Position numbers and translations under genes: made by a program. Positions 1 through 64,000 of a DNA stretch of 64,000 nt are shown in pieces. Origin of the DNA: Ginsengibacter hankyongi (GTDB lineage Bacteria > Bacteroidota > Bacteroidia > Chitinophagales > Chitinophagaceae); NCBI RefSeq assembly GCF_008710285.1, contig NZ_VYQF01000010.1:62001-126000 (forward strand). The letters are read 5' to 3'. Within the stretch, counting starts at the first letter, position 1; every line of letters begins with the position of its first letter. The notes below the pieces were generated by a model. That model was given only the letters and a program-made list of their open reading frames with translations. It searched no databases and was not told the origin of the DNA.

Positions 1-1
1 T

Positions 2-538
2 GCAAGTTTATTTGTTTCGTTAAAGGGTGACACTGCCTTGGTTTCGCCGCCGCCCGAAAGTGAGGCACCGCATGCCGTATGGCCACTTGCAGTAACCATT
101 ATTGTATTAACAGTCGCGGGTGTTGCTGCGGGTTTTGTATCCGACTGGTTTGTTAATGCACTTAAACCCGCGATGCAATTATTAAACATCAACGATACAT
201 TCGCGGGTCTGGTAATTGTAGCAATTGCAGGTAATGCAATTGAAAACGTGGTAGGTGTTCAACTGGCATATAAAAATCAATCAGATTATGCAATGAGTGT
301 TATCATGAACAGTTCTCTGCAGGTAGCTCTCGGATTGTTTCCTTTGTTGGTGCTTCTCTCATTCTTTTTAGGTGGGTCTATTTTATCTTTTGTATTAGCA
401 CCGATGTTGCTTGTTTCTTTGGCCCTTGGTGTAATCGTAAGTGCATTTATAGTTTTTGATGGAGAATCAATCTGGTTGGAAGGTCTGGCTCTAATAGGAT
501 TGTATTTATTGATTGCAGCCGCTTTCTGGTGGGGATAA
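2..538 (+). CDS. cax: Calcium/proton exchanger, C-terminal part
   Basis: This is the C-terminal half of a CaCA-superfamily cation/proton antiporter of the CAX type, which would export Ca2+ from the cytoplasm using the proton gradient. The reading frame is open from base 2, so the start lies outside the window. About 178 residues are visible, with five strongly hydrophobic stretches. The signature is GNAIENVVGVQLAYKNQSDY, the C-terminal alpha repeat with the Glu that binds the cation in this family. The last segment ends in AAAFWWG and a stop. It is followed immediately by a good intrinsic terminator, so it is the last gene of its transcript. Family assignment is firm. The ion specificity is inferred. 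Confidence 0.85.
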   Translation, partial: ASLFVSLKGDTALVSPPPESEAPHAVWPLAVTIIVLTVAGVAAGFVSDWFVNALKPAMQLLNINDTFAGLVIVAIAGNAIENVVGVQLAYKNQSDYAMSVIMNSSLQVALGLFPLLVLLSFFLGGSILSFVLAPMLLVSLALGVIVSAFIVFDGESIWLEGLALIGLYLLIAAAFWWG

Positions 539-543
539 TTTTT

Positions 544-579
544 ATTACGGCAAACGTTTAATGCTGTAATATTTTTTTT
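544..579 (+). terminator. Intrinsic terminator of the exchanger gene
   Basis: An 8-bp stem ATTACGGC/GCTGTAAT (one G-U pair) is followed after one base by eight T residues. It begins 6 bases after the exchanger stop codon. Confidence 0.75.
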
Positions 580-763
580 ATTGCTATTTGTAAAGCTAAT
601 GGCACATGCTTAAGTGATAACTAAAAAACGTTCACGAAAAAACATCCTGTTGTTTACAATCAATTTTTTAGCGTGATGATTTTGTTTTTCTTATTTTGCT
701 AATTTTTTTATTAGGAGATTTTGCCAATTTCTAATACTTACAATTCTGATTAAAAAACTTCCA

Positions 764-2062
764 TTGCGTAAACGGCTGCATATTTTACAACTCGCAGCGA
801 TAGTCTTTTTTACAGTATCCGGCGGACCTTATGGCCTGGAACCGTTGCTTGGTTATGCAGGCACTCATGGAGCGTTATTACTCTTAATTGTCACTCCCAT
901 TCTTTGGGATGTTCCTGCTATACTCACGGTTCTTGAGTTAAATAGTATGATGCCTGTAACAGGAGGTTACTATCAATGGGTAAAAAAAACGCTGGGACTG
1001 CGCTTTGGATTTTATGAGGGATGGTGGACGTGGTTGTATACTTTCGTTGACCTTGCTATTTACCCGGTTCTTTTTGTAAGTTATGCTTCGTTCTTCTTTC
1101 CGGAAATTGCTCATTTTAAAATACCAATATGTTTGGTAATAATATGGGCTGGGGCTGCCTTAAATATTGTGGGTATTTCACCTGTAGGCAAAGCTTCCCT
1201 TATGCTCGGCCTTTTAGTGATTGCGCCGTTTATCGTATTATTCGTGATAGCTATAAATAATGGAACTCATTTTTCATTTCCCGCTCCTTCATTAAAAGGA
1301 ATTCCTTTCTCATCCATTGGCATGGCTCTTTACACCGTTATGTGGAATTTTTTTGGATGGGATAATACGACCACCTATGCAGAAGAGGTTGACAGGCCTG
1401 CCCGCACGTATCTTAAATCGATCAGTATTGCATTTGCAACCGTCATTCTTGTGTATATAATGGTATTGTATTCAACATTGCACTATAACATTAACGCACA
1501 AACGCTAAATGAACAAGGCTACCCAGCCTTAGGTTTACTTGCCGGAGGTGAATGGCTGGGTGCAGCAATTTCTATCGGAGGTATGGCGGGTGCATTGGGA
1601 TTATTTTCTGCGGTGTTGCTCTCAGTTTCACGTGTGCCACAGGTTATGGCAGATGATGGGTTGTTACCTGCAAAAATTCATACTCTCCACCCTCGTTTTA
1701 AAACACCGTACATTTCAATTATCATTTGTGCAATAGTTGTAAGTTTTATGATTCTGTGGAGCTTCCAGGAGCTTATTATTATAGATGTTACACTTTACGG
1801 AGCGGGTTTATTTTTAGAATTTATAACATTAATAGTGCTGCGCATTAAGTCCCCTACGGTACATAGGCCATTTCGAATACCGTTATCTGTGAGAGGACTG
1901 TGTGTTATGGTATTTCTACCGGTTGCTTTATTTGCAATAGCATTAACAGGAGCTTTTGCTGAAGACGGCAAAATGTTTATGCCTGCAGTATTTGCTGTAG
2001 CAGCACTCGTAAGCGCTGAAGTTTTTTGGCAAATAATTAAAATGGTGAAAAAAAGAATATAG
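764..2062 (+). CDS. APC-family amino acid/polyamine permease
   Basis: This is an inner-membrane secondary transporter of the APC superfamily, probably for amino acids or polyamines. The N-terminal sequence FFTVSGGPYGLEPL is the first-helix motif typical of the plant PUT / bacterial polyamine-permease branch, and about twelve hydrophobic segments span the 432 residues. The assigned start is a TTG at 764. The frame is open further upstream and an AGGAGA stretch lies at 713-718, so a slightly longer N-terminus (non-ATG start) cannot be excluded. No ATG is available near the expected start. The substrate is unknown. A second APC permease of a different subgroup lies at 48793. Confidence 0.85.
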   Translation: MRKRLHILQLAAIVFFTVSGGPYGLEPLLGYAGTHGALLLLIVTPILWDVPAILTVLELNSMMPVTGGYYQWVKKTLGLRFGFYEGWWTWLYTFVDLAIYPVLFVSYASFFFPEIAHFKIPICLVIIWAGAALNIVGISPVGKASLMLGLLVIAPFIVLFVIAINNGTHFSFPAPSLKGIPFSSIGMALYTVMWNFFGWDNTTTYAEEVDRPARTYLKSISIAFATVILVYIMVLYSTLHYNINAQTLNEQGYPALGLLAGGEWLGAAISIGGMAGALGLFSAVLLSVSRVPQVMADDGLLPAKIHTLHPRFKTPYISIIICAIVVSFMILWSFQELIIIDVTLYGAGLFLEFITLIVLRIKSPTVHRPFRIPLSVRGLCVMVFLPVALFAIALTGAFAEDGKMFMPAVFAVAALVSAEVFWQIIKMVKKRI

Positions 2063-2111
2063 CCATCCGATTTAATTTTTTATTACATATTGCAATGTAT
2101 TTTCACGCCGC

Positions 2112-3947
2112 ATGGCAACACATCCTTATATCAGGAAATTATTAGAAGCTATAGCTATAGAAGAAAAAGAAGAAATAAATCGCTATAGACTAGATCAGCA
2201 GCATTCATTAAAATCTTTGAAGGCTGAAGGTCTGGCATTGCATCCTATTGTTGTTACCAGGAAAACTTTTGGCTATGCCGATTATCCTGAGATAAGTTTT
2301 CGTCTTCCTTTTCCAGCTGACACCAATCAATTTAAAGATGGAATAGCTATTGAGTGTTTTTGCGCCGGTGCAGAACCAGTAAAAGGTGTGCTTATAAGCC
2401 TGGATGGAACTATGGGAGAATTCAGATTGTTTGCTCCTGACTTTCCTGATTGGATAGAAGAAGACAATGTAGGTATTAAATTAGCGGTGGATCAACGAAC
2501 AATTACTATCATGAAAACGGTGTTGACCCGCCTGGAAAATGATAAAGTGTTGTATCCTTTATTTGAAAAAATACACGGCGAATTCACGGTTAATTACGGA
2601 ACGCGGTTAGACGAAGCAGACGTAGCATTCGTAAATTACGAATTGAATGAGAGCCAACGGCAGGCTGTAAAAGCTATTCTCAAAAACAACGATATAACTA
2701 TTGTGCATGGCCCGCCCGGTACCGGCAAAACCACGACTTTAACAGAAGCCATCGTACAACTCGTAAAAAAAGGTGAAAAAGTATTGGTAAGCGCACCAAG
2801 TAATACGGCTGTAGATAATATCGCCAAAGCCTGTGTGCGAAAGGGATTGAATATACTAAGGGTGGGAAATAACAGTAAGGTAGATGAGGAGATATTTTCG
2901 TTTACCCCTGAGGGTAAGCTTTCCAATTCAAAGCAGCAAAAAGAGATAAAGGAATTTAAAAAACGGGCAGAAGAATTTCGCAGAATGGCTTTAAAATACA
3001 AGAGGAGTTTTGGCAAGGCGGAGCGTGAACAAAGAAATCTTTTATTTAAAGAAGTAAAAAATATCCGGAACGAAATCAAGAAATTGCAGGCTTATAATGA
3101 GGATAAATTGTTCCGGGAAGCAACTGTTATTTTAGGAACACCTATCGGCTTGTACGATGCTAAGATTAATGACATTGCATTTGAAAGGCTGATAATTGAT
3201 GAGGCCGGCCAGTGTATTGAGCCACTTGCGTGGTGCATCTTTCCTCTTGCTAAAAAATACGTGCTTGCCGGGGATCATCTTCAATTACCGCCAACCGTGC
3301 TTAGCCATGAGGCCACGTTGATGGGACTAAATAAATCCATTTTGGAAGTTTGCATCGAATCGGTTAAAAATACGTTTTTGTTAAATACCCAATATCGTAT
3401 GCGCCAGGCTATCGCCGGCTTTTCCGGCGATTATTTTTATAAAGGGTTGTTGCTAACTGCAAATCATCTTACCAATAAAGGTGTACACATCAGTTTTATT
3501 GACACAGCTGGTTCCGGGTTTAATGAAGTGCGGGGAGGTAATGGATTGAGTTTACAAAATGAAGGTGAGTTAATGATTGCACAAAAGCTTATAGCAACCG
3601 AGGGATTGAATCCGGATATTACTGCTTTTATATCTCCATATTCCGGGCAGGTGGCAGCAGCAAAAAATATATTGCCTAAACAAATGCGTGTATCCACAAT
3701 AGATAGTTTCCAGGGCCAGGAAAAAGAAATAATTATATTATCGCTTGTACGAAGTAATGAAGATGGTGATATTGGCTTTTTGAAAGATTATCGCCGCATG
3801 AACGTAGCAATAACAAGGGCTAAAGAGCAGTTGTTTGTTATTGGTGATAGCGCCACTATAGGCGCGGATCCCTTTTATAACTCCTTTCTTACTTATATTG
3901 AAAAACATGGAGATTACAGATCGGTATGGGAGTTTGAATTATTCTAA
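2112..3947 (+). CDS. SF1B DNA/RNA helicase (IGHMBP2/Upf1-like)
   Basis: This is an ATP-dependent superfamily 1 helicase of the Upf1/IGHMBP2 (SMUBP-2) branch. The N-terminal ~165 residues hold an OB-like region. A Q-motif-like LNESQRQAV follows near residue 178, then Walker A GPPGTGKT at 200-207, motif II DEAG at 363-366, motif III-like GDHLQLPPT, QYRM in motif IV, STIDSFQGQE in motif V and NVAITRAK in motif VI. All catalytic motifs are intact. The 611 residues are typical for bacterial members. A charged insertion between motifs Ia and II (about residues 270-335) corresponds to the stalk/1B region. It starts 50 bases after the permease and may be cotranscribed. The cellular role, on R-loops or stalled RNA, is not known. 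Confidence 0.9.
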   Translation: MATHPYIRKLLEAIAIEEKEEINRYRLDQQHSLKSLKAEGLALHPIVVTRKTFGYADYPEISFRLPFPADTNQFKDGIAIECFCAGAEPVKGVLISLDGTMGEFRLFAPDFPDWIEEDNVGIKLAVDQRTITIMKTVLTRLENDKVLYPLFEKIHGEFTVNYGTRLDEADVAFVNYELNESQRQAVKAILKNNDITIVHGPPGTGKTTTLTEAIVQLVKKGEKVLVSAPSNTAVDNIAKACVRKGLNILRVGNNSKVDEEIFSFTPEGKLSNSKQQKEIKEFKKRAEEFRRMALKYKRSFGKAEREQRNLLFKEVKNIRNEIKKLQAYNEDKLFREATVILGTPIGLYDAKINDIAFERLIIDEAGQCIEPLAWCIFPLAKKYVLAGDHLQLPPTVLSHEATLMGLNKSILEVCIESVKNTFLLNTQYRMRQAIAGFSGDYFYKGLLLTANHLTNKGVHISFIDTAGSGFNEVRGGNGLSLQNEGELMIAQKLIATEGLNPDITAFISPYSGQVAAAKNILPKQMRVSTIDSFQGQEKEIIILSLVRSNEDGDIGFLKDYRRMNVAITRAKEQLFVIGDSATIGADPFYNSFLTYIEKHGDYRSVWEFELF

Positions 3948-3987
3948 AAACAAATTGGCGAAGGAAAGAAAATTTTGTTAGCATCCT

Positions 3988-5019
3988 TTATGGATAAAGT
4001 ATGATGTCAAATATACGCAGGGGAACATTTGCTTTTGCAATATCCAGTGCACTAACTTCAGATTGTTCAAAAATTTTATCGTCATAGCAATTACTACAAC
4101 TAAACATTATCCCTGTTTTTTTGAAATTAATTTTACCGGTCTCTTCGGGTGTTACCATAAAAGCGAGATCTGATTTGTTGCCATATATATAAAAATCCAT
4201 TTGATTAAGTCTAAGCAAATCACGTAAGGTCATGCCTGAACGAAGACCACTTCTAAATTTCCATTTATTATTTTCGTCTATGTATACATCCTGCCTGCCG
4301 CCTTCGGTTGGTAATATATCCGTTATTAAAACGTATGAAAGATTGTTAAGCGTAGTTTCATCTCCCCAAATAAACACAGCCTGGTACTGCGTGCCACTGA
4401 ACAATACACTGCATTTTTTCAATTCTTTCTTTGAGAAATAATAAATATCTCTTTTCACATTCTTCTCCCCAAAAAAACTAACAAGAAATTCATTTGAATC
4501 GAATTGCAACAGATCTTCAGCATACACAAGCGAATCAGGAATTTTTTTCTCCTTCAATTTAAAAACATATTCTTTAATACTATCTCTTAATTCGGTTCTT
4601 GCTTCTATTGAAATATTTTTCTTTTGAAAAAGTAGTAATGAATCTTTATTTAAGTTTTTATTGAAGCCATAAAAGAAACCATCTTTTATCAAAGCCTTCT
4701 TTCCATCAAGATATTCACTTAACGAAGAAGTGCGAAGTGTAAAATATTTTAAATTGTCATTAAGTAGCATATCCACAGATCGCTCTGTATCTTTATGTTT
4801 TTTCTTCGCCCTTGTTTTGAAATTATACTTAATTGCCAAGACATCTTTCTCCTGATGGTTGTAGCCAAGCTGAAAGTCTTTTTTAATCATAAAGCGATCA
4901 ATGCCTTTGTCCGATATAGCTGATAATTCAATAAGATCCTTAACAGTAAATGCCTGGCAGCAAATTTTTGATACAATTAAATTTTGTAAAAGAAATAAAA
5001 ACAATATTCTTTTCATCAA
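3988..5019 (-). CDS. Secreted protein of unknown function
   Basis: I do not recognise a family. The 343-residue product begins with MMKRILFLFLLQNLIVSKIC, a Sec signal peptide with cleavage probably after the CCQA stretch, so the mature protein is likely periplasmic or on the surface. The body is lysine-rich and mixed alpha/beta. Near the C-terminus it has a CSNCYDD segment, whose two cysteines could form a disulfide or bind a metal. It is convergent with the helicase gene (40-base gap) and divergent from the GH63 gene, so it is transcribed alone. The start could be either of two adjacent ATGs. Confidence 0.7.
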   Translation of the reverse strand: MMKRILFLFLLQNLIVSKICCQAFTVKDLIELSAISDKGIDRFMIKKDFQLGYNHQEKDVLAIKYNFKTRAKKKHKDTERSVDMLLNDNLKYFTLRTSSLSEYLDGKKALIKDGFFYGFNKNLNKDSLLLFQKKNISIEARTELRDSIKEYVFKLKEKKIPDSLVYAEDLLQFDSNEFLVSFFGEKNVKRDIYYFSKKELKKCSVLFSGTQYQAVFIWGDETTLNNLSYVLITDILPTEGGRQDVYIDENNKWKFRSGLRSGMTLRDLLRLNQMDFYIYGNKSDLAFMVTPEETGKINFKKTGIMFSCSNCYDDKIFEQSEVSALDIAKANVPLRIFDIILYP

Positions 5020-5342
5020 TTATTATGTTGGTATTTAAAATTGTTGGCGCTTTTAAAAGGAAGAAGGAGCATTGTGAAACATGTGGGCCGCAGTATGAAC
5101 ATGACTAAAATAGGGTGTTTTAATGAAAAATTAAAAAAGTATAATTTAATAAATAGTTTGAAAAAATTGCTGAAACAAAAAATTTACCGGCTGCAAAGGT
5201 TACTAATTTTACTATAAAGCATAAACTTAAAACAAAGAAATGTTTATCAAACAAAATCTATTTTAACTTTAGCCTTTTCATGGAAGACGTGGCATGAAAT
5301 TTATTCGAATGATGAGTAAAAAATTAATACCCTAAATGAATA
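5020..5342. other. Divergent intergenic region
   Basis: This 323-base AT-rich spacer separates two divergent genes and must hold both promoters. TAACTTTA at about 5264, close to the TAnnTTTG consensus, is the best -7 candidate for the + strand gene. No ORF or strong hairpin is visible. Confidence 0.35.
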
Positions 5343-7967
5343 ATGATGACAGCAGAACAACAACGTCTTACAGATAATTTATCAAAGAGAGTTCCCATGG
5401 AACAATGGGGTCCTTACCTGAGTGAACGCCAGTGGGGCACGGTGCGTGAAGATTATAGCGAATTTGGAGATGCATGGAATTACTTTCCTTTTGACCAGGC
5501 ACATTACAGGGCTTATCTGTGGGGAGAAGATGGCATTGGGGGCATATCAGATTATTTTCAAAATCTTTGTTTTTCAGTTGCTTTGTGGAACCGTAAAGAT
5601 CCAATTTTAAAAGAAAGGCTTTTTGGACTTGGCAACAGGCTCGGCAATCATGGTGAGGATGTGAAGGAGTTATATTATTATATGGATAATCTTCCGACTC
5701 ATTACTATATGGAATATTTGTATAAATATCCGCAGCGCGAATTTCCTTATGAAGAAATTAAAACCGAAAACCAGCGCAGATCAAGAACGGAGCCCGAATA
5801 TGAAATATTAGACACAGGCATTTTTAACGATAATGAGTATTTTGATGTAACTATAACTTATGCCAAGCAAGACTCGCAGGATATCTTCATCAAAATAAAT
5901 ATACGTAACCGGTATACGAAAAGTGCGGGTATAACGGTGTTGCCTACACTATGGTTTTATAATCGTGCCAGCAACCAGAATCTTACAGAAAAACCTGTGA
6001 TTACTGAATATAATAAAACAGCCGTAAAGGCTGCCCATCAACGGTTGGGAACTTATTATTTATATTTTCAACAACCGCGGGCTACCTTTTATACAGAGAA
6101 TGAAACCAATACAGAGAAGGTTTTAGGAATACCAAATGCAACGCCTTTTGTAAAAGATGCATTTCATGATGCAATCATACATAAAAAGAGTGTAAAAGAA
6201 CTTCGTAAAAAAAAGTCAGGGACAAAATTTGCACCTGTTTATGATTATACAATTGCAGGCGGCGAATCAAAAAGTATATACTTACGCCTTACTAATAAAG
6301 AATTAAATAATAGTTTTGAAGGAGGTTTTGAAAATATATTTCCTCAACGTAAAGCGGAAGCTGATGAATTTTACAATGCAATTCTCCCAAAAAATATTTC
6401 TTCTGAATTAAGAAACATACAACGCCTGGCATTTTCGGGGATATTATGGAGTAAACAATATTATCACTACGATGTAGAACGATGGCTTACCACAAGTGAT
6501 GGTATTACGCCGGTAAACCAGGGCAAACTTAACGGCCGCAATCATGAATGGAAGCACCTGAAAAATCAGCATATAATTTTAATGCCGGATAAATGGGAAT
6601 ATCCATGGTATGCTGCCTGGGATCTTGCGTTCCATTGTATTCCTATGGCTATGCTTGACCCTGGGTTTGCAAAGCATCAGTTGCTATTGATTATGAGAGA
6701 ATGGTATATGAAACCCGACGGACAATTACCTGCTTATGAATGGCACTTTAGTGACGTAAATCCGCCTGTTCAGGCATGGGCTGCTTTGCAGGTTTATCGT
6801 ATTGAAAAATCGATGTCAGGAGTTGGAGATATTAATTTTCTAAAAAGAATTTTTCATAAGCTGGTCATTAATTTCACGTGGTGGATCAATAGAAAAGATG
6901 CAAGTGGTAATAACATTTTCCAGGGAGGATTTCTTGGACTGGATAATATAGGTGTATTTAACCGCAGTATAGAGATACCAGGAAACCACCGGCTGGAGCA
7001 GGCTGACGGCACAAGCTGGATGGGCATGTATGCATTGAACATGATGGACATGGCATTGGAAATTGCAATGGTAGATGAAACTTTCGAGGATGCTGCAACC
7101 AAGTTTTTTGAACACTTTGTACTGATAGCGGAAGCATTAAATCAACATGGTTTATGGAATGATACCGATAAGTTTTTTTATGATATTCTTTCACTCGCAG
7201 GAACTAACCCGATACAATTACAAATACAATCCATTGTGGGCATTACAACATTATTTGCTGTATCAACTATTCAAAAACAGGTGCGTGATAAACTGGCTGA
7301 TTTTAAAAAGCGAACAACCTGGTTTGAAAACTACCGAAAGAAGAATGATCGATTTTGGCCTAATGAAGAGCGTGATGACAGGGAAAGAATTCTATTATCT
7401 CTTGTTCAGCAGGAACGTTTAAAAAGCATCTTGCAGCATTTATTAGATGAAGAAGAATTTCTTTCGCCAGGCGGCATAAGAGCGTTATCAAAGTACCATG
7501 AAAAAAATCCTTATGGAGTTACCATCGATAATATAGAATATAAAATTCAGTATGATCCCGGCGATGCAACTTCCAATCTTTTTGGCGGCAATTCTAACTG
7601 GAGAGGCCCGGTATGGATTCCTATAAATTATATACTCATTCAATCTATTCGTAAGTATGGCGAATTTTATGGAGACGATTTATTAGTTGAATGTCCCACA
7701 GGTTCCGGCATTCAAATGAATTTACAACAAGTAGCGAATGAATTAACAAGACGCGTAATTTGTTTATTTGAAAAAGACCAAGAAGGTAATCGCAAAATAT
7801 TTGGAAAAGATAATTGGTTCTATCAACAACCGGGTAATGAAAATCTCGTTTTATTTTATGAATATTTTCATGGGGATAACGGCTATGGGCTTGGGGCGAG
7901 TCATCAAACGGGGTGGACATCACTGGTAGCGAGATTGATAAGCGAGCTTAATAACGGTAACGGATAG
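5343..7967 (+). CDS. Glycoside hydrolase family 63 glucosidase
   Basis: This is a large (874 aa) GH63-type glucosidase with an (alpha/alpha)6 barrel. It is expected to hydrolyse terminal alpha-glucosides such as mannosylglycerate- or trehalose-like substrates. No signal peptide is visible, so it should be cytoplasmic. The N-terminal beta-sandwich is followed by the barrel. Key segments are WYAAWDLAFH with the putative catalytic acid Asp427, LPAYEW, and the C-terminal FYEYFHGDNG with the putative base Glu840. The ending HQTGWTSLVARLI is typical of the family. The length matches bacterial MGH/GH63 glucosidases. Two adjacent ATGs could serve as start. The exact substrate cannot be read from sequence. 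Confidence 0.88.
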   Translation: MMTAEQQRLTDNLSKRVPMEQWGPYLSERQWGTVREDYSEFGDAWNYFPFDQAHYRAYLWGEDGIGGISDYFQNLCFSVALWNRKDPILKERLFGLGNRLGNHGEDVKELYYYMDNLPTHYYMEYLYKYPQREFPYEEIKTENQRRSRTEPEYEILDTGIFNDNEYFDVTITYAKQDSQDIFIKINIRNRYTKSAGITVLPTLWFYNRASNQNLTEKPVITEYNKTAVKAAHQRLGTYYLYFQQPRATFYTENETNTEKVLGIPNATPFVKDAFHDAIIHKKSVKELRKKKSGTKFAPVYDYTIAGGESKSIYLRLTNKELNNSFEGGFENIFPQRKAEADEFYNAILPKNISSELRNIQRLAFSGILWSKQYYHYDVERWLTTSDGITPVNQGKLNGRNHEWKHLKNQHIILMPDKWEYPWYAAWDLAFHCIPMAMLDPGFAKHQLLLIMREWYMKPDGQLPAYEWHFSDVNPPVQAWAALQVYRIEKSMSGVGDINFLKRIFHKLVINFTWWINRKDASGNNIFQGGFLGLDNIGVFNRSIEIPGNHRLEQADGTSWMGMYALNMMDMALEIAMVDETFEDAATKFFEHFVLIAEALNQHGLWNDTDKFFYDILSLAGTNPIQLQIQSIVGITTLFAVSTIQKQVRDKLADFKKRTTWFENYRKKNDRFWPNEERDDRERILLSLVQQERLKSILQHLLDEEEFLSPGGIRALSKYHEKNPYGVTIDNIEYKIQYDPGDATSNLFGGNSNWRGPVWIPINYILIQSIRKYGEFYGDDLLVECPTGSGIQMNLQQVANELTRRVICLFEKDQEGNRKIFGKDNWFYQQPGNENLVLFYEYFHGDNGYGLGASHQTGWTSLVARLISELNNGNG

Positions 7968-8013
7968 CCTGCTGCCGTTGAGCTTGCTGGTAAAGTACAA
8001 AATATTGACCCGC

Positions 8014-9288
8014 CTATTTCAAACTTGAATAAACCAGCGACTCAAATTTTCGTTCAACATCGCCATGACTATTTGGATTTTGTTGTGTCATAAAAAGACA
8101 AACAAGATGAGCTTTTGGATCTGCCCAGTAAGTGGTTCCATAATACCCGCCCCATGAAAAAGATCCTGCATATCGCGGCCCTCTTGCGGCGGACTTTTCT
8201 GAAGTAATATCAAAGCCTAATCCAAAATTGTCGTCACCAAAAAGGCCAGGCTTCAATTGTCCGCTGGTCATCATCTCTACTGTTCTCTTTGATAAAATAC
8301 GATGCCCGTTATAAATACCACCGTTCAATAACATCTGCATAAATACGGCATAATCGAAAGCTGTAGACGAAAGTCCTGCGCCTCCGGAAAAATAATGTTT
8401 ATTCATGATTGGATAATCAGGATCTATTTGGCGAAAGGTATGACTCCATTTAATTATGTGGTGTAAAGAATCTTCTGTATAAACAGTTGCAAGTCTTCCC
8501 GCTTTTGAAGCCGGTACATTGAAATAAGTATCTTTCATACCAAGCGGTTCAAAAATATTTTTAGTTAGAAAATCCTGCAGATTTGTGCCGCTGATTACTT
8601 CAATTAAGCAACCCAGCAAATCGGCGTTTAAGCCGTACTGCCATTTTTCACCAGGCTGAAAAGAGAGAGGGAGTTTACCAAGTGCTTTCATCCGGTCAAG
8701 CAGGTTTGCATCAAAATAACCCAGGCCCGATGGAATATGATTCTTTGTATAAATCGCCATCACTTTTGAACTGCCGATATCTGTATAATCAAGTCCGGAT
8801 GTATGAGTAAGGAGATCGCGGAAAGTGATTTCTCTTTTTGCAGGCACCGTAGTGTAAGTGGTATCTGCTTCATTAAATTTATCCAACACAACAGGGTGTG
8901 CAAACTCAGGAATAAAATCTGAAATGGGTTCATCAAGCAATAGTTTTCCTTGCTCATATAAAATCATAAGTCCAACGCTTGTTATCGCTTTTGTTTGCGA
9001 CATGATGCGAAAGATCGCATCGTTCTTCATTGGCTTTTTTGTGGCAACATCGGCATATCCATAACCTTTATATTGCACAACCTGGTTATCTTTTATTACA
9101 ATCGTTACCGCGCCTGTTAACCAGTTTTTAGCAATGTAATCATTCACTAAACCATCAATCCTTGCTAATTTGTAATAATCAACAGTATTGTTTTTGGTGT
9201 TGTTTTGTATTACCTGCGCCTGCAGAAGTAATGGAAAGAAAATAATAAACGCAAAAAAAACGTATGGCTGAAACAGAAATTTTCCCAT
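8014..9288 (-). CDS. Serine hydrolase, class C beta-lactamase family
   Basis: This is an exported serine hydrolase of the beta-lactamase/esterase (PBP-type) family. A signal peptide covers about residues 1-24 (ending LLLQAQ). The SxxK nucleophile motif is SQTK at 97-100. The Tyr motif lies in WQYGLNADLLG, and the KTG-equivalent loop is SWGGYYGTTYW, the form seen in EstB-like esterases rather than true AmpC enzymes. An esterase or D-aminopeptidase role is therefore more likely than antibiotic hydrolysis. The 424-residue length is normal. It is convergent with the GH63 gene and lies 85 bases upstream, on the same strand, of the DinB gene. Confidence 0.88.
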   Translation of the reverse strand: MGKFLFQPYVFFAFIIFFPLLLQAQVIQNNTKNNTVDYYKLARIDGLVNDYIAKNWLTGAVTIVIKDNQVVQYKGYGYADVATKKPMKNDAIFRIMSQTKAITSVGLMILYEQGKLLLDEPISDFIPEFAHPVVLDKFNEADTTYTTVPAKREITFRDLLTHTSGLDYTDIGSSKVMAIYTKNHIPSGLGYFDANLLDRMKALGKLPLSFQPGEKWQYGLNADLLGCLIEVISGTNLQDFLTKNIFEPLGMKDTYFNVPASKAGRLATVYTEDSLHHIIKWSHTFRQIDPDYPIMNKHYFSGGAGLSSTAFDYAVFMQMLLNGGIYNGHRILSKRTVEMMTSGQLKPGLFGDDNFGLGFDITSEKSAARGPRYAGSFSWGGYYGTTYWADPKAHLVCLFMTQQNPNSHGDVERKFESLVYSSLK

Positions 9289-9373
9289 GACCTGTATTAA
9301 TTTGAATTAAAAGTTAATTTTCCGAGTAGGAAATCTTTTTTATAGAAAAACATCCCCTTAATATTTCAATAAA

Positions 9374-9871
9374 TTACATTGATTCATCAGCCGAAGGCCC
9401 GTACATTCCAGGAACCGCAATATCAAGCAAACGCAGGTAAACGCTCAATTGGCCGCGGTGATGATACAGGTGATTATAGCTGAAATTTCTAAGAGTGGCC
9501 TTTTTGGGTAATTGAAAAAATATATGATCGCCGCGCCGGAAAGTGCATAATGCATTTAATGTTTCGTCAGATGCAGATTCTAATATCCTTACTGCATCAT
9601 CAATTCGCTTATCAAACAATTGTAAAATAGCGTCTGTGTTCTCCAGTTTTTCAGTATTGAAATTTGCTGTTGCAAAATCAAATTCGTCTGCGTTTATTAT
9701 CCGGTCAAACCATATGGGTATATTAGCAATATGTGTGGCAAGTCTTCCGATAGTCATTGATTTTTCGTGAGGCCGCCATTCGAGTTTATCCGATGGGACA
9801 CGCTCGATCATTTTTCTTGTATTGGTTGCCTCATGTTTTAGTTCAGCAAGCAAGGCAGTGTTAACAGGCAT
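9374..9871 (-). CDS. DinB family protein
   Basis: This is a 165-residue four-helix-bundle protein of the DinB/YfiT-like metal-dependent hydrolase superfamily. The family's metal-binding histidines are visible in ATHIANIP and in NHLYHHRGQL, so a divalent metal site is probably intact. Members include thiol-dependent S-transferases, but most, like this one, have no assigned substrate. It is cytoplasmic. A second, more distant DinB paralog lies at 52054. Confidence 0.85.
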   Translation of the reverse strand: MPVNTALLAELKHEATNTRKMIERVPSDKLEWRPHEKSMTIGRLATHIANIPIWFDRIINADEFDFATANFNTEKLENTDAILQLFDKRIDDAVRILESASDETLNALCTFRRGDHIFFQLPKKATLRNFSYNHLYHHRGQLSVYLRLLDIAVPGMYGPSADESM

Positions 9872-9932
9872 ACAAATAATTTAGATGAATAGCTAAATTA
9901 TGAAAATATATTCCAAATTTGGAATGGCTTAT

Positions 9933-11846
9933 TTACTTATGTATGATCAAAATTTTTTGAGTCGTTATAGTTCCATTGTTATCTACTTTTAAAACATAAG
10001 TTCCCGCAGGTAATGAAGCCGTGTTAATATCTTCAATAGCTGATGACATTATTTTAGCGCTTAATTGTCTTCCGACTGCATCATATAATAATATTTGCGT
10101 TTTACCGATGCCGCTAGTTGTAGAAGTGATGGTAACATTATTATTGACCGGGTTTGGATAAATGATGAAACTATTGGGAGCATTTTTATTGTGCAATACA
10201 ACGATGCTGCTATAAACGAACTTTCCATCAATATCTGTTTCCTTAACGCGGTAAAATAAATTTCCTCCCGGAATATTTTTATGCAAAAAGCTGTAACTAC
10301 CTTGATTCGAGTTATCGATTTTTAATTCTCCGATACTTTTAAAATTCCTTCCATCTACACTATATTCAATTTCGAACTTATCCGAACTAACGGTTGGTGT
10401 AGCAACTGTCCATTTAACCATAGCAGAAGTTTTATCAACAGATAAAACATTAATGCTGATAAACCTTACAGGCAAGGTGCTAAAATTAAATGGAGTAGGA
10501 GTGTTCTCGCCTGGTTCCGTTGCATTGCCATTATTATTAGGATCTACCGCACTTTCCGGACCATTGTTTGAGGAATCTGCAACATTACTAAAGCTTAAAG
10601 TCCCCATACTTCCGATAGTGGCGCTTCCTACGGCCGAATTCATATAAGTCGCGGCAGGATTGAGATTTGTAACACGGAAGCTTAAACGAAGTTTTAAAAA
10701 ATAATCTGTATTTACAGAAGTCTCGTTGTTTAAGTTTTGCCCTGCCAGTAATATGGAAGTATCAGTGCTGCCATTATACGAGGGATTCAATACAAGGTTC
10801 GCTGCATTATCGCCGGGGACAAAAGATACATTTATATTAGACACGTTTCCTGCGCCATAAACTGCTGCAAGATTATCACTAACGTTGATATTATTAAGTG
10901 CAACATTACCAAGATTTCTTACATAGATTTCATAAGTGAGGTCAGCAGTATTATCATTTACTTTTACCATGTTCACTAATTGCTTGGTAACACCTATAGA
11001 AGGAGTAATGCTGGTATTATCAATTGGAAGTTGCCCTTCCTGGAAATTTTTTACTGAATCCAAAACATTGGTTGCTATATCATATTTATAGTAGTAACAA
11101 TTACCTGAAAAATCAGTACCGGTAATTTCTAATTGCCCGTTGAGGTAAGCGATTCCATAGCAGCTTTGCGGTAAGGAATCCAGGAAGGTTGCAGTAGCAT
11201 TAGTAGAAGTGTTATAGTTTTTAATTTCGTACAGCCGCGAAGGAAAACTCCCAAGGGTTGCAAACATGCGACCATTGGGTAAAATTGTAATGTCACCACT
11301 GGTGATGCTGGCGGGAAAATTCCCCGCAGGAAATTGTACCGTTCGTGTGTTGATTATGTTTCCGGTTGTTACATCAAATTTATCAATTTTGCATTGACCA
11401 ATTGTATCGTTATAATTTGAAAATGACCAAAGATCACCGTTGTTGTCAAATTCAAAATTGTTTGAGACATAACTGTATGTATAATCTGGTGTGCTGTCCA
11501 GCAGGGATGGACAGGTGATATTTTCAGGAAGCCCGATATCGAGCACCCATATTTTTGTTTCAGTAAAAGTTCTTATATCAGCGATGTATATTTTATTATT
11601 TTTTGGGTTGTAAGCAACAAACACTGCAAAAATATCCGGTACCTGGTTCGCCATGCTGCAGGTAATTAAAGATGACGTAGAATCAGTAAGTGGATTTTTG
11701 ATAAGAGAAAAGGCCGGCTCCCCGGAACCGCTGCATGAACTGGTTCCGAAATTAACTAACAACGAATTTTGCGCAACTGACGTATAACTCAGGGCAATGC
11801 TAAGAGCGAACAAAGCCAATGATTGGCGTAAAAATATTTTTACCAT
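9933..11846 (-). CDS. T9SS-exported protein with C-terminal sorting domain
   Basis: This is a 637-residue secreted protein. It has a signal peptide (about 1-25, ending SVAQ), a beta-propeller-like N-terminal half rich in Asn/Thr, a DUF11-like 'conserved repeat' region near residues 290-420 (IGVTKQLVNMVKVNDNTADL), and a fibronectin-like segment near 470-550. The ending is a type IX secretion sorting domain: YPNPVNNNVTI, LLYDAVGRQL, LPAGTYVLKVDNNG and a final KILIIHK. It is therefore predicted to cross the outer membrane through the Por system and be attached or released at the surface. It is monocistronic. The function of the passenger is unknown. Confidence 0.85.
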   Translation of the reverse strand: MVKIFLRQSLALFALSIALSYTSVAQNSLLVNFGTSSCSGSGEPAFSLIKNPLTDSTSSLITCSMANQVPDIFAVFVAYNPKNNKIYIADIRTFTETKIWVLDIGLPENITCPSLLDSTPDYTYSYVSNNFEFDNNGDLWSFSNYNDTIGQCKIDKFDVTTGNIINTRTVQFPAGNFPASITSGDITILPNGRMFATLGSFPSRLYEIKNYNTSTNATATFLDSLPQSCYGIAYLNGQLEITGTDFSGNCYYYKYDIATNVLDSVKNFQEGQLPIDNTSITPSIGVTKQLVNMVKVNDNTADLTYEIYVRNLGNVALNNINVSDNLAAVYGAGNVSNINVSFVPGDNAANLVLNPSYNGSTDTSILLAGQNLNNETSVNTDYFLKLRLSFRVTNLNPAATYMNSAVGSATIGSMGTLSFSNVADSSNNGPESAVDPNNNGNATEPGENTPTPFNFSTLPVRFISINVLSVDKTSAMVKWTVATPTVSSDKFEIEYSVDGRNFKSIGELKIDNSNQGSYSFLHKNIPGGNLFYRVKETDIDGKFVYSSIVVLHNKNAPNSFIIYPNPVNNNVTITSTTSGIGKTQILLYDAVGRQLSAKIMSSAIEDINTASLPAGTYVLKVDNNGTITTQKILIIHK

Positions 11847-12088
11847 CCGGTAGATTTTAAAGAGTACTGATATTGGCTTAAGAAAATAACGGTCTTATCT
11901 GGTGAAATGTTGGATTGGTAAGATGTACTGTAATTGAGGGTAAAAGATACAGTATTCGTTAGACCTCAAATATAATAACTCAGTTTCACACTTTATAATA
12001 AAAGGAGGATTTCATAAAATGGTAAGAATCGATATTTATTTAAAGGATATTTCAGTTTCGATTATGATAAAACCCTTTTGTACATAAT

Positions 12089-14281
12089 TCATTTCTTAGC
12101 GGGTAGTGCAAAAGCAACATAAGCATCTCCTGATTTGGTTTTTAATTTACCCCCGCCACAAGCGATCACGAGGTATTCTTTTCCATCTATATTATAAACA
12201 GCAGGTGTTGCAAAACCTGATGCAGGCAACTCCGCCTCCCATAATAACTGGCCAGTTCTCTTATTAAATGCTCTTATTTTACTATCGCTTGTAGCGGCTA
12301 TAAATATAAGTCCGCCGGCCGTTACAACAGGGCCGCCATAGTTTTCAGTACCCGAGTGTATTCCTTTCGCCTTTAATTCAGGATAATCTCCCAGTGTATC
12401 TTTCCAAACAACTTCAGCAGTGTTTAAGTTGATAGCTGTAAGTGTGCCCCATGGTGGCTTTACAGCAGGGTAGCCCTCTTTTGTAAGAAATTTATTGTAG
12501 CCGGTACTGGTGTAAGGAAGATCCAAATAAGGATCTTTCGTTTTTAAAGGAGCTATAAATTTCTTAGATTGATTATGTTTTATATCGAGAATAAATGATG
12601 CAATGGCACTTTTTTCTTCAGCAGAAAAAGTATTAAAAGCGGGCATCATTTTGCGCCCGTTAGCAAGCAACTGGTCAAAAGCTAATTCTTTATATTTTTT
12701 ATTTACGTTAATTAAGGAAGGATAACTTCCTGCGCCTTTTCTTTCTGGCCCATGGCAAGCAACACAAGTTTTCATATATAACCGCTTTCCTGCCTGCAAA
12801 TAAGTTTCATTAGTTTTTTCATCATTCTTCACATCAATCATTGTGAGTATCCAAGGCATTTCGGTTGCGTTCACATATATTATTCCCGTCGACGGATCGT
12901 AGGCGGGGCCGCCCCATTCGCCCCCGCCATCAAAGCCGGGAAATATAATAGTTCCTTCCTTTGAAGGGGGATTAAAAATGTTTCCTGTTTTATACGATGC
13001 CAATCTTTTTTTAATATCCTGGTATGAAGAATCCGAAACAAGATTATTTAAATCGCCTTCATTTAAAACCTGCCTTGCAAAAGGTTTTGGAAAAGTTGGA
13101 AAAGGTTGAGTAGGCGATGGTTTTTCACCCTGAAGTTCCGATTGGGTAGGAACTTGTTTTTCTTCAACCGGGTAAATGGGTTTTCCTGTTTCCCTGTCAA
13201 ATAAAAAAATAAACCCTGATTTAGTTATTTGTACAACAGCATCAATTTTCTTTTCATCTTTTGTGATAGTAGCCAATATGGGAGCGGTTGGTAAATCCCT
13301 GTCCCACAAATCGTGATGAACTGTTTGAAAATGCCAGATACGTTTACCAGTAGCTGCGTCTAACGCTACAACACAATCTGCAAAAAGATTATTACCCAAT
13401 CTTTTGCCTCCGTAAAAGTCAAAGGCTACAGAACCGGATGGAACAAATACAATTCCTCTTTTTTCATCAAGGCTCATGCCCGCCCAGTTGTTGGCAGAGC
13501 CAAGATGTTGCCATGCGTTTTTATCTTCGTAGGTATCATAACCTAATTCACCAGGTTGCGGTATCGTATGAAAGATCCATTGTTGTTTACCCGTTATTAC
13601 ATTGTAAGCCCTGATATGTCCAGGGGCAGCAGTTGCATCTTCAGCAACTCTTGAACCCATTATTAAAAGATCCTTGTATATAACGCCGGGCGTATTCGAA
13701 GTTATAAACCGGTCTTTCACATGTCTTCCAAGGCCGTCGTGTAAATCTATATGCCCATTTTCTCCAAAAGTGGTAATAATTTTCCCGGTGTTTGCATTTA
13801 AACAAATAAGATAATAACCTGCCGTATAAAATACTCTTTTATCATCTTTGCCATCTGTCCAATAGGATACTCCACGGCCTGTATTTAAGAATGTCAATGG
13901 TAGTTTTGCGGGCGCATTGGTATCAATTCTATTAAGCACCTCCGGATTAAACACCCAATTTTCTTTACCCGTTGCGGCATCAAGTGCAAACAATTTCATC
14001 TTTGGAGAAAGGGCATATAATACTCCATTAACTATTATCGGATTACATTGTATTTGAGTACTTGAGCCGGTATCAGCATCACCGGTATGATATTCCCATG
14101 CAACCTGCAATTCGCCCACGTTACTGGTATCCACTTCAATTAAGGATGAGTAATGCATTGCATCTTTTGTTCCTCCATACACGCTCCAGTTTTTATAGGA
14201 TTGTTTTATAGATCGTTCACACGAAAACGAAACGGCGAATATTATAAAGAGAGCTGTTAAATGGCGAAACTGCATTTTCAT
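12089..14281 (-). CDS. PQQ-dependent dehydrogenase with internal cytochrome c domain (lipoprotein)
   Basis: This is a quinoprotein dehydrogenase of the membrane-bound glucose dehydrogenase type, an eight-bladed PQQ propeller that oxidises sugars or alcohols in the periplasm. The N-terminus has a signal peptide ending in a lipobox (VSFSC, Cys at about 21), so it is a lipoprotein. Propeller signatures include W-motif repeats such as ALDAATGKRIWHFQ. A cytochrome c domain is inserted between blades: CVACH at residues 506-510 with a distal Met in RKMMPAF. Electrons can thus pass from PQQ to heme within one chain. The 730-residue length fits. The substrate is unknown, and PQQ must come from elsewhere since no pqq genes are here. 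Confidence 0.9.
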   Translation of the reverse strand: MKMQFRHLTALFIIFAVSFSCERSIKQSYKNWSVYGGTKDAMHYSSLIEVDTSNVGELQVAWEYHTGDADTGSSTQIQCNPIIVNGVLYALSPKMKLFALDAATGKENWVFNPEVLNRIDTNAPAKLPLTFLNTGRGVSYWTDGKDDKRVFYTAGYYLICLNANTGKIITTFGENGHIDLHDGLGRHVKDRFITSNTPGVIYKDLLIMGSRVAEDATAAPGHIRAYNVITGKQQWIFHTIPQPGELGYDTYEDKNAWQHLGSANNWAGMSLDEKRGIVFVPSGSVAFDFYGGKRLGNNLFADCVVALDAATGKRIWHFQTVHHDLWDRDLPTAPILATITKDEKKIDAVVQITKSGFIFLFDRETGKPIYPVEEKQVPTQSELQGEKPSPTQPFPTFPKPFARQVLNEGDLNNLVSDSSYQDIKKRLASYKTGNIFNPPSKEGTIIFPGFDGGGEWGGPAYDPSTGIIYVNATEMPWILTMIDVKNDEKTNETYLQAGKRLYMKTCVACHGPERKGAGSYPSLINVNKKYKELAFDQLLANGRKMMPAFNTFSAEEKSAIASFILDIKHNQSKKFIAPLKTKDPYLDLPYTSTGYNKFLTKEGYPAVKPPWGTLTAINLNTAEVVWKDTLGDYPELKAKGIHSGTENYGGPVVTAGGLIFIAATSDSKIRAFNKRTGQLLWEAELPASGFATPAVYNIDGKEYLVIACGGGKLKTKSGDAYVAFALPAKK

Positions 14282-14487
14282 TTTTTTCAGTTATAAATTG
14301 TTGGTGTAAATAACAGGAGCAATCATTTTTATGAAGATAAAGATGAAATATAAATAATTCCGGCAAAGAAATTGATCGAAAAAATTAAAGATTGCTAATT
14401 AATTTTCATTATTGGGAATTTAACGTATGAAACTTGATTAATTAATTCAGCAGGAATTAAAATAATAATCGTTTAAACAATTCAATT

Positions 14488-14847
14488 ATGACAACACAGC
14501 AAACTGCTTCCCGCCTCGTTGAACTTTGCCGCAGTGGAGATTTTGAAACTGCACAAAAAGATTTGTTTTCCAACTATGCTATAAGTATTGAGCCACACGC
14601 AACGCCTGCATTTGATAAGGAAACAAAGGGATTAGATGCAATACTTGAAAAAGGGAAAAAATTTGATTCGATGGTGGAAAAAAGGCATGGCATTACCATT
14701 TCCGACCCGTTAATTGCAACCAATTCTTTTGCCTGCATTATGACAATGGATGTTACTATGAAAGAAGGCGGGCGTATGCAAATGGCGGAACTATGTGTTT
14801 ATGAAGTAAAGGATGGCGAGGTTATTTCAGAACACTTTTTTATGTAA
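14488..14847 (+). CDS. SnoaL-like / NTF2-fold protein
   Basis: This is a 119-residue cytoplasmic protein with the NTF2-like cone fold, close to SnoaL-like polyketide cyclase-related proteins. It has an N-terminal helix pair (ASRLVELCRSGDFETAQ) and a curved sheet ending VYEVKDGEVISEHFF, typical for the fold. Such proteins bind small molecules or act as isomerases, but no specific catalytic residue assignment is possible. It is divergent from the PQQ dehydrogenase gene across a 206-base gap that must contain both promoters. Confidence 0.8.
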   Translation: MTTQQTASRLVELCRSGDFETAQKDLFSNYAISIEPHATPAFDKETKGLDAILEKGKKFDSMVEKRHGITISDPLIATNSFACIMTMDVTMKEGGRMQMAELCVYEVKDGEVISEHFFM

Positions 14848-14899
14848 TTCCAGAAGATTTAACGCCAACGCGTAATCGACTTTACGGAAAAGGTTGTTT

Positions 14900-14939
14900 A
14901 AAAAAAAACTGGTAATTCTTACCAGAAGAATTACCAGTT
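14900..14939 (-). terminator. Intrinsic terminator of the YtxH gene
   Basis: A perfect 14-bp stem (14907-14920 with 14926-14939, arms AACTGGTAATTCTT and AAGAATTACCAGTT) has a 5-base loop. On the minus strand it is followed by a run of at least eight T. It lies 22 bases after the stop of the minus-strand YtxH gene and may also stop the convergent + strand gene. Confidence 0.85.
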
Positions 14940-14960
14940 GGGTGTTAAAAGATTTTCTTT

Positions 14961-15194
14961 TTAAGAAAATCTTTTTTTGAGATCATTTGCAGCGCCCTCA
15001 ATATTTTCTTTTAAATCAACGGCCTTGTCTTTATATTCTGCTGCCTTACCTTCCACATCTTTTTTATATTTTTTTGCCTTCTTCATCCATTTCTTCCGGG
15101 TTTTGGAACCTTCATCGGGGGCCATTAATAAACCAGCAATTGCGCCAATTGCAATACCTGTCATCAATAAAATGGTTGCGTTTTCAATTTTCAT
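14961..15194 (-). CDS. YtxH domain-containing protein
   Basis: This is a small (77 aa) membrane-anchored protein of the YtxH family. One N-terminal transmembrane segment (ATILLMTGIAIGAIAGLLMA) is followed by the family hallmark APDEGSKTRKK and a long, highly charged Lys/Glu amphipathic helix. Such proteins are abundant general-stress proteins in Firmicutes and Bacteroidota, and the exact role is unknown. The helix presumably faces the cytoplasm. It has its own strong terminator and is transcribed alone. Confidence 0.85.
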   Translation of the reverse strand: MKIENATILLMTGIAIGAIAGLLMAPDEGSKTRKKWMKKAKKYKKDVEGKAAEYKDKAVDLKENIEGAANDLKKRFS

Positions 15195-15349
15195 ATTCTT
15201 ATTTTAAATTTTTAATGATAAAAAGATTTTCAATTTTTTAGTTCAAAAACGTTGCCAGTTAAATGTATTATAGCTGTTAATATCATAAATATAATATAAA
15301 AGGAAATTTAATCGAAAGGCATATTATTTAATTGGGTTTTGCGTTATAA

Positions 15350-16987
15350 ATGCGGCCAAACCCGATTCTTTTGAAAAAAATTATACTCTTTTTCGTTTTT
15401 TGTATTTGTATAAAATATAGTATCGCCCAGCCTTCAAACGATAATTCTGCTGATACTCTAAGGTTAATTGCGCAGAAGGAAAATATCATTATGCCTGAAA
15501 CGATAGTAAAATCAGAGAACATAGGGCCAAAAATAAATACCGAATTTGACGAACTAAGACCCACGATTTCTGCAGATGGTAATTTGTTATTTTTTATAAG
15601 ACAGAACCATCCGTTTAATACCAAATACAATGTGGTTCCAAACTCGCAGGACATTTGGTTTTCAGAAAGAGATAGCACCGGCAAATGGAGTGAGGCAGTA
15701 CACCTTGGATACCCTTTAAATACAACAGAATACAATGCAGTTTTTTGGATTTCGCCTGATAATAACCGCATTCTTATAAGAAATGCATTTATTGACGGAG
15801 ATTATTTTGGTAATGGCGTAAGCATGTGTTACCTCACTAAATATGGAAACTGGAGTAAGCCCCAAATGCTGCAAATAAAAAATTATGACAAGTATGACAG
15901 GGGCAATCAATATGGTGCAACCATGGCAAATGATGGACAAACTTTATTGCTCTACATGTCGCAGAAGGAGGGGAGTTTTAATAACGATATATATGTTTGC
16001 TTTTTGCAAAAAGATGGAACATGGAGTGAACCCAAAAGCCTTGGGAAAAAAATAAATCTGCCAAAGTATAATGAAATGACGCCATACCTTGCATCTGATG
16101 GAGTGACACTCTATTTCAGCAGCGACCGGCCCGGAGGTTTAGGTGATAACGATATTTGGTGGAGTAAACGCCTTGATGATTCTTGGCAAAAATGGAGCGA
16201 CCCTGTGGATTTGGGAAGCCCGATAAATACGCCGGACTGGGATGCTTTTTTTACTTTAGATGCCGGAGGTGAATATGCATACATGACTACAAGCCAGGAC
16301 AGCTACGGCGCAAGCGATATCGTGCGTATTAAATTATTGGAGAAAGAAAAACCAAACCCTGTAGTGCTGGTAGATGGTAATGTGTATGACGCTAAAACAA
16401 AGAAGCCCCTAAGCGCTTCGCTGGTGTACGAAACTTTGCCTGATGGCACTGAGGCTGGTAATGGAATTTCTAACCCAATTGATGGTGCTTTTAAAATTGT
16501 ATTGCCTTACGATAAAAATTACAGCATTCGGGCTACGGCCGATCACTATTTTGCGATTTCAGAAAATCTTAATCTTGATTCATTAATTAAGGCTGGCTAT
16601 AAAGAAGTTCATAAAGATCTTTACCTGGTTCCTATAGAAGTGGGGCAGGTTGTACGCTTGAATAATGTGTTTTTTGATTTTGATAAATGGGATCTTCGTC
16701 CTGAGTCATTTATTGAATTGAACCGGGTTGTGAAATTGCTGAATGAAAACCCTTCGATTGAAATTGAAATGAGCGCACATACCGATAGCCGCGGTTCTGA
16801 CGAATACAATTTTAAATTGAGTGATAACCGGGCAAGGTCTGTAATGGAATATATAATTTCAAAAGGAATAGACTCATCGAGAATCACTTCTCACGGTTAC
16901 GGAGAGACGAAGCCGGTTGCCACTAACGATACTGATGAAGGCAGACAATTAAACAGGAGAGTGGAATTTAAAATTCTGAAGAATTAA
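15350..16987 (+). CDS. PD40 propeller / carboxypeptidase-regulatory / OmpA-family envelope protein
   Basis: This is a 545-residue envelope protein with four parts: a signal peptide (about 1-26, ending YSIAQ), WD40-like (PD40) propeller repeats at about 60-330 (for example LYFSSDRPGGLGDNDIWW), a CarboxypepD_reg-like Ig domain near 345-420 (VDGNVYDAKTKKPL), and a C-terminal OmpA peptidoglycan-binding domain (about 440-545, FFDFDKWDLRPES and HTDSRGSDEYN). The arrangement matches Bacteroidota PorE-like/PD40-OmpA proteins that tie outer-membrane machines, including the T9SS, to the cell wall. Its 3' end nearly abuts the convergent DUF6089 gene (4 bases apart). A direct T9SS role is possible but unproven. 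Confidence 0.88.
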   Translation: MRPNPILLKKIILFFVFCICIKYSIAQPSNDNSADTLRLIAQKENIIMPETIVKSENIGPKINTEFDELRPTISADGNLLFFIRQNHPFNTKYNVVPNSQDIWFSERDSTGKWSEAVHLGYPLNTTEYNAVFWISPDNNRILIRNAFIDGDYFGNGVSMCYLTKYGNWSKPQMLQIKNYDKYDRGNQYGATMANDGQTLLLYMSQKEGSFNNDIYVCFLQKDGTWSEPKSLGKKINLPKYNEMTPYLASDGVTLYFSSDRPGGLGDNDIWWSKRLDDSWQKWSDPVDLGSPINTPDWDAFFTLDAGGEYAYMTTSQDSYGASDIVRIKLLEKEKPNPVVLVDGNVYDAKTKKPLSASLVYETLPDGTEAGNGISNPIDGAFKIVLPYDKNYSIRATADHYFAISENLNLDSLIKAGYKEVHKDLYLVPIEVGQVVRLNNVFFDFDKWDLRPESFIELNRVVKLLNENPSIEIEMSAHTDSRGSDEYNFKLSDNRARSVMEYIISKGIDSSRITSHGYGETKPVATNDTDEGRQLNRRVEFKILKN

Positions 16988-16991
16988 TTCT

Positions 16992-17780
16992 TTAATGTTT
17001 TTTAAACAGGTTGTTGAGGCTGGTTGCAAGCTTAATTCCTCCAAAATAATAAACATCGTTTATGGAAGGATTTCCCCGTACATCCGCGGCAGTCAGAGGA
17101 GTTGATTGTCTGTAGGAAAGCTCTGCTGATTTTGGGCCTTTCGCCGCATTCAACACTGCAGGATCTACATAATTTTTACTTACATCATCGAGGTAATCTG
17201 TAAAAGTAAACCTATATCCAAATTCAAAACTCATATCCCATTTTTCATTCAAAGGCATCTTCCATCCTATTCCCACCGGGATACACAATTGAATGAGAGA
17301 ATATTGCTTCCTGTCAGGAAATTCCTTTAATCCTTCGCCTTCTGTGCTTAACGGATGGAGATATGTTTTTTTATTATTATTGTCAAATGTGAATGGGTTA
17401 AAATAAAATGCACCCACACCGCCAAAAATATAAGGATAGGCTGTAAAAGTTTCTGGGTCAAATAAATTAATCTCAGCGATAGCATTTAGTTCTATAATAT
17501 CGCTTTTAAAACTAAGATTACGGTTTTTTAAAAGTGGACTTGTGTTATTTTTATCATCTGCGCCGATTCTTGCATAAGCGATTCCTGCACGGAAGTTCAA
17601 AAAATCGCCCGAATTATATTTTAAATTTAAATTGAAAGCGGGCCTTAGTTGTTTGATTGAAACCCTCTGTTGTGTTAAATCTCCGTTATATCCCGCGGCG
17701 CCTGCCATTAACTCCACCTGCCACTCCTGGGCTTTGCATACACTCGAAAAAAGCAACAGGGAAATTAAACATGTTTTCAT
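16992..17780 (-). CDS. DUF6089 outer-membrane beta-barrel protein
   Basis: This is a 262-residue outer-membrane protein of the DUF6089 type. A signal peptide (1-17, ending CKAQ) is followed by EWQVELMAGAAGYNGDLTQ, the conserved beginning of the family, then alternating amphipathic strands consistent with an eight-stranded barrel (for example WDMSFEFGYRFTFTDYLDD). The function is unknown in the family, though members are often encoded near T9SS or cell-wall genes. It ends 4 bases from the convergent PD40-OmpA gene. RNA A starts about 270 bases beyond its start codon, on the other strand. Confidence 0.82.
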   Translation of the reverse strand: MKTCLISLLLFSSVCKAQEWQVELMAGAAGYNGDLTQQRVSIKQLRPAFNLNLKYNSGDFLNFRAGIAYARIGADDKNNTSPLLKNRNLSFKSDIIELNAIAEINLFDPETFTAYPYIFGGVGAFYFNPFTFDNNNKKTYLHPLSTEGEGLKEFPDRKQYSLIQLCIPVGIGWKMPLNEKWDMSFEFGYRFTFTDYLDDVSKNYVDPAVLNAAKGPKSAELSYRQSTPLTAADVRGNPSINDVYYFGGIKLATSLNNLFKKH

Positions 17781-18012
17781 ACAAGCAGTATTGTGGTTTA
17801 TGTTTGAGTAATGAGGTTCGCTTTGGAATATTTAATTCAGTAAACAGTAGCGGTTTTTTATTAAAATTAATTTTTTTTCGGTTAGTCAGATAATATCAAT
17901 GTTAAAAGTAAACTTACTATACGCAATAATAGCTATTTTACTATTTCCATTCATAGATGATGTACGAAGATTACAGTAAATACAAAAGACCGAAAATTAA
18001 GCAGAAGCGCTC

Positions 18013-18043
18013 TTGTTTCACATACGGTCGCTAAATACTTTTG
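18013..18043 (+). promoter_or_regulatory. Bacteroidota promoter of RNA A
   Basis: TTG at 18013-18015 and TACTTTTG (TAnnTTTG) at 18036-18043 are separated by exactly 20 bases, the Bacteroidota sigma-ABfr/RpoD consensus. Start of transcription is expected near 18050. Confidence 0.75.
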
Positions 18044-18049
18044 TAACAG

Positions 18050-18312
18050 GAGTTGATTGATGTCGATTAGCGAAATGAAAAATACCCAGAACCAATGAAA
18101 AGCACAGCCCTGGTTTTGAGGGAAACCACGCTTAATCTTGTGCCAAGTCATTTTCATATTTTTAAAACGACTGATTCTATATAAATAATTGTTCCTATGA
18201 AAAACAGCCAATAACCGGCTTATCTCTATCCTAAAAAACCATCAAAACCAGAATTAAATTATTGAATGGGGATGTTAAAAAACTTCTGCAATTACCGGCA
18301 GAAGTTTTTTTT
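18050..18312 (+). ncRNA. Structured small RNA A, diverged member of a four-copy family
   Basis: This is an intergenic transcript unit of about 262 nt with its own promoter and terminator. It shares with RNAs B and C the 5' segment AGTTGATTGATGTC. In the 3' half it shares the block that begins with a five-codon ORF (ATG at 18197 to TAA at 18214), runs through the small hairpin AGCC...GGCT and the segment ATCCTAAAAAACC, and ends in a terminator hairpin of the same shape. The middle is unlike B and C and lacks the long-range 3' pairing arm, but contains its own CCCAGAACC/GGTTTTGAGGG pairing. No coding potential beyond tiny ORFs is seen. The function is unknown. Family membership is inferred from my manual alignment. 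Confidence 0.6.
18277..18312 (+). terminator. Terminator of RNA A
   Basis: The stem ACTTCTGC/GCAGAAGT has an 8-base loop (18290-18297) and is followed by eight T. Confidence 0.85.
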
Positions 18313-18465
18313 ATCTATTAGGTTTTGATCGACAATTTCTATATTCTTTATGTAAAAGTTTACCCGTTTATACTGCACCTAACGGGTATTCTTACTCGCT
18401 TGTTTATCGTTAATCTACTATAACTTCAGTAAAATTAATATGGTCAAAATAAGGCAATATCACTA

Positions 18466-18496
18466 TTGCACACTGCATCGTACACCTATAACTTTG
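18466..18496 (+). promoter_or_regulatory. Bacteroidota promoter of RNA B
   Basis: TTG at 18466-18468 is followed by exactly 20 bases and then TAACTTTG at 18489-18496. The start point is expected near 18503. Confidence 0.8.
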
Positions 18497-18502
18497 TTCC
18501 AG

Positions 18503-18774
18503 AAGTTGATTGATGTCCAACAAGCATTAATCTGAAATCCAAAAATCCATTGAACAAACTTTTACCAAATCCGATAAAAAACCAAACAAAAATCCGGTAT
18601 CAGTCAACTTCTTGTTTTAAAATCCAATACTGTAATTAACGAATTGTCCCAATGAAAACCAGCCCGTAAAAAGGCTATCCCATTTATCCTGAAAAACCGT
18701 AATACCCAGGAATAACTTATTCCAAAGAAGTTTAACTTCAAAAGCTTCTGCACTTACCGGCAGAAGCTTTTTTT
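18503..18774 (+). ncRNA. Structured small RNA B, four-copy family
   Basis: This is about 272 nt and lies 160 bases before an OmpA lipoprotein gene on the same strand but ends in its own terminator. The 5' segment 18501-18517 pairs with 18596-18612 (17 pairs including three G-U). The same segment (GATTGATG at 18508-18515) can instead pair with CATTAATC at 18525-18532. The A-rich loop between holds repeated AATCC (18536, 18544, 18568, 18591, with a fifth at 18621). Then come a five-codon ORF (18652-18669), a short AGCC/GGCT hairpin, a GGAATAACTTATTCC palindrome and the terminator. By eye about four of five positions match RNA C. I know no named family with these features. Confidence 0.75.
18740..18774 (+). 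terminator. Terminator of RNA B
   Basis: The stem AAAAGCTTCTGC/GCAGAAGCTTTT has loop ACTTACCG and is followed by a run of seven T. Confidence 0.88.
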
Positions 18775-18970
18775 ATGTCCTATTACTGGGTAATTTTTAT
18801 TTTTTCAAAAAATGAAAATTATTTAAATGCTCAGCGGGTATTAAAATAACCAATGACAGCAAATTTATCCACAGCGGTTGCTGCATTGACATTTTTTACA
18901 GCCGTTTTAATACAAAAAATATTCCGGCACGTTTTTCCTAATAGATACCATATACCATTAAAAATTAATT

Positions 18971-19780
18971 ATGAAAAAAACTTTAATATTTATATCCGTT
19001 GTTATTTTATTTAGCAGTTGCGTTGCTAAAAGATATTTAAAACAATCGCAAATGGAAACTGCAACCCTTCGCGAGGATAGCTCGAGGCTGGCTGACCAAG
19101 TTACTTCATTAAATGAAAAAATTGCTTCATTACAGGAAAACATTAAAGATTTAACCGCAAAAATTGATGCGTTGAATAACCAAAACAGTCAGTTGGGGCA
19201 ACAAACAACTGAACAACAAAACCAATTAACCAAAAGCAAGGAAACTTTACAGCAACAAAAGGAAAGATTAGAACATTTACAGGCATTATTAGAACAACAA
19301 AAGAAACAATCGGAAGAATTAAAAAATAAGATGACCGAAGCGTTAAAGGGATTTAATTCTAATGATCTGTCAGTGTATCAAAAAAACGGTAAGGTATATG
19401 TTCGTCTTTCTGAAAATTTACTGTTTCCTTCAGGAAGCGCTGTTGTAAATCCTAAGGGAATTGATGCATTATCTAAACTTGCAGCCGTACTTAATCTCAA
19501 TAACGATGTTTCAGTAAATATTGAAGGGCATACGGATAGTATTCCGATTCGCGGAAGGTTTAAAGATAATTGGGATCTTAGCACTGCAAGAGCTAATGCA
19601 ATTGTAAGAATATTGACCAATAATTATAAAGTGGATCCTGCAAGAGTAATAGCGTCGGGGCATAGTTATTATGAACCTATTGAAAGCAACGAAACACCTG
19701 AAGGACGCGCCAAAAACAGGAGAACTGAAATAATTCTCTCGCCCAAATTAGATGAAATGTATCATCTACTCGGAATGTAA
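18971..19780 (+). CDS. OmpA-family lipoprotein with coiled coil
   Basis: This is a 269-residue outer-membrane lipoprotein. The signal sequence ends in the lipobox LFSSC (Cys at about 16). A long Gln/Glu/Lys-rich coiled coil (about 30-115) leads to a C-terminal OmpA/MotB peptidoglycan-binding domain (about 135-262) with LLFPSGSAVVNPKG, EGHTDSIPIRG and NRRTEIILSPK. It should tether the outer membrane to peptidoglycan. It sits between RNAs B and C on the same strand. Because both RNAs have terminators and promoters, they appear to be separate transcripts, though readthrough from RNA B into this gene would be possible. Confidence 0.9.
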   Translation: MKKTLIFISVVILFSSCVAKRYLKQSQMETATLREDSSRLADQVTSLNEKIASLQENIKDLTAKIDALNNQNSQLGQQTTEQQNQLTKSKETLQQQKERLEHLQALLEQQKKQSEELKNKMTEALKGFNSNDLSVYQKNGKVYVRLSENLLFPSGSAVVNPKGIDALSKLAAVLNLNNDVSVNIEGHTDSIPIRGRFKDNWDLSTARANAIVRILTNNYKVDPARVIASGHSYYEPIESNETPEGRAKNRRTEIILSPKLDEMYHLLGM

Positions 19781-19944
19781 ACTGTTACATCTGGAAAGAA
19801 AACCTGCGTTAACGTTTACGTGAGTTTTTAATTTAATAAGCTCAAGTTTTTTTTAGTAAAATAGTAACATTACGTATATGCCTATTCGTTGATTTACTAA
19901 TAATGTGGTAAATTCAATATGCCAAAAATTACGCAGTAATGCTA

Positions 19945-19975
19945 TTGTAAAGTGTACAGCGTGAACTTATCTTTG
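19945..19975 (+). promoter_or_regulatory. Bacteroidota promoter of RNA C
   Basis: TTG at 19945-19947 is followed by exactly 20 bases and then TATCTTTG at 19968-19975. The start point is expected near 19982. Confidence 0.8.
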
Positions 19976-19981
19976 TTACAA

Positions 19982-20253
19982 AAGTTGATTGATGTTCAAC
20001 AAACATTAATCAGAAATCCAAAAATCCATTTGAAAGAACTTTACCAAATCCGATAAAAAACCAAATAACAATCCGATATCAGTCAACTTCTGTTTTAAAA
20101 TTCAATACCTGTAAATGCCAAATTATCCAAATGAAAACCAGCCCGTAAAAAGGCAATTTGATTTATCCTGAAAGACCACGATACCCCAGGAATAAATTAT
20201 TTTCATGAAGTTAGTCTTCAGAAACTTCCGCACTAATCAGCGGAAGTTTTTTT
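19982..20253 (+). ncRNA. Structured small RNA C, four-copy family
   Basis: This is about 272 nt, the closest relative of RNA B. The long helix is 19982-19996 with 20075-20089. Compared with B, two pairs near the loop side change but still pair (U-G to U-A, C-G to U-G), which supports the helix. The alternative local hairpin GATTGATG (19987-19994) with CATTAATC (20004-20011) is also kept. The five-codon ORF is at 20131-20148, again followed by the AGCCCGTAAAAAGGC hairpin. It ends in its own terminator 127 bases before the 3' end of the minus-strand cold-shock gene. Function is unknown. Confidence 0.75.
20222..20253 (+). terminator. Terminator of RNA C
   Basis: The stem AAACTTCCGC/GCGGAAGTTT has an 8-base loop and is followed by a run of seven T. 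One stem pair is C-G here and U-A in RNA B, a compensatory change. Confidence 0.88.
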
Positions 20254-20380
20254 GTTTGAGACGATATATGACCTGGCGAAGATTATTCTTCGGGACTTAA
20301 CCAGCCTACCATAAAAAACCTTGAGTAATGAATAACCAGGAGAAATTTATACGAGGGTTCGGTTCGTAGATTAAAATTAT

Positions 20381-20836
20381 TTAGCTTTCTAATCTTACAT
20401 TTACAGCGCTTGGGCCTTTTGGTCCCATTTCAATTTCAAATGTTACTTTGCTATTTTCTTTAATTTGGTTAATTAACCCGTTAGCATGCACAAAAATGCT
20501 TTCCTGTGTTACCTGGTCTTTAATAAAACCATATCCTTTTGATTCATTAAAAAATGTAACTTTTCCTCTTCTTATCAGATCTGCCGGATCGGGTGCCACA
20601 TGTTTGGGAACACCAATTTGAATATCTTCTAATTTTATCTTTCTCATTTTACCAGGATCTGGGGGAGTAGAAGAAAGATTTCCATTTTCGTCTATATAAG
20701 CAAGCATATCGTCAAGAGTTTTACCCTCCTTGGCATTATCTTTCCTTTCCTGCTTTCTCTCCTGTTTATCCTGCCTGCTCTTTTGCTTTTTCTTTTCTCT
20801 TTCTTTTTTGTTCCATGTTTCCTGCGATTTACTCAT
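20381..20836 (-). CDS. Cold-shock domain protein with basic N-terminal extension
   Basis: This is a 151-residue RNA/DNA-binding protein. The first ~40 residues are almost entirely Lys/Arg/Glu/Gln (KKEREKKKQKSRQDKQERK), a probable RNA-binding extension or coiled coil. The C-terminal ~65 residues form a cold-shock domain with the RNP1-like motif KGYGFI and the RNP2-like motif SIFVHA. It is expected to act as an RNA chaperone. It is divergent from the RRM gene and downstream of the RNA family cluster. It differs from classical CspA (about 70 aa) by the extension, which is common in Bacteroidota. Confidence 0.88.
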   Translation of the reverse strand: MSKSQETWNKKEREKKKQKSRQDKQERKQERKDNAKEGKTLDDMLAYIDENGNLSSTPPDPGKMRKIKLEDIQIGVPKHVAPDPADLIRRGKVTFFNESKGYGFIKDQVTQESIFVHANGLINQIKENSKVTFEIEMGPKGPSAVNVRLES

Positions 20837-20884
20837 AATTCTTTTCTCTTTAAGTTTATATTATTAATTCCCTGTTCCAATGAA

Positions 20885-20903
20885 GGTACAAAATTTCTGT
20901 ACC
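20885..20903 (-). promoter_or_regulatory. Inverted repeat upstream of the cold-shock gene
   Basis: A perfect 6-bp inverted repeat GGTACA-N7-TGTACC lies 49-67 bases before the start codon. It is either an operator or a 5' UTR hairpin, and the sequence does not decide between them. Confidence 0.35.
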
Positions 20904-21024
20904 AAAATAAAGCAAAACAATTTTTTTGAACGGTGAAAATGAAATAAAATATTGGAGATATAACACCCCATGTAAAATTAGCACCGCATATAATATAACA
21001 TTATAAATCCCAATATAAGTTATG

Positions 21025-21032
21025 TAACTTTG
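21025..21032 (+). promoter_or_regulatory. -7 box of the RRM gene
   Basis: TAACTTTG fits TAnnTTTG and lies 15 bases before the ATG, implying a very short leader. No clear TTG is seen at the -33 position. Confidence 0.55.
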
Positions 21033-21046
21033 CAAAAAATATTATT

Positions 21047-21316
21047 ATGAAACTATTTGTAGCTGGTTTGCCTTATGATCTCGATGATGCTGAGTTGGAG
21101 GAGATTTTTGAAAAATTCGGCAAGGTTGCTACCGCCCGGGTCGCTATGGATAGGGAAACGGGGAAGAGTAAAGGATTTGGATTTGTAGAAATGCCTAATG
21201 ACACGGACGCAAAAAATGCTATTGAAAATTTAAAGGATATTTCGCTCGGTAAAAAGCCACTTATTGTAAAACAAGCTGAAGAAAAGCCACCGTCCAATTC
21301 CGGAAGAAGATGGTAA
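21047..21316 (+). CDS. RRM-domain RNA-binding protein
   Basis: This is an 89-residue single RNA-recognition-motif protein. RNP2 is LFVAGL (residues 3-8) and RNP1 is KGFGFVEM (about 44-51), with the aromatic residues that stack on RNA bases present. The short Pro/Ser/Arg tail (PPSNSGRRW) is typical of Bacteroidota RRM proteins. In Bacteroides such proteins (RbpB and relatives) bind small RNAs and mRNAs, in a phylum that largely lacks Hfq. Its location 0.8 kb after three paralogous small RNAs makes it a natural candidate partner, which is inference only. Confidence 0.9.
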   Translation: MKLFVAGLPYDLDDAELEEIFEKFGKVATARVAMDRETGKSKGFGFVEMPNDTDAKNAIENLKDISLGKKPLIVKQAEEKPPSNSGRRW

Positions 21317-21485
21317 CCAGTGTGACACGGCGCTGTTCTACATCCAACACTAAATGATGATCCGTTCGTCCTGAATAAACTGAATCTAATTGTTATGCCT
21401 TGTTAATTTCTTGCCCCAGCATTACAATTACAGCATTCGATGTTTATTTTTATTCTGTATTGCTTCTTAATAACTATAATTTGAT

Positions 21486-22097
21486 ATGGGTAAAAAAAAA
21501 CAACATTTTGCTAACGGCGACCCACAAACGTTTTCTGCAAAGGGTAATAAAAAACTCTTAAAACGAATTGCTACAAAAAAGAATTGGGATCAGCTTCGTA
21601 TAGATAAATCAACCAGGCTACAACTCAGTAATTTATACAATTTCAAATCACCAGTTAATGCAGCCGTTAAAGTTGAGGACTTACCAAACAATACTTCCTC
21701 TACTTATAAAGTGTTATTTGCGGGGCCTGCGAAAGGTAAAAAGCTTACTGCCAAATTAATTGGTAATCAAAATTCTCTCGATGTATACAGGATAGATCTT
21801 TCCCGGTTGGTTTCCAAATATATAGGAGAAACCGAAAAAAATCTTGAAAAGATTTTTGAAGAAGCCAAAACAAATAACTGGATACTTTTTTTCGATGAAG
21901 CCGACGCCTTGTTTGGCAAAAGAACAAATGTAAAAGATTCACACGACCGTTATGCCAGCAGCCAAATATCTTATTTACTCCAGCAGGTAAATGAATATCC
22001 CGGATTGATAATATTTAGCTCAAAAAATAGGGAAGCCTCCGCCAATACAATTCCTGTAAAATTTCATACTATCATTCATTTCAAAAAGCCATCTTAA
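21486..22097 (+). CDS. Degenerate AAA-type ATPase, truncated
   Basis: This is a 203-residue protein clearly derived from the FtsH/Cdc48-like AAA family. The second region of homology (RIDLSRLVSKYIGETEKNLE) and Walker B FFDEADALFG (Asp137-Glu138) are preserved. The Walker A is ruined: where GPPGTGKT is expected, residues 80-86 read GPAKGKK, one residue short and without the Thr. The sensor/arginine-finger segment is also altered (SSKNREASANTIPVKF) and the C-terminal lid is missing. It probably does not hydrolyse ATP. It could be a decaying gene or a regulatory pseudo-ATPase. The N-terminal ~70 residues are not recognised. Confidence 0.7.
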   Translation: MGKKKQHFANGDPQTFSAKGNKKLLKRIATKKNWDQLRIDKSTRLQLSNLYNFKSPVNAAVKVEDLPNNTSSTYKVLFAGPAKGKKLTAKLIGNQNSLDVYRIDLSRLVSKYIGETEKNLEKIFEEAKTNNWILFFDEADALFGKRTNVKDSHDRYASSQISYLLQQVNEYPGLIIFSSKNREASANTIPVKFHTIIHFKKPS

Positions 22098-22232
22098 CGG
22101 AAAATCCTCATACAGAACAACCGCGCCTTACAGAATATGTAATCTACAGAAATTTTGTTCGCTCATTTGGATATAGTCGAGACGATGACCGAACAGGATT
22201 TTAGCCGAAAGATGTTAATGTAATCAAACTGA

Positions 22233-22718
22233 TTATATTATTCTTACTACAGATGAATCGGTATTTAATCCGGATATTTCTTCAATTGTTTTGTTTAAAA
22301 TGGGGTGTATAAGCCCTGGCGCAATTTCCATCAAGGGAGTTAGAACGAAATTCCGCAAATGTAGCCTGGGGTGAGGAATTATTAAATGATCGGTATTGAT
22401 AATTTTATTACCATAAAACAGGATATCAATATCAATGGTTCGTGGAGCAAACTGGTTATCCTTATTCCTGTTTCTCCCCATGGCTTTTTCAATAGCAAGA
22501 ATATTTTTTAAAACCTCATCGGAAGTAAGATTCGTCTCAACACATATTACACTGTTTAAAAAATCGTCCTGGTTTTTATTACCCCACGGTTCTGTTTTGT
22601 AAAGAGATGATTCTTTAATAACAGGGCCAATCATTTCTCTAATTTTTTCAATAGCCATTTCAAACTTTTCAGAAACTCTCCCAACGTTCCCCCCTAATGC
22701 TATAAATACCTTTTCCAT
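22233..22718 (-). CDS. folK: HPPK, dihydropterin pyrophosphokinase
   Basis: This is 2-amino-4-hydroxy-6-hydroxymethyldihydropteridine pyrophosphokinase, which transfers pyrophosphate from ATP to the pterin alcohol in folate synthesis in the cytoplasm. The 161-residue length is standard. Motifs are ALGGNVG at the N-terminus, the pterin-binding KTEPWG and FLN, the ATP/Mg motif RTIDIDILFY with its two catalytic aspartates, and PHPRLHLRNFVLTPL. All expected residues are present. It stands alone here, without other fol genes. It runs toward the AAA remnant, convergent with it. Confidence 0.95.
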   Translation of the reverse strand: MEKVFIALGGNVGRVSEKFEMAIEKIREMIGPVIKESSLYKTEPWGNKNQDDFLNSVICVETNLTSDEVLKNILAIEKAMGRNRNKDNQFAPRTIDIDILFYGNKIINTDHLIIPHPRLHLRNFVLTPLMEIAPGLIHPILNKTIEEISGLNTDSSVVRII

Positions 22719-22883
22719 ATTTTTTATAATACATCCTTAATTAAAACTTGGTAAAAATATTAATATATAAATTATAAAATAAGTCCCGGTAAAAAGAATA
22801 AGCAACCTTTTTTTTTAAACCAACGTTTATACTGGAAAGGCTCTTTAAAAAAACTCATTTTTTATCTTTAATTGTAAACATTT

Positions 22884-23258
22884 ATGAAACAAAATCAAAA
22901 TTTGGTATTGAGCGTTATAATCTTATTTATAATGTTCGTTAGCTTTTCGTGCAGTAAATCCGGTAACACTCCGGCCAATAACGGAACCGGCGGTACGGGA
23001 GTTACACCAGGTACGGTCAGCATTGCAAACATGGCGTTTGGTCCTTCATCGTTAACTGTGAAAGTAGGCACAACTGTAACCTGGAAAAACAATGACGGAT
23101 ATGCCCATACGGTAACATCCGATGACGGAACAAGTTTTAACAGCGGCAATATTGGCGGAGGTGCTTCCTATAGCTATGTTACAAAAACCGCAGGTACGTT
23201 CGCCTATCACTGCAACATACATTCAGGAATGACAGCAACCCTGGTAGTAACTCAATAA
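22884..23258 (+). CDS. Plastocyanin-like cupredoxin lipoprotein
   Basis: This is a 124-residue blue-copper protein. The N-terminus is a lipoprotein signal with lipobox VSFSC (Cys at about 23). A Gly/Thr/Pro-rich linker then leads to a plastocyanin/azurin-like domain (about 45-124). The four type 1 copper ligands are visible: His in YAHTVTS, then Cys, His and Met in AYHCNIHSGM. It should shuttle electrons in the periplasm, tethered to a membrane. TATCTTTA at 22863-22870 is a plausible -7 box giving a very short leader. No obvious redox partner is adjacent. Confidence 0.9.
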   Translation: MKQNQNLVLSVIILFIMFVSFSCSKSGNTPANNGTGGTGVTPGTVSIANMAFGPSSLTVKVGTTVTWKNNDGYAHTVTSDDGTSFNSGNIGGGASYSYVTKTAGTFAYHCNIHSGMTATLVVTQ

Positions 23259-23300
23259 GCCAATGCCTTTAAGTTAATTAATCAACAATATTTTAGTTAT

Positions 23301-23322
23301 ATAACGCTAAAGTATATTCGAA
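23301..23322 (+). repeat. Dispersed ATAAC...CGAA element (diverged copy)
   Basis: The sequence ATAACGCTAAAGTATATTCGAA matches the consensus of the dispersed family seen at 45479, 56100, 58846, 59616 and 62382. It lies between two convergent 3' ends. Confidence 0.4.
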
Positions 23323-23403
23323 AAAAGTGTATTATAGAATTGCGGCAAATGGAGAATAACTAATAACATTGTTACAGCATCTTATAAAATACCATAATAT
23401 CAA

Positions 23404-24378
23404 TTACCATCTATCCAGTCCTAAAAGTTTCCTTCCGAGTGGTGATAATTCTGCGGTAGTGTATCTGGTCTTTTCCCAATTCCTTGGATCGCCGGGAAAT
23501 GCATATCCTTCCGGCGCCTTTCTTTCTTTCCATGAAGTTATTCTCCATTGACGCAGTTCTTCATTGTCTTCTTCTGCGGGCATCATAGAAATGTATTGCG
23601 CCAATCGCACTTTATCTTTACTCCTGTTTGGACGTATTCCATGTGGCTCTGTACTATTAAATATCAAAAGGTCACCGGCATTCATTTTTACTTTTACAAT
23701 TTCAAATCCTGTTACGTCTGGCTTAAAATGATCGCGGTCCTCTGGTTGAGTTAATTTCCAGGTATCATAAGTTCTGTATAATTCGGGGATGCATTGAAAC
23801 CCGCCCATGTTCTCATCGTTTTGATCAGCCAGCGCCAAAACGCCCTGTACATTTTGTGGCCTTGTTTCAGGATCATAATCCCAATGAATAAAACCCTTTT
23901 GCTCATAACCTTCACGTACAGGTAAATTTAAATTTGCCCTGTCAATGGTCACCCATAATTTTTCAGTCCCCCATATATCAGTAAAAGCCTGGTGTACCTT
24001 CGGATATTGGCGATTATCCCAAAGTAACTGGTGGTTGTAGACTTCAACCATACCTGTGTTGGTAAGTTCCTTCATCTTCATTTCCGCACGTGGAGGCGCA
24101 TACCATGTTGAGGGATCGTTTGGATCTTTCTCCTCAAACTCCCATAAAAAATCGGCTAATCTTTTTACCTGTTCTTTCGGTACTGCATTTTTTATAACTA
24201 TATAACCGTTGGTTATCCAGAATTGCCAATCTTCTTCAGTAAGCAAGTTTAATGGTTTTCCATTTGAGCGGTCATTTAATTTTATTTTGCTGCTTTTGGC
24301 CGTGGATGGATTTCCGGGAATGTCTTTGTGCGCATTCATTGAAGGAGCCATGGTAGTGGTCATTGTTTTTTGTTCCAT
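23404..24378 (-). CDS. Phytanoyl-CoA dioxygenase family oxygenase
   Basis: This is a 324-residue Fe(II)/2-oxoglutarate-dependent oxygenase of the PhyH family. The double-stranded beta-helix carries the HxD pair in FIHWDYDPETR, the distal His in STEPHGIRPNRS and a following Arg for 2-oxoglutarate. In this family the reaction is hydroxylation of a small molecule. The substrate here is not known. It is divergent from an AraC-family regulator whose start is about 145 bases away, the usual arrangement for a regulator and its target. The first ~40 residues are Lys/Ser-rich and probably disordered. Confidence 0.88.
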   Translation of the reverse strand: MEQKTMTTTMAPSMNAHKDIPGNPSTAKSSKIKLNDRSNGKPLNLLTEEDWQFWITNGYIVIKNAVPKEQVKRLADFLWEFEEKDPNDPSTWYAPPRAEMKMKELTNTGMVEVYNHQLLWDNRQYPKVHQAFTDIWGTEKLWVTIDRANLNLPVREGYEQKGFIHWDYDPETRPQNVQGVLALADQNDENMGGFQCIPELYRTYDTWKLTQPEDRDHFKPDVTGFEIVKVKMNAGDLLIFNSTEPHGIRPNRSKDKVRLAQYISMMPAEEDNEELRQWRITSWKERKAPEGYAFPGDPRNWEKTRYTTAELSPLGRKLLGLDRW

Positions 24379-24522
24379 AAAATATTTTTAATTGTATTGA
24401 ATGATACAAAGGTCTCTAATCATAAACCGACGACTAATATCTCTAATGACCACTTTTTGCTCTCTATTGACACTTTCAGTGATTTTTACCCGGAATTTGT
24501 AGCTTTACAGGAAACCAGATGG

Positions 24523-25362
24523 ATGAAAATCAAAAAGGAAATTGTAATTACTAACCCAGGCCAGTCATTTAAACTGTTTACACCCAGATTAAAAAATTAC
24601 TTCTACTGGCACTATCACCCCGAGTACGAATTGGTGTTTGTAGAAGCAACTACTGGTATCCGTCATGTGGGCCAACACATCTCCAGTTTTATGGGAAGTG
24701 ATCTTGTACTGATAGGATCGAACATTCCGCATTTAAATTTTGATTACGGTTTAAAAACCGCCTATCACCAGGTAGTTATTCAATTAAAAGAAAACTTTCT
24801 TGGAGATGCTTTCGATGATATACCTGAATTAAAAACCATACAACTGCTTTTTGATAAAGCATCTATGGGATTATCTTTTACAGGTACAACCAAAGAAACT
24901 GTTGCAAAGAAATTAAAGTACATGCATAAGCTCGGACATTTCGAACAACTGTTATGCCTACTCGAAATTTTACAGATACTTGCTACATCTACTGAAGTAA
25001 CGGAGTTGAATGAACAGGATACCAGTATAAAATTATTTTTAAATGATAAAATTCGCATGGGCGCAATTTATAAATACATCCATGCTAATTATAACGAAAC
25101 GCCTGATGTAAATAAAGTCGCTGAAAGTGTGCACCTGAGCACTCCCGCGTTCTGCCGCTATTTTAAAAAGCAAACAAAAATGACCTTTACCGAGTTTGTA
25201 AATCAATATAAAATAACCCAGGCAAAAACATTGTTATTACAGGATAAGAACATTTCGGAAGTTTGTTATGAAGTGGGATTTGAAAGCCTTTCTTATTTTA
25301 ATAAGCTATTTAAAAAACTAAACGGCGAAAATCCGTCAGTATTTAAAAAACGTTACGCGTAA
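24523..25362 (+). CDS. AraC-family transcriptional regulator
   Basis: This is a 280-residue regulator with an N-terminal cupin sensing domain (FKLFTPRLKNYFYWHYHPEYEL, where HYHPEYEL is the typical cupin strand) and a C-terminal AraC/XylS double HTH (about 185-280; AESVHLSTPAFCRYFKKQ and ISEVCYEVGFESLSYFNKLFK). I chose the ATG at 24523. A longer frame upstream to 24370 would overlap the start of the divergent oxygenase gene and adds 51 residues unlike the family. It likely controls the divergent dioxygenase and itself. The ligand is unknown, and sugar-type ligands are usual for cupin-AraC proteins. Confidence 0.88.
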   Translation: MKIKKEIVITNPGQSFKLFTPRLKNYFYWHYHPEYELVFVEATTGIRHVGQHISSFMGSDLVLIGSNIPHLNFDYGLKTAYHQVVIQLKENFLGDAFDDIPELKTIQLLFDKASMGLSFTGTTKETVAKKLKYMHKLGHFEQLLCLLEILQILATSTEVTELNEQDTSIKLFLNDKIRMGAIYKYIHANYNETPDVNKVAESVHLSTPAFCRYFKKQTKMTFTEFVNQYKITQAKTLLLQDKNISEVCYEVGFESLSYFNKLFKKLNGENPSVFKKRYA

Positions 25363-25399
25363 ATTATTATAAGTATCACTTTACTGATTTTAATTTCTA

Positions 25400-26144
25400 A
25401 TGAAAACAAGCGCAACAAGATTTTCCGACAGCGTAGAAGAGTACATAAAATATCGCCCCGGCTATCCACAACAGGTTATTGAAATACTTAAAGAAGAAAT
25501 TGATCTTAATCCCCGTTCAATTATCGCTGATATTGGCTCCGGCACTGGCATTTCATCAGCTCTCTTTGTAAACAATGGTAATAAAGTTCTTGCCGTGGAG
25601 CCCAACCGCGAAATGCGGGAAGCAGCAGAATTAATTTATTTAAACAACTCGAATTTTACCAGCATTAATGGCACAGCGCAACAAACAAGCTTACCACAAC
25701 ATAGCATCGATATTATTTTTTGCGCACAGGCATTTCATTGGTTTAATACAACAGAAACAAAAATAGAATTTAGCAGAATATTACAACCGAACGGAGATAT
25801 GGTGTTTGTATGGAATGTAAGGAAAGATGAAAATGATTTTCAAAAAGATTATGAAACGATTTTAAGACACATTCCTGAATACAATAAAGTAACGCACAAA
25901 AATATTTCAGACGAAGACATTAGTGATTTTTTCGCACCGAAAAGAATACATAAAAAAAACAGTTGCTAATTTCCAGGTATTTGACTTGGCAAGTTTAAAA
26001 GGGAGGTTGCAGTCTTCCTCTTACTGCCCGAAAGAAGGAAGCATTCACTGGGAGCTAATGAAAGAAATGGAAGATCTGTTCCATAGGTTTGAGAAAGAAG
26101 GCAGGGTTCAATTTGAATACGATACCAAAATATACTGGAGTTAG
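25400..26144 (+). pseudogene. Class I SAM methyltransferase, frameshifted
   Basis: This is a SAM-dependent methyltransferase of the Methyltransf_11 type, broken by one base. The first frame (25400-25969) has the SAM motif I (ADIGSGTGISS), motif II (VLAVEPN), and IIFCAQAFHWFN. It loses homology after FFAPK. The natural continuation KEYIKKTVANF...YDTKIYW is in another frame, ending at 26144. An extra A in the AAAA run at 25940-25943 explains the shift. The rest of both parts is intact, so this is a recent mutation, a phase-variable run or a sequence error. It starts 38 bases after the AraC gene and may be cotranscribed with it. Confidence 0.8.
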
Positions 26145-26520
26145 CGTGCCACTTTCTGGAGCTATTCGCACTTAAAAATATTTTCGGTACTGCGCAATAA
26201 CTTAACAGATTATCTGTTTATATTCTGTGTTATAGTTGTAGTTAATTTCAGCCACTCTGAAAAGGGTGGTTTTTATTGCTGTTATATAAAAGTTGACCCC
26301 ACAAAAGTACTGGCAATAAATTTCAATTTCCAGCGGCAAAACTTCTACAATCTCTATCGTTCCTGTAACTTTATAAACATACCCGCGTATTAAATAGTTA
26401 TTCTATTAATCCAGAAATAAAACGGAACGATTTTTTATTGAAGTAAGAATAAAAATTACGTTATGACAAACGATAAGAAATTAAAAATAACAAGCACTGC
26501 ATAAGCCAAATAATTAATCA
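26145..26520. other. Intergenic region with one terminator
   Basis: This region is AT-rich. Apart from the hairpin at 26252-26274 I see no gene or structured element. Confidence 0.4.
26252..26274 (+). terminator. Intrinsic terminator after the methyltransferase
   Basis: The 7-bp stem CCACTCT/AGGGTGG (one G-U pair) has loop GAAA and is followed by five T. It lies about 110 bases after the methyltransferase stop. Confidence 0.65.
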
Positions 26521-26751
26521 TTACCCACGGGTTTCTTTTCTTATTCCCTTGAGTAGGGTATAAATTGCCATTGAGTGACCATTCCCCAGGTTAAAATCTT
26601 CTTGAAGCCATTTTACAATTTCACCCGCTTTTACACTTGGTTTTAATTGCCCGTTTTTTGTAAATCCTTTTTGTTCAGAAAGCTTTCTAAATTCATCGGG
26701 GCCCTTACCTGTCTTAATTTTAATAGTATCCAAATAAGCCTGGAACGACAT
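26521..26751 (-). CDS. DUF4287 domain-containing protein
   Basis: This is a 76-residue cytoplasmic protein that is almost entirely a DUF4287 domain (FQAYLDTIKIKTGKGPDEFRK, then GQLKPSVKAGEIVKWLQEDF and GHSMAIYTLLKG). The family is a small helical domain, often found alone or fused to a DUF1801-type domain, and its function is unknown. It lies on the same strand as the VOC gene 65 bases upstream and is probably in the same transcript. Confidence 0.85.
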   Translation of the reverse strand: MSFQAYLDTIKIKTGKGPDEFRKLSEQKGFTKNGQLKPSVKAGEIVKWLQEDFNLGNGHSMAIYTLLKGIRKETRG

Positions 26752-26816
26752 AGTTTTTGCATTTAAATTTTTATAAAAATCAAATTTATTTTATAGACAA
26801 TCTTTTTTAGTTGTTT

Positions 26817-27326
26817 CTAGCTGTCAGCGGTAGATGAAAAAGCTTTTTCCAAAGCAGCAATATCCAGTTTCTTCATTTGAAGTAATGCTTTCATTACATT
26901 TTGCGATTTTTCAGAATCGCTATCCGTCAGCATATCAGCCAGTTTTGAAGGAACGATTTGCCACGACAAACCGAATTTGTCTTTTAGCCAGCCGCACACA
27001 CCGGCATTTTCATCCATACTCTCAGAAAGTTTTTTCCAGTAATAATCAATCTCGTCCTGCGTTTCGCAATTCACAATAAATGATATTGCTTCAGAAAATT
27101 TAAATTCCGGGCCGCCATTCAGCGCAAGAAAGCCCTGGTTTTCTAACCAGAATTCTATTGTCATCACTTTTCCTTCTTTTTTGCCATGAATCTCGTAGCC
27201 TTCCTTACCATAACGGTTAACCCTACCCGTTTTTGAATTTTTAAATACAGAAGTATAAAATTTTACTGCTTCCTCGGCCTGGTCATCAAACCAAAGGCAT
27301 GACGTTATTTTTTGTATCGCTGCCAT
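26817..27326 (-). CDS. VOC family protein (PhnB-like)
   Basis: This is a 169-residue protein of the glyoxalase/bleomycin-resistance (vicinal oxygen chelate) fold, PhnB/3-demethylubiquinone methyltransferase-like branch. Motifs are CLWFDDQAEEAVKFYTSVFKNS, EFWLENQGFLALNGGPEFKF, VDYYW-like IDYYWKKLSE and GWLKDKFGLSWQIVP. The metal ligands of true glyoxalases are not clearly conserved, as is usual in this branch, so the activity is unknown. A diverged paralog with much higher GC lies at 58958. Confidence 0.88.
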   Translation of the reverse strand: MAAIQKITSCLWFDDQAEEAVKFYTSVFKNSKTGRVNRYGKEGYEIHGKKEGKVMTIEFWLENQGFLALNGGPEFKFSEAISFIVNCETQDEIDYYWKKLSESMDENAGVCGWLKDKFGLSWQIVPSKLADMLTDSDSEKSQNVMKALLQMKKLDIAALEKAFSSTADS

Positions 27327-27497
27327 AGTTGTTTGGTTTAAAAATTAATATTTGTTTGAATTTCTTCTACAAAAGTATTTGCAAATTCAATTTATTACGA
27401 TGGGCAATACCGACGTTTACAGGGTCGTTTGCGACAAGAAGGTTTTACCTGAAAGTTGCTCATTTATCCACGGGTTTAAACAATATATTACAGAAAG

Positions 27498-30155
27498 ATG
27501 TTATCTTCATTATGTATGAGAGCACCGGATAAGTTTGATATGACCGTCGGAAATAATTTCGAATATTTCCTTAACCAGGCACTGTCTCCTTTTGCAATTC
27601 TAACAGGTGAAAAGTTCATTTTTACATTTGCCAATGCAGCATATATTCAATTAATGAGTGGTCGCGAATTGATTGGTAAATCTTTGGAAGACGCTATCCC
27701 TGAGTTAGAAGGACAACAATTTATTTCATTACTGCAAAAGGTATATATCACCGGAGTTCCTTACCATGTTACAGAAATTGCGGCCACGGCTTTATTTGCC
27801 GGTGACGATCAACCGTCAACAAGATATTTTAATTTAAGTTATACACCTTTTAAAAACCGTTCAGGCGTAACTGAAGGAATTCTTGCGTCAGGGTACGATG
27901 TAACGGAGCAGGTTAAATTAAAAAAGAAGCAGGAGAAACAAGTATTAGACCTCCAGGCTTACGATCTTTTTATGGCGACACCGGTAGCCTTCGCCTTAAC
28001 AAGAGGCCCCGAACATATAATGGAGTTGGCGAATACAGCGTTCCTTGAGTTAACCGGAAGAAATGCGTCTATTATTGGTAAATCCATTGCTGAAATTTTT
28101 CCGGAGATAGCAACTCAAGGGTATCTTAAATTGCTCAACCAAGTTTTAAACACCAGGGAAACTATTTTTCTAAATGAAAGCCCGGTTACTTTTTTGAAAA
28201 ATGGCACCAGGGAAGATATGTTTGTAAATATGGTGTTGCAGCCATATTTCGAGGACAAAAATATCGCGGGCATTTTATCAATTTTTACTGAAGTAACAGA
28301 CCAGGTTTTTTCCAGGAAAAATGTGGAAGAAAGCGAAGAGCGGCTGCGGCTTGCAACAGAAACCACCCGGCTTGGAACCTGGGAATTTCTTCCACAAACC
28401 GGTAAACTAACGTGGTCGGATGAGTGCAAAAGAATTTACCAATTCCCTTTGGACAAAGAAGTCAATTACGAATTATTTTCTGAACACATTTTTCCGGATG
28501 ATAAAGACTTTGCACAGAATGCTATAGAAAAAGCTATGGATCCTTCGGGTCCAGGATCATATGATATAGAATACCGCATTTTACGATTTACTGATAAAAG
28601 TGTTAGATGGATAAGAGCACAGGGCAAAGTATTTTTTTATGAGAGCAAGCCGGTTAAATTTATTGGAACCGTACTTGATATTACTGAAGCAAAAATAAAA
28701 GAAGAAATCCTCCGCTTAAACGAACAACGGCTTCGACTTGCAGTAGAATCAGGAAGATTAGGTACTTATGAACTGGATGTAGTTAATAGTAAAATTATTT
28801 ATTCGGCGAGACTGGCAGAAATTTTTGGATTTGCTCCTAATACAAAAAAGACCCACGAGGATTTAAGAAATGCCTTGCACCCCGATGATGCGCATATAAG
28901 AGACGAGGCGCATGAAACCGCAAAAAAAACCGGTTATTTATTTTATGAAGCCAGGGTGCTATGGCAGGACAAATCTGTACACTGGGTAAGATTAAACGGC
29001 AACGTAGTATTCGATAAATTGGGAAACGCTTTACGAATCTATGGAACCGTACTCGATATAACAGAGCAGAAAGAAAAAGAAAAGCTTTTGAAAGAAAGCC
29101 AGGAGAAATTTGAACTTATTGCAGATGCAATCCCACACATGATATGGGAAATTGAAATGGATGGAAAAATTTCCTACATCAATAAACAATGGATGGACTG
29201 GAGCGGCTTATCGCTTGATGACATAAATAATGGCGGATGGAGTTCGGTAATTCACCCTGATGATCTGGAAAAAGTTGCCAATGGCTGGGCACACGCATTT
29301 GAAAATAAAGTTGTTTATATAGGCGAATGCAGGTTTAAAAATCCCGGAGGTGGCTATTCGTGGTTCACATTAAAAACAACACCTGTAAGAAAGGAAAATG
29401 GCGAAATAAAGTTATGGATAGGCACCGCCACCGATATTCACGATAAGAAAATTATTGAACAACATAAGGATGAATTTATCAGCATGGCTTCGCATGAATT
29501 AAAAACGCCAGTGACCACCATTAAAGCCTACGCATACATTGCAGAGAGTATTCTCGAAGCCAAAGGTGATGAACAAACATTGGCAATAATTAAAAAAATG
29601 GGGAACCAGGTTAACAAACTTACCGAGCTTATAGAAGACTTGTTGGACATTACTAAAATACAACAAGGCAAATTGGTTTATAAAGACTCCGCTTTTGACA
29701 TAAACGAACTGATAAAAGAAGTTGTGGACGACATGCAAAAAACAAGCGCCACTCATAAAATTAAAATGCAATTAGATGCAACTGCTATTGTTAACAGCGA
29801 TAAAGATAAACTAGGCCAGATCATTAATAATTTCATTTCTAATGCTATAAAATATTCACCAAAAGCTGACAATATTATTGTGCGTTCGCAACTAAAAAGG
29901 GATGGAATTGAATTATCCGTCCAGGATTTCGGTATAGGAATTTCAAAAAGAGAACAAAGAAATATTTTCAAACAATTTTATCGCGTAAGCGATGGCACCC
30001 AATCTACATTTCCGGGTATGGGCATCGGATTATTTATTTGTGCAGAAATAATTGCAAGACTGGGAGGCAGGATATGGCTTGAAAGCACAGTTGACAAAGG
30101 TTCTGTGTTTTATGCATGGCTGCCATTTAACCACAATACACCGGCTAATGGATAA
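27498..30155 (+). CDS. Multi-PAS sensor histidine kinase
   Basis: This is an 885-residue hybrid-type sensor kinase without transmembrane segments. Five PAS/PAC domains occupy about residues 15-650. The later ones are PAS_3 type (IHPDDLEKVANGW). A HisKA domain with the phospho-acceptor His666 (ASHELKTP) and a HATPase_c domain (N box NFISNAIKYSP, G boxes DFGIGISKREQ and GMGIGLFI) follow. No receiver domain is fused, so the partner is elsewhere. It is cytoplasmic and likely senses a soluble signal or redox state. Starts at 27498, 27516 or 27540 are all possible. Confidence 0.9.
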   Translation: MLSSLCMRAPDKFDMTVGNNFEYFLNQALSPFAILTGEKFIFTFANAAYIQLMSGRELIGKSLEDAIPELEGQQFISLLQKVYITGVPYHVTEIAATALFAGDDQPSTRYFNLSYTPFKNRSGVTEGILASGYDVTEQVKLKKKQEKQVLDLQAYDLFMATPVAFALTRGPEHIMELANTAFLELTGRNASIIGKSIAEIFPEIATQGYLKLLNQVLNTRETIFLNESPVTFLKNGTREDMFVNMVLQPYFEDKNIAGILSIFTEVTDQVFSRKNVEESEERLRLATETTRLGTWEFLPQTGKLTWSDECKRIYQFPLDKEVNYELFSEHIFPDDKDFAQNAIEKAMDPSGPGSYDIEYRILRFTDKSVRWIRAQGKVFFYESKPVKFIGTVLDITEAKIKEEILRLNEQRLRLAVESGRLGTYELDVVNSKIIYSARLAEIFGFAPNTKKTHEDLRNALHPDDAHIRDEAHETAKKTGYLFYEARVLWQDKSVHWVRLNGNVVFDKLGNALRIYGTVLDITEQKEKEKLLKESQEKFELIADAIPHMIWEIEMDGKISYINKQWMDWSGLSLDDINNGGWSSVIHPDDLEKVANGWAHAFENKVVYIGECRFKNPGGGYSWFTLKTTPVRKENGEIKLWIGTATDIHDKKIIEQHKDEFISMASHELKTPVTTIKAYAYIAESILEAKGDEQTLAIIKKMGNQVNKLTELIEDLLDITKIQQGKLVYKDSAFDINELIKEVVDDMQKTSATHKIKMQLDATAIVNSDKDKLGQIINNFISNAIKYSPKADNIIVRSQLKRDGIELSVQDFGIGISKREQRNIFKQFYRVSDGTQSTFPGMGIGLFICAEIIARLGGRIWLESTVDKGSVFYAWLPFNHNTPANG

Positions 30156-30247
30156 CTTGTATATGCGAATGGGAATATAACTGCATACGATATGCGCAGT
30201 TTTTGTTTCGCCTGTTCGTAATTGCTGCTTGTGCACTACCTTCTACA

Positions 30248-31078
30248 TTATAATATTCTCATACGGTAGGCATTCATTGCGGTATAGCCAAGTTTTTTCA
30301 CAAGGCGGTTGTTTACAATTATTCCAACCGGGGCGCCAATAACGGGTACGAGTTGTGCCATCTTTGCTAGATCGAGGTAGTCCCTATATTCCTGTTGAAA
30401 ATTGCGCCAGTCAAACTGGTGAATATCTTCAGGTAAATCTTTCCGCTTAGTTTCCCAGTCAGTCATTTTCATAAAAATGTTTCTCCTGTGTTCATCGCTG
30501 GAAAAAGCCAGTTCAAAAATATGAAGCAGGTACACTCTTTCTTTATAGTCATCAATGTCAAAACCATATAAAACCGCTATATCAAACAATAGCTTTATTT
30601 TAATACCTAACAGTATAGGAAAATCGGCGAGCCCCAGCAATATTCCACCGGCACCGGTTATGCCGCCTTCTACTGCAGCCGTTTTTCGGTAGATATCAAT
30701 TTTCTTACGCACTGCTATTTCCCTTTGCTCCAGTTCAGCATGTAAAAGAGGCTTTGCAGTAGCGTACTTTGCGCCAAATAAAACGCCACGCACCATTTGC
30801 TTAATGGCCGCCGTAATTGCCTGGTGAATTTTTTCGGGTATCCAGCTATTGACCTTTACCTGGATTTTTTTTGATATCGAATTTAAAAATGAGGGCCTTT
30901 TAAGCATTCTTTTTTGCCAGGTTTTTACTTCGGCTAACGCATATATTTCGTATGCATTTATCATCCGGTATATTTTATACAAAGGTAGGTTCTTTGATAG
31001 GGTTTCTTCCGGAACAGGCAATATTGATTTACTGGCAATAGTTTTGTGTAGCCAATTTAAGGCTGTCTTTAAATCCAT
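30248..31078 (-). CDS. EcsC family protein
   Basis: This is a 276-residue protein of the EcsC family. Conserved signatures are IKQMVRGVLFGAKYATAKP, the glycine-rich hydrophobic stretch EGGITGAGGILLGLADFPILLGIKIKLL in the middle, and the C-terminal PVIGAPVGIIVNNRLVKKLG. EcsC of Bacillus is linked to ABC transporter EcsAB, but the biochemical role is unknown and no EcsAB genes are here. It lies on the minus strand between two PAS kinases on the plus strand. Confidence 0.85.
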   Translation of the reverse strand: MDLKTALNWLHKTIASKSILPVPEETLSKNLPLYKIYRMINAYEIYALAEVKTWQKRMLKRPSFLNSISKKIQVKVNSWIPEKIHQAITAAIKQMVRGVLFGAKYATAKPLLHAELEQREIAVRKKIDIYRKTAAVEGGITGAGGILLGLADFPILLGIKIKLLFDIAVLYGFDIDDYKERVYLLHIFELAFSSDEHRRNIFMKMTDWETKRKDLPEDIHQFDWRNFQQEYRDYLDLAKMAQLVPVIGAPVGIIVNNRLVKKLGYTAMNAYRMRIL

Positions 31079-31137
31079 TAATAGATGGACTCATTATTGT
31101 ATTACACCTTCAATCATATACATTTGAATAATATTAA

Positions 31138-32598
31138 ATGAAAAAAGAAAATTCAGTGGAGGTAACAACTCTGTCAGCAATAGTCCAATCTTCCACCGAT
31201 GCAATTATTGGGGAATCATTTGATGGCACTATCACGAGCTGGAATGAGGCTGCCGAAAAAATATTTGGATACACGGCTAATGAGGCAATAGGTAATAGTA
31301 TCTTCATTATTATACCCCAGGAACTTAGTGATGAAGAAATAAATATTATTAACCAGGTTAAGAATGGTAAGAGGATTGAACAATATGAAACTTTATACAA
31401 AACCAAGGAAAACTGGAAAATTCTTATTGCACTCACCATTTCACCTTTAAAAAACGAGACTGGTAAAATTATTGGTATATCAAAAATAGCCAGGGACATT
31501 CCTGAGCAAAAGGAAGCCTTTGTAAAGCAGGCAATACTTGCCTCAATCGTTGACTCTTCCGACGATGCTATCGTAAGTAAAACACTTAATGGGATTATAA
31601 CGAGCTGGAATAACGCGGCCCAGAAGATGTTTGGCTATTCTGAAGAGGAAGCTATTGGTAAACATATTTCATTGATAATTCCCCGTGACCGTCTACACGA
31701 AGAGACAATAATCATCGAAAATATTCGTAATGGGATTAAAATGGAGCATTTTGAAACTATAAGAGTCGCTAAGAATGGAAGAGAAATCAACATCTCTTTA
31801 GCAGTGTCGCCAATCAGGGATAAAAGCGGGCAGATCATCGGGGCCTCAAAGATTGCCCGGGATATAACTGAAAAAATAGAGGCTGAAAAACAACGCCAGT
31901 TATACATAAAACGCCTCCAGGAACTGAACGACTATAAAGATGATTTTATGGCGATGGCCAGCCATGAATTAAAAACACCACTAACCGTAATTAAAGCTAA
32001 CCTCCAGATTCTTGAACATAAAATGGGACATGATTCAAATCTCAATTTCGTGCATCACACTTTAAAACAGGTTAATAAATTATCAGACCTTATTACCAAT
32101 CTCCTGGATATTACAAAAATACAGGCGGGTAAGCTCGAATTAAATTTTGCGGAGTTCGACATTAATACGTTGTTGAGAGACATTATCGAAAACATTCAGC
32201 AAACAACTTCCCAACATAAAATAATTTTTAAAGAAGCGAAGCAGCCCATGCTGACCAATGGCGACGAAGAAAGGATAGGGCAGGTGATTGTTAATATACT
32301 CACTAATGCAATTAAATATTCACCCGGTTCAACCGATATTTTTGTGGAAGCTTATAAAAAGAACAACAACATAATTGTAAGCATACAAGATAATGGCATT
32401 GGGATTGAACAAACTGATCTTGAAAATATTTTTACCCGTTTTTACAGGGCCAGCGGCATTGCGTCCACATTTGCCGGCTCAGGAATTGGATTATATATTT
32501 CTTCTGAAATTGTGAAAAAGCACGGTGGAGAAATATGGGCAGATAGTGAACCGGATAAAGGCTCCGTGTTTTATTTTTCCCTCCCTGTCAAATCATGA
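31138..32598 (+). CDS. Two-PAS sensor histidine kinase
   Basis: This is a 486-residue soluble kinase. Two tandem PAS/PAC repeats (about 5-125 and 130-250) are strikingly similar to each other: SSTDAIIGESFDGTITSWNE against SSDDAIVSKTLNGIITSWNN, suggesting internal duplication. HisKA follows with His276 (ASHELKTP), then HATPase_c (LTNAIKYSPG, NGIGIEQTD, SGIGLYISSEIV). It stops 2 bases before the stop of the convergent DUF1810 gene. It is shorter than the kinase at 27498, with which it shares the HisKA and ATPase sequence type. Confidence 0.9.
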   Translation: MKKENSVEVTTLSAIVQSSTDAIIGESFDGTITSWNEAAEKIFGYTANEAIGNSIFIIIPQELSDEEINIINQVKNGKRIEQYETLYKTKENWKILIALTISPLKNETGKIIGISKIARDIPEQKEAFVKQAILASIVDSSDDAIVSKTLNGIITSWNNAAQKMFGYSEEEAIGKHISLIIPRDRLHEETIIIENIRNGIKMEHFETIRVAKNGREINISLAVSPIRDKSGQIIGASKIARDITEKIEAEKQRQLYIKRLQELNDYKDDFMAMASHELKTPLTVIKANLQILEHKMGHDSNLNFVHHTLKQVNKLSDLITNLLDITKIQAGKLELNFAEFDINTLLRDIIENIQQTTSQHKIIFKEAKQPMLTNGDEERIGQVIVNILTNAIKYSPGSTDIFVEAYKKNNNIIVSIQDNGIGIEQTDLENIFTRFYRASGIASTFAGSGIGLYISSEIVKKHGGEIWADSEPDKGSVFYFSLPVKS

Positions 32599-32599
32599 A

Positions 32600-33037
32600 T
32601 TATCCAGCCTTTTGCATTGAATGCAAAATCATAATTGTCTTCATGTCTTTCCCGCTATCAAAATATTTAGCCAGCATATTAGAAAAAACAGTTGATCCTG
32701 GATCAATAAAATTAAATAGTGTCATGCTCGATTGTAGCTTCATGTAATCAGGATAGCCAAAAATGTTTTCCGCAGTTTTACCCTCATGCATCAACAAAAT
32801 ATTTGAACATTCCACTAACCTTTTTCCTAATACAGGGTGCTCCAGATATTCCTTTGCTTCTGCAATGGTTTTTATTGAATAATATTTTGATGTTGAGCTT
32901 AGTCCCAACCCTTCAATTTGCGGAAATATAAACCACATCCAATGGCTTGTTTTCTTTCCATTCTGTAATTCTTTCACCACCTGCACATAAATATTTTCTT
33001 GTGCCTTCACAAATCTGTTGATACTTGTATCAGTCAT
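32600..33037 (-). CDS. DUF1810 family protein
   Basis: This is a 145-residue cytoplasmic protein of the DUF1810 family, recognised by RFVKAQENIY, SHWMWFIFPQIEGLGLS, YYSIKTIAEAKEYLEHPVLGKRL and the Phe-Gly-Tyr-Pro-Asp-Tyr-Met-Lys segment. The conserved Trp/Phe/Pro core suggests a binding pocket, but no reaction is known to me. It abuts the convergent kinase gene. Confidence 0.88.
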   Translation of the reverse strand: MTDTSINRFVKAQENIYVQVVKELQNGKKTSHWMWFIFPQIEGLGLSSTSKYYSIKTIAEAKEYLEHPVLGKRLVECSNILLMHEGKTAENIFGYPDYMKLQSSMTLFNFIDPGSTVFSNMLAKYFDSGKDMKTIMILHSMQKAG

Positions 33038-33091
33038 TTAAAAAATAACCTTTTAGACTGTCGCTATAAAAAATTAAAAAACCTATCCGGA

Positions 33092-34141
33092 CTAATTTTG
33101 TCCTTCTTTTACAAAATTATCCAATTCTTTCCTGCTGGCTTTGTAGTGCAAAATTTCATCCATTTCACTAAAATTTTCCGGATCGGTAATATGCTGATAA
33201 GCTGATTTGGCAAGCTTCAGCCGGTTGCCTTCTTCGGTGAGCAGCTTTATTAATTGCTTTGCCTGTGAAGTTGTAAAATTATTTCCGTCTGTGGAAAATT
33301 CATTCGTCAGAGTTTTCATCCTTTGTCCCGGGTGCCACTGGTTGCGTAGCTTTTCATAAAGCTGGGTAAACTGGTCATCGTCCACTGGTAACCTGCCATT
33401 ATCATTAATTTGATGTGGAGCGTGATTTAAATCATCATCACCGTTGCTTTTCATTGTATGGTTTCTATTCTCGCCGACGACTTTCGTGTTACCGTCACCG
33501 TTACCCATTATTATCGCCGTATCAATTCTTTTGCGGCTGTGCCTTTCAGTTACGTCAGTATTTTGGTTGTTGTAAGAATCTTCATTTTTTTGCTCAGTGC
33601 TTTTAGTCGAGTGGCCCCGGTATACGCTCTTTTGCCCGGAGCTTTTATTCTCGTTGCGCTTAATTTTCTTCCCGGGATTCTTGTCAATGGATTTATTATT
33701 AGTTTTCCCGGAAACATCTCCTGGAATGTCGCCGGCATTAGCTCTTTCGGAAAATTGCACCTGGCCATTCATCGTCACTGCTATCTTTGCATCAAAACCT
33801 TGCTTAACCACAAATGATGAAGTATAAACAGGAGAGCCTCCATCCCTGGCATCATGAGTTCCTTTTTTTATATTATAGACCTCTATAGAATGCTTGCCCG
33901 GCTGAAAATTTTTTAGCCAAATGATATTGCGATCTACAGCTGCCACCGATTCAGTACTTTTTTTCTTATTTCTCTCAGGAGGATTTTCAGAATAGTAACT
34001 TACGCCATCGATTACTGCTTCAAAATTTTTATAAATATCATTTGTAGTTGAGGCAAAAACCAACGTAACCGTTGGAGCATTTTGTGAAAATCCCACGAAA
34101 AAAAGGAGACAACTTCCAATGGGTATTAATAAATATCTCAT
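33092..34141 (-). CDS. Secreted DUF4476 protein
   Basis: This is about 349 residues from the ATG chosen at 34141, which gives MRYLLIPIGSCLLFFVGFSQ, a good signal peptide. An upstream in-frame start at 34237 would add 32 residues without signal-like character. The N-terminal ~120 residues form an all-beta region. The middle (about 150-260) is a low-complexity Asn/Lys/Asp/Gly linker. The C-terminal ~95 residues are a DUF4476 domain (DDDQFTQLYEKLRNQWHPGQRMK and FTTSQAKQLIKLL). The family is common in Bacteroidota envelopes and of unknown role. Confidence 0.82.
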   Translation of the reverse strand: MRYLLIPIGSCLLFFVGFSQNAPTVTLVFASTTNDIYKNFEAVIDGVSYYSENPPERNKKKSTESVAAVDRNIIWLKNFQPGKHSIEVYNIKKGTHDARDGGSPVYTSSFVVKQGFDAKIAVTMNGQVQFSERANAGDIPGDVSGKTNNKSIDKNPGKKIKRNENKSSGQKSVYRGHSTKSTEQKNEDSYNNQNTDVTERHSRKRIDTAIIMGNGDGNTKVVGENRNHTMKSNGDDDLNHAPHQINDNGRLPVDDDQFTQLYEKLRNQWHPGQRMKTLTNEFSTDGNNFTTSQAKQLIKLLTEEGNRLKLAKSAYQHITDPENFSEMDEILHYKASRKELDNFVKEGQN

Positions 34142-34300
34142 AGAATCATGTATAGCACGGTGAAATAAATTCATAAAATGACTTTGAAAAAGCGAGTTAG
34201 TAACATAACGAAATGCAAATTTGAATTTAATTAACAAATGCGACAGCGGATCCAGCGTTCCTTTTATGACGGAGCTAAATGATATGTCTAGCTTTAATAT

Positions 34301-34327
34301 AAAAAAATCCCCGCTTTAAAACGGGGA
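34301..34327 (-). terminator. Terminator of the small secreted protein gene
   Basis: The 6-bp stem TCCCCG/CGGGGA has an 8-base loop and is followed, on the minus strand, by seven T. It lies 54 bases after the stop of the gene ending at 34381. Confidence 0.75.
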
Positions 34328-34380
34328 ACACATAATCTACCTTAAATAAAAAATGTCAGGAATTAGAATGACAGCATTCT

Positions 34381-34707
34381 TTAATCATTTTTTTGTTTAA
34401 TCTTTTTACCGCCTCTTTTTACTTTATATTTTTTCTGATCCGCAGTGTTATTTTTCCATGGATCTGTTCCATTGTAATAGACCACCTGCTTGTCGTTGTC
34501 GCTCACCGTTACATTAGCAGGAAGCGTTTTTACTGTAACCCACGAAGTAGTAGTAGTATCCTTGTACCAATATTCGTTCGTCTGTGGATTGTAGTAAACG
34601 TTTGATGATGGATAATAGTAATACTGAACTTTGGTTTGCTGTGCTTTTACCTGTACGGCACAACCTAATAACAAGACCAGTACCAATCCTTGAATTAGCT
34701 TTTTCAT
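34381..34707 (-). CDS. Small secreted Tyr-rich protein
   Basis: This is a 108-residue protein with a signal peptide (about 1-22, ending VKAQ) followed by a Tyr/Asn-rich segment (VQYYYYPSSNVYYNPQTNEY), a short beta-rich core and a strongly basic tail (KKYKVKRGGKKIKQKND). Similar tyrosine-rich 'YPxxNVYY' proteins occur in Chitinophagaceae, and I know no function. It has its own terminator. Confidence 0.7.
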   Translation of the reverse strand: MKKLIQGLVLVLLLGCAVQVKAQQTKVQYYYYPSSNVYYNPQTNEYWYKDTTTTSWVTVKTLPANVTVSDNDKQVVYYNGTDPWKNNTADQKKYKVKRGGKKIKQKND

Positions 34708-34930
34708 AATTTAGCAATTTTAATATTTAATAAAATCTATAAAATTCAAATAATATGCCAGTAACCGTTTCCGGAGCGAAAACATTGTATAAATCCGGTC
34801 GTCAATAATTGTAAAAACCTGCCGGAATACGTCTATGAATTTCCTTTTGGTAAGTTCTAAATATGAAGCGGATAGTTTATAACGTAAAGGGGTATCCGTT
34901 TCTTAAATTATTATTCAAAAAGAACGCAAA

Positions 34931-35725
34931 TCATTTAAACTTAGCTGTTTTTTCATCGGTAAGTTCTATCCACACAGGCGCATGATCACTGGTCTTTTCC
35001 CAGCCACGCACATTACGGTCAACACCTGCACTGGTAAGTCGCTTGCCAATTTTCGGACTCAATAAAAAATGGTCAATACGCAAGCCTGCATTGCGGCCAT
35101 AAGCGTTTCGGAAATAATCCCAGAATGTATAAATAGTTTCTTCAGGATATAACTTTCTTATTGCGTCTGTCCATCCCTGTGATACCAATGTTTTAAAAGC
35201 AGAGCGAACCTCGGGCCGAAACAATGCATCATCTACCCAGCGCTCAGGTTTATAAACGTCAAGTTCCGTTGGCATTACGTTATAGTCTCCTGTAAGAATT
35301 ACAGGGTCACCGGATGCAAGCAGGTCAGATGCATGAGTAGTAAGCCTCTCAAACCAACGAAGTTTGTAATCAAATTTTGGCCCCGGCGCAGGATTGCCAT
35401 TCGGCAGGTACAGGCAGCCTATAGTAATATCATTAATTACTGCCTCAATATAACGGCTATGGATATCCTCCGGGTCTCCGGGTAATGCCCGGCGCACTTC
35501 CTGAGGTTGCACATCACGGGCAAGTATGGCCACACCATTCCAGCTTTTTTGCCCGTGCCATATCGCATTATAACCTGCATCTTGTATAGCCTTTTCCGGA
35601 AACTTTTCCTGTGGCGCTTTTAATTCCTGAAGGCAAACTACATCAGGCGACGTTTCATTCAGCCAGCGAAGCAATACGGGTAAGCGTCCATTAACACCGT
35701 TAACATTGTAGGTAGCTATTTTCAT
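34931..35725 (-). CDS. xth: Exodeoxyribonuclease III
   Basis: This is an AP endonuclease/3'-5' exonuclease of the ExoIII family acting in base excision repair. The start is the ATG at 35725, giving MKIATYNVNGVNGRLP, the canonical N-terminus. The 14-residue extension present in the longer ORF (to 35767) is not expected. Catalytic motifs are LQELKAP (Glu), GDYNVMPTELDVYKPERW (Asp, Asn), LRIDHFLLS and the final SDHAPVW (Asp-His). The 264 residues are typical. All active-site residues are present. Confidence 0.95.
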   Translation of the reverse strand: MKIATYNVNGVNGRLPVLLRWLNETSPDVVCLQELKAPQEKFPEKAIQDAGYNAIWHGQKSWNGVAILARDVQPQEVRRALPGDPEDIHSRYIEAVINDITIGCLYLPNGNPAPGPKFDYKLRWFERLTTHASDLLASGDPVILTGDYNVMPTELDVYKPERWVDDALFRPEVRSAFKTLVSQGWTDAIRKLYPEETIYTFWDYFRNAYGRNAGLRIDHFLLSPKIGKRLTSAGVDRNVRGWEKTSDHAPVWIELTDEKTAKFK

Positions 35726-35893
35726 AATAAAATAAATTGGCTTATTGGCATAGTGAAATAGGTTCAAGGAAATTACTATGCAATTTTACAACTAAATTCT
35801 GGCGATGATTTCCTTAACTTAAGAACGATTACTCTTTTCAATCCTTTGGTTATATTCACATGGATGATTGTTTGACTGATATCAATTTATCTA

Positions 35894-36013
35894 ATGAAAA
35901 AATTCAGACCCAGCTATAAGATTATAATTTTTACAATAAGTATCATTTTAGGATTCTTAGTTTTTCGTTCATTATTTTTATGGCTTGTAAATTATTTGTA
36001 CCAGGTACACTAA
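35894..36013 (+). CDS. Small membrane protein, 39 aa
   Basis: ATG at 35894 opens a 39-residue frame: MKKFRPSYKI with four positive charges, then one long hydrophobic segment (IIIFTISIILGFLVFRSLF) and a short polar end. The composition and the inside-positive pattern fit a single-pass membrane protein. The frame fills the gap between xth and the thioredoxin gene. There is no homology I can name and no ribosome binding site, so it is a candidate only. Confidence 0.4.
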   Translation: MKKFRPSYKIIIFTISIILGFLVFRSLFLWLVNYLYQVH

Positions 36014-36084
36014 ACCGTGCAGGTATTTTCTTCTTCTAAGGTAAGTATGATTTTAAGTTACTGCATATTTATATGTGAATCACT

Positions 36085-36597
36085 TTATTTTTTACCCAGT
36101 GCTTTCCACACATCTTCTATTTGAATATTTCCCTGGAATTCTTTTACATATTTCCCTTTTTTATCGTACACAATAAGTTTGGGATACGACTGTACATGAA
36201 AATAGGGGAGGAAGAAATATTTTGAATCCCACGCAATTGTTATCTGCGGGTAGTCTGCAATTTTATAATTCTTATAAAACGACATCATATCACTATAAGG
36301 CAGCCAGGTGATCATGTATATCTGTGCTTTCTTAAAATGAGCTATGTTACTTGTAATCTCGGTAGCCACGTGCTGGCAATGCCCGCAATCGGGGCTAAAG
36401 ATCATTAGCAACGTTGGCCTGCCTTTGTGAACATCCTTGTTAGTAAATACTGTGCTGTCGGGCGCTTTATATGTTATAAAAGCAGGGATGGTCCCCTTGC
36501 TGATGTATTCAGGTACGGTGGGCGCTTGGGTGTTTGTCTGTGAAAATGCAGAAGCAGCAATAATCAAATAAAACGAAACCAATAGAAGTCTTTTCAT
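36085..36597 (-). CDS. Exported thioredoxin-fold protein
   Basis: This is a 170-residue periplasmic thioredoxin-like protein of the AhpC/TSA/redoxin group. It starts at 36597 (MKRLLLVSFYLIIAASAFSQ, signal peptide). The active site is CGHC in FSPDCGHCQH (about residues 80-90), a vicinal dithiol usually active in disulfide reduction or exchange. It ends with QSYPKLIVYDKKGKYVKEFQ, the cis-Pro loop and last strands. It is distinct from the TlpA-like protein at 55359. It lies on the minus strand and is not obviously linked to the operon upstream. Confidence 0.85.
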   Translation of the reverse strand: MKRLLLVSFYLIIAASAFSQTNTQAPTVPEYISKGTIPAFITYKAPDSTVFTNKDVHKGRPTLLMIFSPDCGHCQHVATEITSNIAHFKKAQIYMITWLPYSDMMSFYKNYKIADYPQITIAWDSKYFFLPYFHVQSYPKLIVYDKKGKYVKEFQGNIQIEDVWKALGKK

Positions 36598-36670
36598 TAA
36601 ATTTTTTTTATAAAAATAATTAAAAATCATTTGCAGGAGATAACTATGTTAAACAGGCATGTATAAAATT

Positions 36671-36772
36671 TTACTTCCTGTTCCTGCATTATGTACTGAT
36701 AGCAATTCGGGGATAAACCAATATGGCCCCAATCCAAAGGTATTGGCAATCATGATGAAGTGGATGAGATAG
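36671..36772 (+). pseudogene. C-terminal remnant of a DUF805-like membrane protein
   Basis: The frame from 36671 reads LCTDSNSGINQYGPNPK, the characteristic ending of DUF805 proteins (Asp-Ser-x-x-Gly-x-Asn-x-Tyr-Gly-Pro-Asn-Pro-Lys), then runs into a stop. No membrane segments or start codon precede it. A second open frame (36768-36881, ending KKLGQKAYARFR) follows without clear identity. This looks like the debris of a lost gene. Confidence 0.4.
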
Positions 36773-36908
36773 GAAGCTATTTACCAAATTAGGACTTCCC
36801 GTCACTGCAATCCTTGTTGCAGTGGATATTTATTACAGATTTAAAAAATTGGGCCAAAAAGCGTATGCCCGTTTCCGTTAGTTAACATAAGTAACCTGGT
36901 GCTGAATT

Positions 36909-38063
36909 TTAAAAATTCCATTTCAATCTTAAGAAACAACGGTGACTGACTGCTTCAAAATTGTTTCTTATTTCGGCAAAGAAAGATTGCCAGACAAGGT
37001 TTACATCAAGGTTGGTAGCAATATTATACTGAAGAGTAGGGAAAAAAATAAAGATGTTTGTACCCGGTGCATACAGCATACTTATATTTGCCGATAACAA
37101 AGGCGTAAATTCTTTTGCAGTAGTTACAATAACATTCCATTTGGTGGGCATCAGGTTTTCAGGTGATAGTTTGAGATTGATGGTATCCCAGGAATTGATT
37201 GGCTTGTATAAACCGTCATTATTAAATAACATTCCCACATTTACATACCAGCCTTTTTTAAACATGTAATCACCTTCAAGCGTCATAGTAAAATGTTCTG
37301 CTGAATCTTTATTTGCAAAAAAATATTGCACCTCACCTTTAAAGCCAGCGTCTTTTATATAGCCTGCCCATCCGGCGCCTAAAGTAGGATGATTTTTATA
37401 CCAACCGGTTATCAATTGCATATCGTAATTCCATTTATTAAGTGAATACTTTATGGCAGCTATATCTCCATCTTTTTTACCTGTGTTGGAGTAAGCCAGT
37501 TCTGCATTAGAAGAGCTATTGACCATGTACCTGACTTTACCGCCATCAACACCGGGTCGTTCTTCATAATCAAAATCGAGAAAGTTATAGGTATTGAAAA
37601 TATCATTTGGGTTCCAGGTGGTGGTGATGCCCCAATTGATGCGCTGGCGCCCGATCCGTGCGTTCCATTTGCTATGCTGGTAGTCAATATATAATCGTTC
37701 AACATTAGTATGCAATACCAACGCTTTGTTGTTTATCCAAACCTTTTGCATATTTACCAGTTCATTTTCATTCCTTAATAACGATGCGAAACCTGGAGTA
37801 AGTTTTACATCTTCGCCCCAGAATAAACGGTTACGAAATTCAGCCACAGCTGTAAAATTTTCAGATGGTCTCCATTTTATATTAATACGATTGTGAATGA
37901 GATTACCGGAAACCAGGTCTTTGAAATTTTTATCAAACGTGAGGGTTTGCAGGCTTTTGATATAGGCATTGATGGTAAATTTTTTCGGCGTGTCCGTGCT
38001 ATCCTGCGCATTGGCAATTAATACGACTAATAAAGTGAAACATATCAATAACAACTTTTTCAT
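36909..38063 (-). CDS. DUF1302-like outer-membrane barrel of the transport operon
   Basis: This is a 384-residue outer-membrane protein. A signal peptide covers about residues 1-19 (ending IANAQ), then amphipathic strands run to a C-terminal aromatic residue (LRLKWNF), the usual barrel ending. The segment GRQRINWGITTTWNPNDIFN resembles the signature of DUF1302-type proteins, which in Proteobacteria occur with LolA-fold (DUF1329) proteins and RND pumps. It is the last gene of a five-gene operon and overlaps the ATPase gene by 4 bases (ATGA), so translation is coupled. It is probably the outer-membrane exit or acceptor of this transport system. Confidence 0.78.
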   Translation of the reverse strand: MKKLLLICFTLLVVLIANAQDSTDTPKKFTINAYIKSLQTLTFDKNFKDLVSGNLIHNRINIKWRPSENFTAVAEFRNRLFWGEDVKLTPGFASLLRNENELVNMQKVWINNKALVLHTNVERLYIDYQHSKWNARIGRQRINWGITTTWNPNDIFNTYNFLDFDYEERPGVDGGKVRYMVNSSSNAELAYSNTGKKDGDIAAIKYSLNKWNYDMQLITGWYKNHPTLGAGWAGYIKDAGFKGEVQYFFANKDSAEHFTMTLEGDYMFKKGWYVNVGMLFNNDGLYKPINSWDTINLKLSPENLMPTKWNVIVTTAKEFTPLLSANISMLYAPGTNIFIFFPTLQYNIATNLDVNLVWQSFFAEIRNNFEAVSHRCFLRLKWNF

Positions 38064-38782
38064 CTTATCGTAGCGGCTTCTTTGTGTTCTGTGGAGACCA
38101 CGGCCGTATCTTTTACTATTCGTCCATCAACCAATGTAATCACTCTTCTTGCACGATCAATTACACGTTGGTCGTGTGTAGAAAAAAGGAAGGTGATGTT
38201 TTCCTCTTTATTTAGTTTGGCCATAATATCTAAAAGATTTGAAGCTGACTTTGTATCAAGGTTGGCAGTAGGTTCATCCGCTAAAACAAATTGTGGCTTG
38301 GATGCCAAAGCCCTTGCCACTGCAACCCTTTGCTGTTGCCCCCCGGAAAGTTTAGAAGGCCGTTCATTCAATTTATCTTCAAGGCCAATTTGCTGAAATA
38401 ATTGTTTTATTCTTTCATCTCTTTCGCTTTGCTTTATTTTTTGTAACTGCATAATAAACTCTACGTTTTCTTTTGCCGTTAGCACCGGAATTAAATTAAA
38501 AGACTGAAAAACGAAACCAATATTTTTTAGCCTGAAATCAATTAATTCATTGGCAGATAATTTTGTAATGTCATTACCATTAATAAATATGTTGCCTCCG
38601 TCCGGTTTATCCAATCCGCCAATCATGTTGAGCAAAGTTGTTTTTCCGGAACCAGAGGGCCCTACCAATGCAGTAAACTCACCTCTTTCCAAATGCAGGT
38701 GCACATTGTTAACTGCGTATACAGGAATGGTTTCTGGATTATAAACCTTGCTGATATTATGAGCATCAATAACGGTATTCAT
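38060..38782 (-). CDS. ABC transporter ATP-binding protein (LolD/MacB-like)
   Basis: This is a 240-residue ABC ATPase with Walker A GPSGSGKTTLLN, Q loop FVFQSFNL, signature LSGGQQQRVAVARAL and Walker B VLADEPTANLD, of the LolD/MacB/FtsE class that pairs with FtsX-type permeases. It powers the two permeases encoded upstream at 38806 and 40032 (gap 23 bases to the nearer). It overlaps the barrel gene by 4 bases. All catalytic motifs are intact. Confidence 0.92.
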   Translation of the reverse strand: MNTVIDAHNISKVYNPETIPVYAVNNVHLHLERGEFTALVGPSGSGKTTLLNMIGGLDKPDGGNIFINGNDITKLSANELIDFRLKNIGFVFQSFNLIPVLTAKENVEFIMQLQKIKQSERDERIKQLFQQIGLEDKLNERPSKLSGGQQQRVAVARALASKPQFVLADEPTANLDTKSASNLLDIMAKLNKEENITFLFSTHDQRVIDRARRVITLVDGRIVKDTAVVSTEHKEAATIR

Positions 38783-38805
38783 ACCTATTCATTTTAAAAA
38801 TTGAT

Positions 38806-40020
38806 TCATAAACGCAAAGCTTCCACCGGTTGCAATTTCAATGCTTTCATTGCCGGAAATAAACAGGAAACGATAGCCGTAATAACAACAATTAATAAAA
38901 CTCCCATTAATTTATCAGCAGGAAACTCGGGGTAAATGAGTGGATTAAAACCAAAGCTGCTCATCATTTCACGGCCCATGCCCGATAGATTCAATCCACG
39001 CCGATTATAATAATTGGCAGCTAGCCAGCCAATTAAAATACCAACAGGTGTTCCTGCCAATGTGAGAAAAATTGTTTCCATTAATACCAATGAAAATATC
39101 CGGATCTTGTTGGTGCCTAGCGCCATCATCATACCAATTTCTCTTGTTCTTTCCAGTATCGCCATCAGCATCGTATTAATAATACCAAACGCCAATGCCA
39201 GCATAATGATAACCATAATAATATATGAATACTGGTCAACTGTTTTTACCAACAGATCTGTTTCAGGAGAAATTTCCCGCCATGTTTCAATTTGATAAGC
39301 AGGGAATTTTTTCCGTAACGTTTGTTGTACCGTTTTTACATCTTCATCATTTTTCAATAACACAACCAGCTCATGAAAAGCATTACTGATACCTAGTAAG
39401 GCATTCATATCATTCATAGTAACATACACATTTCTTTCATCAAGCGGTGCATTGTCGCTTTGATAAACAGCCGCTACCCGAAATGCACCTGATACAATAT
39501 TTCCCGAGGTATCCGTAAACGTTAGTACGAGCTTTGAGCCAACCTTCAACTTCATTTTGCCGGCTAACTTTTTTCCAACAATCACTTCATTTTTCTTAGC
39601 CGGATAAAATTCGTTGCCTTCAATTATTTTTTTCTTTAGCTGAGATGCTTCATATTCCAACGCCGGAATCACTCCATTTATCTGTACACCAGAGCTTCCG
39701 GTTGCGGTTGCCAGCATGCCATTGGTTATACTTCGTGGTGCAGCCAGTTTTACTTCAGGCATTGAAGAAATATTCTTTAATAAATCAGCGCCATTACTAA
39801 TAACAAATTGGGGTTCGTAATCTTTTTTAAAACTTGTATCATGTATCTGCAGATGGCCCACTTCGGCGTCAATCACCGTACGAACGCGGCTTTTCATCAT
39901 GCCTTTGTATAACGCTAATACTGCAATACCTGCAAATAGGCCAATGGCTATCGATAATATAATTACGATGCTTCGCATTTTATTTCGCCAGATATTCCGC
40001 CATGCCATTATAAAAATCAT
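38806..40020 (-). CDS. FtsX-type ABC permease 2
   Basis: This is a 404-residue MacB/LolE-like permease. It has one N-terminal transmembrane segment (SIVIILSIAIGLFAGIAVLALY), a periplasmic MacB_PCD domain of about 220 residues, then three C-terminal membrane segments (IMVIIMLALAFGIINTMLMA and following) ending CLFPAMKALKLQPVEALRL, the standard FtsX end. It follows the first permease by 11 bases. Together they probably form an asymmetric LolCE-like pair. The substrate class, lipoprotein or lipid, is inferred from the neighbours. Confidence 0.9.
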   Translation of the reverse strand: MIFIMAWRNIWRNKMRSIVIILSIAIGLFAGIAVLALYKGMMKSRVRTVIDAEVGHLQIHDTSFKKDYEPQFVISNGADLLKNISSMPEVKLAAPRSITNGMLATATGSSGVQINGVIPALEYEASQLKKKIIEGNEFYPAKKNEVIVGKKLAGKMKLKVGSKLVLTFTDTSGNIVSGAFRVAAVYQSDNAPLDERNVYVTMNDMNALLGISNAFHELVVLLKNDEDVKTVQQTLRKKFPAYQIETWREISPETDLLVKTVDQYSYIIMVIIMLALAFGIINTMLMAILERTREIGMMMALGTNKIRIFSLVLMETIFLTLAGTPVGILIGWLAANYYNRRGLNLSGMGREMMSSFGFNPLIYPEFPADKLMGVLLIVVITAIVSCLFPAMKALKLQPVEALRL

Positions 40021-40031
40021 ATACTTCTTTT

Positions 40032-41249
40032 TTAACGCTTCATAGCTGTTACAGGGTTTATTCGTATTATTTTATACATCGGATAAAGGGATAATACCAG
40101 GCCGATTACCAGCACTATTAATCCCTGGTGAATGAAATTGGATGCTTCTGTTGATGTCGGAAAGATTGCTTCAAACCCGAACCGTTCATACGCTTTAGCA
40201 GTTTCACCGCCTATTTTTATAGGATGCTTGTTTAGATAGTGTACCAGTGGAATGCTTATAATAATTCCTGAAAGGCAACCGGCAATAACTGTAAGCAACG
40301 ATTCAAACAACATCAATATAACCAGCGTGCTTTTTTTCATGCCAATAGCAACCAACATACCCATTTCAAATTTTCGTTCTACCATCATCATTAATAACGT
40401 CCCGAAAATTCCAAAGCAAATAAGCATGTATAAAATGCCTTGCACGTACTTCATATTATTGCTGTCGGTTTCTATATGTTGCTTTATATCAGGAATCATT
40501 TGCTCCCACGTCATTACTTCGTAGCCCGCCCCTATAGCTAAACGGACAGACGATTCAGTGGGTTGCAAATCTTTTGTATTGCTTAATGACAGCACATATG
40601 ACGTAACCATGCCATAGGCGCTATAAAAATCCTGTGCTGTAGCCAACGGCATAAATAATGCTTTATCATTCAGGTCGGGTGAGCCAAACTTTACCAATCC
40701 TTTAATGCGATATTTTCCTGCAGCTGTAGCCCCGTGGTATCCCTGGCCCATTAAAACAATTGTATCGTTTACTTTTAATTGTAATCTTTTTGCAAGGCCT
40801 TGTGATAACAATACAGCATTATCATTATCTTGTAAATAAGATCCTTGTGTAAGTTTATTCCTTAGTAAAGTAACCTCGTTTTCTTTTTCAGGATTGATGC
40901 CAACAACAAGACACCCCTTGGTAATATCCTCTGACGAAGCCAGCGCAAACGATTCTAATCTTTCAGTTACCGATGTTACATTTTTATTTTGCAGAATTTT
41001 CTTTTCCGTTTCAGCAGATGATTCAAAACTGTTATCCAAAATCTGCTCATCCCAATAACCTTGTTTATGCACCTGCATATAACCAGTATAAAAGCTTACC
41101 ACATTTTTTACAAGATTATCGAATATGCCGGCCTGAAGACTGCTGGCTATAACGGATAAAATAACTGCAAAGAAAATGGCAGCCATGGTAATGATGGTAC
41201 GGTTGCGATTCCTCCAGATATTCTTCCATGCCATTTTTGCGAGCCACAT
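40032..41249 (-). CDS. FtsX-type ABC permease 1
   Basis: This is a 405-residue permease with the same topology as its neighbour: N-terminal WKNIWRNRNRTIITMAAIFF, a large periplasmic domain, and three C-terminal membrane segments ending IIRINPVTAMKR. By eye it is clearly homologous to, but diverged from, the protein at 38806, which suggests an ancient duplication into a LolC/LolE-like heterodimer. It follows the LolA-fold gene by one base, so all five genes form one transcript. Confidence 0.9.
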   Translation of the reverse strand: MWLAKMAWKNIWRNRNRTIITMAAIFFAVILSVIASSLQAGIFDNLVKNVVSFYTGYMQVHKQGYWDEQILDNSFESSAETEKKILQNKNVTSVTERLESFALASSEDITKGCLVVGINPEKENEVTLLRNKLTQGSYLQDNDNAVLLSQGLAKRLQLKVNDTIVLMGQGYHGATAAGKYRIKGLVKFGSPDLNDKALFMPLATAQDFYSAYGMVTSYVLSLSNTKDLQPTESSVRLAIGAGYEVMTWEQMIPDIKQHIETDSNNMKYVQGILYMLICFGIFGTLLMMMVERKFEMGMLVAIGMKKSTLVILMLFESLLTVIAGCLSGIIISIPLVHYLNKHPIKIGGETAKAYERFGFEAIFPTSTEASNFIHQGLIVLVIGLVLSLYPMYKIIRINPVTAMKR

Positions 41250-41250
41250 A

Positions 41251-41991
41251 TCAGTTAAGTGTTTTTATTTTCTCTGTTGAGAAGAATCCATCATCAATTG
41301 GCTTGTTGTATTGAATGTTTTTATAAATCATTTCTGTTTTCTGACCTTTCTTATCTGCCGGTATCATTTCAAACCGGGTAGGGATAATGCGGTCATGCAT
41401 CATCTTAATATCGTAGCTGTTCATCGTATTTATCAGTTTCCCGTCTTCATCATAAAAACGGCTGTGGAGCTCTAAAAAATCTTTCTTATCAATACATACA
41501 ATTACTTTGCTCCATACCACTGCGGCTTCGGGTTTGGGTATCATTTGAATAATATAGCACTCCCTGTTTTGAATAATCGTATCGCCTGCTATGGTGTGGT
41601 TATAATCCTCGACAACAGATGATTCTTTTACAAGGTCATCATTGGTAAAGTCTGTCCCCATCCAGCTTTGGCTCATCATAGAAGGTGGCAGCTTAATGGT
41701 GCGTTCCAATGCCGGCATCCAGTTCCATACTTCTTTTTTTCTTTTTAAAAATGCAATGCCTTTATCTTTTGCAGGCGCTACAATAAATATCATAGCAAGG
41801 TTATTTCCTTTCATCCATGTTTTGCACTGCATTTCCCTCGACCAGGTGAGGCGGATTGTTTTAATGATCATTTCGGCCTGCATCGTTTTGCCCCGCATTT
41901 TCTCATCTGCTTTTTGTACAATTTCTTTTGCAGTTTGCGCATAAAGCAGGTTGGCAAAACAAACGGCTATAATACAAGCAATAAGCCTCAT
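41251..41991 (-). CDS. LolA-fold periplasmic protein of the operon
   Basis: This is a 246-residue protein of the outer-membrane lipoprotein-sorting superfamily (LolA/LppX fold, PF17131-like). It starts at 41991 with a clear signal peptide (MRLIACIIAVCFANLLYAQ). A start at 42015 would add eight residues. The mature part has the family's DEKMRGKTMQAEMIIK and the loop EVWNWMPALERTIKLPPSMMSQSWMG. It is the first gene of the operon, so it is probably the periplasmic carrier that takes a hydrophobic cargo from the ABC permeases to the barrel. No classical LolB is present in this window. Confidence 0.85.
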   Translation of the reverse strand: MRLIACIIAVCFANLLYAQTAKEIVQKADEKMRGKTMQAEMIIKTIRLTWSREMQCKTWMKGNNLAMIFIVAPAKDKGIAFLKRKKEVWNWMPALERTIKLPPSMMSQSWMGTDFTNDDLVKESSVVEDYNHTIAGDTIIQNRECYIIQMIPKPEAAVVWSKVIVCIDKKDFLELHSRFYDEDGKLINTMNSYDIKMMHDRIIPTRFEMIPADKKGQKTEMIYKNIQYNKPIDDGFFSTEKIKTLN

Positions 41992-42123
41992 GTTAATAGA
42001 TCTTTTTACATCCAAATATAGAGTTGAGAACCTGCTTATTATATGATGTTTATCAGGAGGGTAAATGATATAAATGCAATTTTAATCCTGTACTCATTAT
42101 CAATTTTTACCAGGATGTTCAAC

Positions 42124-42165
42124 AACTATAATTCTTTATTAACTACCGTTTAAAGAATTATAGTT
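42124..42165. promoter_or_regulatory. Long perfect inverted repeat upstream of the Lrp gene
   Basis: A perfect 15-bp inverted repeat (AACTATAATTCTTTA at 42124-42138, its reverse complement at 42151-42165) has a 12-base spacer, 54 bases before the Lrp/AsnC-family start codon. There is no T-run after either arm, so it is not an intrinsic terminator. It is a candidate autoregulatory operator, possibly also serving the divergent operon. Confidence 0.5.
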
Positions 42166-42218
42166 AGATTCATAAAATAAATTTTGAACATTATTCTAAA
42201 TCTTTATAATTTTACAGA

Positions 42219-42698
42219 ATGATAGCAGAACATGAAATAATCTTAGACAAGATTGATCTTAGCATCTTAAGGCTTATGCAGGAGAATGCACGCATCACCA
42301 ATGCCGATATGGCCCGTGAGTTGAATATGGCCCCCTCCGGTGTATTGGAACGTGTAAAAAAGCTGGAGCAGAAAAATGTAATACTGCAATATACAACCCG
42401 GATAAACCCTGCACCATTACGACAAAAGTTACTGGCATTTATTTTTATGAGGGCCGCTGATGGTCTTGGATGTAGTACCACGGGAAAGGAGCTGGCTAAA
42501 ATTCCCGAAGTACAGGAAGTGCACCAAATTGCGGGCGAAGATTGTTACCTCGTGAAAGTACGAACTGCTGATTCCGGTACACTTATGGATCTCATGCGAA
42601 GCCAATTCAGCAAAATCCCAAACATACTTTCCACACGAACAACCATCGTTATGGAAACTGTGAAAGAACAACAACAAATAATCATTCCTGAAAAATAA
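42219..42698 (+). CDS. Lrp/AsnC-family regulator
   Basis: This is a 159-residue feast/famine regulator. It has an N-terminal HTH (about 8-60: LDKIDLSILRLMQENARITNADMARELNMAPSGVLERVKKLEQ) and a C-terminal RAM ligand-binding domain (about 70-145: VQEVHQIAGEDCYLVKVRTAD). Such proteins form octamers that sense amino acids. It is followed after 4 bases by a DMT exporter gene, so it probably controls export of an amino acid or related metabolite. It starts 228 bases from the divergent LolA-fold gene. Confidence 0.92.
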   Translation: MIAEHEIILDKIDLSILRLMQENARITNADMARELNMAPSGVLERVKKLEQKNVILQYTTRINPAPLRQKLLAFIFMRAADGLGCSTTGKELAKIPEVQEVHQIAGEDCYLVKVRTADSGTLMDLMRSQFSKIPNILSTRTTIVMETVKEQQQIIIPEK

Positions 42699-42702
42699 TT
42701 AA

Positions 42703-43734
42703 ATGGATTCTTTAAATAAAAAAAACACTTCACCCTTGAAGGTCGTTCTGGCTTTTGCCACTGTTTATATTGTGTGGGGTTCTACTTATTTTTTTATACA
42801 AAAAGCAATCACTGGTTTTCCTCCATTGTTGCTTGGAGCAATACGTTTTTTGATTGCCGGATTTTTAATGCTTGTATGGACCGGGCTGAAAGGTGAAAAT
42901 ATATTTGTATTAAAAGACATTAAACATGCCGCGGTGAGTGGCTTTCTCATGTTGACGGTGGGAACCGGGGCTGTAATATGGGTTGAACAATATTTACCGA
43001 GTGCCATGGTGGCTATCATGGTATCTTCAGGGCCCATCTGGTTTATTTTGCTGGATAAGCCGATGTGGGCTAAAAACTTCAAAAGCAAGGCTACTATCGT
43101 CGGCCTTATCCTTGGTTTTGCCGGGGTAATATTATTATTCAGTCAACAAATTATAGAAGCATTTTCCGCTGCTGGCAACCGCCGGGAGCTGGCGGGACTT
43201 GCTATTTTAATCATCGGTTCAATGGCATGGGCAGGGGGATCACTTTATTCAAAATATAAATCAACCGGAGGTTCCGTGTTGGTAAACAGCGGGTGGCAAA
43301 TTTTTGCTGCGGGCATAGCATTTATTCCGGGAAGCCTTATAAGAGGAGAGGTGCAGCATTTGAACTGGAGCGCTATCTCCACCAGTGCATGGCTATCGGT
43401 TGCCTATTTAATTTTCTTTGGTTCAATTGCGGCTTTCAGTGCTTATGTATGGCTGCTGCAGGTGAGGCCTGCAATGCAGGTAAGCACGCACGCTTATGTA
43501 AACCCGGTAGTTGCTGTTTTACTGGGCGTGTTCTTTGCCAATGAGCATATTACACTTATGCAGGTTCTTGGGCTTGTAACCATATTGGGAAGTGTGTCCA
43601 TTATTAACCTGGTAAAATACAGGATGGGTCGTGTTGCTGCTCAAAAAGAAAATGATGTAGCGCAGCGTCACGTGCTAGTTGAGCCTGTATTAAAATACCG
43701 GGCGACTGCTACCATACAACCTGCCAAAGATTAA
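42703..43734 (+). CDS. EamA/DMT-family exporter
   Basis: This is a 343-residue drug/metabolite transporter (EamA family, YedA-like) with ten hydrophobic segments in two EamA repeats. The start motif is VYIVWGSTYFFIQKAI. The segments SAMVAIMVSSGPIWFILLD and YVNPVVAVLLGVFFANEHIT are typical of the two repeats. The soluble C-terminal tail (about residues 300-343) is longer than usual. It is cotranscribed with the Lrp-family regulator (4-base gap). The substrate, an amino acid or sugar derivative, is inferred from that pairing only. Confidence 0.9.
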   Translation: MDSLNKKNTSPLKVVLAFATVYIVWGSTYFFIQKAITGFPPLLLGAIRFLIAGFLMLVWTGLKGENIFVLKDIKHAAVSGFLMLTVGTGAVIWVEQYLPSAMVAIMVSSGPIWFILLDKPMWAKNFKSKATIVGLILGFAGVILLFSQQIIEAFSAAGNRRELAGLAILIIGSMAWAGGSLYSKYKSTGGSVLVNSGWQIFAAGIAFIPGSLIRGEVQHLNWSAISTSAWLSVAYLIFFGSIAAFSAYVWLLQVRPAMQVSTHAYVNPVVAVLLGVFFANEHITLMQVLGLVTILGSVSIINLVKYRMGRVAAQKENDVAQRHVLVEPVLKYRATATIQPAKD

Positions 43735-43867
43735 GAATCATGTTAATCTTAAGTAGAACTGCTTATATAACAGCCTGGGCTACCCTAAGTTAGATGAATG
43801 TACCCATATGGAGATGAAAACAAATCAAAGATTCATCACAACTTTGGTAACAAGGCGTGGCTTATCT

Positions 43868-44299
43868 TCAAAGACAGAACTGCTGGTGGAATAACTGAAA
43901 TGCTTCTAATTGAATGAATACAAAGGCCAAAATTGATCCAAGCAAATTCTTTACTTTTCCTATTAATTCGCTTTCCGTGAATGGCTTTATAATATAATCA
44001 TCTGCGCCCAGTTGCAAGCCTGCTTCAATTTCTTTTTTTTCTGATGAGGATGTAAAAAAAATAAAGCGGGAATTTTTAAGGGTGGGATGTTGTCGTAAAC
44101 GCTCCAATAAATTAAAGCCATCCATCACCGGCATCTTGATGTCGCACAATATTAAATCGGGTCTTTCCTGTAGGGCAGTATCCAGCCCTTCTTCGCCATT
44201 ACTGGCTGTGCAAACGCAGTAATCGGACAACTCAAGCAGTTCGCTGGTATTTTCCCTAATATCCCCGTTATCCTCCACTACAAGAATTTTGTGTTTCAT
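43868..44299 (-). CDS. Single-domain response regulator
   Basis: This is a 143-residue receiver-only response regulator. The acidic pair is in VVEDN (Glu9-Asp10), the phospho-acceptor is Asp53 (LCDIKMP), and the switch residues are Thr83 and Lys105 (IIKPF). The receiver ends near residue 121. The last ~20 residues (LAFVFIQLEAFQLFHQQFCL) are a hydrophobic tail unusual for the family. There is no output domain, so it acts through a partner, possibly one of the orphan PAS kinases in this window. None is adjacent. Confidence 0.9.
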   Translation of the reverse strand: MKHKILVVEDNGDIRENTSELLELSDYCVCTASNGEEGLDTALQERPDLILCDIKMPVMDGFNLLERLRQHPTLKNSRFIFFTSSSEKKEIEAGLQLGADDYIIKPFTESELIGKVKNLLGSILAFVFIQLEAFQLFHQQFCL

Positions 44300-44562
44300 G
44301 CTGAGGGGGTTTGTATAAAGATACTATTCAAATTCAAGAATTGAAAACATTTGGCGATGATTTCTATGTTAAGAAACGGGGTTGCGTACACCTGCTCTTC
44401 AACCAGTAGTTATATGCCCCGTTACTATCAGGAAATTTTAATTAAAAATTGCTATTTACTGACGACTATCAGCCGGTTTAATATTATTCATCATCGGCCA
44501 CCAGAGCGGGCTTTACTACTTTTACCATGCTAATTTATTTTCTTAAATTTTAATGTATTTTT

Positions 44563-45237
44563 ATGAAAAAGATTATGTTATTATTTGCCGGTATAATGGT
44601 AGGAATTATATCCGCAAAAGCCCAGGAAAGTACAGTTCAACCGGCTAAGAAGTTCTTTGTTTCAGTAGCTGGCGGACCTTCTTTCCCAGTGGGTACTTTC
44701 GAATCCAAAAATGCCAATGTTACTAATAATTCCACCTCTGGTTTTGCCAAAACGGGGTTTAATATTAACATGCATGTTGGGTACCAGCTTCACCCAAACT
44801 TTGGTATTGTTTCTCACCTCCTTTTTTCGCAGTATAAACTCGATGTTTCCAAATTTGCCGATGTTAAGGTATCTACAGACCACTGGAAATATTATGGAAT
44901 AGTGGCCGGCCCTATGGTTACGTTACCGACGGGACAAAATGCACAGTTCGATTTTAAAGCATTGGCTGGTGTTGCCAATGTTAACTCACCTGGTGTAACT
45001 GTAGACAGCAGCAATTATTTTAAAGAACAATGGTCCGCTGCGTTTGCTATGCAATTCGGCACAGACTTCCGTTACAACTTAACAGAGAGATTGTACCTTA
45101 TTGCCAATGTGGATTATACCTATATGAAGCCAAAATTCAACGTGCCTGCTCCAGGGGAAGGAGTCACGTTTACACATGATCCCCGGCAGGAAATGGAACA
45201 CATTAACGTAACCGGTGGTATCGGGATAAACTTTTAA
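44563..45237 (+). CDS. Outer-membrane beta-barrel protein
   Basis: This is a 224-residue protein with a signal peptide (about 1-20, ending SAKAQ) and a small barrel of the Omp_b-brl/OmpA-like type: FFVSVAGGPSFPVGTFES at the start, FNINMHVGYQLHPNFGIVSHL, and a final strand INVTGGIGINF ending in Phe. Its partners and transported solute are unknown. It is transcribed alone, divergent from the response regulator across 263 bases. Confidence 0.8.
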   Translation: MKKIMLLFAGIMVGIISAKAQESTVQPAKKFFVSVAGGPSFPVGTFESKNANVTNNSTSGFAKTGFNINMHVGYQLHPNFGIVSHLLFSQYKLDVSKFADVKVSTDHWKYYGIVAGPMVTLPTGQNAQFDFKALAGVANVNSPGVTVDSSNYFKEQWSAAFAMQFGTDFRYNLTERLYLIANVDYTYMKPKFNVPAPGEGVTFTHDPRQEMEHINVTGGIGINF

Positions 45238-45478
45238 TGGTGCCCTGTTACGAATGCATAATGAGGGAATGAGAATTAAATGGCACTGCCTGTGCTTGCA
45301 GTAACTGCAAGTGCGGGCAGTTTCTTTCAATATTTTGTTCCAGCACATAATAAAAAAATGGTTTCGCGTAAGCGTTGTCGCATAGCCTTTGGCGTTAGCC
45401 ATGCTTCCGGTAAAAAGAAACAAATGATGTCTAAGGTATATGAAACCGGCAATATTTTCCCATGACACTTTAAATATA

Positions 45479-45502
45479 AAAACAGCCAAACCCTATCCGG
45501 AC
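45479..45502 (+). repeat. Dispersed ATAAC...CGAA element
   Basis: The sequence AACAGCCAAACCCTATCCGGA is close to the copy at 62382. It is the core only, without a recognisable flanking block. Confidence 0.4.
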
Positions 45503-45591
45503 ATTTCCTTTGACAAACTCACATCAATCACTGACAGGAGCTGCTCATTGGTCTCCGGACTAACGGCATTATTGAAGTTAACTTATGGGTT

Positions 45592-45640
45592 TTAAACACA
45601 AAGGCACCAGGCTTTCATTGCCCGGTGCCTTTGTGTTTAA
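45592..45640. terminator. Long hairpin between convergent genes
   Basis: A perfect 17-bp stem (45592-45608 with 45624-45640, arms containing ACACAAAGGCACC and GGTGCCTTTGTGT) has a 15-base loop. It sits between two convergent genes and could serve both, but neither side has a T-run of more than three, so a structural or protective role is equally possible. Confidence 0.55.
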
Positions 45641-45686
45641 GCATTTTCAACCTTGCATATTTTATAATGTCAAGGCATAACTAACG

Positions 45687-46481
45687 TTATTGATGGAGTT
45701 GTACCGATCCTAAATTAGTAACGACGCCAGTTGCTACGTTGGTAGAAATTGTAGAATCCCTATAAGAATTATTAGCGTGGATAGCCACATTATAATTACC
45801 CGCCTGCAGGCCACCAATTAAAAAATTTCCTGAAGTTGAGTCAGCAATGGCGGAGCCAATTGTATCAGATACATTTTGGATAGCGTAAACTATACTGTGA
45901 GAGCCGGCCGGCATTACCATACCCTTAATAGCTCCGGAAGTAGCGGTGGTATAAGTCCTTATAACCGGCTTAAGTGAATAAGACCCGTTCCCTGTTTGAA
46001 CAATGGAACGCCCTGCATCAAAATCGAGCCAGATCTTATATTCAATGCCTGCTACCAGCGTCGCATGAATATTTAATTTTAAACCAGATTGTTGTGCAGA
46101 CGGAGTAGTAAGCGGAAACGTTGCTCCATTTATTACTACTGAATTATTACTTCCCAGTACAAGCCTGATCTGGGATACGGTTCCTGCGGGGAGTTCCTGC
46201 GAAGCTAAAACGGTATCAATACCATTTTTGAAATCAAGTAAATCATATACTCCTTTCCTCTTTAGGGGAAGAGAAGTCCATCCACTTTGGGCGCCGCTAT
46301 CGGCACTTGAATTTACTTGTATATCTTGTATGTCAATATTAACTGCATCATAGGCAGACGGGTCATCAGTAAGTGAGACGGTCATTCTTGATGGGCCTGT
46401 GGTACTGTTTTTTTTACAGGCAACAGTGCAGATACTAACAAAAGATACAATAGCAATAAATAATTTGAAAGAAATTTTCAT
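45687..46481 (-). CDS. DUF4382 lipoprotein
   Basis: This is a 264-residue lipoprotein. The lipobox is in ICTVACKK (Cys at about 22). A DUF4382 domain (about 30-170) has RMTVSLTDDPSAYDAVNIDIQDIQV, LLDFKNGIDTVLASQELPAGTVSQIRLVLG and a Ser-Thr-rich surface. A C-terminal Ig-like repeat (SGAIKGMVMPAGSHSIVYA and GNFLIGGLQAGNYNVAIHA) of the carboxypeptidase-regulatory type follows. DUF4382 proteins are common in Bacteroidota outer membranes and their function is unknown to me. Confidence 0.85.
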   Translation of the reverse strand: MKISFKLFIAIVSFVSICTVACKKNSTTGPSRMTVSLTDDPSAYDAVNIDIQDIQVNSSADSGAQSGWTSLPLKRKGVYDLLDFKNGIDTVLASQELPAGTVSQIRLVLGSNNSVVINGATFPLTTPSAQQSGLKLNIHATLVAGIEYKIWLDFDAGRSIVQTGNGSYSLKPVIRTYTTATSGAIKGMVMPAGSHSIVYAIQNVSDTIGSAIADSTSGNFLIGGLQAGNYNVAIHANNSYRDSTISTNVATGVVTNLGSVQLHQ

Positions 46482-47196
46482 ACGGTGTTTTTAGGTTAAA
46501 AATATTATTTGCTGTGAACGCCAAAATGATGCCATGTATTGTAAATTTTAAAAGTGGATTATCCCCAATATTGCGGATTGGACATCTATTCCAGGAAAAG
46601 TGCCTTGAGAAATTAGCTGCTTAGGACATCCTTGTGCAGTCGTTAATTTTTGGGTTAATTGTTAAAGGGTAAATCTACTTAACCGCTAATCAATTCTAAG
46701 TAATTTCCACACTGGTTGCATAGTAAATTCACTTATCCCGGTTGTGGCGTTGCCCATAATGGGAAAGTAGCGGGAAATAGAAGAGTTCGGGTTTGTTAGC
46801 ATTAACAATAATCAATAAAACCATTCCGCTATAACCCTGATTTTATAAAATGTTCTATTACCACAATGCATGGTGTTGAATTAACGGTAACCAGTTTTTA
46901 TTATTTCGCGAAGACTGTAATATGATAGTAACCAGGCTTACGACACGGCCGCTTTATTTTTATTGCGCCCATTGAGAAAATATCCCGCTGTACGTTTTTT
47001 GCTGCCCCGTGCCTAACGCAGCAACCCTTACGGAATATAACTGGCCCGGTCTTAAATTATTAAAAGTAAAAGTGCAGCGTAATATGGATATGATGGCAGG
47101 ACATTGTTGGCCAAACTCAAAGAAATTTGCCTATATTAGATTAGTGGACGTTCTACAACTTTTGCCGCTTATGTTGTAACGCTCAAATTCATTGTA
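46482..47196. other. 715-base region without a recognisable gene
   Basis: I see no ORF of credible length on either strand, no tandem repeat and no strong terminator. It is AT-rich in the first half. It probably holds degenerate coding debris and the promoters of the flanking genes. Confidence 0.4.
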
Positions 47197-47727
47197 ATGA
47201 AAACTATTGTTTATATAGGAACTAGTTTAGATGGCTTTATTGCACGAAAAGATGGAAATATTGATTGGTTAATGAAGTTTGCAAGTGCAGAAGTCTTCAA
47301 ACCTTATGAGGAATTAACAAAACGAATCGATACAATTCTGATGGGGAGAAATACATTCAACAAAGTCCTTACATTTCCTTCCTGGCCTTATAAAAAGAAA
47401 ATTCATGTCTTAAGCAAAAGCCTCACTCAAATTCCAAAAAAGTATAAAGATAAAGTTACAGTTTTGTCTCTTAGTCCAATAGATGCTCTTAAGCATTTAT
47501 CTAAAAATGGGTATTCAACTATTTATGTTGATGGCGGTAGCCTGATCCAAAGTTTTTTAAAAGATGATCTTATTGATGAACTGATAATTTCAAAAGTGCC
47601 CGTTCTTATAGGAGATGGAATTTCATTATTTGGCTTTCTGGATTCTGACCTGGAATTTAAACATTTAAAAACCGAATCATTTTCAAATGGGTTAGTAATG
47701 AGTTTTTATGAACGGCAGAAAAAATAA
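47197..47727 (+). CDS. RibD C-terminal / dihydrofolate reductase-like protein
   Basis: This is a 176-residue NADPH-dependent reductase-fold protein of the RibD_C family. Motifs are the N-terminal TSLDGFIARKDGNIDWL, the MGRNTFNKVL loop and the NADPH-binding YVDGGSLIQSFL near residue 120. The family is reductase-like with unknown substrate and often occurs as a single accessory gene. It is flanked on its 3' side by the first copy of a ~100-bp direct repeat. Confidence 0.88.
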   Translation: MKTIVYIGTSLDGFIARKDGNIDWLMKFASAEVFKPYEELTKRIDTILMGRNTFNKVLTFPSWPYKKKIHVLSKSLTQIPKKYKDKVTVLSLSPIDALKHLSKNGYSTIYVDGGSLIQSFLKDDLIDELIISKVPVLIGDGISLFGFLDSDLEFKHLKTESFSNGLVMSFYERQKK

Positions 47728-47756
47728 TGTCGGCTAACAGATAAGACTCATCCACA

Positions 47757-47857
47757 GGCTACTCATAGAATCTATAAATTATAAAAGTACCGCTATCCGG
47801 AATTTGCAACTCCGGATATTTAACAGGTATAACAGCCAAGTGTAAACGAACGGAAAA
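47757..47857 (+). repeat. ~100-bp direct repeat, copy R1
   Basis: It shares with copy R2 (48474-48575) the identical 19-mer TATAAATTATAAAAGTACC and the blocks GGTATAACAGC and TAAACGAA in the same order and spacing. It contains the inverted repeat TATCCGGA/TCCGGATA. The end matches the dispersed ATAAC...CGAA consensus. Confidence 0.65.
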
Positions 47858-47997
47858 CAAAATGAATTATAAAAGGTATGGTTTGGTAAAATCGCAAAGC
47901 ATGTCTATTTGGTTGCATTGCCGCTATTTATTAGTTTTAAGTTAGGCAATGCACGAATTTGCATGAAATCCGTTAACACTATCTATTATGTAAGACA

Positions 47998-48450
47998 ATG
48001 GCCCTTATAGCCAAAACAAATCTCAAAAAGCGAATAATTGCAACACTCCTGGACTATACCCTATTTTCGTTTGCAACATTTATTTACATAATGCTGGCCG
48101 GGCATAATAATGATGAAGGTGGTAAAACAGTAAACGGTCTGTTGGCATTGGCCATTCCGGCTGCCTGGTTTATCTATTTCGTAGTTATCGAAGCTCTAAA
48201 CGGTGCAACGCTTGCACATCAGGGACTGGATTTAAAAGTGTTAACTATTTGAAAGAAATGAAATTGAATTTACACAAGCGTTAAAGCGACATTTGCTTGA
48301 CCCAATTGATATATTTATGGTATTCCTGCAATCATAGCGATTAAAAATTCAGAAAGACATCAACGTTTAGGAGACATGTGGGCAAAAACAATTGTGGTGG
48401 ACAAAAAAGATAAAGAACAATTTTTATTAGATAACATCGGGCAAGTTTGA
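47998..48450 (+). pseudogene. RDD-family membrane protein, frameshifted
   Basis: The first frame (47998-48252) encodes an RDD start: KRIIATLLDYTLFSFATFIY, a membrane segment, and NGATLAHQGLDLKVL. It then hits a stop. The lost continuation is readable downstream in other frames: FTQALKRHLLDPIDIF in frame 2, then GIPAIIAIKNSERHQRLGDM and AKTIVVDKKDKEQ back in frame 1, ending at 48450. An extra T at 48248-48250 and a second shift near 48314-48318 explain this. The gene, of about 150 codons originally, is dead unless both shifts are sequence errors. Direct repeats R1 and R2 bracket it. Confidence 0.75.
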
Positions 48451-48792
48451 CAAGATTGACTGTATGCAACACCGGCTATCCGCAGAATGTATAAATTATA
48501 AAAGTACCACCCCCAAAGTTTGTAATTTATTATATTTAAAGAGGTATAACAGCTAAGCCTAAACGAATCGGAAAAAGTTGACTCCAACCGTCTTAAATAT
48601 CTCCTCTTTCACAACCCCGCATCAATCACTCATAATAGCCAATCGAACCATTCCCAGCATTGCGATTTATTAAGTCAATTCGCGGATACCTGCATTGTTT
48701 AAAAAATTGCTCCCGGCAAATAAAAAGTTTATATTCACAATAGAATCACTTTTCTTCTTCGGTAATAATTTTTCATCAAAACTCAAGTAACC
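48451..48792. other. Intergenic region containing direct repeat R2
   Basis: This holds the repeat described for 48474-48575 and the promoter region of the APC permease gene. There is no ORF. Confidence 0.4.
48474..48575 (+). repeat. ~100-bp direct repeat, copy R2
   Basis: This is the second copy of R1, in the same orientation 717 bases away. It has the same 19-mer and the same ending GGTATAACAGC, here followed by TAAGCCTAAACGAATCGGAAAA with one-base differences. Confidence 0.65.
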
Positions 48793-50121
48793 ATGCCAAC
48801 TGCAAACCCCGATGAGGGCTTAAAACGTGTTATCGGCGTACCCGCACTTACACTTTCAATTATAAGCGGCGTAGTCGGTGCAGGAATTTTTGTACTTCCT
48901 GCAATTGTGGGGGCAGAACTGGGCGCCTTTAGTGTATTTGCCTATATATTTTGCGGCATCCTCCTCGCTTCCATTATGCTTTGCTATGCGGAAACAGGAA
49001 GCCGTATTACAACGAGTGGTGGTTCCTATGCATATGTAGAGGCAGCATTTGGCGACTTCCCGGGTTACATCGTTAACTGGATGTATTTTTTTGGATGGAG
49101 CATTATCGGCAGCGCCGCATTAATGAACATTATAGCAGACTCGCTAAGTGTTTTATTTCCCGTGTTTTCAAACCCACTGGTACGGGGTGTATTTTTTCTT
49201 ATCCTGTCATTGTTTATGATATTCATAAATGTATACGGGGCAAAGCAAAGTGTAGGTGTTGTAAAAATTATTACTATTATAAAACTGCTTCCGTTGCTTG
49301 GTATCATCATCTTCGGCTTCAGTGAAGTGCACACAGCTAACCTGCGCTGGGAGCATTTACCTTCTTTTAAAAGCTTTGCCGATACCACGCTCGTTTTGTT
49401 CTTTGCGTTTGCCGGATTTGAAACTTCGCTCGGTGCAAGCGGAGAAATTAAAAATCCAAAACGGGCCGTGCCGCTTAGTATTTGCATAGCAGGAGTAGTT
49501 GTGCTGGTAATTTATATGCTTTTACAAATGGTGACACAAGGTTCGTTGGGAGCACAAATGGCTTTATATAAAAATGCTCCTTTAGCAGCAGTTGCAGGCA
49601 AAGTCGTCGGACCCATAGGCGGAACTGTTCTGCTGCTCTGTGCAGCGCTTTCATGTTTTGGAAATGTAACGCTTGATATATTGTGCACACCGCGGTCTTT
49701 ATTTGCGGGTGCCAACGATGGATTATTTCCGAAATTTTTAGGCAAAGTTCATCCTAAGTTTGCCACACCATACATTGCTGTGATAACTTACGGTTTATTG
49801 ATATTTATCTTTTCCATTTCAGGCGGATTTCAACAATTAGCGCTTATGGCAAGCGCCATCATATTGCTTATCTATCTCGCGGTTATTTTATCAACTATTA
49901 AATTGCGAATGAAAAAAGATGAAGAAGGTCAAAAACTTTTTAAGGCACCCGGCGGATGGGTTACACCATTGATCGGCATTGCGGCTATTGTCTGGTTACT
50001 GACCAGTTTAGGTAAATGGGAAATTCTTTCGACGCTTTTATTCATTGCGGCTGTAAGCGTTATTTACTTTGTCACCAGGCCCATCAGGCATAAAAATAAG
50101 TTGGTGAAAATTATGAAGTGA
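48793..50121 (+). CDS. APC-family amino acid permease
   Basis: This is a 442-residue inner-membrane amino acid permease with twelve hydrophobic segments. The first-helix motif SIISGVVGAGIFVLPAIVGAE and the helix 6 motif LVLFFAFAGFETSLGASGEIKNPKRAVP are diagnostic for cationic/branched amino acid or AdiC-like exchangers. The N-terminus PDEGLKRVIGVPALTLS is typical of the YjeH-like branch. It is followed by the minus-strand RNA D at 50345-50593. The substrate is not decided. Confidence 0.9.
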   Translation: MPTANPDEGLKRVIGVPALTLSIISGVVGAGIFVLPAIVGAELGAFSVFAYIFCGILLASIMLCYAETGSRITTSGGSYAYVEAAFGDFPGYIVNWMYFFGWSIIGSAALMNIIADSLSVLFPVFSNPLVRGVFFLILSLFMIFINVYGAKQSVGVVKIITIIKLLPLLGIIIFGFSEVHTANLRWEHLPSFKSFADTTLVLFFAFAGFETSLGASGEIKNPKRAVPLSICIAGVVVLVIYMLLQMVTQGSLGAQMALYKNAPLAAVAGKVVGPIGGTVLLLCAALSCFGNVTLDILCTPRSLFAGANDGLFPKFLGKVHPKFATPYIAVITYGLLIFIFSISGGFQQLALMASAIILLIYLAVILSTIKLRMKKDEEGQKLFKAPGGWVTPLIGIAAIVWLLTSLGKWEILSTLLFIAAVSVIYFVTRPIRHKNKLVKIMK

Positions 50122-50227
50122 GGATGCCTGCGATGAAGTGTCATGTGCGGAAAAAGGTGCGGTATATAAAAAACCTAATTATTAAGTCCTGCTATACCAT
50201 GCCTGCACCCAAGGATATCCAACGCAA

Positions 50228-50251
50228 TATAACAGCCAGGGTTAAACGAAT
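50228..50251 (+). repeat. Fragment of the R1/R2 repeat
   Basis: The sequence ATAACAGCCAGGGTTAAACG plus AATT matches the ends of R1 and R2. Confidence 0.45.
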
Positions 50252-50344
50252 TGCACAATGGTTTGCTCCTGCAAAGGATAAAGTATGCATTAGCGTACCT
50301 GCTTATCAACCTGTATTTAATTTGTATTGCTGTACCAGGTACCA

Positions 50345-50593
50345 GCTAAACAAAAACCCAACGTAAGTGTTGGGCTTGTTTTTTGGTTTCTCTGGGAATA
50401 ATATTTTGGAAAGGTGTATCAATACTTAATCCAAGATGTGTTAATTGCGTGTAAGTAATTTTTTATTATTAGTATATTTTACTAATAATAAATTTTGGTT
50501 TAATTAGATATATCAACAAATTATATATAGTTTAGTAACGGTTTTTCATAGGATATTGGATTTTAAAACAAGACTGGATTTCTATCCGGTCTT
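50345..50593 (-). ncRNA. Structured small RNA D, diverged copy on the minus strand
   Basis: Read on the minus strand, this about 250-nt segment has the hairpin AAGACCGGAT/ATCCAGTCTT (50593-50570, loop AGAA), which replaces the long helix of B and C. A 20-base stretch follows (50573-50554) that is identical to RNA B 18610-18629. Next comes CCTATGAAAAAC as in RNA A, with the five-codon ORF (50549 to 50532, ATG AAA AAC CGT TAC TAA). An AT-rich 13-bp hairpin (50462-50492) and a terminator (CCCAAC/GTTGGG, then T5) end it. The terminator loop ACTTAC is shared with RNA B. No perfect TAnnTTTG promoter is seen upstream, so expression is doubtful. Confidence 0.5.
50352..50374 (-). terminator. Terminator of RNA D
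   Basis: The 6-bp stem CCCAAC/GTTGGG has a 6-base loop. On the minus strand it is followed by TTTTTGTTT. A T-run also follows on the plus strand, so it may serve the APC permease gene as well. Confidence 0.6.
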
Positions 50594-50890
50594 CTTTTTA
50601 TTCCATATATCTGGAAAACCGGTCATCCCAACTTTACCGGCGTCCTCACCGTACAATCTATAGCTTCACGGCCGTTGAGGCACTTATTTGCTTTCAAAAA
50701 TGCACATCAACAATTTGTACAAGTCGCCTGAAACGTATGCCAGTCAAATCTTTGCTGCCAATTAAGGTGGCCAGGGGAAATGTCCGCTTTGGTTAAAAAT
50801 TGAGCGGCTTTGGTAAGGCATTTCAGAAATTGTTCCGATATTTTTGCCTTTTATAGAACTCAACTATAAGGTTTAAAAACAATAACTGCC

Positions 50891-51109
50891 GTGCCGAAAC
50901 TAACTTTTCTTATCACTTCCAAAAGTCCACGTCCGTTGTTCAAACGAAACGCATTAAAAGAAATTTTAAACGGCAACGTTACTGAAGAAAATTATGCTTT
51001 GCTTGAGGATGATTGGACGATTGATAAGCGTTGTAGTGACGCTTTGAAATATTGGCAACTAGCGGGCGATGCGAGATATAACCGTCTTCTTATTGTTTTG
51101 TATATTTAA
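50891..51109 (+). CDS. Possible small protein, unrecognised
   Basis: A GTG-started frame of 72 codons (MPKLTFLITSKSPRPLFKRNALKEILNGNVTEENYALLED). It has balanced charge and could be a genuine small domain or the beginning of a longer gene cut off by the adjacent sequence. Its last 20 bases overlap the convergent gene at 51090. I cannot assign a family or confirm coding. Confidence 0.28.
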   Translation: MPKLTFLITSKSPRPLFKRNALKEILNGNVTEENYALLEDDWTIDKRCSDALKYWQLAGDARYNRLLIVLYI

Positions 51110-51713
51110 TATCCTCCAACGGCAGTAGATAATTGGGCAGACAGCTAAGCGTTTTATCATCTTCAATTGTAAAATCAATGCCTTTAAAACTTACCTGTTC
51201 CAGGGACGGGTTGAGGGTAATTGTAAAATGGTTATTGTCGTTTGCTTTATCCTTAATTAGCGTAGCAACATCAGGAAACAAAGTATGTTGAACATAGATC
51301 GTATCGCAGTGTGCCATACCCATATTTACTTCGCCGCTATCATTGGAGTATGTCCGTTTTTGCTGGCCATCCGTAATAAAAATGCATAAAATATCGCGGA
51401 GTAAGTAGGCGTTGGCATCTTTAAAAATAAGGTTATATCCTTTGGCCTGTTTAGACTGGCTGGTTACGCTAAAATCTTTACCGGGTTCCTTATCGCTCTT
51501 TAGTTGAAGCGTGTTGCCTGTTACAGAGAAAGTACCCGTTGCGTTGCGATCAACGGCGCCATAGCTAAAAAAGAATTGAAACTTACCATCTGCCGTAAAA
51601 TTAAAACCCGAGGCCATTTCCATCTTTCCAAAGTAATATTCACCTTCAATTTTGTGTTGCGACATGGATTGCAGGTTTACAATAAGCAGTAATAAAACAA
51701 TACCTTTTTTCAA
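51090..51713 (-). CDS. Secreted lipocalin-like protein, unknown function
   Basis: This is a 207-residue protein with a signal peptide (MKKGIVLLLLIVNLQSMSQ). The mature part is all beta (EGEYYFGKMEMASGFNFTADGKFQFFFS and GTFSVTGNTLQLKS), which suggests a lipocalin-like fold of the type seen in Bacteroidota 'copper-resistance NlpE-like' or 'DUF4488' proteins. The C-terminal part is less regular. I cannot name a family with confidence. Confidence 0.7.
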   Translation of the reverse strand: MKKGIVLLLLIVNLQSMSQHKIEGEYYFGKMEMASGFNFTADGKFQFFFSYGAVDRNATGTFSVTGNTLQLKSDKEPGKDFSVTSQSKQAKGYNLIFKDANAYLLRDILCIFITDGQQKRTYSNDSGEVNMGMAHCDTIYVQHTLFPDVATLIKDKANDNNHFTITLNPSLEQVSFKGIDFTIEDDKTLSCLPNYLLPLEDIKYTKQ

Positions 51714-51892
51714 AATGTAAATTCGCGTTTGGTTGCACGATAGTTTAATAAAGAAACGAAATTTTCGTTACAAGAAGAAGCCGGGAGTGGCATGAATCTT
51801 CGCAAACAATTATAGAGGTAATGGCACGTATAGGAATACCCATGACCGTGAAATAACAAAGCCGGAAAAGGTAAACAGTGGTGTGTAAATAA

Positions 51893-51991
51893 CTACTCTA
51901 TTTCAGGTGGTAATTCATTTTCAATAAGGGCGTAATAGGCAATCACAATTCCTATAGCAGCAATAGTTGCAACAATTAAAAGACTTTTCAT
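51893..51991 (-). CDS. Small membrane protein, 32 aa
   Basis: A 32-residue frame MKSLLIVATIAAIGIVIAYY plus the acidic tail ALIENELPPEIE. The hydrophobic start with one lysine, then a transmembrane segment, then an acidic end, matches a class of tiny membrane proteins common in Chitinophagaceae. It is encoded in a 330-base gap between two genes on its strand. It is a candidate, with no further support. Confidence 0.45.
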   Translation of the reverse strand: MKSLLIVATIAAIGIVIAYYALIENELPPEIE

Positions 51992-52053
51992 AAAACAATT
52001 TTAATTAGAACTCTCCCAATTATTATACCATTGATTTGCGGGCGTGACAATAC

Positions 52054-52569
52054 TTACTGCGTATTCATCTTTAAAAACTCATCTAACCTTTTCTTTTGCC
52101 TTAGGTGATGGCGAAAATGCATTTCTGCAAACTGCAACCATTCATGAGCGTTCAGGTAATTCAGGCCAGGGTGTTTTGTTTTGCCTTTATATTTACTGGC
52201 AGCCATTAATGTTGCCAGCCTGTTCATCTCATTTTTTATTTTTTCTAAAGAACCACTTAATTGTTCTTTGCTGGCTGGCTGCGGAATACTTGAGTTTGAA
52301 GGCGCTCCTTCAATTCGTTCATCAGGAAATTCATTATTGCTGAACATGTTTTTGGCCGCGGGCGACGCATCTTCATCTGCATGATCATTTGTTGAAATAC
52401 AGATTCTTATTTGGTCCATATAAAAATTCGTATCGTCTATAAGATGCCTATACAACTGCCCAAGCGACCAGCCGTCAGGAGAAGGCTTAATATATAATTG
52501 CGTAAAATGGTATCGTTCTAACCCATTTATCCAGCTATCCACTATATGGTTAAAATCGTCGATTAACAT
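52054..52569 (-). CDS. DinB family protein, second copy
   Basis: This is a 171-residue DinB/DUF664-type four-helix protein, distant from the one at 9374. Typical segments are PDGWSLGQLYRHLIDDTNFYMDQI and the C-terminal HEWLQFAEMHFRHHLRQKKRLDEFL, with His residues suited to bind a metal. Substrate is unknown. It is transcribed alone. Confidence 0.82.
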   Translation of the reverse strand: MLIDDFNHIVDSWINGLERYHFTQLYIKPSPDGWSLGQLYRHLIDDTNFYMDQIRICISTNDHADEDASPAAKNMFSNNEFPDERIEGAPSNSSIPQPASKEQLSGSLEKIKNEMNRLATLMAASKYKGKTKHPGLNYLNAHEWLQFAEMHFRHHLRQKKRLDEFLKMNTQ

Positions 52570-52712
52570 TGCAACCCTTTTACAGATGCTAAATTATTAT
52601 TATTTTTTTTTCATAAATAATTATTGTTTCTACGGATGTTTTTTCCCAAAGTTTAATGTAGTAGTTTTAAGAAACAGTTTCCACCCATATATAAAAATCA
52701 AAGTTCAAAAAA

Positions 52713-53075
52713 ATGAAAAGAAATTTATTTAATTCTATGTTAGTCTGCTGCTGTTTTATTTTTTTAATGGCAGTAGCGGCCAACTTAAACGGGCGATGGA
52801 AGGGAGTATTAACCACGCCCGATGGCAATAACCTTGACGTATCTTATAACTTTAAGGTAAGCGGTGATACATTAACAGGCACTGCAGAATCACCGGAAGG
52901 AATGGTAACTATAGACAGCGGGAGAGTTGAGGATAATACATTTTCTTTCCAGGTTACAGTGGATGGTAATGCTTATCCACATAAGGGAAAGCTCTATGAT
53001 GATTCGTGCGGAATTGATATTGACTTTGGCAGCCAGTGGGTGCATACTACGCTGCTAAGAGATACGGCGAGATGA
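52713..53075 (+). CDS. Small secreted beta-rich protein
   Basis: This is a 120-residue protein with a signal peptide (hydrophobic VCCCFIFLMAVAANLNG). The mature part is a small beta-barrel: GRWKGVLTTPDGNNLDVSY, FKVSGDTLTGTAESPEG and GMVTIDSGRVEDNTFSFQV, a repeat pattern seen in secreted 'GH-associated' lipocalin-like proteins of Bacteroidota. Function is unknown. It is preceded by 140 bases of AT-rich DNA. Confidence 0.75.
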   Translation: MKRNLFNSMLVCCCFIFLMAVAANLNGRWKGVLTTPDGNNLDVSYNFKVSGDTLTGTAESPEGMVTIDSGRVEDNTFSFQVTVDGNAYPHKGKLYDDSCGIDIDFGSQWVHTTLLRDTAR

Positions 53076-53115
53076 CAAAGACTTTCTTCAGTAATTAAAT
53101 GTCTTAACTAAACCG

Positions 53116-53535
53116 TTAGGCATGCTCTTTACTCATGTTATTGGCGACGGAGTATTTAATCATTTTACTTAAGATGGTAAGATTGATGTCTTGTAGTGCT
53201 GGGATATAAATGCAGCCTTTCCCGGTTTTGTGTTTTCCAAATTTTGTATGCAGTTTGTCTCTTTGTTCAGGGCTTATTGATAGATATAAAACAATTGCAT
53301 TTGCCCTTGAAGCAAATGCTGCAAGCGGTGCATCACCTTCATGCCCGCTTTCATATTTGTAGTGATAGCTTCCAAAACCAACAATACCTGTGCCCCACAT
53401 TTTTGGTTCAAGCCGGGTAACTTTATAAATTAACGCGGTAATTTCAGTACAATCTTTACGCCTGTCTGCATCCGGAATATTATTTAAATATGTCGAAACG
53501 CTATTGCTGGTTTCCGTTGTTTTATTTTTGGCCAT
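53116..53535 (-). CDS. DUF1801 domain protein
   Basis: This is a 139-residue cytoplasmic protein of the DUF1801 (YdhG/YdeI) family: YLNNIPDADRRKDCTEI near the N-terminus and MWGTGIVGFGSYHYKYESGHEG in the centre. The family forms small alpha/beta domains and the function is unknown. Its 3' end is 40 bases from the end of the convergent secreted protein gene. Confidence 0.85.
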   Translation of the reverse strand: MAKNKTTETSNSVSTYLNNIPDADRRKDCTEITALIYKVTRLEPKMWGTGIVGFGSYHYKYESGHEGDAPLAAFASRANAIVLYLSISPEQRDKLHTKFGKHKTGKGCIYIPALQDINLTILSKMIKYSVANNMSKEHA

Positions 53536-53693
53536 AAGATTAAATGCTGCTTACACTAATTTAATTATTTTTATTTAGCTCATGCAAGCTGGTGAGCAAG
53601 TTATTAAGCCGTATGTTCTTTCTTTGAAAAGCAATTAATCGTTAATGAATGGTATATAATAATCAAACGTGTTCGAAAAGGAAAACATTAAAG

Positions 53694-54248
53694 CTACCGG
53701 CGCATTCGCAGATACCCCTCGATTTCCAGTTGCAGTAAGGCTACATTCAAGTTGCGGTTTTGAACGGGTAATTCCATTACATCATTCGTCTTGTAATTTT
53801 CAATAAATTCAAATCCAAAGGATTTATAATATTCAATTATTTTAAGGTTATCTGCCCAGGTATCCATTCTCACAAACTGTAACTGGTTTTGCAATGCAAA
53901 GACGCAGGCCCAATCCAAAACTTTTTGAAATTGTTTAAGGCCTTTAAAATCGGGGTTCACCACTATCCGGTGCAGGTAGATGGCGTTATCCCGGTCTCTT
54001 TCGCGCCAGATAAAAGGATCACTATACTGAATGCTGAAAATGCAGGTGACGTGGTTGTCCTGCACAATTTTATATTGAAGCCCTTTATCTATGTCTCTTT
54101 CCAAACCCATCCTGTCAATGGCTTCCCAGACCTTATAACCGTTTATTCCCTGCAGATTCATTGCCTGTTCAAAAAGCCAAAATATCATATCTAAATCATC
54201 CCGGGATGTATTAATAATTGTAAAGTTTCCAGGTTGCGTTAATTCCAT
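53694..54248 (-). CDS. GNAT acetyltransferase
   Basis: This is a 184-residue GCN5-related N-acetyltransferase. The fold is recognisable by HRIVVNPDFKGLKQFQKVLDWA (strand 4/motif A region, with a degenerate acetyl-CoA loop), VRMDTWADNLKIIEYYKSFGFEFIENY (motif B, Tyr-rich) and the final beta strand. The usual Q/RxxGxG/A loop is altered, so cofactor binding may be weak. The substrate, a small amine or peptide, is unknown. Confidence 0.82.
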   Translation of the reverse strand: MELTQPGNFTIINTSRDDLDMIFWLFEQAMNLQGINGYKVWEAIDRMGLERDIDKGLQYKIVQDNHVTCIFSIQYSDPFIWRERDRDNAIYLHRIVVNPDFKGLKQFQKVLDWACVFALQNQLQFVRMDTWADNLKIIEYYKSFGFEFIENYKTNDVMELPVQNRNLNVALLQLEIEGYLRMRR

Positions 54249-54350
54249 TTTATAAATTTATTTACATCCCACGGGAGTAAATTATGCCGGTCTTGCGGGC
54301 ATCATAAAAAATATATTCTTTCGCCCGATGCGGATAGAACAAAAAGGCTT

Positions 54351-54809
54351 TTAAATAAAATGATAAAGAAATAAAACGTCGCCGGTAAAAGCGGGCTTTG
54401 GCTGGTCTTTTATTTCAAGTTGAATAAAGAGTGTGGCTTTGGTAATGCCCCTGAGGTTAATGATCGATTTAAGCGCAACCCTGCATCGAACTTCACTGTT
54501 TACGAGTACTGCCTGCCCAAACTTAAGCTGTTCTATACCATAATTTACTTCCATCTTAAGGTTCTGCACATCGGCAACCTGTTTCCAGAAATAAGGTATA
54601 AGCGAGAGCGTAAGGTAGCCGTGCGCAATCGTGGTTTTGAAGGGACTTTCTTTCTTTGCTCTTTCTGCATCGGTGTGTATCCACTGATGGTCAAGCGTGG
54701 CATCAGCAAATTGGTTAATCTGTTCCTGCGTTATTTTATGCCAGTCGGATACGCCGAGTTCTTTGCCTAAATGCGATTCGAATTCTGCATAACTTTTTAT
54801 GACAACCAT
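54351..54809 (-). CDS. MaoC-like dehydratase
   Basis: This is a 152-residue hot-dog-fold hydratase of the MaoC type (R-specific enoyl-CoA hydratase). The catalytic Asp/His pair is in FADATLDHQWIHTDAERAKKE. The motif AHGYLTLSLIPYF (hydratase motif 2) is intact. It probably hydrates enoyl-CoA or acts on a related acyl thioester. It has no fatty-acid genes as neighbours. Confidence 0.9.
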   Translation of the reverse strand: MVVIKSYAEFESHLGKELGVSDWHKITQEQINQFADATLDHQWIHTDAERAKKESPFKTTIAHGYLTLSLIPYFWKQVADVQNLKMEVNYGIEQLKFGQAVLVNSEVRCRVALKSIINLRGITKATLFIQLEIKDQPKPAFTGDVLFLYHFI

Positions 54810-55013
54810 AGGTTATAAATTAATTGAATGATTTTCTTCTTTTAAAATAAGATACATTGGTATTACTGGAAACGTTTTTTTGAATAACTGTTTGTATGTA
54901 AACGTCGCTTTTGGGTACCTAACGTAAAAATAAAATATCCCGGGTTACAAACATCAGCGCTGCAAAACTTTTATCATGATGAATGGAAAAATAGGTGGAT
55001 GACAATCTTATCA

Positions 55014-55316
55014 TTATATTTTTGCACCCTTTATAAGCAGCACCGATTTTATAGATTGCTCTTTTAAATGTAAAAACGTTTTACGCTCTTCGTCGCTTTT
55101 AAAATTGTCAAAATCCTCTTCATCCGCAAACTCTACAAGATGAATTTCGTAAGGCTTATCAATATGATGTTCTATAAATGTATTTTCTGTTGGCCGAACC
55201 CGCAGCAAAAGCCGTCCGTTATATTTTAATATAGTTGGCATGGTAATGTCCTCAAACCGTTGAAATACACTTTCCTGCCCTTCATTAATGTAAACCAGTT
55301 GTAGTATAAAAATCAT
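55014..55316 (-). CDS. DUF1330-like small protein
   Basis: This is a 100-residue ferredoxin-like alpha/beta (dimeric alpha-beta barrel) protein: FILQLVYINEGQESVFQRFE, LKYNGRLLLRVRPTE and YEIHLVEFADEEDFDNFKSDEERKTFL. The fold resembles DUF1330/EthD-type proteins. The function is unknown. Confidence 0.75.
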   Translation of the reverse strand: MIFILQLVYINEGQESVFQRFEDITMPTILKYNGRLLLRVRPTENTFIEHHIDKPYEIHLVEFADEEDFDNFKSDEERKTFLHLKEQSIKSVLLIKGAKI

Positions 55317-55358
55317 TTTTTCTCTGTTTGTAAGGTTTACTTTTCTTCGTCGGGTTAA

Positions 55359-55949
55359 TTATAACAATCTCTTAAGTTGTTCATTGAAATAAACAAATGT
55401 ATCTCGTCCCTTTGAAATTGACTGCATATCTGCAATCTTTCCTTCTTTGTTAATAATAATAGTATAAGGCCATGCACTAAATAACTTAAATATGTAACGT
55501 CTTACTGTGTCGTTATTAGCCACAATTTTGAATTTAAACGGATGTTGTTTAAGAAACTTCATTACGGTTTCAGTGCTATCATAAGTAATGGAAATGAAAG
55601 TCACTTTTTTACCTGCATACAACTCAACTAACTTGTTTAGGTCTGGTATTTCGTTTATGCATGGCTGACAGCGTGTAAACCAAAAATTTAATACCACCAC
55701 CTTTCCTCGTAGTTTTGAGAGTTCAATTTTTTCATTATCAATTGTCGTTGCTGTAAAGTCGGGAGCCGGAACACCAGTTAAACAACTATCCCTTTTTTGG
55801 AGCATAGCGAAGTAAACCGAATCGATCTTTGTCAACTTACGTAATGTTTCAGAACATGCAGCGTATTGTTTATCATAAGATTGGGCTGCAGCGTTAGTGA
55901 AGCAGATACAGGCTATTATTAAAATGTATAATTGTTTATTGCTGTTCAT
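55359..55949 (-). CDS. TlpA-like disulfide reductase
   Basis: This is a 196-residue exported thioredoxin-fold protein. A signal peptide (about 1-22, ending TNAAAQ) leads to a redoxin domain with the active site CQPC in WFTRCQPCINEIPDLNKL and the cis-Pro region AWPYTIIINKEGKIAD. It is typical of TlpA/ResA-type periplasmic reductases used in cytochrome c or cell-envelope thiol chemistry. It stands alone. Confidence 0.9.
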   Translation of the reverse strand: MNSNKQLYILIIACICFTNAAAQSYDKQYAACSETLRKLTKIDSVYFAMLQKRDSCLTGVPAPDFTATTIDNEKIELSKLRGKVVVLNFWFTRCQPCINEIPDLNKLVELYAGKKVTFISITYDSTETVMKFLKQHPFKFKIVANNDTVRRYIFKLFSAWPYTIIINKEGKIADMQSISKGRDTFVYFNEQLKRLL

Positions 55950-56071
55950 GGTGAATAGTAAGCATTGATTTTGGTAACCTATATTGTTTGTTGTTGAGTT
56001 AAAAAAAAGCGCAATTTAAAGCAAATAACATTTGCGGTATTGCTGCTGATGAATGAAGTTGACCGTTCGAT

Positions 56072-56125
56072 TAAATGAAATTATTCATCTTGCGGTTACA
56101 TAACGGATAAACCTATTCGAAATAA
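56072..56125 (+). repeat. Dispersed palindromic repeat, copy P1
   Basis: The core is ATAACGGATAAACCTATTCG (56100-56119) with the small hairpin CGGATA/TATTCG (56104-56119). The upstream block TAAATG...ATTATTCAT is shared with the copies at 58817 and 62352. Confidence 0.6.
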
Positions 56126-56283
56126 AAGTAATCCTAAAAAGTAAACGCCAACAATACATTAAAGAGGTGTGCCGTTTGCAAGAGAGAGTGCCTACCGGGC
56201 AGGCAGGACACACAGTGTTTTTAAGAGTGGTGGAAACTGGCTTGCAAAGAAAAAAACCATCACACACAGAAAGTGGAAACTCT

Positions 56284-56649
56284 TTAGGCACTGCGTAAAA
56301 TCTTTTCCATCTTTCTGCCCTTCGCCAACTCATCCACCAACTTATCCAAATACCTAACCTGCTGCGTCAATGAATCCTTTATTTCTTCCACCCTGTACCC
56401 GCAAATTATCCCGGTGATGAGATGCGCATTAGGATTGATCGAAGCTTGCCGGAAGAATGTTTCAAAAGTCACATTTTCTTTCATCAGTTCGTTCAGCTTT
56501 TTATTATTGAAGCCTGTTAACCATGTTAAAACCTGGTGCAATTCTTCTTTCGTTCTCCCTTTCTTTTCCACTTTTGCCAGATACATAGGGTAGACCGATG
56601 AAAAGGTCATTTTTGCTATTCGCTGATTTTGTGAGTTGGAATTATTCAT
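56284..56649 (-). CDS. DUF2200 family protein
   Basis: This is a 121-residue cytoplasmic protein of the DUF2200 family: MTFSSVYPMYLAKVEKKGRTKEEL, LTWLTGF and ITGIICGYRVEEIKDSLTQQVRYLDKLVDELAKGR are nearly the whole conserved core. It is helical. The function is unknown, and the family is common as a single accessory gene in soil bacteria. Confidence 0.9.
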   Translation of the reverse strand: MNNSNSQNQRIAKMTFSSVYPMYLAKVEKKGRTKEELHQVLTWLTGFNNKKLNELMKENVTFETFFRQASINPNAHLITGIICGYRVEEIKDSLTQQVRYLDKLVDELAKGRKMEKILRSA

Positions 56650-56971
56650 AACATTTATTTTAGGATAACTCTTCCGGCAGCGTTTACATGGCAGGGCATA
56701 ACGGGAACCATGAAACGCCTGCGATAATTACATTTCGCAATTTAATAAACCCGCTTTTACCGCCCACGGTAATTTGTCTTGCCATGAAGATAATTATTTT
56801 TGAGTTTGGTTGCAAGTGGCTGGCCCGTATAAATATAGCGGCTTCGTTTATGCGCTGTGTTAGTTTGTTATTTAAATGATTTTTTATGGGAGCATACTTT
56901 AACGCCTTGCCTGAATCCTTGATTCTCTTTTATTTACCATCAAAATAACAATAAGGACGGTCCTCAAAAAA
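56650..56971. other. Intergenic region, no gene recognised
   Basis: This 322-base spacer has a 63-codon + strand frame at 56688-56879 that lacks coding character. No repeat or hairpin is found. Confidence 0.4.
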
Positions 56972-57316
56972 TCAATTAAACCAAACAGCATACCCTTGCC
57001 TTCTTAAATCCCAGGCGAGCTTTTCTTCCATTAGCAACGCTTGCTGCCGGGTCATCGCCTTTCGATTTATATGGTCATATAGGCTTGGCCGTAAGTAAGT
57101 ACCGTATTTCTGGACAATATTGGCAGATAACTTGTGGCCTTTCTTATTTACATAACCGGTTTTATGTTGCGTGAACCGTTCCGCCGGGGTTTTGCTGGTC
57201 ATTCCCACGTAGAGGCATTGCAGCACTCCATTAAATTGTGGATTAGCAGCCCTGAACTTTGCATTTTCTGTAAACACCCGTTTTGATAACTCTACAACGT
57301 AAACCTGGTATCTCAT
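56972..57316 (-). CDS. GIY-YIG-like domain protein
   Basis: This is a 114-residue protein. VYVVEL near the start and LYVGMTSKTPAERFTQHKTG form the GIY-YIG-like core (Tyr...Tyr-Val-Gly-Met-Thr, with the downstream Arg-Phe-x-x-His). LRPSLYDHI and a C-terminal helix (RQQALLMEEKLAWDLRRQGY) complete it. The domain is of the compact UvrC/Slx1 nuclease superfamily, and the catalytic Arg and Glu positions appear present. No DNA-binding partner domain is fused, so activity is uncertain. Confidence 0.7.
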   Translation of the reverse strand: MRYQVYVVELSKRVFTENAKFRAANPQFNGVLQCLYVGMTSKTPAERFTQHKTGYVNKKGHKLSANIVQKYGTYLRPSLYDHINRKAMTRQQALLMEEKLAWDLRRQGYAVWFN

Positions 57317-57895
57317 TTTTTAAATAATTATTATGTGGCTTTAATTGGTGTCGCGCCTTCACTTAACTTGGGAGAAAGTTCAACTATTGTGGGGTTGAGA
57401 CCAAATTTTTTTGATCAAAAAGCAAGCGACACCCCCCCAATTCCGGCTCCTGGTTTTAAAATGTTTTTATTGTTGATGTTAGTCACTCTTTAAAAATTGG
57501 CAATAACGTCAGTATTTACCTTTCGGGCAGGCACGTTGCCGGGTAGAGCAAAGGAAGTCACAATGTTATCGGATTACCTATCCAAAATAATATTTCTATT
57601 TAGTTGTCCAAAACGTTACGGTGAGTTATTTAATATTAAAATTTATTACCCTACAGCTACAGGGAAGAATTATGATGCGCATACCTGAACATTGCGGGCA
57701 GACTTTCCTAATTGCGGTTTTGTACTTATCTTCAAGAATGATTTTTTACCTGCTTGCTGCGGGCAGGTTAGGCTAACGTTGTTGAGAATGATATAAATTA
57801 GTTCAACAGCAAGCTTTACCAGGGCGTTTTTAGGAACACACTAATACCAATTATCAGGTTATAACAATACTCACCTTTCTTAACAAGAAAAAATT
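57317..57895. other. Intergenic region, no gene recognised
   Basis: This 579-base region has no convincing ORF. The 63-codon frame at 57497-57688 is composition-driven. It contains two GCGGGCAG-type short direct repeats (57526, 57690 and 57767 areas) but no larger structure. Confidence 0.35.
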
Positions 57896-58555
57896 ATGGA
57901 AGAAAAAGAAAAAGTCACTCTAAATGAAACTTCCCGTATTGAAGCATTTAGCGATGGGGTTTTTGCAATTGCCATTACTTTGTTGATACTTGAAATCCAT
58001 GTTCCGGTTGCAAAAGAAAATGAAACACTACTGAGCAGTTTATTACACGAATGGACAAGCTTTCTCGCATTACTGATAGGCTTTTTTACCTTACTTGTTT
58101 GTTGGATCAATCATCATTATATCTTTAGTATGGTTTACAAATCCAACAGCGTACTTTCATTAGTAAACGGTTTTAAATTATTGGTGGTAACAATTACTCC
58201 CTTTGCTACCGCATTATTAGCAAAAAATATTGCAACAAACTGGGAGCAGGCTGCAGTAAATATTTATTGTTTCAATTTTGCGTTGATGGGTTGCAGCATG
58301 ACTTGTATCTGGCTTTATGCGAAACGTAAAGGATTCATTGACGCCGGTTCAGATATTAAATTAAGAAAAACAACGAGGCTTTATATTTTTGCTGGTGTTT
58401 TTTCAACATCTATCTGGCTAGTATCCTATATCAGTTTAATAGCTTGCCTGATATTGTTTATGATGATGTTTATTATTTTTATTTTTCCTGAAAAAATTAT
58501 TTCATTACAATTGGGGAGAAGTAATAAAAAACGTATTGTTTTCTCCAAAGCCTAA
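57896..58555 (+). CDS. TMEM175-family potassium channel (DUF1211)
   Basis: This is a 219-residue integral membrane protein of the TMEM175/DUF1211 family, which forms a non-canonical K+ channel. The family's first helix motif RxxxFSDGVFAIAIT is present as RIEAFSDGVFAIAIT (residues ~14-28), followed by LLILEI. Six hydrophobic segments are seen, one repeat unit. The bacterial proteins are tetramers of one repeat. Its role in cell physiology is unknown. Confidence 0.92.
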   Translation: MEEKEKVTLNETSRIEAFSDGVFAIAITLLILEIHVPVAKENETLLSSLLHEWTSFLALLIGFFTLLVCWINHHYIFSMVYKSNSVLSLVNGFKLLVVTITPFATALLAKNIATNWEQAAVNIYCFNFALMGCSMTCIWLYAKRKGFIDAGSDIKLRKTTRLYIFAGVFSTSIWLVSYISLIACLILFMMMFIIFIFPEKIISLQLGRSNKKRIVFSKA

Positions 58556-58582
58556 TTTACTCAAGCGTAGCCATCAGGCGAC

Positions 58583-58791
58583 CTGGCTTCACACGACCAG
58601 AGAACAGTTGTTACCGTATTAAAGCGTATACGCAATTAATACAATTGACCTTCGAAAAGAAAGCGAAAGCTAATACTATTGCAACCGGAATGCTTACCGT
58701 AATGGATACACAAATAAATAAGCTTACACATCTTATTAATAACCTGCTTGAGAGCGCAAAAGCAGAAGGTGGCAAGCACCAGCCTAATTAA
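58583..58791 (+). pseudogene. Remnant of a sensor histidine kinase (HisKA region)
   Basis: The segment reads LASHDQRT at 58583-58606, a decayed H-box (normally ASHELRTP). After a one-base shift at 58616-58618 it continues as KAYTQLIQLTFEKKAKANTIATGMLTVMDTQINKLTHLINNLL to a stop at 58791. This is the dimerisation helix pair of a HisKA domain, matching the kinases at 27498, 31138 and 59700. There is no ATPase domain and no N-terminal sensor. It is an isolated, non-functional fragment. Confidence 0.65.
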
Positions 58792-58816
58792 CAATTAATT
58801 TATACTTTCCTTCTTT

Positions 58817-58870
58817 TAAATGCAATTACTCATTTTATAAGTTGCATAACGGATAAACCTATTCGAAATG
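58817..58870 (+). repeat. Dispersed palindromic repeat, copy P2
   Basis: The block TAAATGCAATTACTCATTTT is followed by ATAACGGATAAACCTATTCG (58846-58865). It is nearly identical over ~50 bases to copy P3 at 62352. The gap 58556-58957 also holds the kinase remnant. Confidence 0.65.
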
Positions 58871-58957
58871 TAAGCAGTAGTTACAATATTAGTATAGCAG
58901 TTCATTAATAATTTAAACATACCAATGATAGAGGAAATTCCTTGGCAATGTCTGCGG

Positions 58958-59434
58958 CTATTTTGCATCAGCCGCGGCCGTCAACGCCCCGATGTCCAGT
59001 TTGATCATTTTCATCATGGACTGCATAACACGTCCCGCTTTTTCGGTGTCGGGATCGCTGAGGAGCTCGGGCAAAATAGTTGGCGTCACCTGCCAAAAAA
59101 GACCAAACCGATCCTTCAGCCAACCGCAGGCGATCTCCTGGCCGCCGCTCTCAAGGAGTTTGTTCCAATAGTAATCAACTTCTTCCTGGGAGTTGCAGTT
59201 AATCGTGAGCGAGATGGCATCAGTCAGCGGATGACCGGGGCCTCCATTCATTAAAATGATTTCCTGTCCTTCCAGCAGGATGGATGCTACGAGCAGGGCG
59301 CCCTCAGGTCCCGGCGCACCTGGCGGGTTGCGGGTAACCCTGGTAACTTTTGAGTTCTTAAATATGGGAAGATAGAAATTCATCGCTTCTTCAGCATTGC
59401 TGTCGAACCAAATAAAAGGGCTTATCTTTTGCAT
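58958..59434 (-). CDS. VOC family protein, GC-rich
   Basis: This is a 158-residue glyoxalase-fold protein of the same PhnB-like branch as the protein at 26817: FIWFDSNAEEAMNFYLPIFKNS, IILMNGGPGHPLTDAISL, VDYYWNKLLESGGQ and GWLKDRFGLFWQVTP. It contains a Pro/Gly-rich loop (NPPGAPGPEG) absent in the paralog. The codons are visibly richer in G and C than all neighbouring genes, which points to recent horizontal acquisition. The metal and substrate are unknown. Confidence 0.88.
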   Translation of the reverse strand: MQKISPFIWFDSNAEEAMNFYLPIFKNSKVTRVTRNPPGAPGPEGALLVASILLEGQEIILMNGGPGHPLTDAISLTINCNSQEEVDYYWNKLLESGGQEIACGWLKDRFGLFWQVTPTILPELLSDPDTEKAGRVMQSMMKMIKLDIGALTAAADAK

Positions 59435-59588
59435 AAAATGAATTTTTATAGTTCGTTGTTAGTAACAGCAAACATCATTCCCGAAGGTTATTTTTCGACC
59501 CCGCGCATTCTTAGGCTACCTTTAACCGAAAGTTGCGCTGTCGCCGGTTTTCAATGTTTATCGTTTATCATTTCTGTTCTTTTGTTTT

Positions 59589-59640
59589 TAATAAAATTAT
59601 TTATTTTACAACTTACCTAACGGAAACATATATATTCGAA
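59589..59640 (+). repeat. Dispersed palindromic repeat, diverged copy P4
   Basis: The core CTAACGGAAACATATATATTCG (59616-59637) sits after an ATAAAATTATTTATTTT block that matches the upstream block of P1-P3. Confidence 0.4.
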
Positions 59641-59699
59641 AAAAAGACTGAGCCCTGGTTTTAATTTATTGTCCTGAGTTTTTCCGGCATGTTTATTCT

Positions 59700-62015
59700 T
59701 TACGAGGGCAAGCTACCTTTTACCGGTATGGTAAAATAAAAGGTGCTTCCCTTTCCTGCTTCACTTTCTGCCCATAATTTGCCATGGTGGCGCTGAATAA
59801 TTTCATAAGAAATAAACAACCCGATACCCAATCCCTGGAAATGAACTGCATGTTCCTCCACACGGTGATACTTCTCAAATATTTTGTCCAGGCTATGTTT
59901 TGCGATGCCGATACCAAGATCTTTTACTGATACTTTTATCATATCTTCTTCCTGCTCCAGCGCTATAAAAACCTTATCTGCACCGGGCGAATATTTTATT
60001 GCATTGATTAATAAATTAACAATTACCTGTTGCAGCCTGTCTTCATCTCCGGTTACTTCATCGTACACGTTACCTGTTTTAATAATGCTATGTGTTTTTG
60101 AAGTTAGCTGTACATTTTCAACTGTATTTTCAATCATATTATTAAAATTGAAAGTAGTAAGAGTATAATTTAATTTGCCCAGCTGTATTTTACTTACGTC
60201 CAGCAATTCGCTTATCAATTCATTGAGCCTTCTTACTGACTGGCTGGCTTTTTTTGCATATAGATTTGCTTCTTTGTTATTTCCATCTAACAAAAGTTCC
60301 AATATCTGTAAATAGGCCTGGGCCGTTGTAAGCGGTGTTTTCAATTCATGACTGGCAATACTGATAAATTCATCTTTTTTTTCTTCTCTTATTTTCTGGT
60401 CTTGTATATCAGTAAATGCGCCAACCCATTTTACAATCTTGTTGTCTTTATCTAAAACAGGTTCTCCTTTTGCAGCGTGCCATCTATATTCACCGTCTTT
60501 ATTTCTAAGGCGCACATCAAATACGTATGGTTCACCCGTAGTTAAGCTGTGTACCCATGCGGTATTAATGTTATCATAATCATCCGGGTGCACCAGTTCC
60601 TTCCAGGCTGCTTCACTTCGGGGCTCAATACCGGCATATTCTTTCCATCTCAAAGATGCAAACTCTGCGTTTCCTTGTGCATCAGTAACCCACACCAACT
60701 GCGGTAATGTTTGTGCAAGAGAACGGAAGCGTTCTTCGCTTTCTTCAATTTTTTTTCTTGCTTCAATTTGCGTTGTAATATCACGGGTAGTACCTGCAAT
60801 TGCTTCTACTTTGCCATCCTGGTCTATAACGGGAGCAAAAATATAGTCGTAGATTCGATCGCCAAGCGTGGCGTGCGGAAATGAAACTTCGCCACGCACA
60901 GTCTTTTTTGTTGCAATCACTTCGTCTATTTCCCGCTCATGCATTTGGGCATGCCAAGGTTGGTATCCGACTTCTAACATTCGTTTTCCAATAGAATCGT
61001 CCCATGTTCGTCCCCACATTTTTAATAATGCTTCATTTGCGTACGTGAACCGGTAGTTTAAGTCAAATACATAAATAAGGTCGGGTGTGTTTTGAGTTAT
61101 TGCCTCGTAAAGGCGTTTTCTTTCTTCTACTTTTTTTCTTGCTTGTACTTTTTCAGTTACCTCGGTAACGGCTACTATTACTCCTGAAATTTTTCCATCT
61201 TCGTCTTTCCGCGGATGATAAAGAAAATCGAAGTAAAAGACATCCTGCTTCCCGTAACGGTTAACCGGGATTGGAACTTCGTATCCGTGATAGGGCACAC
61301 CAGTGTTTAATACGCTATCCAGCAACGGATGAACGACTTCTTCCACCTCAGGTAAGGAGGCAAACAAGGGATTTCCTACAAATTCAGCTTCTTTTTTATC
61401 TAGTAATTGCAGGTAAATATCGTTCGCCATTTCCACAATATATTGAGGTCCCCGTAAAATGGTTATACCAACGGGCGCCTGTTTCATTGTGTTGCGGAAA
61501 CGGTCGTTGCTTTCTTTTAATCTTTCCTCCGCCTTTTTTTTATCAGTGGTTTCAATAACTGTTACCAATACGCCTCCCACTTCACCGTCATTTTTTCTTA
61601 TAGGGCTATACGAAAAATCGAAATAGCATTCTTCTACAAAACCATTTCTATTTAAGGGTAACATGAAATCCGGAAAACCAATCCCTTTTCCTTTCATTAC
61701 TCCATCAAACATGGATGCTATGATGTGCCATATTTCAGAAAACGTTTCAGGGGTGCCGATACCCAATGCCTGTGGATGTTTGGTAGTTCCCAGTATGGGA
61801 CGATACCCGTCATTGTATAACTGGATGTATTCACTGCCCCATGCAATGTACATGCCAAATGGATTATCGAGCATTACCGCAACCATTGTACAGAGGCTTT
61901 GAGGCCAGTCTGCAGGGTCTCCTAAAGAGGTTTTGCTCCAGTCTTTTGCTCTTATGAGTTCTCCCATCTCACCCCCGCCTCTAAGGAAATAATACTCAGA
62001 ATTTTTACTGCCCAT
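59700..62015 (-). CDS. Multi-PAS sensor histidine kinase
   Basis: This is a 771-residue soluble sensor kinase. The N-terminal ~150 residues are a PAS-like domain with an unusual start (RGGGEMGELIRAKDWSKTSLG, seen in blue-light/heme-type PAS kinases). Three more PAS/PAC units follow (about 160-290, 300-425, 430-545; PELIYVFDL-like NTPDLIYVFD and ELVHPDDYDNIN). HisKA with His556 (ASHELKTPLT) and HATPase_c (DLGIGIAKHS, GLGIGLFISYEII) complete it. It lacks a receiver domain and membrane segments. The response partner is not in this neighbourhood. Confidence 0.9.
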   Translation of the reverse strand: MGSKNSEYYFLRGGGEMGELIRAKDWSKTSLGDPADWPQSLCTMVAVMLDNPFGMYIAWGSEYIQLYNDGYRPILGTTKHPQALGIGTPETFSEIWHIIASMFDGVMKGKGIGFPDFMLPLNRNGFVEECYFDFSYSPIRKNDGEVGGVLVTVIETTDKKKAEERLKESNDRFRNTMKQAPVGITILRGPQYIVEMANDIYLQLLDKKEAEFVGNPLFASLPEVEEVVHPLLDSVLNTGVPYHGYEVPIPVNRYGKQDVFYFDFLYHPRKDEDGKISGVIVAVTEVTEKVQARKKVEERKRLYEAITQNTPDLIYVFDLNYRFTYANEALLKMWGRTWDDSIGKRMLEVGYQPWHAQMHEREIDEVIATKKTVRGEVSFPHATLGDRIYDYIFAPVIDQDGKVEAIAGTTRDITTQIEARKKIEESEERFRSLAQTLPQLVWVTDAQGNAEFASLRWKEYAGIEPRSEAAWKELVHPDDYDNINTAWVHSLTTGEPYVFDVRLRNKDGEYRWHAAKGEPVLDKDNKIVKWVGAFTDIQDQKIREEKKDEFISIASHELKTPLTTAQAYLQILELLLDGNNKEANLYAKKASQSVRRLNELISELLDVSKIQLGKLNYTLTTFNFNNMIENTVENVQLTSKTHSIIKTGNVYDEVTGDEDRLQQVIVNLLINAIKYSPGADKVFIALEQEEDMIKVSVKDLGIGIAKHSLDKIFEKYHRVEEHAVHFQGLGIGLFISYEIIQRHHGKLWAESEAGKGSTFYFTIPVKGSLPS

Positions 62016-62351
62016 ATAAAAAACACCTACGGTTGAATTATAATTTTATCTTTTAGCTGTTGCCTCATCTGTTTGCACCTTAACTTACTATGCAACCATT
62101 GCACCAAAGTAAATATACTGTACAAAAGGAGAAAAAAAATAAGATCTCGCGTAACGCTTTCGCTAAAGATTGTCGTCGTTAGTTCAGCAGACCAATGCGC
62201 TTCGGGAGTGGTTGATGTGAGATTGTGAAATTTATAATTAAAAGTTCAATGTTATTACTATCGCCAAGATAAGTTTCTTGACGACCGAACTATTGAAATA
62301 TGATGTGCACCCGTTTGAGGGTGAGGTTTTTAATGAAATTATCCTTTGTTG

Positions 62352-62403
62352 TAAATGCAATTATTCCTTTTATAACACATATAACGGATAAACCTATCCG
62401 AAG
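62352..62403 (+). repeat. Dispersed palindromic repeat, copy P3
   Basis: The block TAAATGCAATTATTCCTTTT is followed by AACGGATAAACCTATCCGAA (62383-62402), in which CGGATA/TATCCG is a perfect palindrome. This is the best preserved copy of the family. Confidence 0.7.
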
Positions 62404-62570
62404 CAGACAATATAGGAGTACAAGTACTTTTTTATAATCACCATCTTGCGCTAATTAATTAGGTGGAACTTACACCGGTAAGCATTCTATAACCTCAAAG
62501 GTTTTAAACCTCATAGAATCCATCTATCATTTCATCAATAATATCAATTATAACTATTTAAAGATTATTG

Positions 62571-62578
62571 TAAGTTTG
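62571..62578 (+). promoter_or_regulatory. -7 box of katG
   Basis: TAAGTTTG fits TAnnTTTG and lies 30 bases before the katG ATG. No good TTG is present 20 bases upstream. Confidence 0.45.
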
Positions 62579-62595
62579 ATGCTTAAAAAATCTAA

Positions 62596-64000
<1,405 letters not shown>

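Follow-up and report, generated by a model that had tools for sequence, protein, structure and literature searches.

What is known of RNA-based regulation in Bacteroidota comes mostly from gut Bacteroides, from which Hfq is, to our knowledge, absent. By way of life, the nearest known system to the RNAs described here is that of FopS/GibS and the protein RbpB. FopS comprises 14 members in B. thetaiotaomicron, is bound by the RRM_1 protein RbpB and represses the translation of SusC-like transporters, RRM_1 proteins being RNA regulators in Bacteroides, and a FopS model has been deposited in Rfam (PMC11697453). The likeness extends to the phylum, multicopy paralogs, Bacteroidota-type promoters, terminators, and genomes with RRM_1 proteins. 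In contrast, FopS is reported to have a single-stranded 5′ stretch with the seed R1, followed by a terminator (PMC11697453), whereas the 5′ end here is predicted to be paired and an AUCC array comes after it, a comparison made by description only. The hosts of FopS and of the present family also belong to different orders of Bacteroidota. A further likeness is to the CsrB/CsrC/RsmY/RsmZ RNAs, which carry many copies of one short motif per RNA in variable number and occur in redundant copies. These RNAs expose GGA in hairpin loops, whereas the motif here is AUCC, mostly unpaired and arranged in direct pairs, and the family gave no Rfam match. Finally, 6S RNA shares a long-range helix and a large internal loop but differs from this family, which is multicopy, has a motif array and long variants, and likewise gave no Rfam match.

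The window, a stretch of 64,000 nt from Ginsengibacter hankyongi (NZ_VYQF01000010.1, positions 62,001 to 126,000; genome GCF_008710285.1, 5.5 Mb in 33 contigs), holds three intergenic units on the + strand, A, B, and C (Table 1). A first-pass annotation had presented them as a family of structured RNAs with a common 5′ segment, and its account of their sequence largely stands. The AGTTGATTGATGT core lies at 18051, 18504, and 19983 (+), three exact occurrences in the window compared to 0.06 expected at up to one mismatch. B and C, said to agree in about four of five bases, are 80% identical with ~90 nt of upstream sequence included, and the reported ATGAAAAMC block with its hairpin is present in the units as a ATGAAAAMCAGCC block and a GCC/GGC hairpin. 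The shared block reaches further upstream than described and includes the promoter region, as A, B, and C are alignable from ~100 nt upstream through the terminator. Unit A does belong to the family, scoring 26.9 bits (E 0.0022) with covariance model R1, which was built from 10 copies of the host genome; it is, however, far more diverged than the annotation had it, since promoter, core, GCC/GGC block, and terminator are kept while the AUCC array and the long-range helix (P2) are gone. The fourth copy placed at 50 kb has to be withdrawn, as the best match there (15.8 bits, E 0.55; R1, filters off) is among background, and the 8 further copies of the host genome lie elsewhere.

Table 1. Features of the RNA units and their surroundings; positions refer to the window.
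Feature	Position	Strand	Remarks
Promoter of A	18009..18043	+	GCTCTTG (−33 region), 20 nt, then TACTTTTG (−7 box 18036-18043)
RNA unit A	18050..18314	+	Divergent paralog that retains the 5′ core and terminator; single ATCC, no long-range helix
Terminator of A	18277..18310	+	Terminator-like site scan
Upstream block and −7 box of B	18400..18496	+	Conserved; −7 box TAACTTTG 18489-18496
RNA unit B	18501..18776	+	7 ATCC
P2 5′ strand of B	18501..18517	+	AGAAGTTGATTGATGTC; 3′ part doubles as P1 5′ strand
ATCC cluster of B	18537..18686	+	7 motifs
P2 3′ strand of B	18596..18612	+	GGTATCAGTCAACTTCT, T-rich run after
Terminator of B	18740..18771	+	Terminator-like site scan
Upstream block and promoter of C	19880..19975	+	Conserved; GCTATTG 19941-19947, TATCTTTG 19968-19975
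RNA unit C	19980..20255	+	6 ATCC
P2 5′ strand of C	19980..19996	+	Predicted helix
ATCC cluster of C	20016..20165	+	6 motifs
P2 3′ strand of C	20075..20091	+	Predicted helix; T-rich run after
Terminator of C	20220..20251	+	Terminator-like site scan
RRM_1 protein gene	21047..21316	+	0.8 kb behind C; candidate partner by position and exclusion only

The terminator hairpins of equal loop size were likewise recovered. Between 17800 and 20400, six terminator-like sites compare to 1.4 expected, and the three best-paired ones coincide exactly with the 3′ ends of the three units, all with 8-nt loops. Their stems show the paired changes that had been noted, with AACTTC/GAAGTT becoming AGCTTC/GAAGCT and CTTCTGC/GCAGAAG becoming CTTCCGC/GCGGAAG. 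Compared to shuffled sequences, the units fold more stably, with z of −3.3 and −3.5 (B and C) and −2.3 (A), and we think that the terminator accounts for much of the advantage of B and C. As had been stated, no protein of normal size is encoded. Open reading frames of 15-55 codons occur in the copies, some with a TTG start whose position is shared by four copies (position 4 for C, L004, L008, and L009; position 8 in L006, L007, L008, and L010), but none is common to all 11 copies of the host genome, and on this ground a peptide function was rejected. No tRNA or tmRNA was found in the window. A transcript would be expected to begin near CAGAAGUUGAUU and to stop at the distal terminator.

A few bases before each unit lies a sequence that, by the Bacteroidota promoter consensus, we take to be a −7 box. 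Across the family, a GCTCTTG-like element is present in 109 of 172 upstream regions, and 103 of these 109 elements end exactly 28 nt upstream of where TTTG ends. Around and upstream of this element lie an inverted repeat, GAGCA..TGCTC, and a stretch of approximately TTACGA...GTAAATAC. In the host genome, the pattern GCTNTTG-N19-21-TANNTTTG has 12 matches, seven of which are family members (A and C among them, B not), compared to three for the reversed control. This promoter pattern suggests that a dedicated regulator may act on the promoters of these RNAs.

The host genome contains 11 copies, as found with C and an alignment and read by eye. Besides the three in the window, contig 1 has a row of three close to its end, contig 23 has two, and contigs 12, 4, and 32 have a single copy apiece. 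When 59 genomes were searched with a consensus based on sequence only, the family was found in the host, in 17 of 19 congeners, and in 3 of 16 genomes from further Chitinophagaceae genera; none of 23 genomes from other families of the order had a match. Among 244 Chitinophagaceae genomes, R1 matched 82, and covariance model R2, built from 32 diverse members, matched 89, in 39 of 101 genera; matching genomes carried 1-10 matches each. In three of the 89, the best E is only 0.004-0.01, and these may be chance matches. Five of 295 genomes drawn from the class matched, three from Chitinophagaceae and two from outside with E ~0.002 per genome, the latter two being marginal and near chance for 295 genomes. 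Absences in both the 244- and the 295-genome search are soft because stricter filters were used, and members lacking P2 are under-sampled since R1 and R2 were both constructed with this helix. Record titles among the listed matches to the family pattern (80 of at least 117) read Chitinophagaceae, Chitinophagales, Sphingobacteriales, Bacteroidetes/Bacteroidota, or “bacterium” (metagenome-assembled genomes), and the named genera among them are Ferruginibacter, Flaviaesturariibacter, Terrimonas, Cnuella, Flavisolibacter, Flavihumibacter, Pseudobacter, and Longitalea.

The first-pass annotation had put forward no named family of this structure, and covariance models of Rfam 15 gave no match at the gathering threshold over the whole window. 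At lax E, 11 matches in the window region (E 0.72-5) and four in five relatives (E 0.47-0.68) are far under gathering scores. Nothing in the window region or the five relatives matched as FopS, in an Rfam release that may lack the FopS model. A literature search that fell short of most subscription journals found no published account of such an RNA. Comparative genomics speaks well for A, B, and C being paralogs of a free-standing noncoding RNA family, found only in Chitinophagaceae by these searches. The first-pass proposal of small regulatory RNAs holds for a noncoding family bounded by promoter and terminator, and the regulatory role it assigned is plausible.

Neighboring genes were compared over 171 forward loci, which remained of 180 gathered once nine reverse readings of the near-palindromic helix were removed. 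A PALP+CBS (cystathionine beta-synthase-like) gene is the commonest neighbor across genomes and lies upstream in 76 of the 171 items, corresponding to 63 loci, and a gene for a periplasmic-binding protein lies downstream in 52; these counts are lower bounds because the flanks of many items are short. Among forward items from the model search alone, 13 of 20 have the cbs-like gene upstream. The median distance from the end of this gene to the RNA core is 239 nt (in a set including reverse readings). Within the host genome, neighbors are of many kinds, and none common to the copies was found among 20 proteins scanned; the copy on contig 32 has the same gene order as the cbs-like-gene sites. We infer that the site behind the cbs-like gene is ancestral and that the window copies are later duplicates. 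Tandem copies also occur in relatives, spaced ~410-450 nt (L117, L090).

The most distinctive features of the family differ from those that had been named and consist of the promoter block, the 5′/internal long-range helix, and the AUCC array. On average, 216 nt hold 6.5 ATCC (range 3-12; 166 forward sequences) but just 0.16 GGAT, and all these motif counts are inflated by common descent. The 166 sequences are a recount of an earlier set of 174, in which reverse readings were included and motif counts diluted; in that set, 6.2 ATCC were observed compared to ~2.2 in dinucleotide shuffles. The bulk of the motif and promoter counts comes from named loci (80 listed of at least 117), which were picked by exact helix ends and excluded from the covariation counts. 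In the 174-sequence set, the first base is strongly preferred, with 1085 ATCC compared to 21 CTCC, 161 TTCC, and 168 GTCC. Positions 2 and 4 are less sharp, since AACC (539) and ATCA (534, partly via the helix strands) are frequent.

Spacing of the motifs is bimodal, either 6-8 nt, as in ATCCAATATCC, or ~19-32 nt. With array ends set by a gap rule, the median end over 170 loci is at 183 nt, and ATCC density is back to background by ~320 nt. The eight longest arrays extend to 385-550 nt with 10-30 (A/G)UCC, often with GAAAAACC between them, and some continue past the 3′ hairpin; up to this hairpin, L169 has 27 (A/G)UCC, 15 of them ATCC, and L133 has 22. In 864 kb of the host genome, three places have six or more ATCC within 150 nt, namely B, C, and a site on contig 1. 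The same rule applied to eleven other tetramers gave between 0 and 21 clusters, so that the place of the clusters, not their number, is telling. A high strand-specific density of one short motif is found in the family and is lacking in unit A.

We tentatively favor the reading that these RNAs are multivalent ligands which titrate or assemble an AUCC-reading RNA-binding protein, and give it a little less than an even chance. A less probable alternative, though one to be taken seriously, is that they are multicopy trans-acting base-pairing sRNAs like FopS, which would repress mRNAs through a shared seed, AUCC being incidental or serving a chaperone. A precedent exists within Bacteroidota in the multicopy FopS, bound by an RRM_1 protein (PMC11697453), and the varied gene neighbors of the copies in the host genome agree with action in trans. 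However, the longest conserved segments pair inside the RNA itself, and the top conserved unpaired feature is a repeated tetramer; around 489 start codons in 864 kb of the host genome, its complement GGAT shows no enrichment (observed/expected 0.88-1.12), leaving pairing of AUCC to GGAU near start codons unsupported. Around the same start codons, ATCC is not enriched either (observed/expected 0.45-1.11). AUCC as a mimic of a general 5′-UTR signal is accordingly unsupported. A pool of competing mRNA sites, such as would be expected for a regulator like CsrA, is not visible at this level either, which weighs against the favored reading.

The pairing within the RNA starts at its 5′ end. The initial nucleotides AGAAGUUGAUUGAUGU can pair locally, forming helix P1, or with AUCAGUCAACUUCU ~80 nt further on, forming P2, and both helices use one 5′ strand. 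P2 starts at or beside the predicted 5′ end, and in the members displayed a T-rich sequence comes after it. In an alignment of 32 rows (4 copies of the host genome and 28 from the model search), from which all covariation counts derive, 89% of P2 cells are paired, and 13 of the 17 P2 pairs are formed by 31 or all 32 members, though models that include P2 favor this helix among the members they gather. RNAalifold chooses P2 unprompted, and its energy is lower than that of P1 in 32 of 32 members (mean −20.1 compared to −14.9 kcal/mol). Covariation in P2 is not above shuffles in the 32 members, the helix being too invariant for such a test; complementarity and conservation are what argue for P2 as a predicted structure. 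This near-invariant 5′-closing helix and the strand-specific AUCC array had both been overlooked in the first-pass annotation.

For P1, 90% of cells are paired and 13 are changed on both sides, and 0 of 500 shuffles reach either value. The numbers of double-change pairs and of pair types, reached by 220 and 52 of 500 shuffles, are not clearly exceptional. Six or more of these 13 double changes lie within the host's genus, and the statistics ignore relatedness. Of the helix covariation that had been claimed, the local hairpin P1 is partly supported, while covariation is modest overall and P2 does not exceed shuffles.

With P1 and P2 on one 5′ strand, a folding switch is conceivable, in which this strand would pair first in P1 and then in P2, and P2 with the U-rich run would act as a long-loop terminator or pause, giving forms of ~130 nt and full length. 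The P1 pairing and double changes beyond all 500 shuffles, the lower energy of P2 in every member, and the T-rich sequence behind it speak for such a switch. Nevertheless, we regard it as improbable, since the P1 double-change pairs and pair types do not clearly exceed shuffles, the double changes come in good part from a single genus, L056 has no P1, and P2 covaries no better than shuffles. Moreover, the ATCC array extends past P2, so that much transcription presumably runs through this helix.

Base composition would allow another reading, in which C-rich, G-poor repeats attract Rho in the manner of a rut site. C exceeds G ~1.9-fold in the array, and pyrimidine-C dinucleotides are many. Rho contacts on RNA are regularly spaced, unlike the motif spacings of 6-8 and 19-32 nt, and Rho loading would explain neither the strong preference for A before UCC nor the RNAs' own promoters and 3′ hairpins, which makes this reading very doubtful. 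Copies that are both tandem and dispersed, in one congener partly at contig ends, might suggest a repeat or mobile element acting as DNA rather than RNA, but this reading can be practically dismissed in view of the strand-specific motifs, the promoter and terminator at fixed places, the site behind a cbs-like gene common to 63 loci, and searches that, at the sensitivity used, came back empty, both for C against plasmid and phage records and for the family pattern against viral contigs.

In the favored reading of the RNAs as multivalent ligands, transcription would be driven by the shared promoter of Bacteroidota type, to which a conserved upstream block belongs. In B, C, and other well-matched members, though not in A, 13-17 base pairs would close the 5′ end as a helix. 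Closure would leave long, G-poor, mostly unpaired stretches of AUCC repeats, many of them arranged as doublets, on which an AUCC-reading protein could be titrated or assembled, its capacity being set by copy number and motif number. Unit A, in which array and helix are lost while promoter and terminator are kept, is not explained by titration. CsrA was found in none of 24 genomes including the host (control positive in 3 of 14 known genomes), nor was Hfq (control positive in 5 of 14). The family would therefore be CsrB-like in logic, not in kinship. An Hfq-dependent sRNA was rejected on the same search, and a CsrA-sequestering RNA was rejected because CsrA was not found in the 24 genomes and the enriched motif is ATCC instead of GGA in loops, with GGAT at 0.16 per 216 nt and a G content of 0.10-0.16 in the 11 copies of the host genome.

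In its widest form, the proposal would be an independent CsrB-like titration system in Chitinophagaceae devoid of CsrA and Hfq, in which promoter-controlled RNAs (with at most ~27 (A/G)UCC sites, in a relative, and 11 copies here) adjust how much of an RRM-type global regulator is free, via a new motif; this we consider unlikely as a whole. An AUCC bait would offer a direct handle on the RNA-binding protein behind post-transcriptional control in this branch of Bacteroidota, and the family would test whether RNA sponges arise repeatedly around different proteins.

As partner we would prefer, with low confidence, an RRM_1 protein. The placement of an RRM_1 gene close to C (Table 1) may be a coincidence. 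Among Chitinophagaceae genomes, 88 of the 89 with the RNA and 135 of the 155 without it encode an RRM_1 protein (Fisher p 0.0008, phylogeny and genome size uncontrolled), a weak association; the sole RNA-positive genome lacking RRM_1 has a marginal match (E 0.0097). In the 24-genome sample, RRM_1 occurs in 13 of 13 RNA-positive genomes compared to 9 of 11 others.

Upstream of the family copies, a GAGCA..TGCTC inverted repeat is combined with a GTAAATAC-like block, and this arrangement is kept across genera. Together the two elements probably form an operator for a regulator.

Downstream of the 5' domain, the relatives at loci L155, L157, and L072 carry repeated modules of the form ~AATATCC..GG.TTATGCCGTAAAAAGCGATGATGGCC. 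A shortened version of these modules, GCCCGTAAAAAGGC, may be present in units B and C. The long relatives L133, L104, L169, and L116 end at their 3' side in a similar hairpin that lacks the T run and carries CCTCCTGC...GCAGGAGG or GCAGGGGG; anti-SD-like and SD-like letters occur within this hairpin.

In a congener, family copies are located at contig ends (contigs C1 and C5 of genome G001; locus L129), and tandem arrays of the family are therefore probably under-counted in draft genomes. The adjacent genes downstream of unit C encode two kinds of RNA-binding protein.

Features neighboring the family copies
Feature	Location	Strand	Context
GAGCA..TGCTC inverted repeat and GTAAATAC-like block	e.g. 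window 19880-19967		upstream of copies
Cold-shock-domain protein gene	window 20381-20836	-	just behind unit C
RRM_1 protein gene	window 21047-21316	+	just behind unit C
Tex-like gene with S1 domain	L188:10763-13036		after the three-copy cluster, contig 1 of the window's genome
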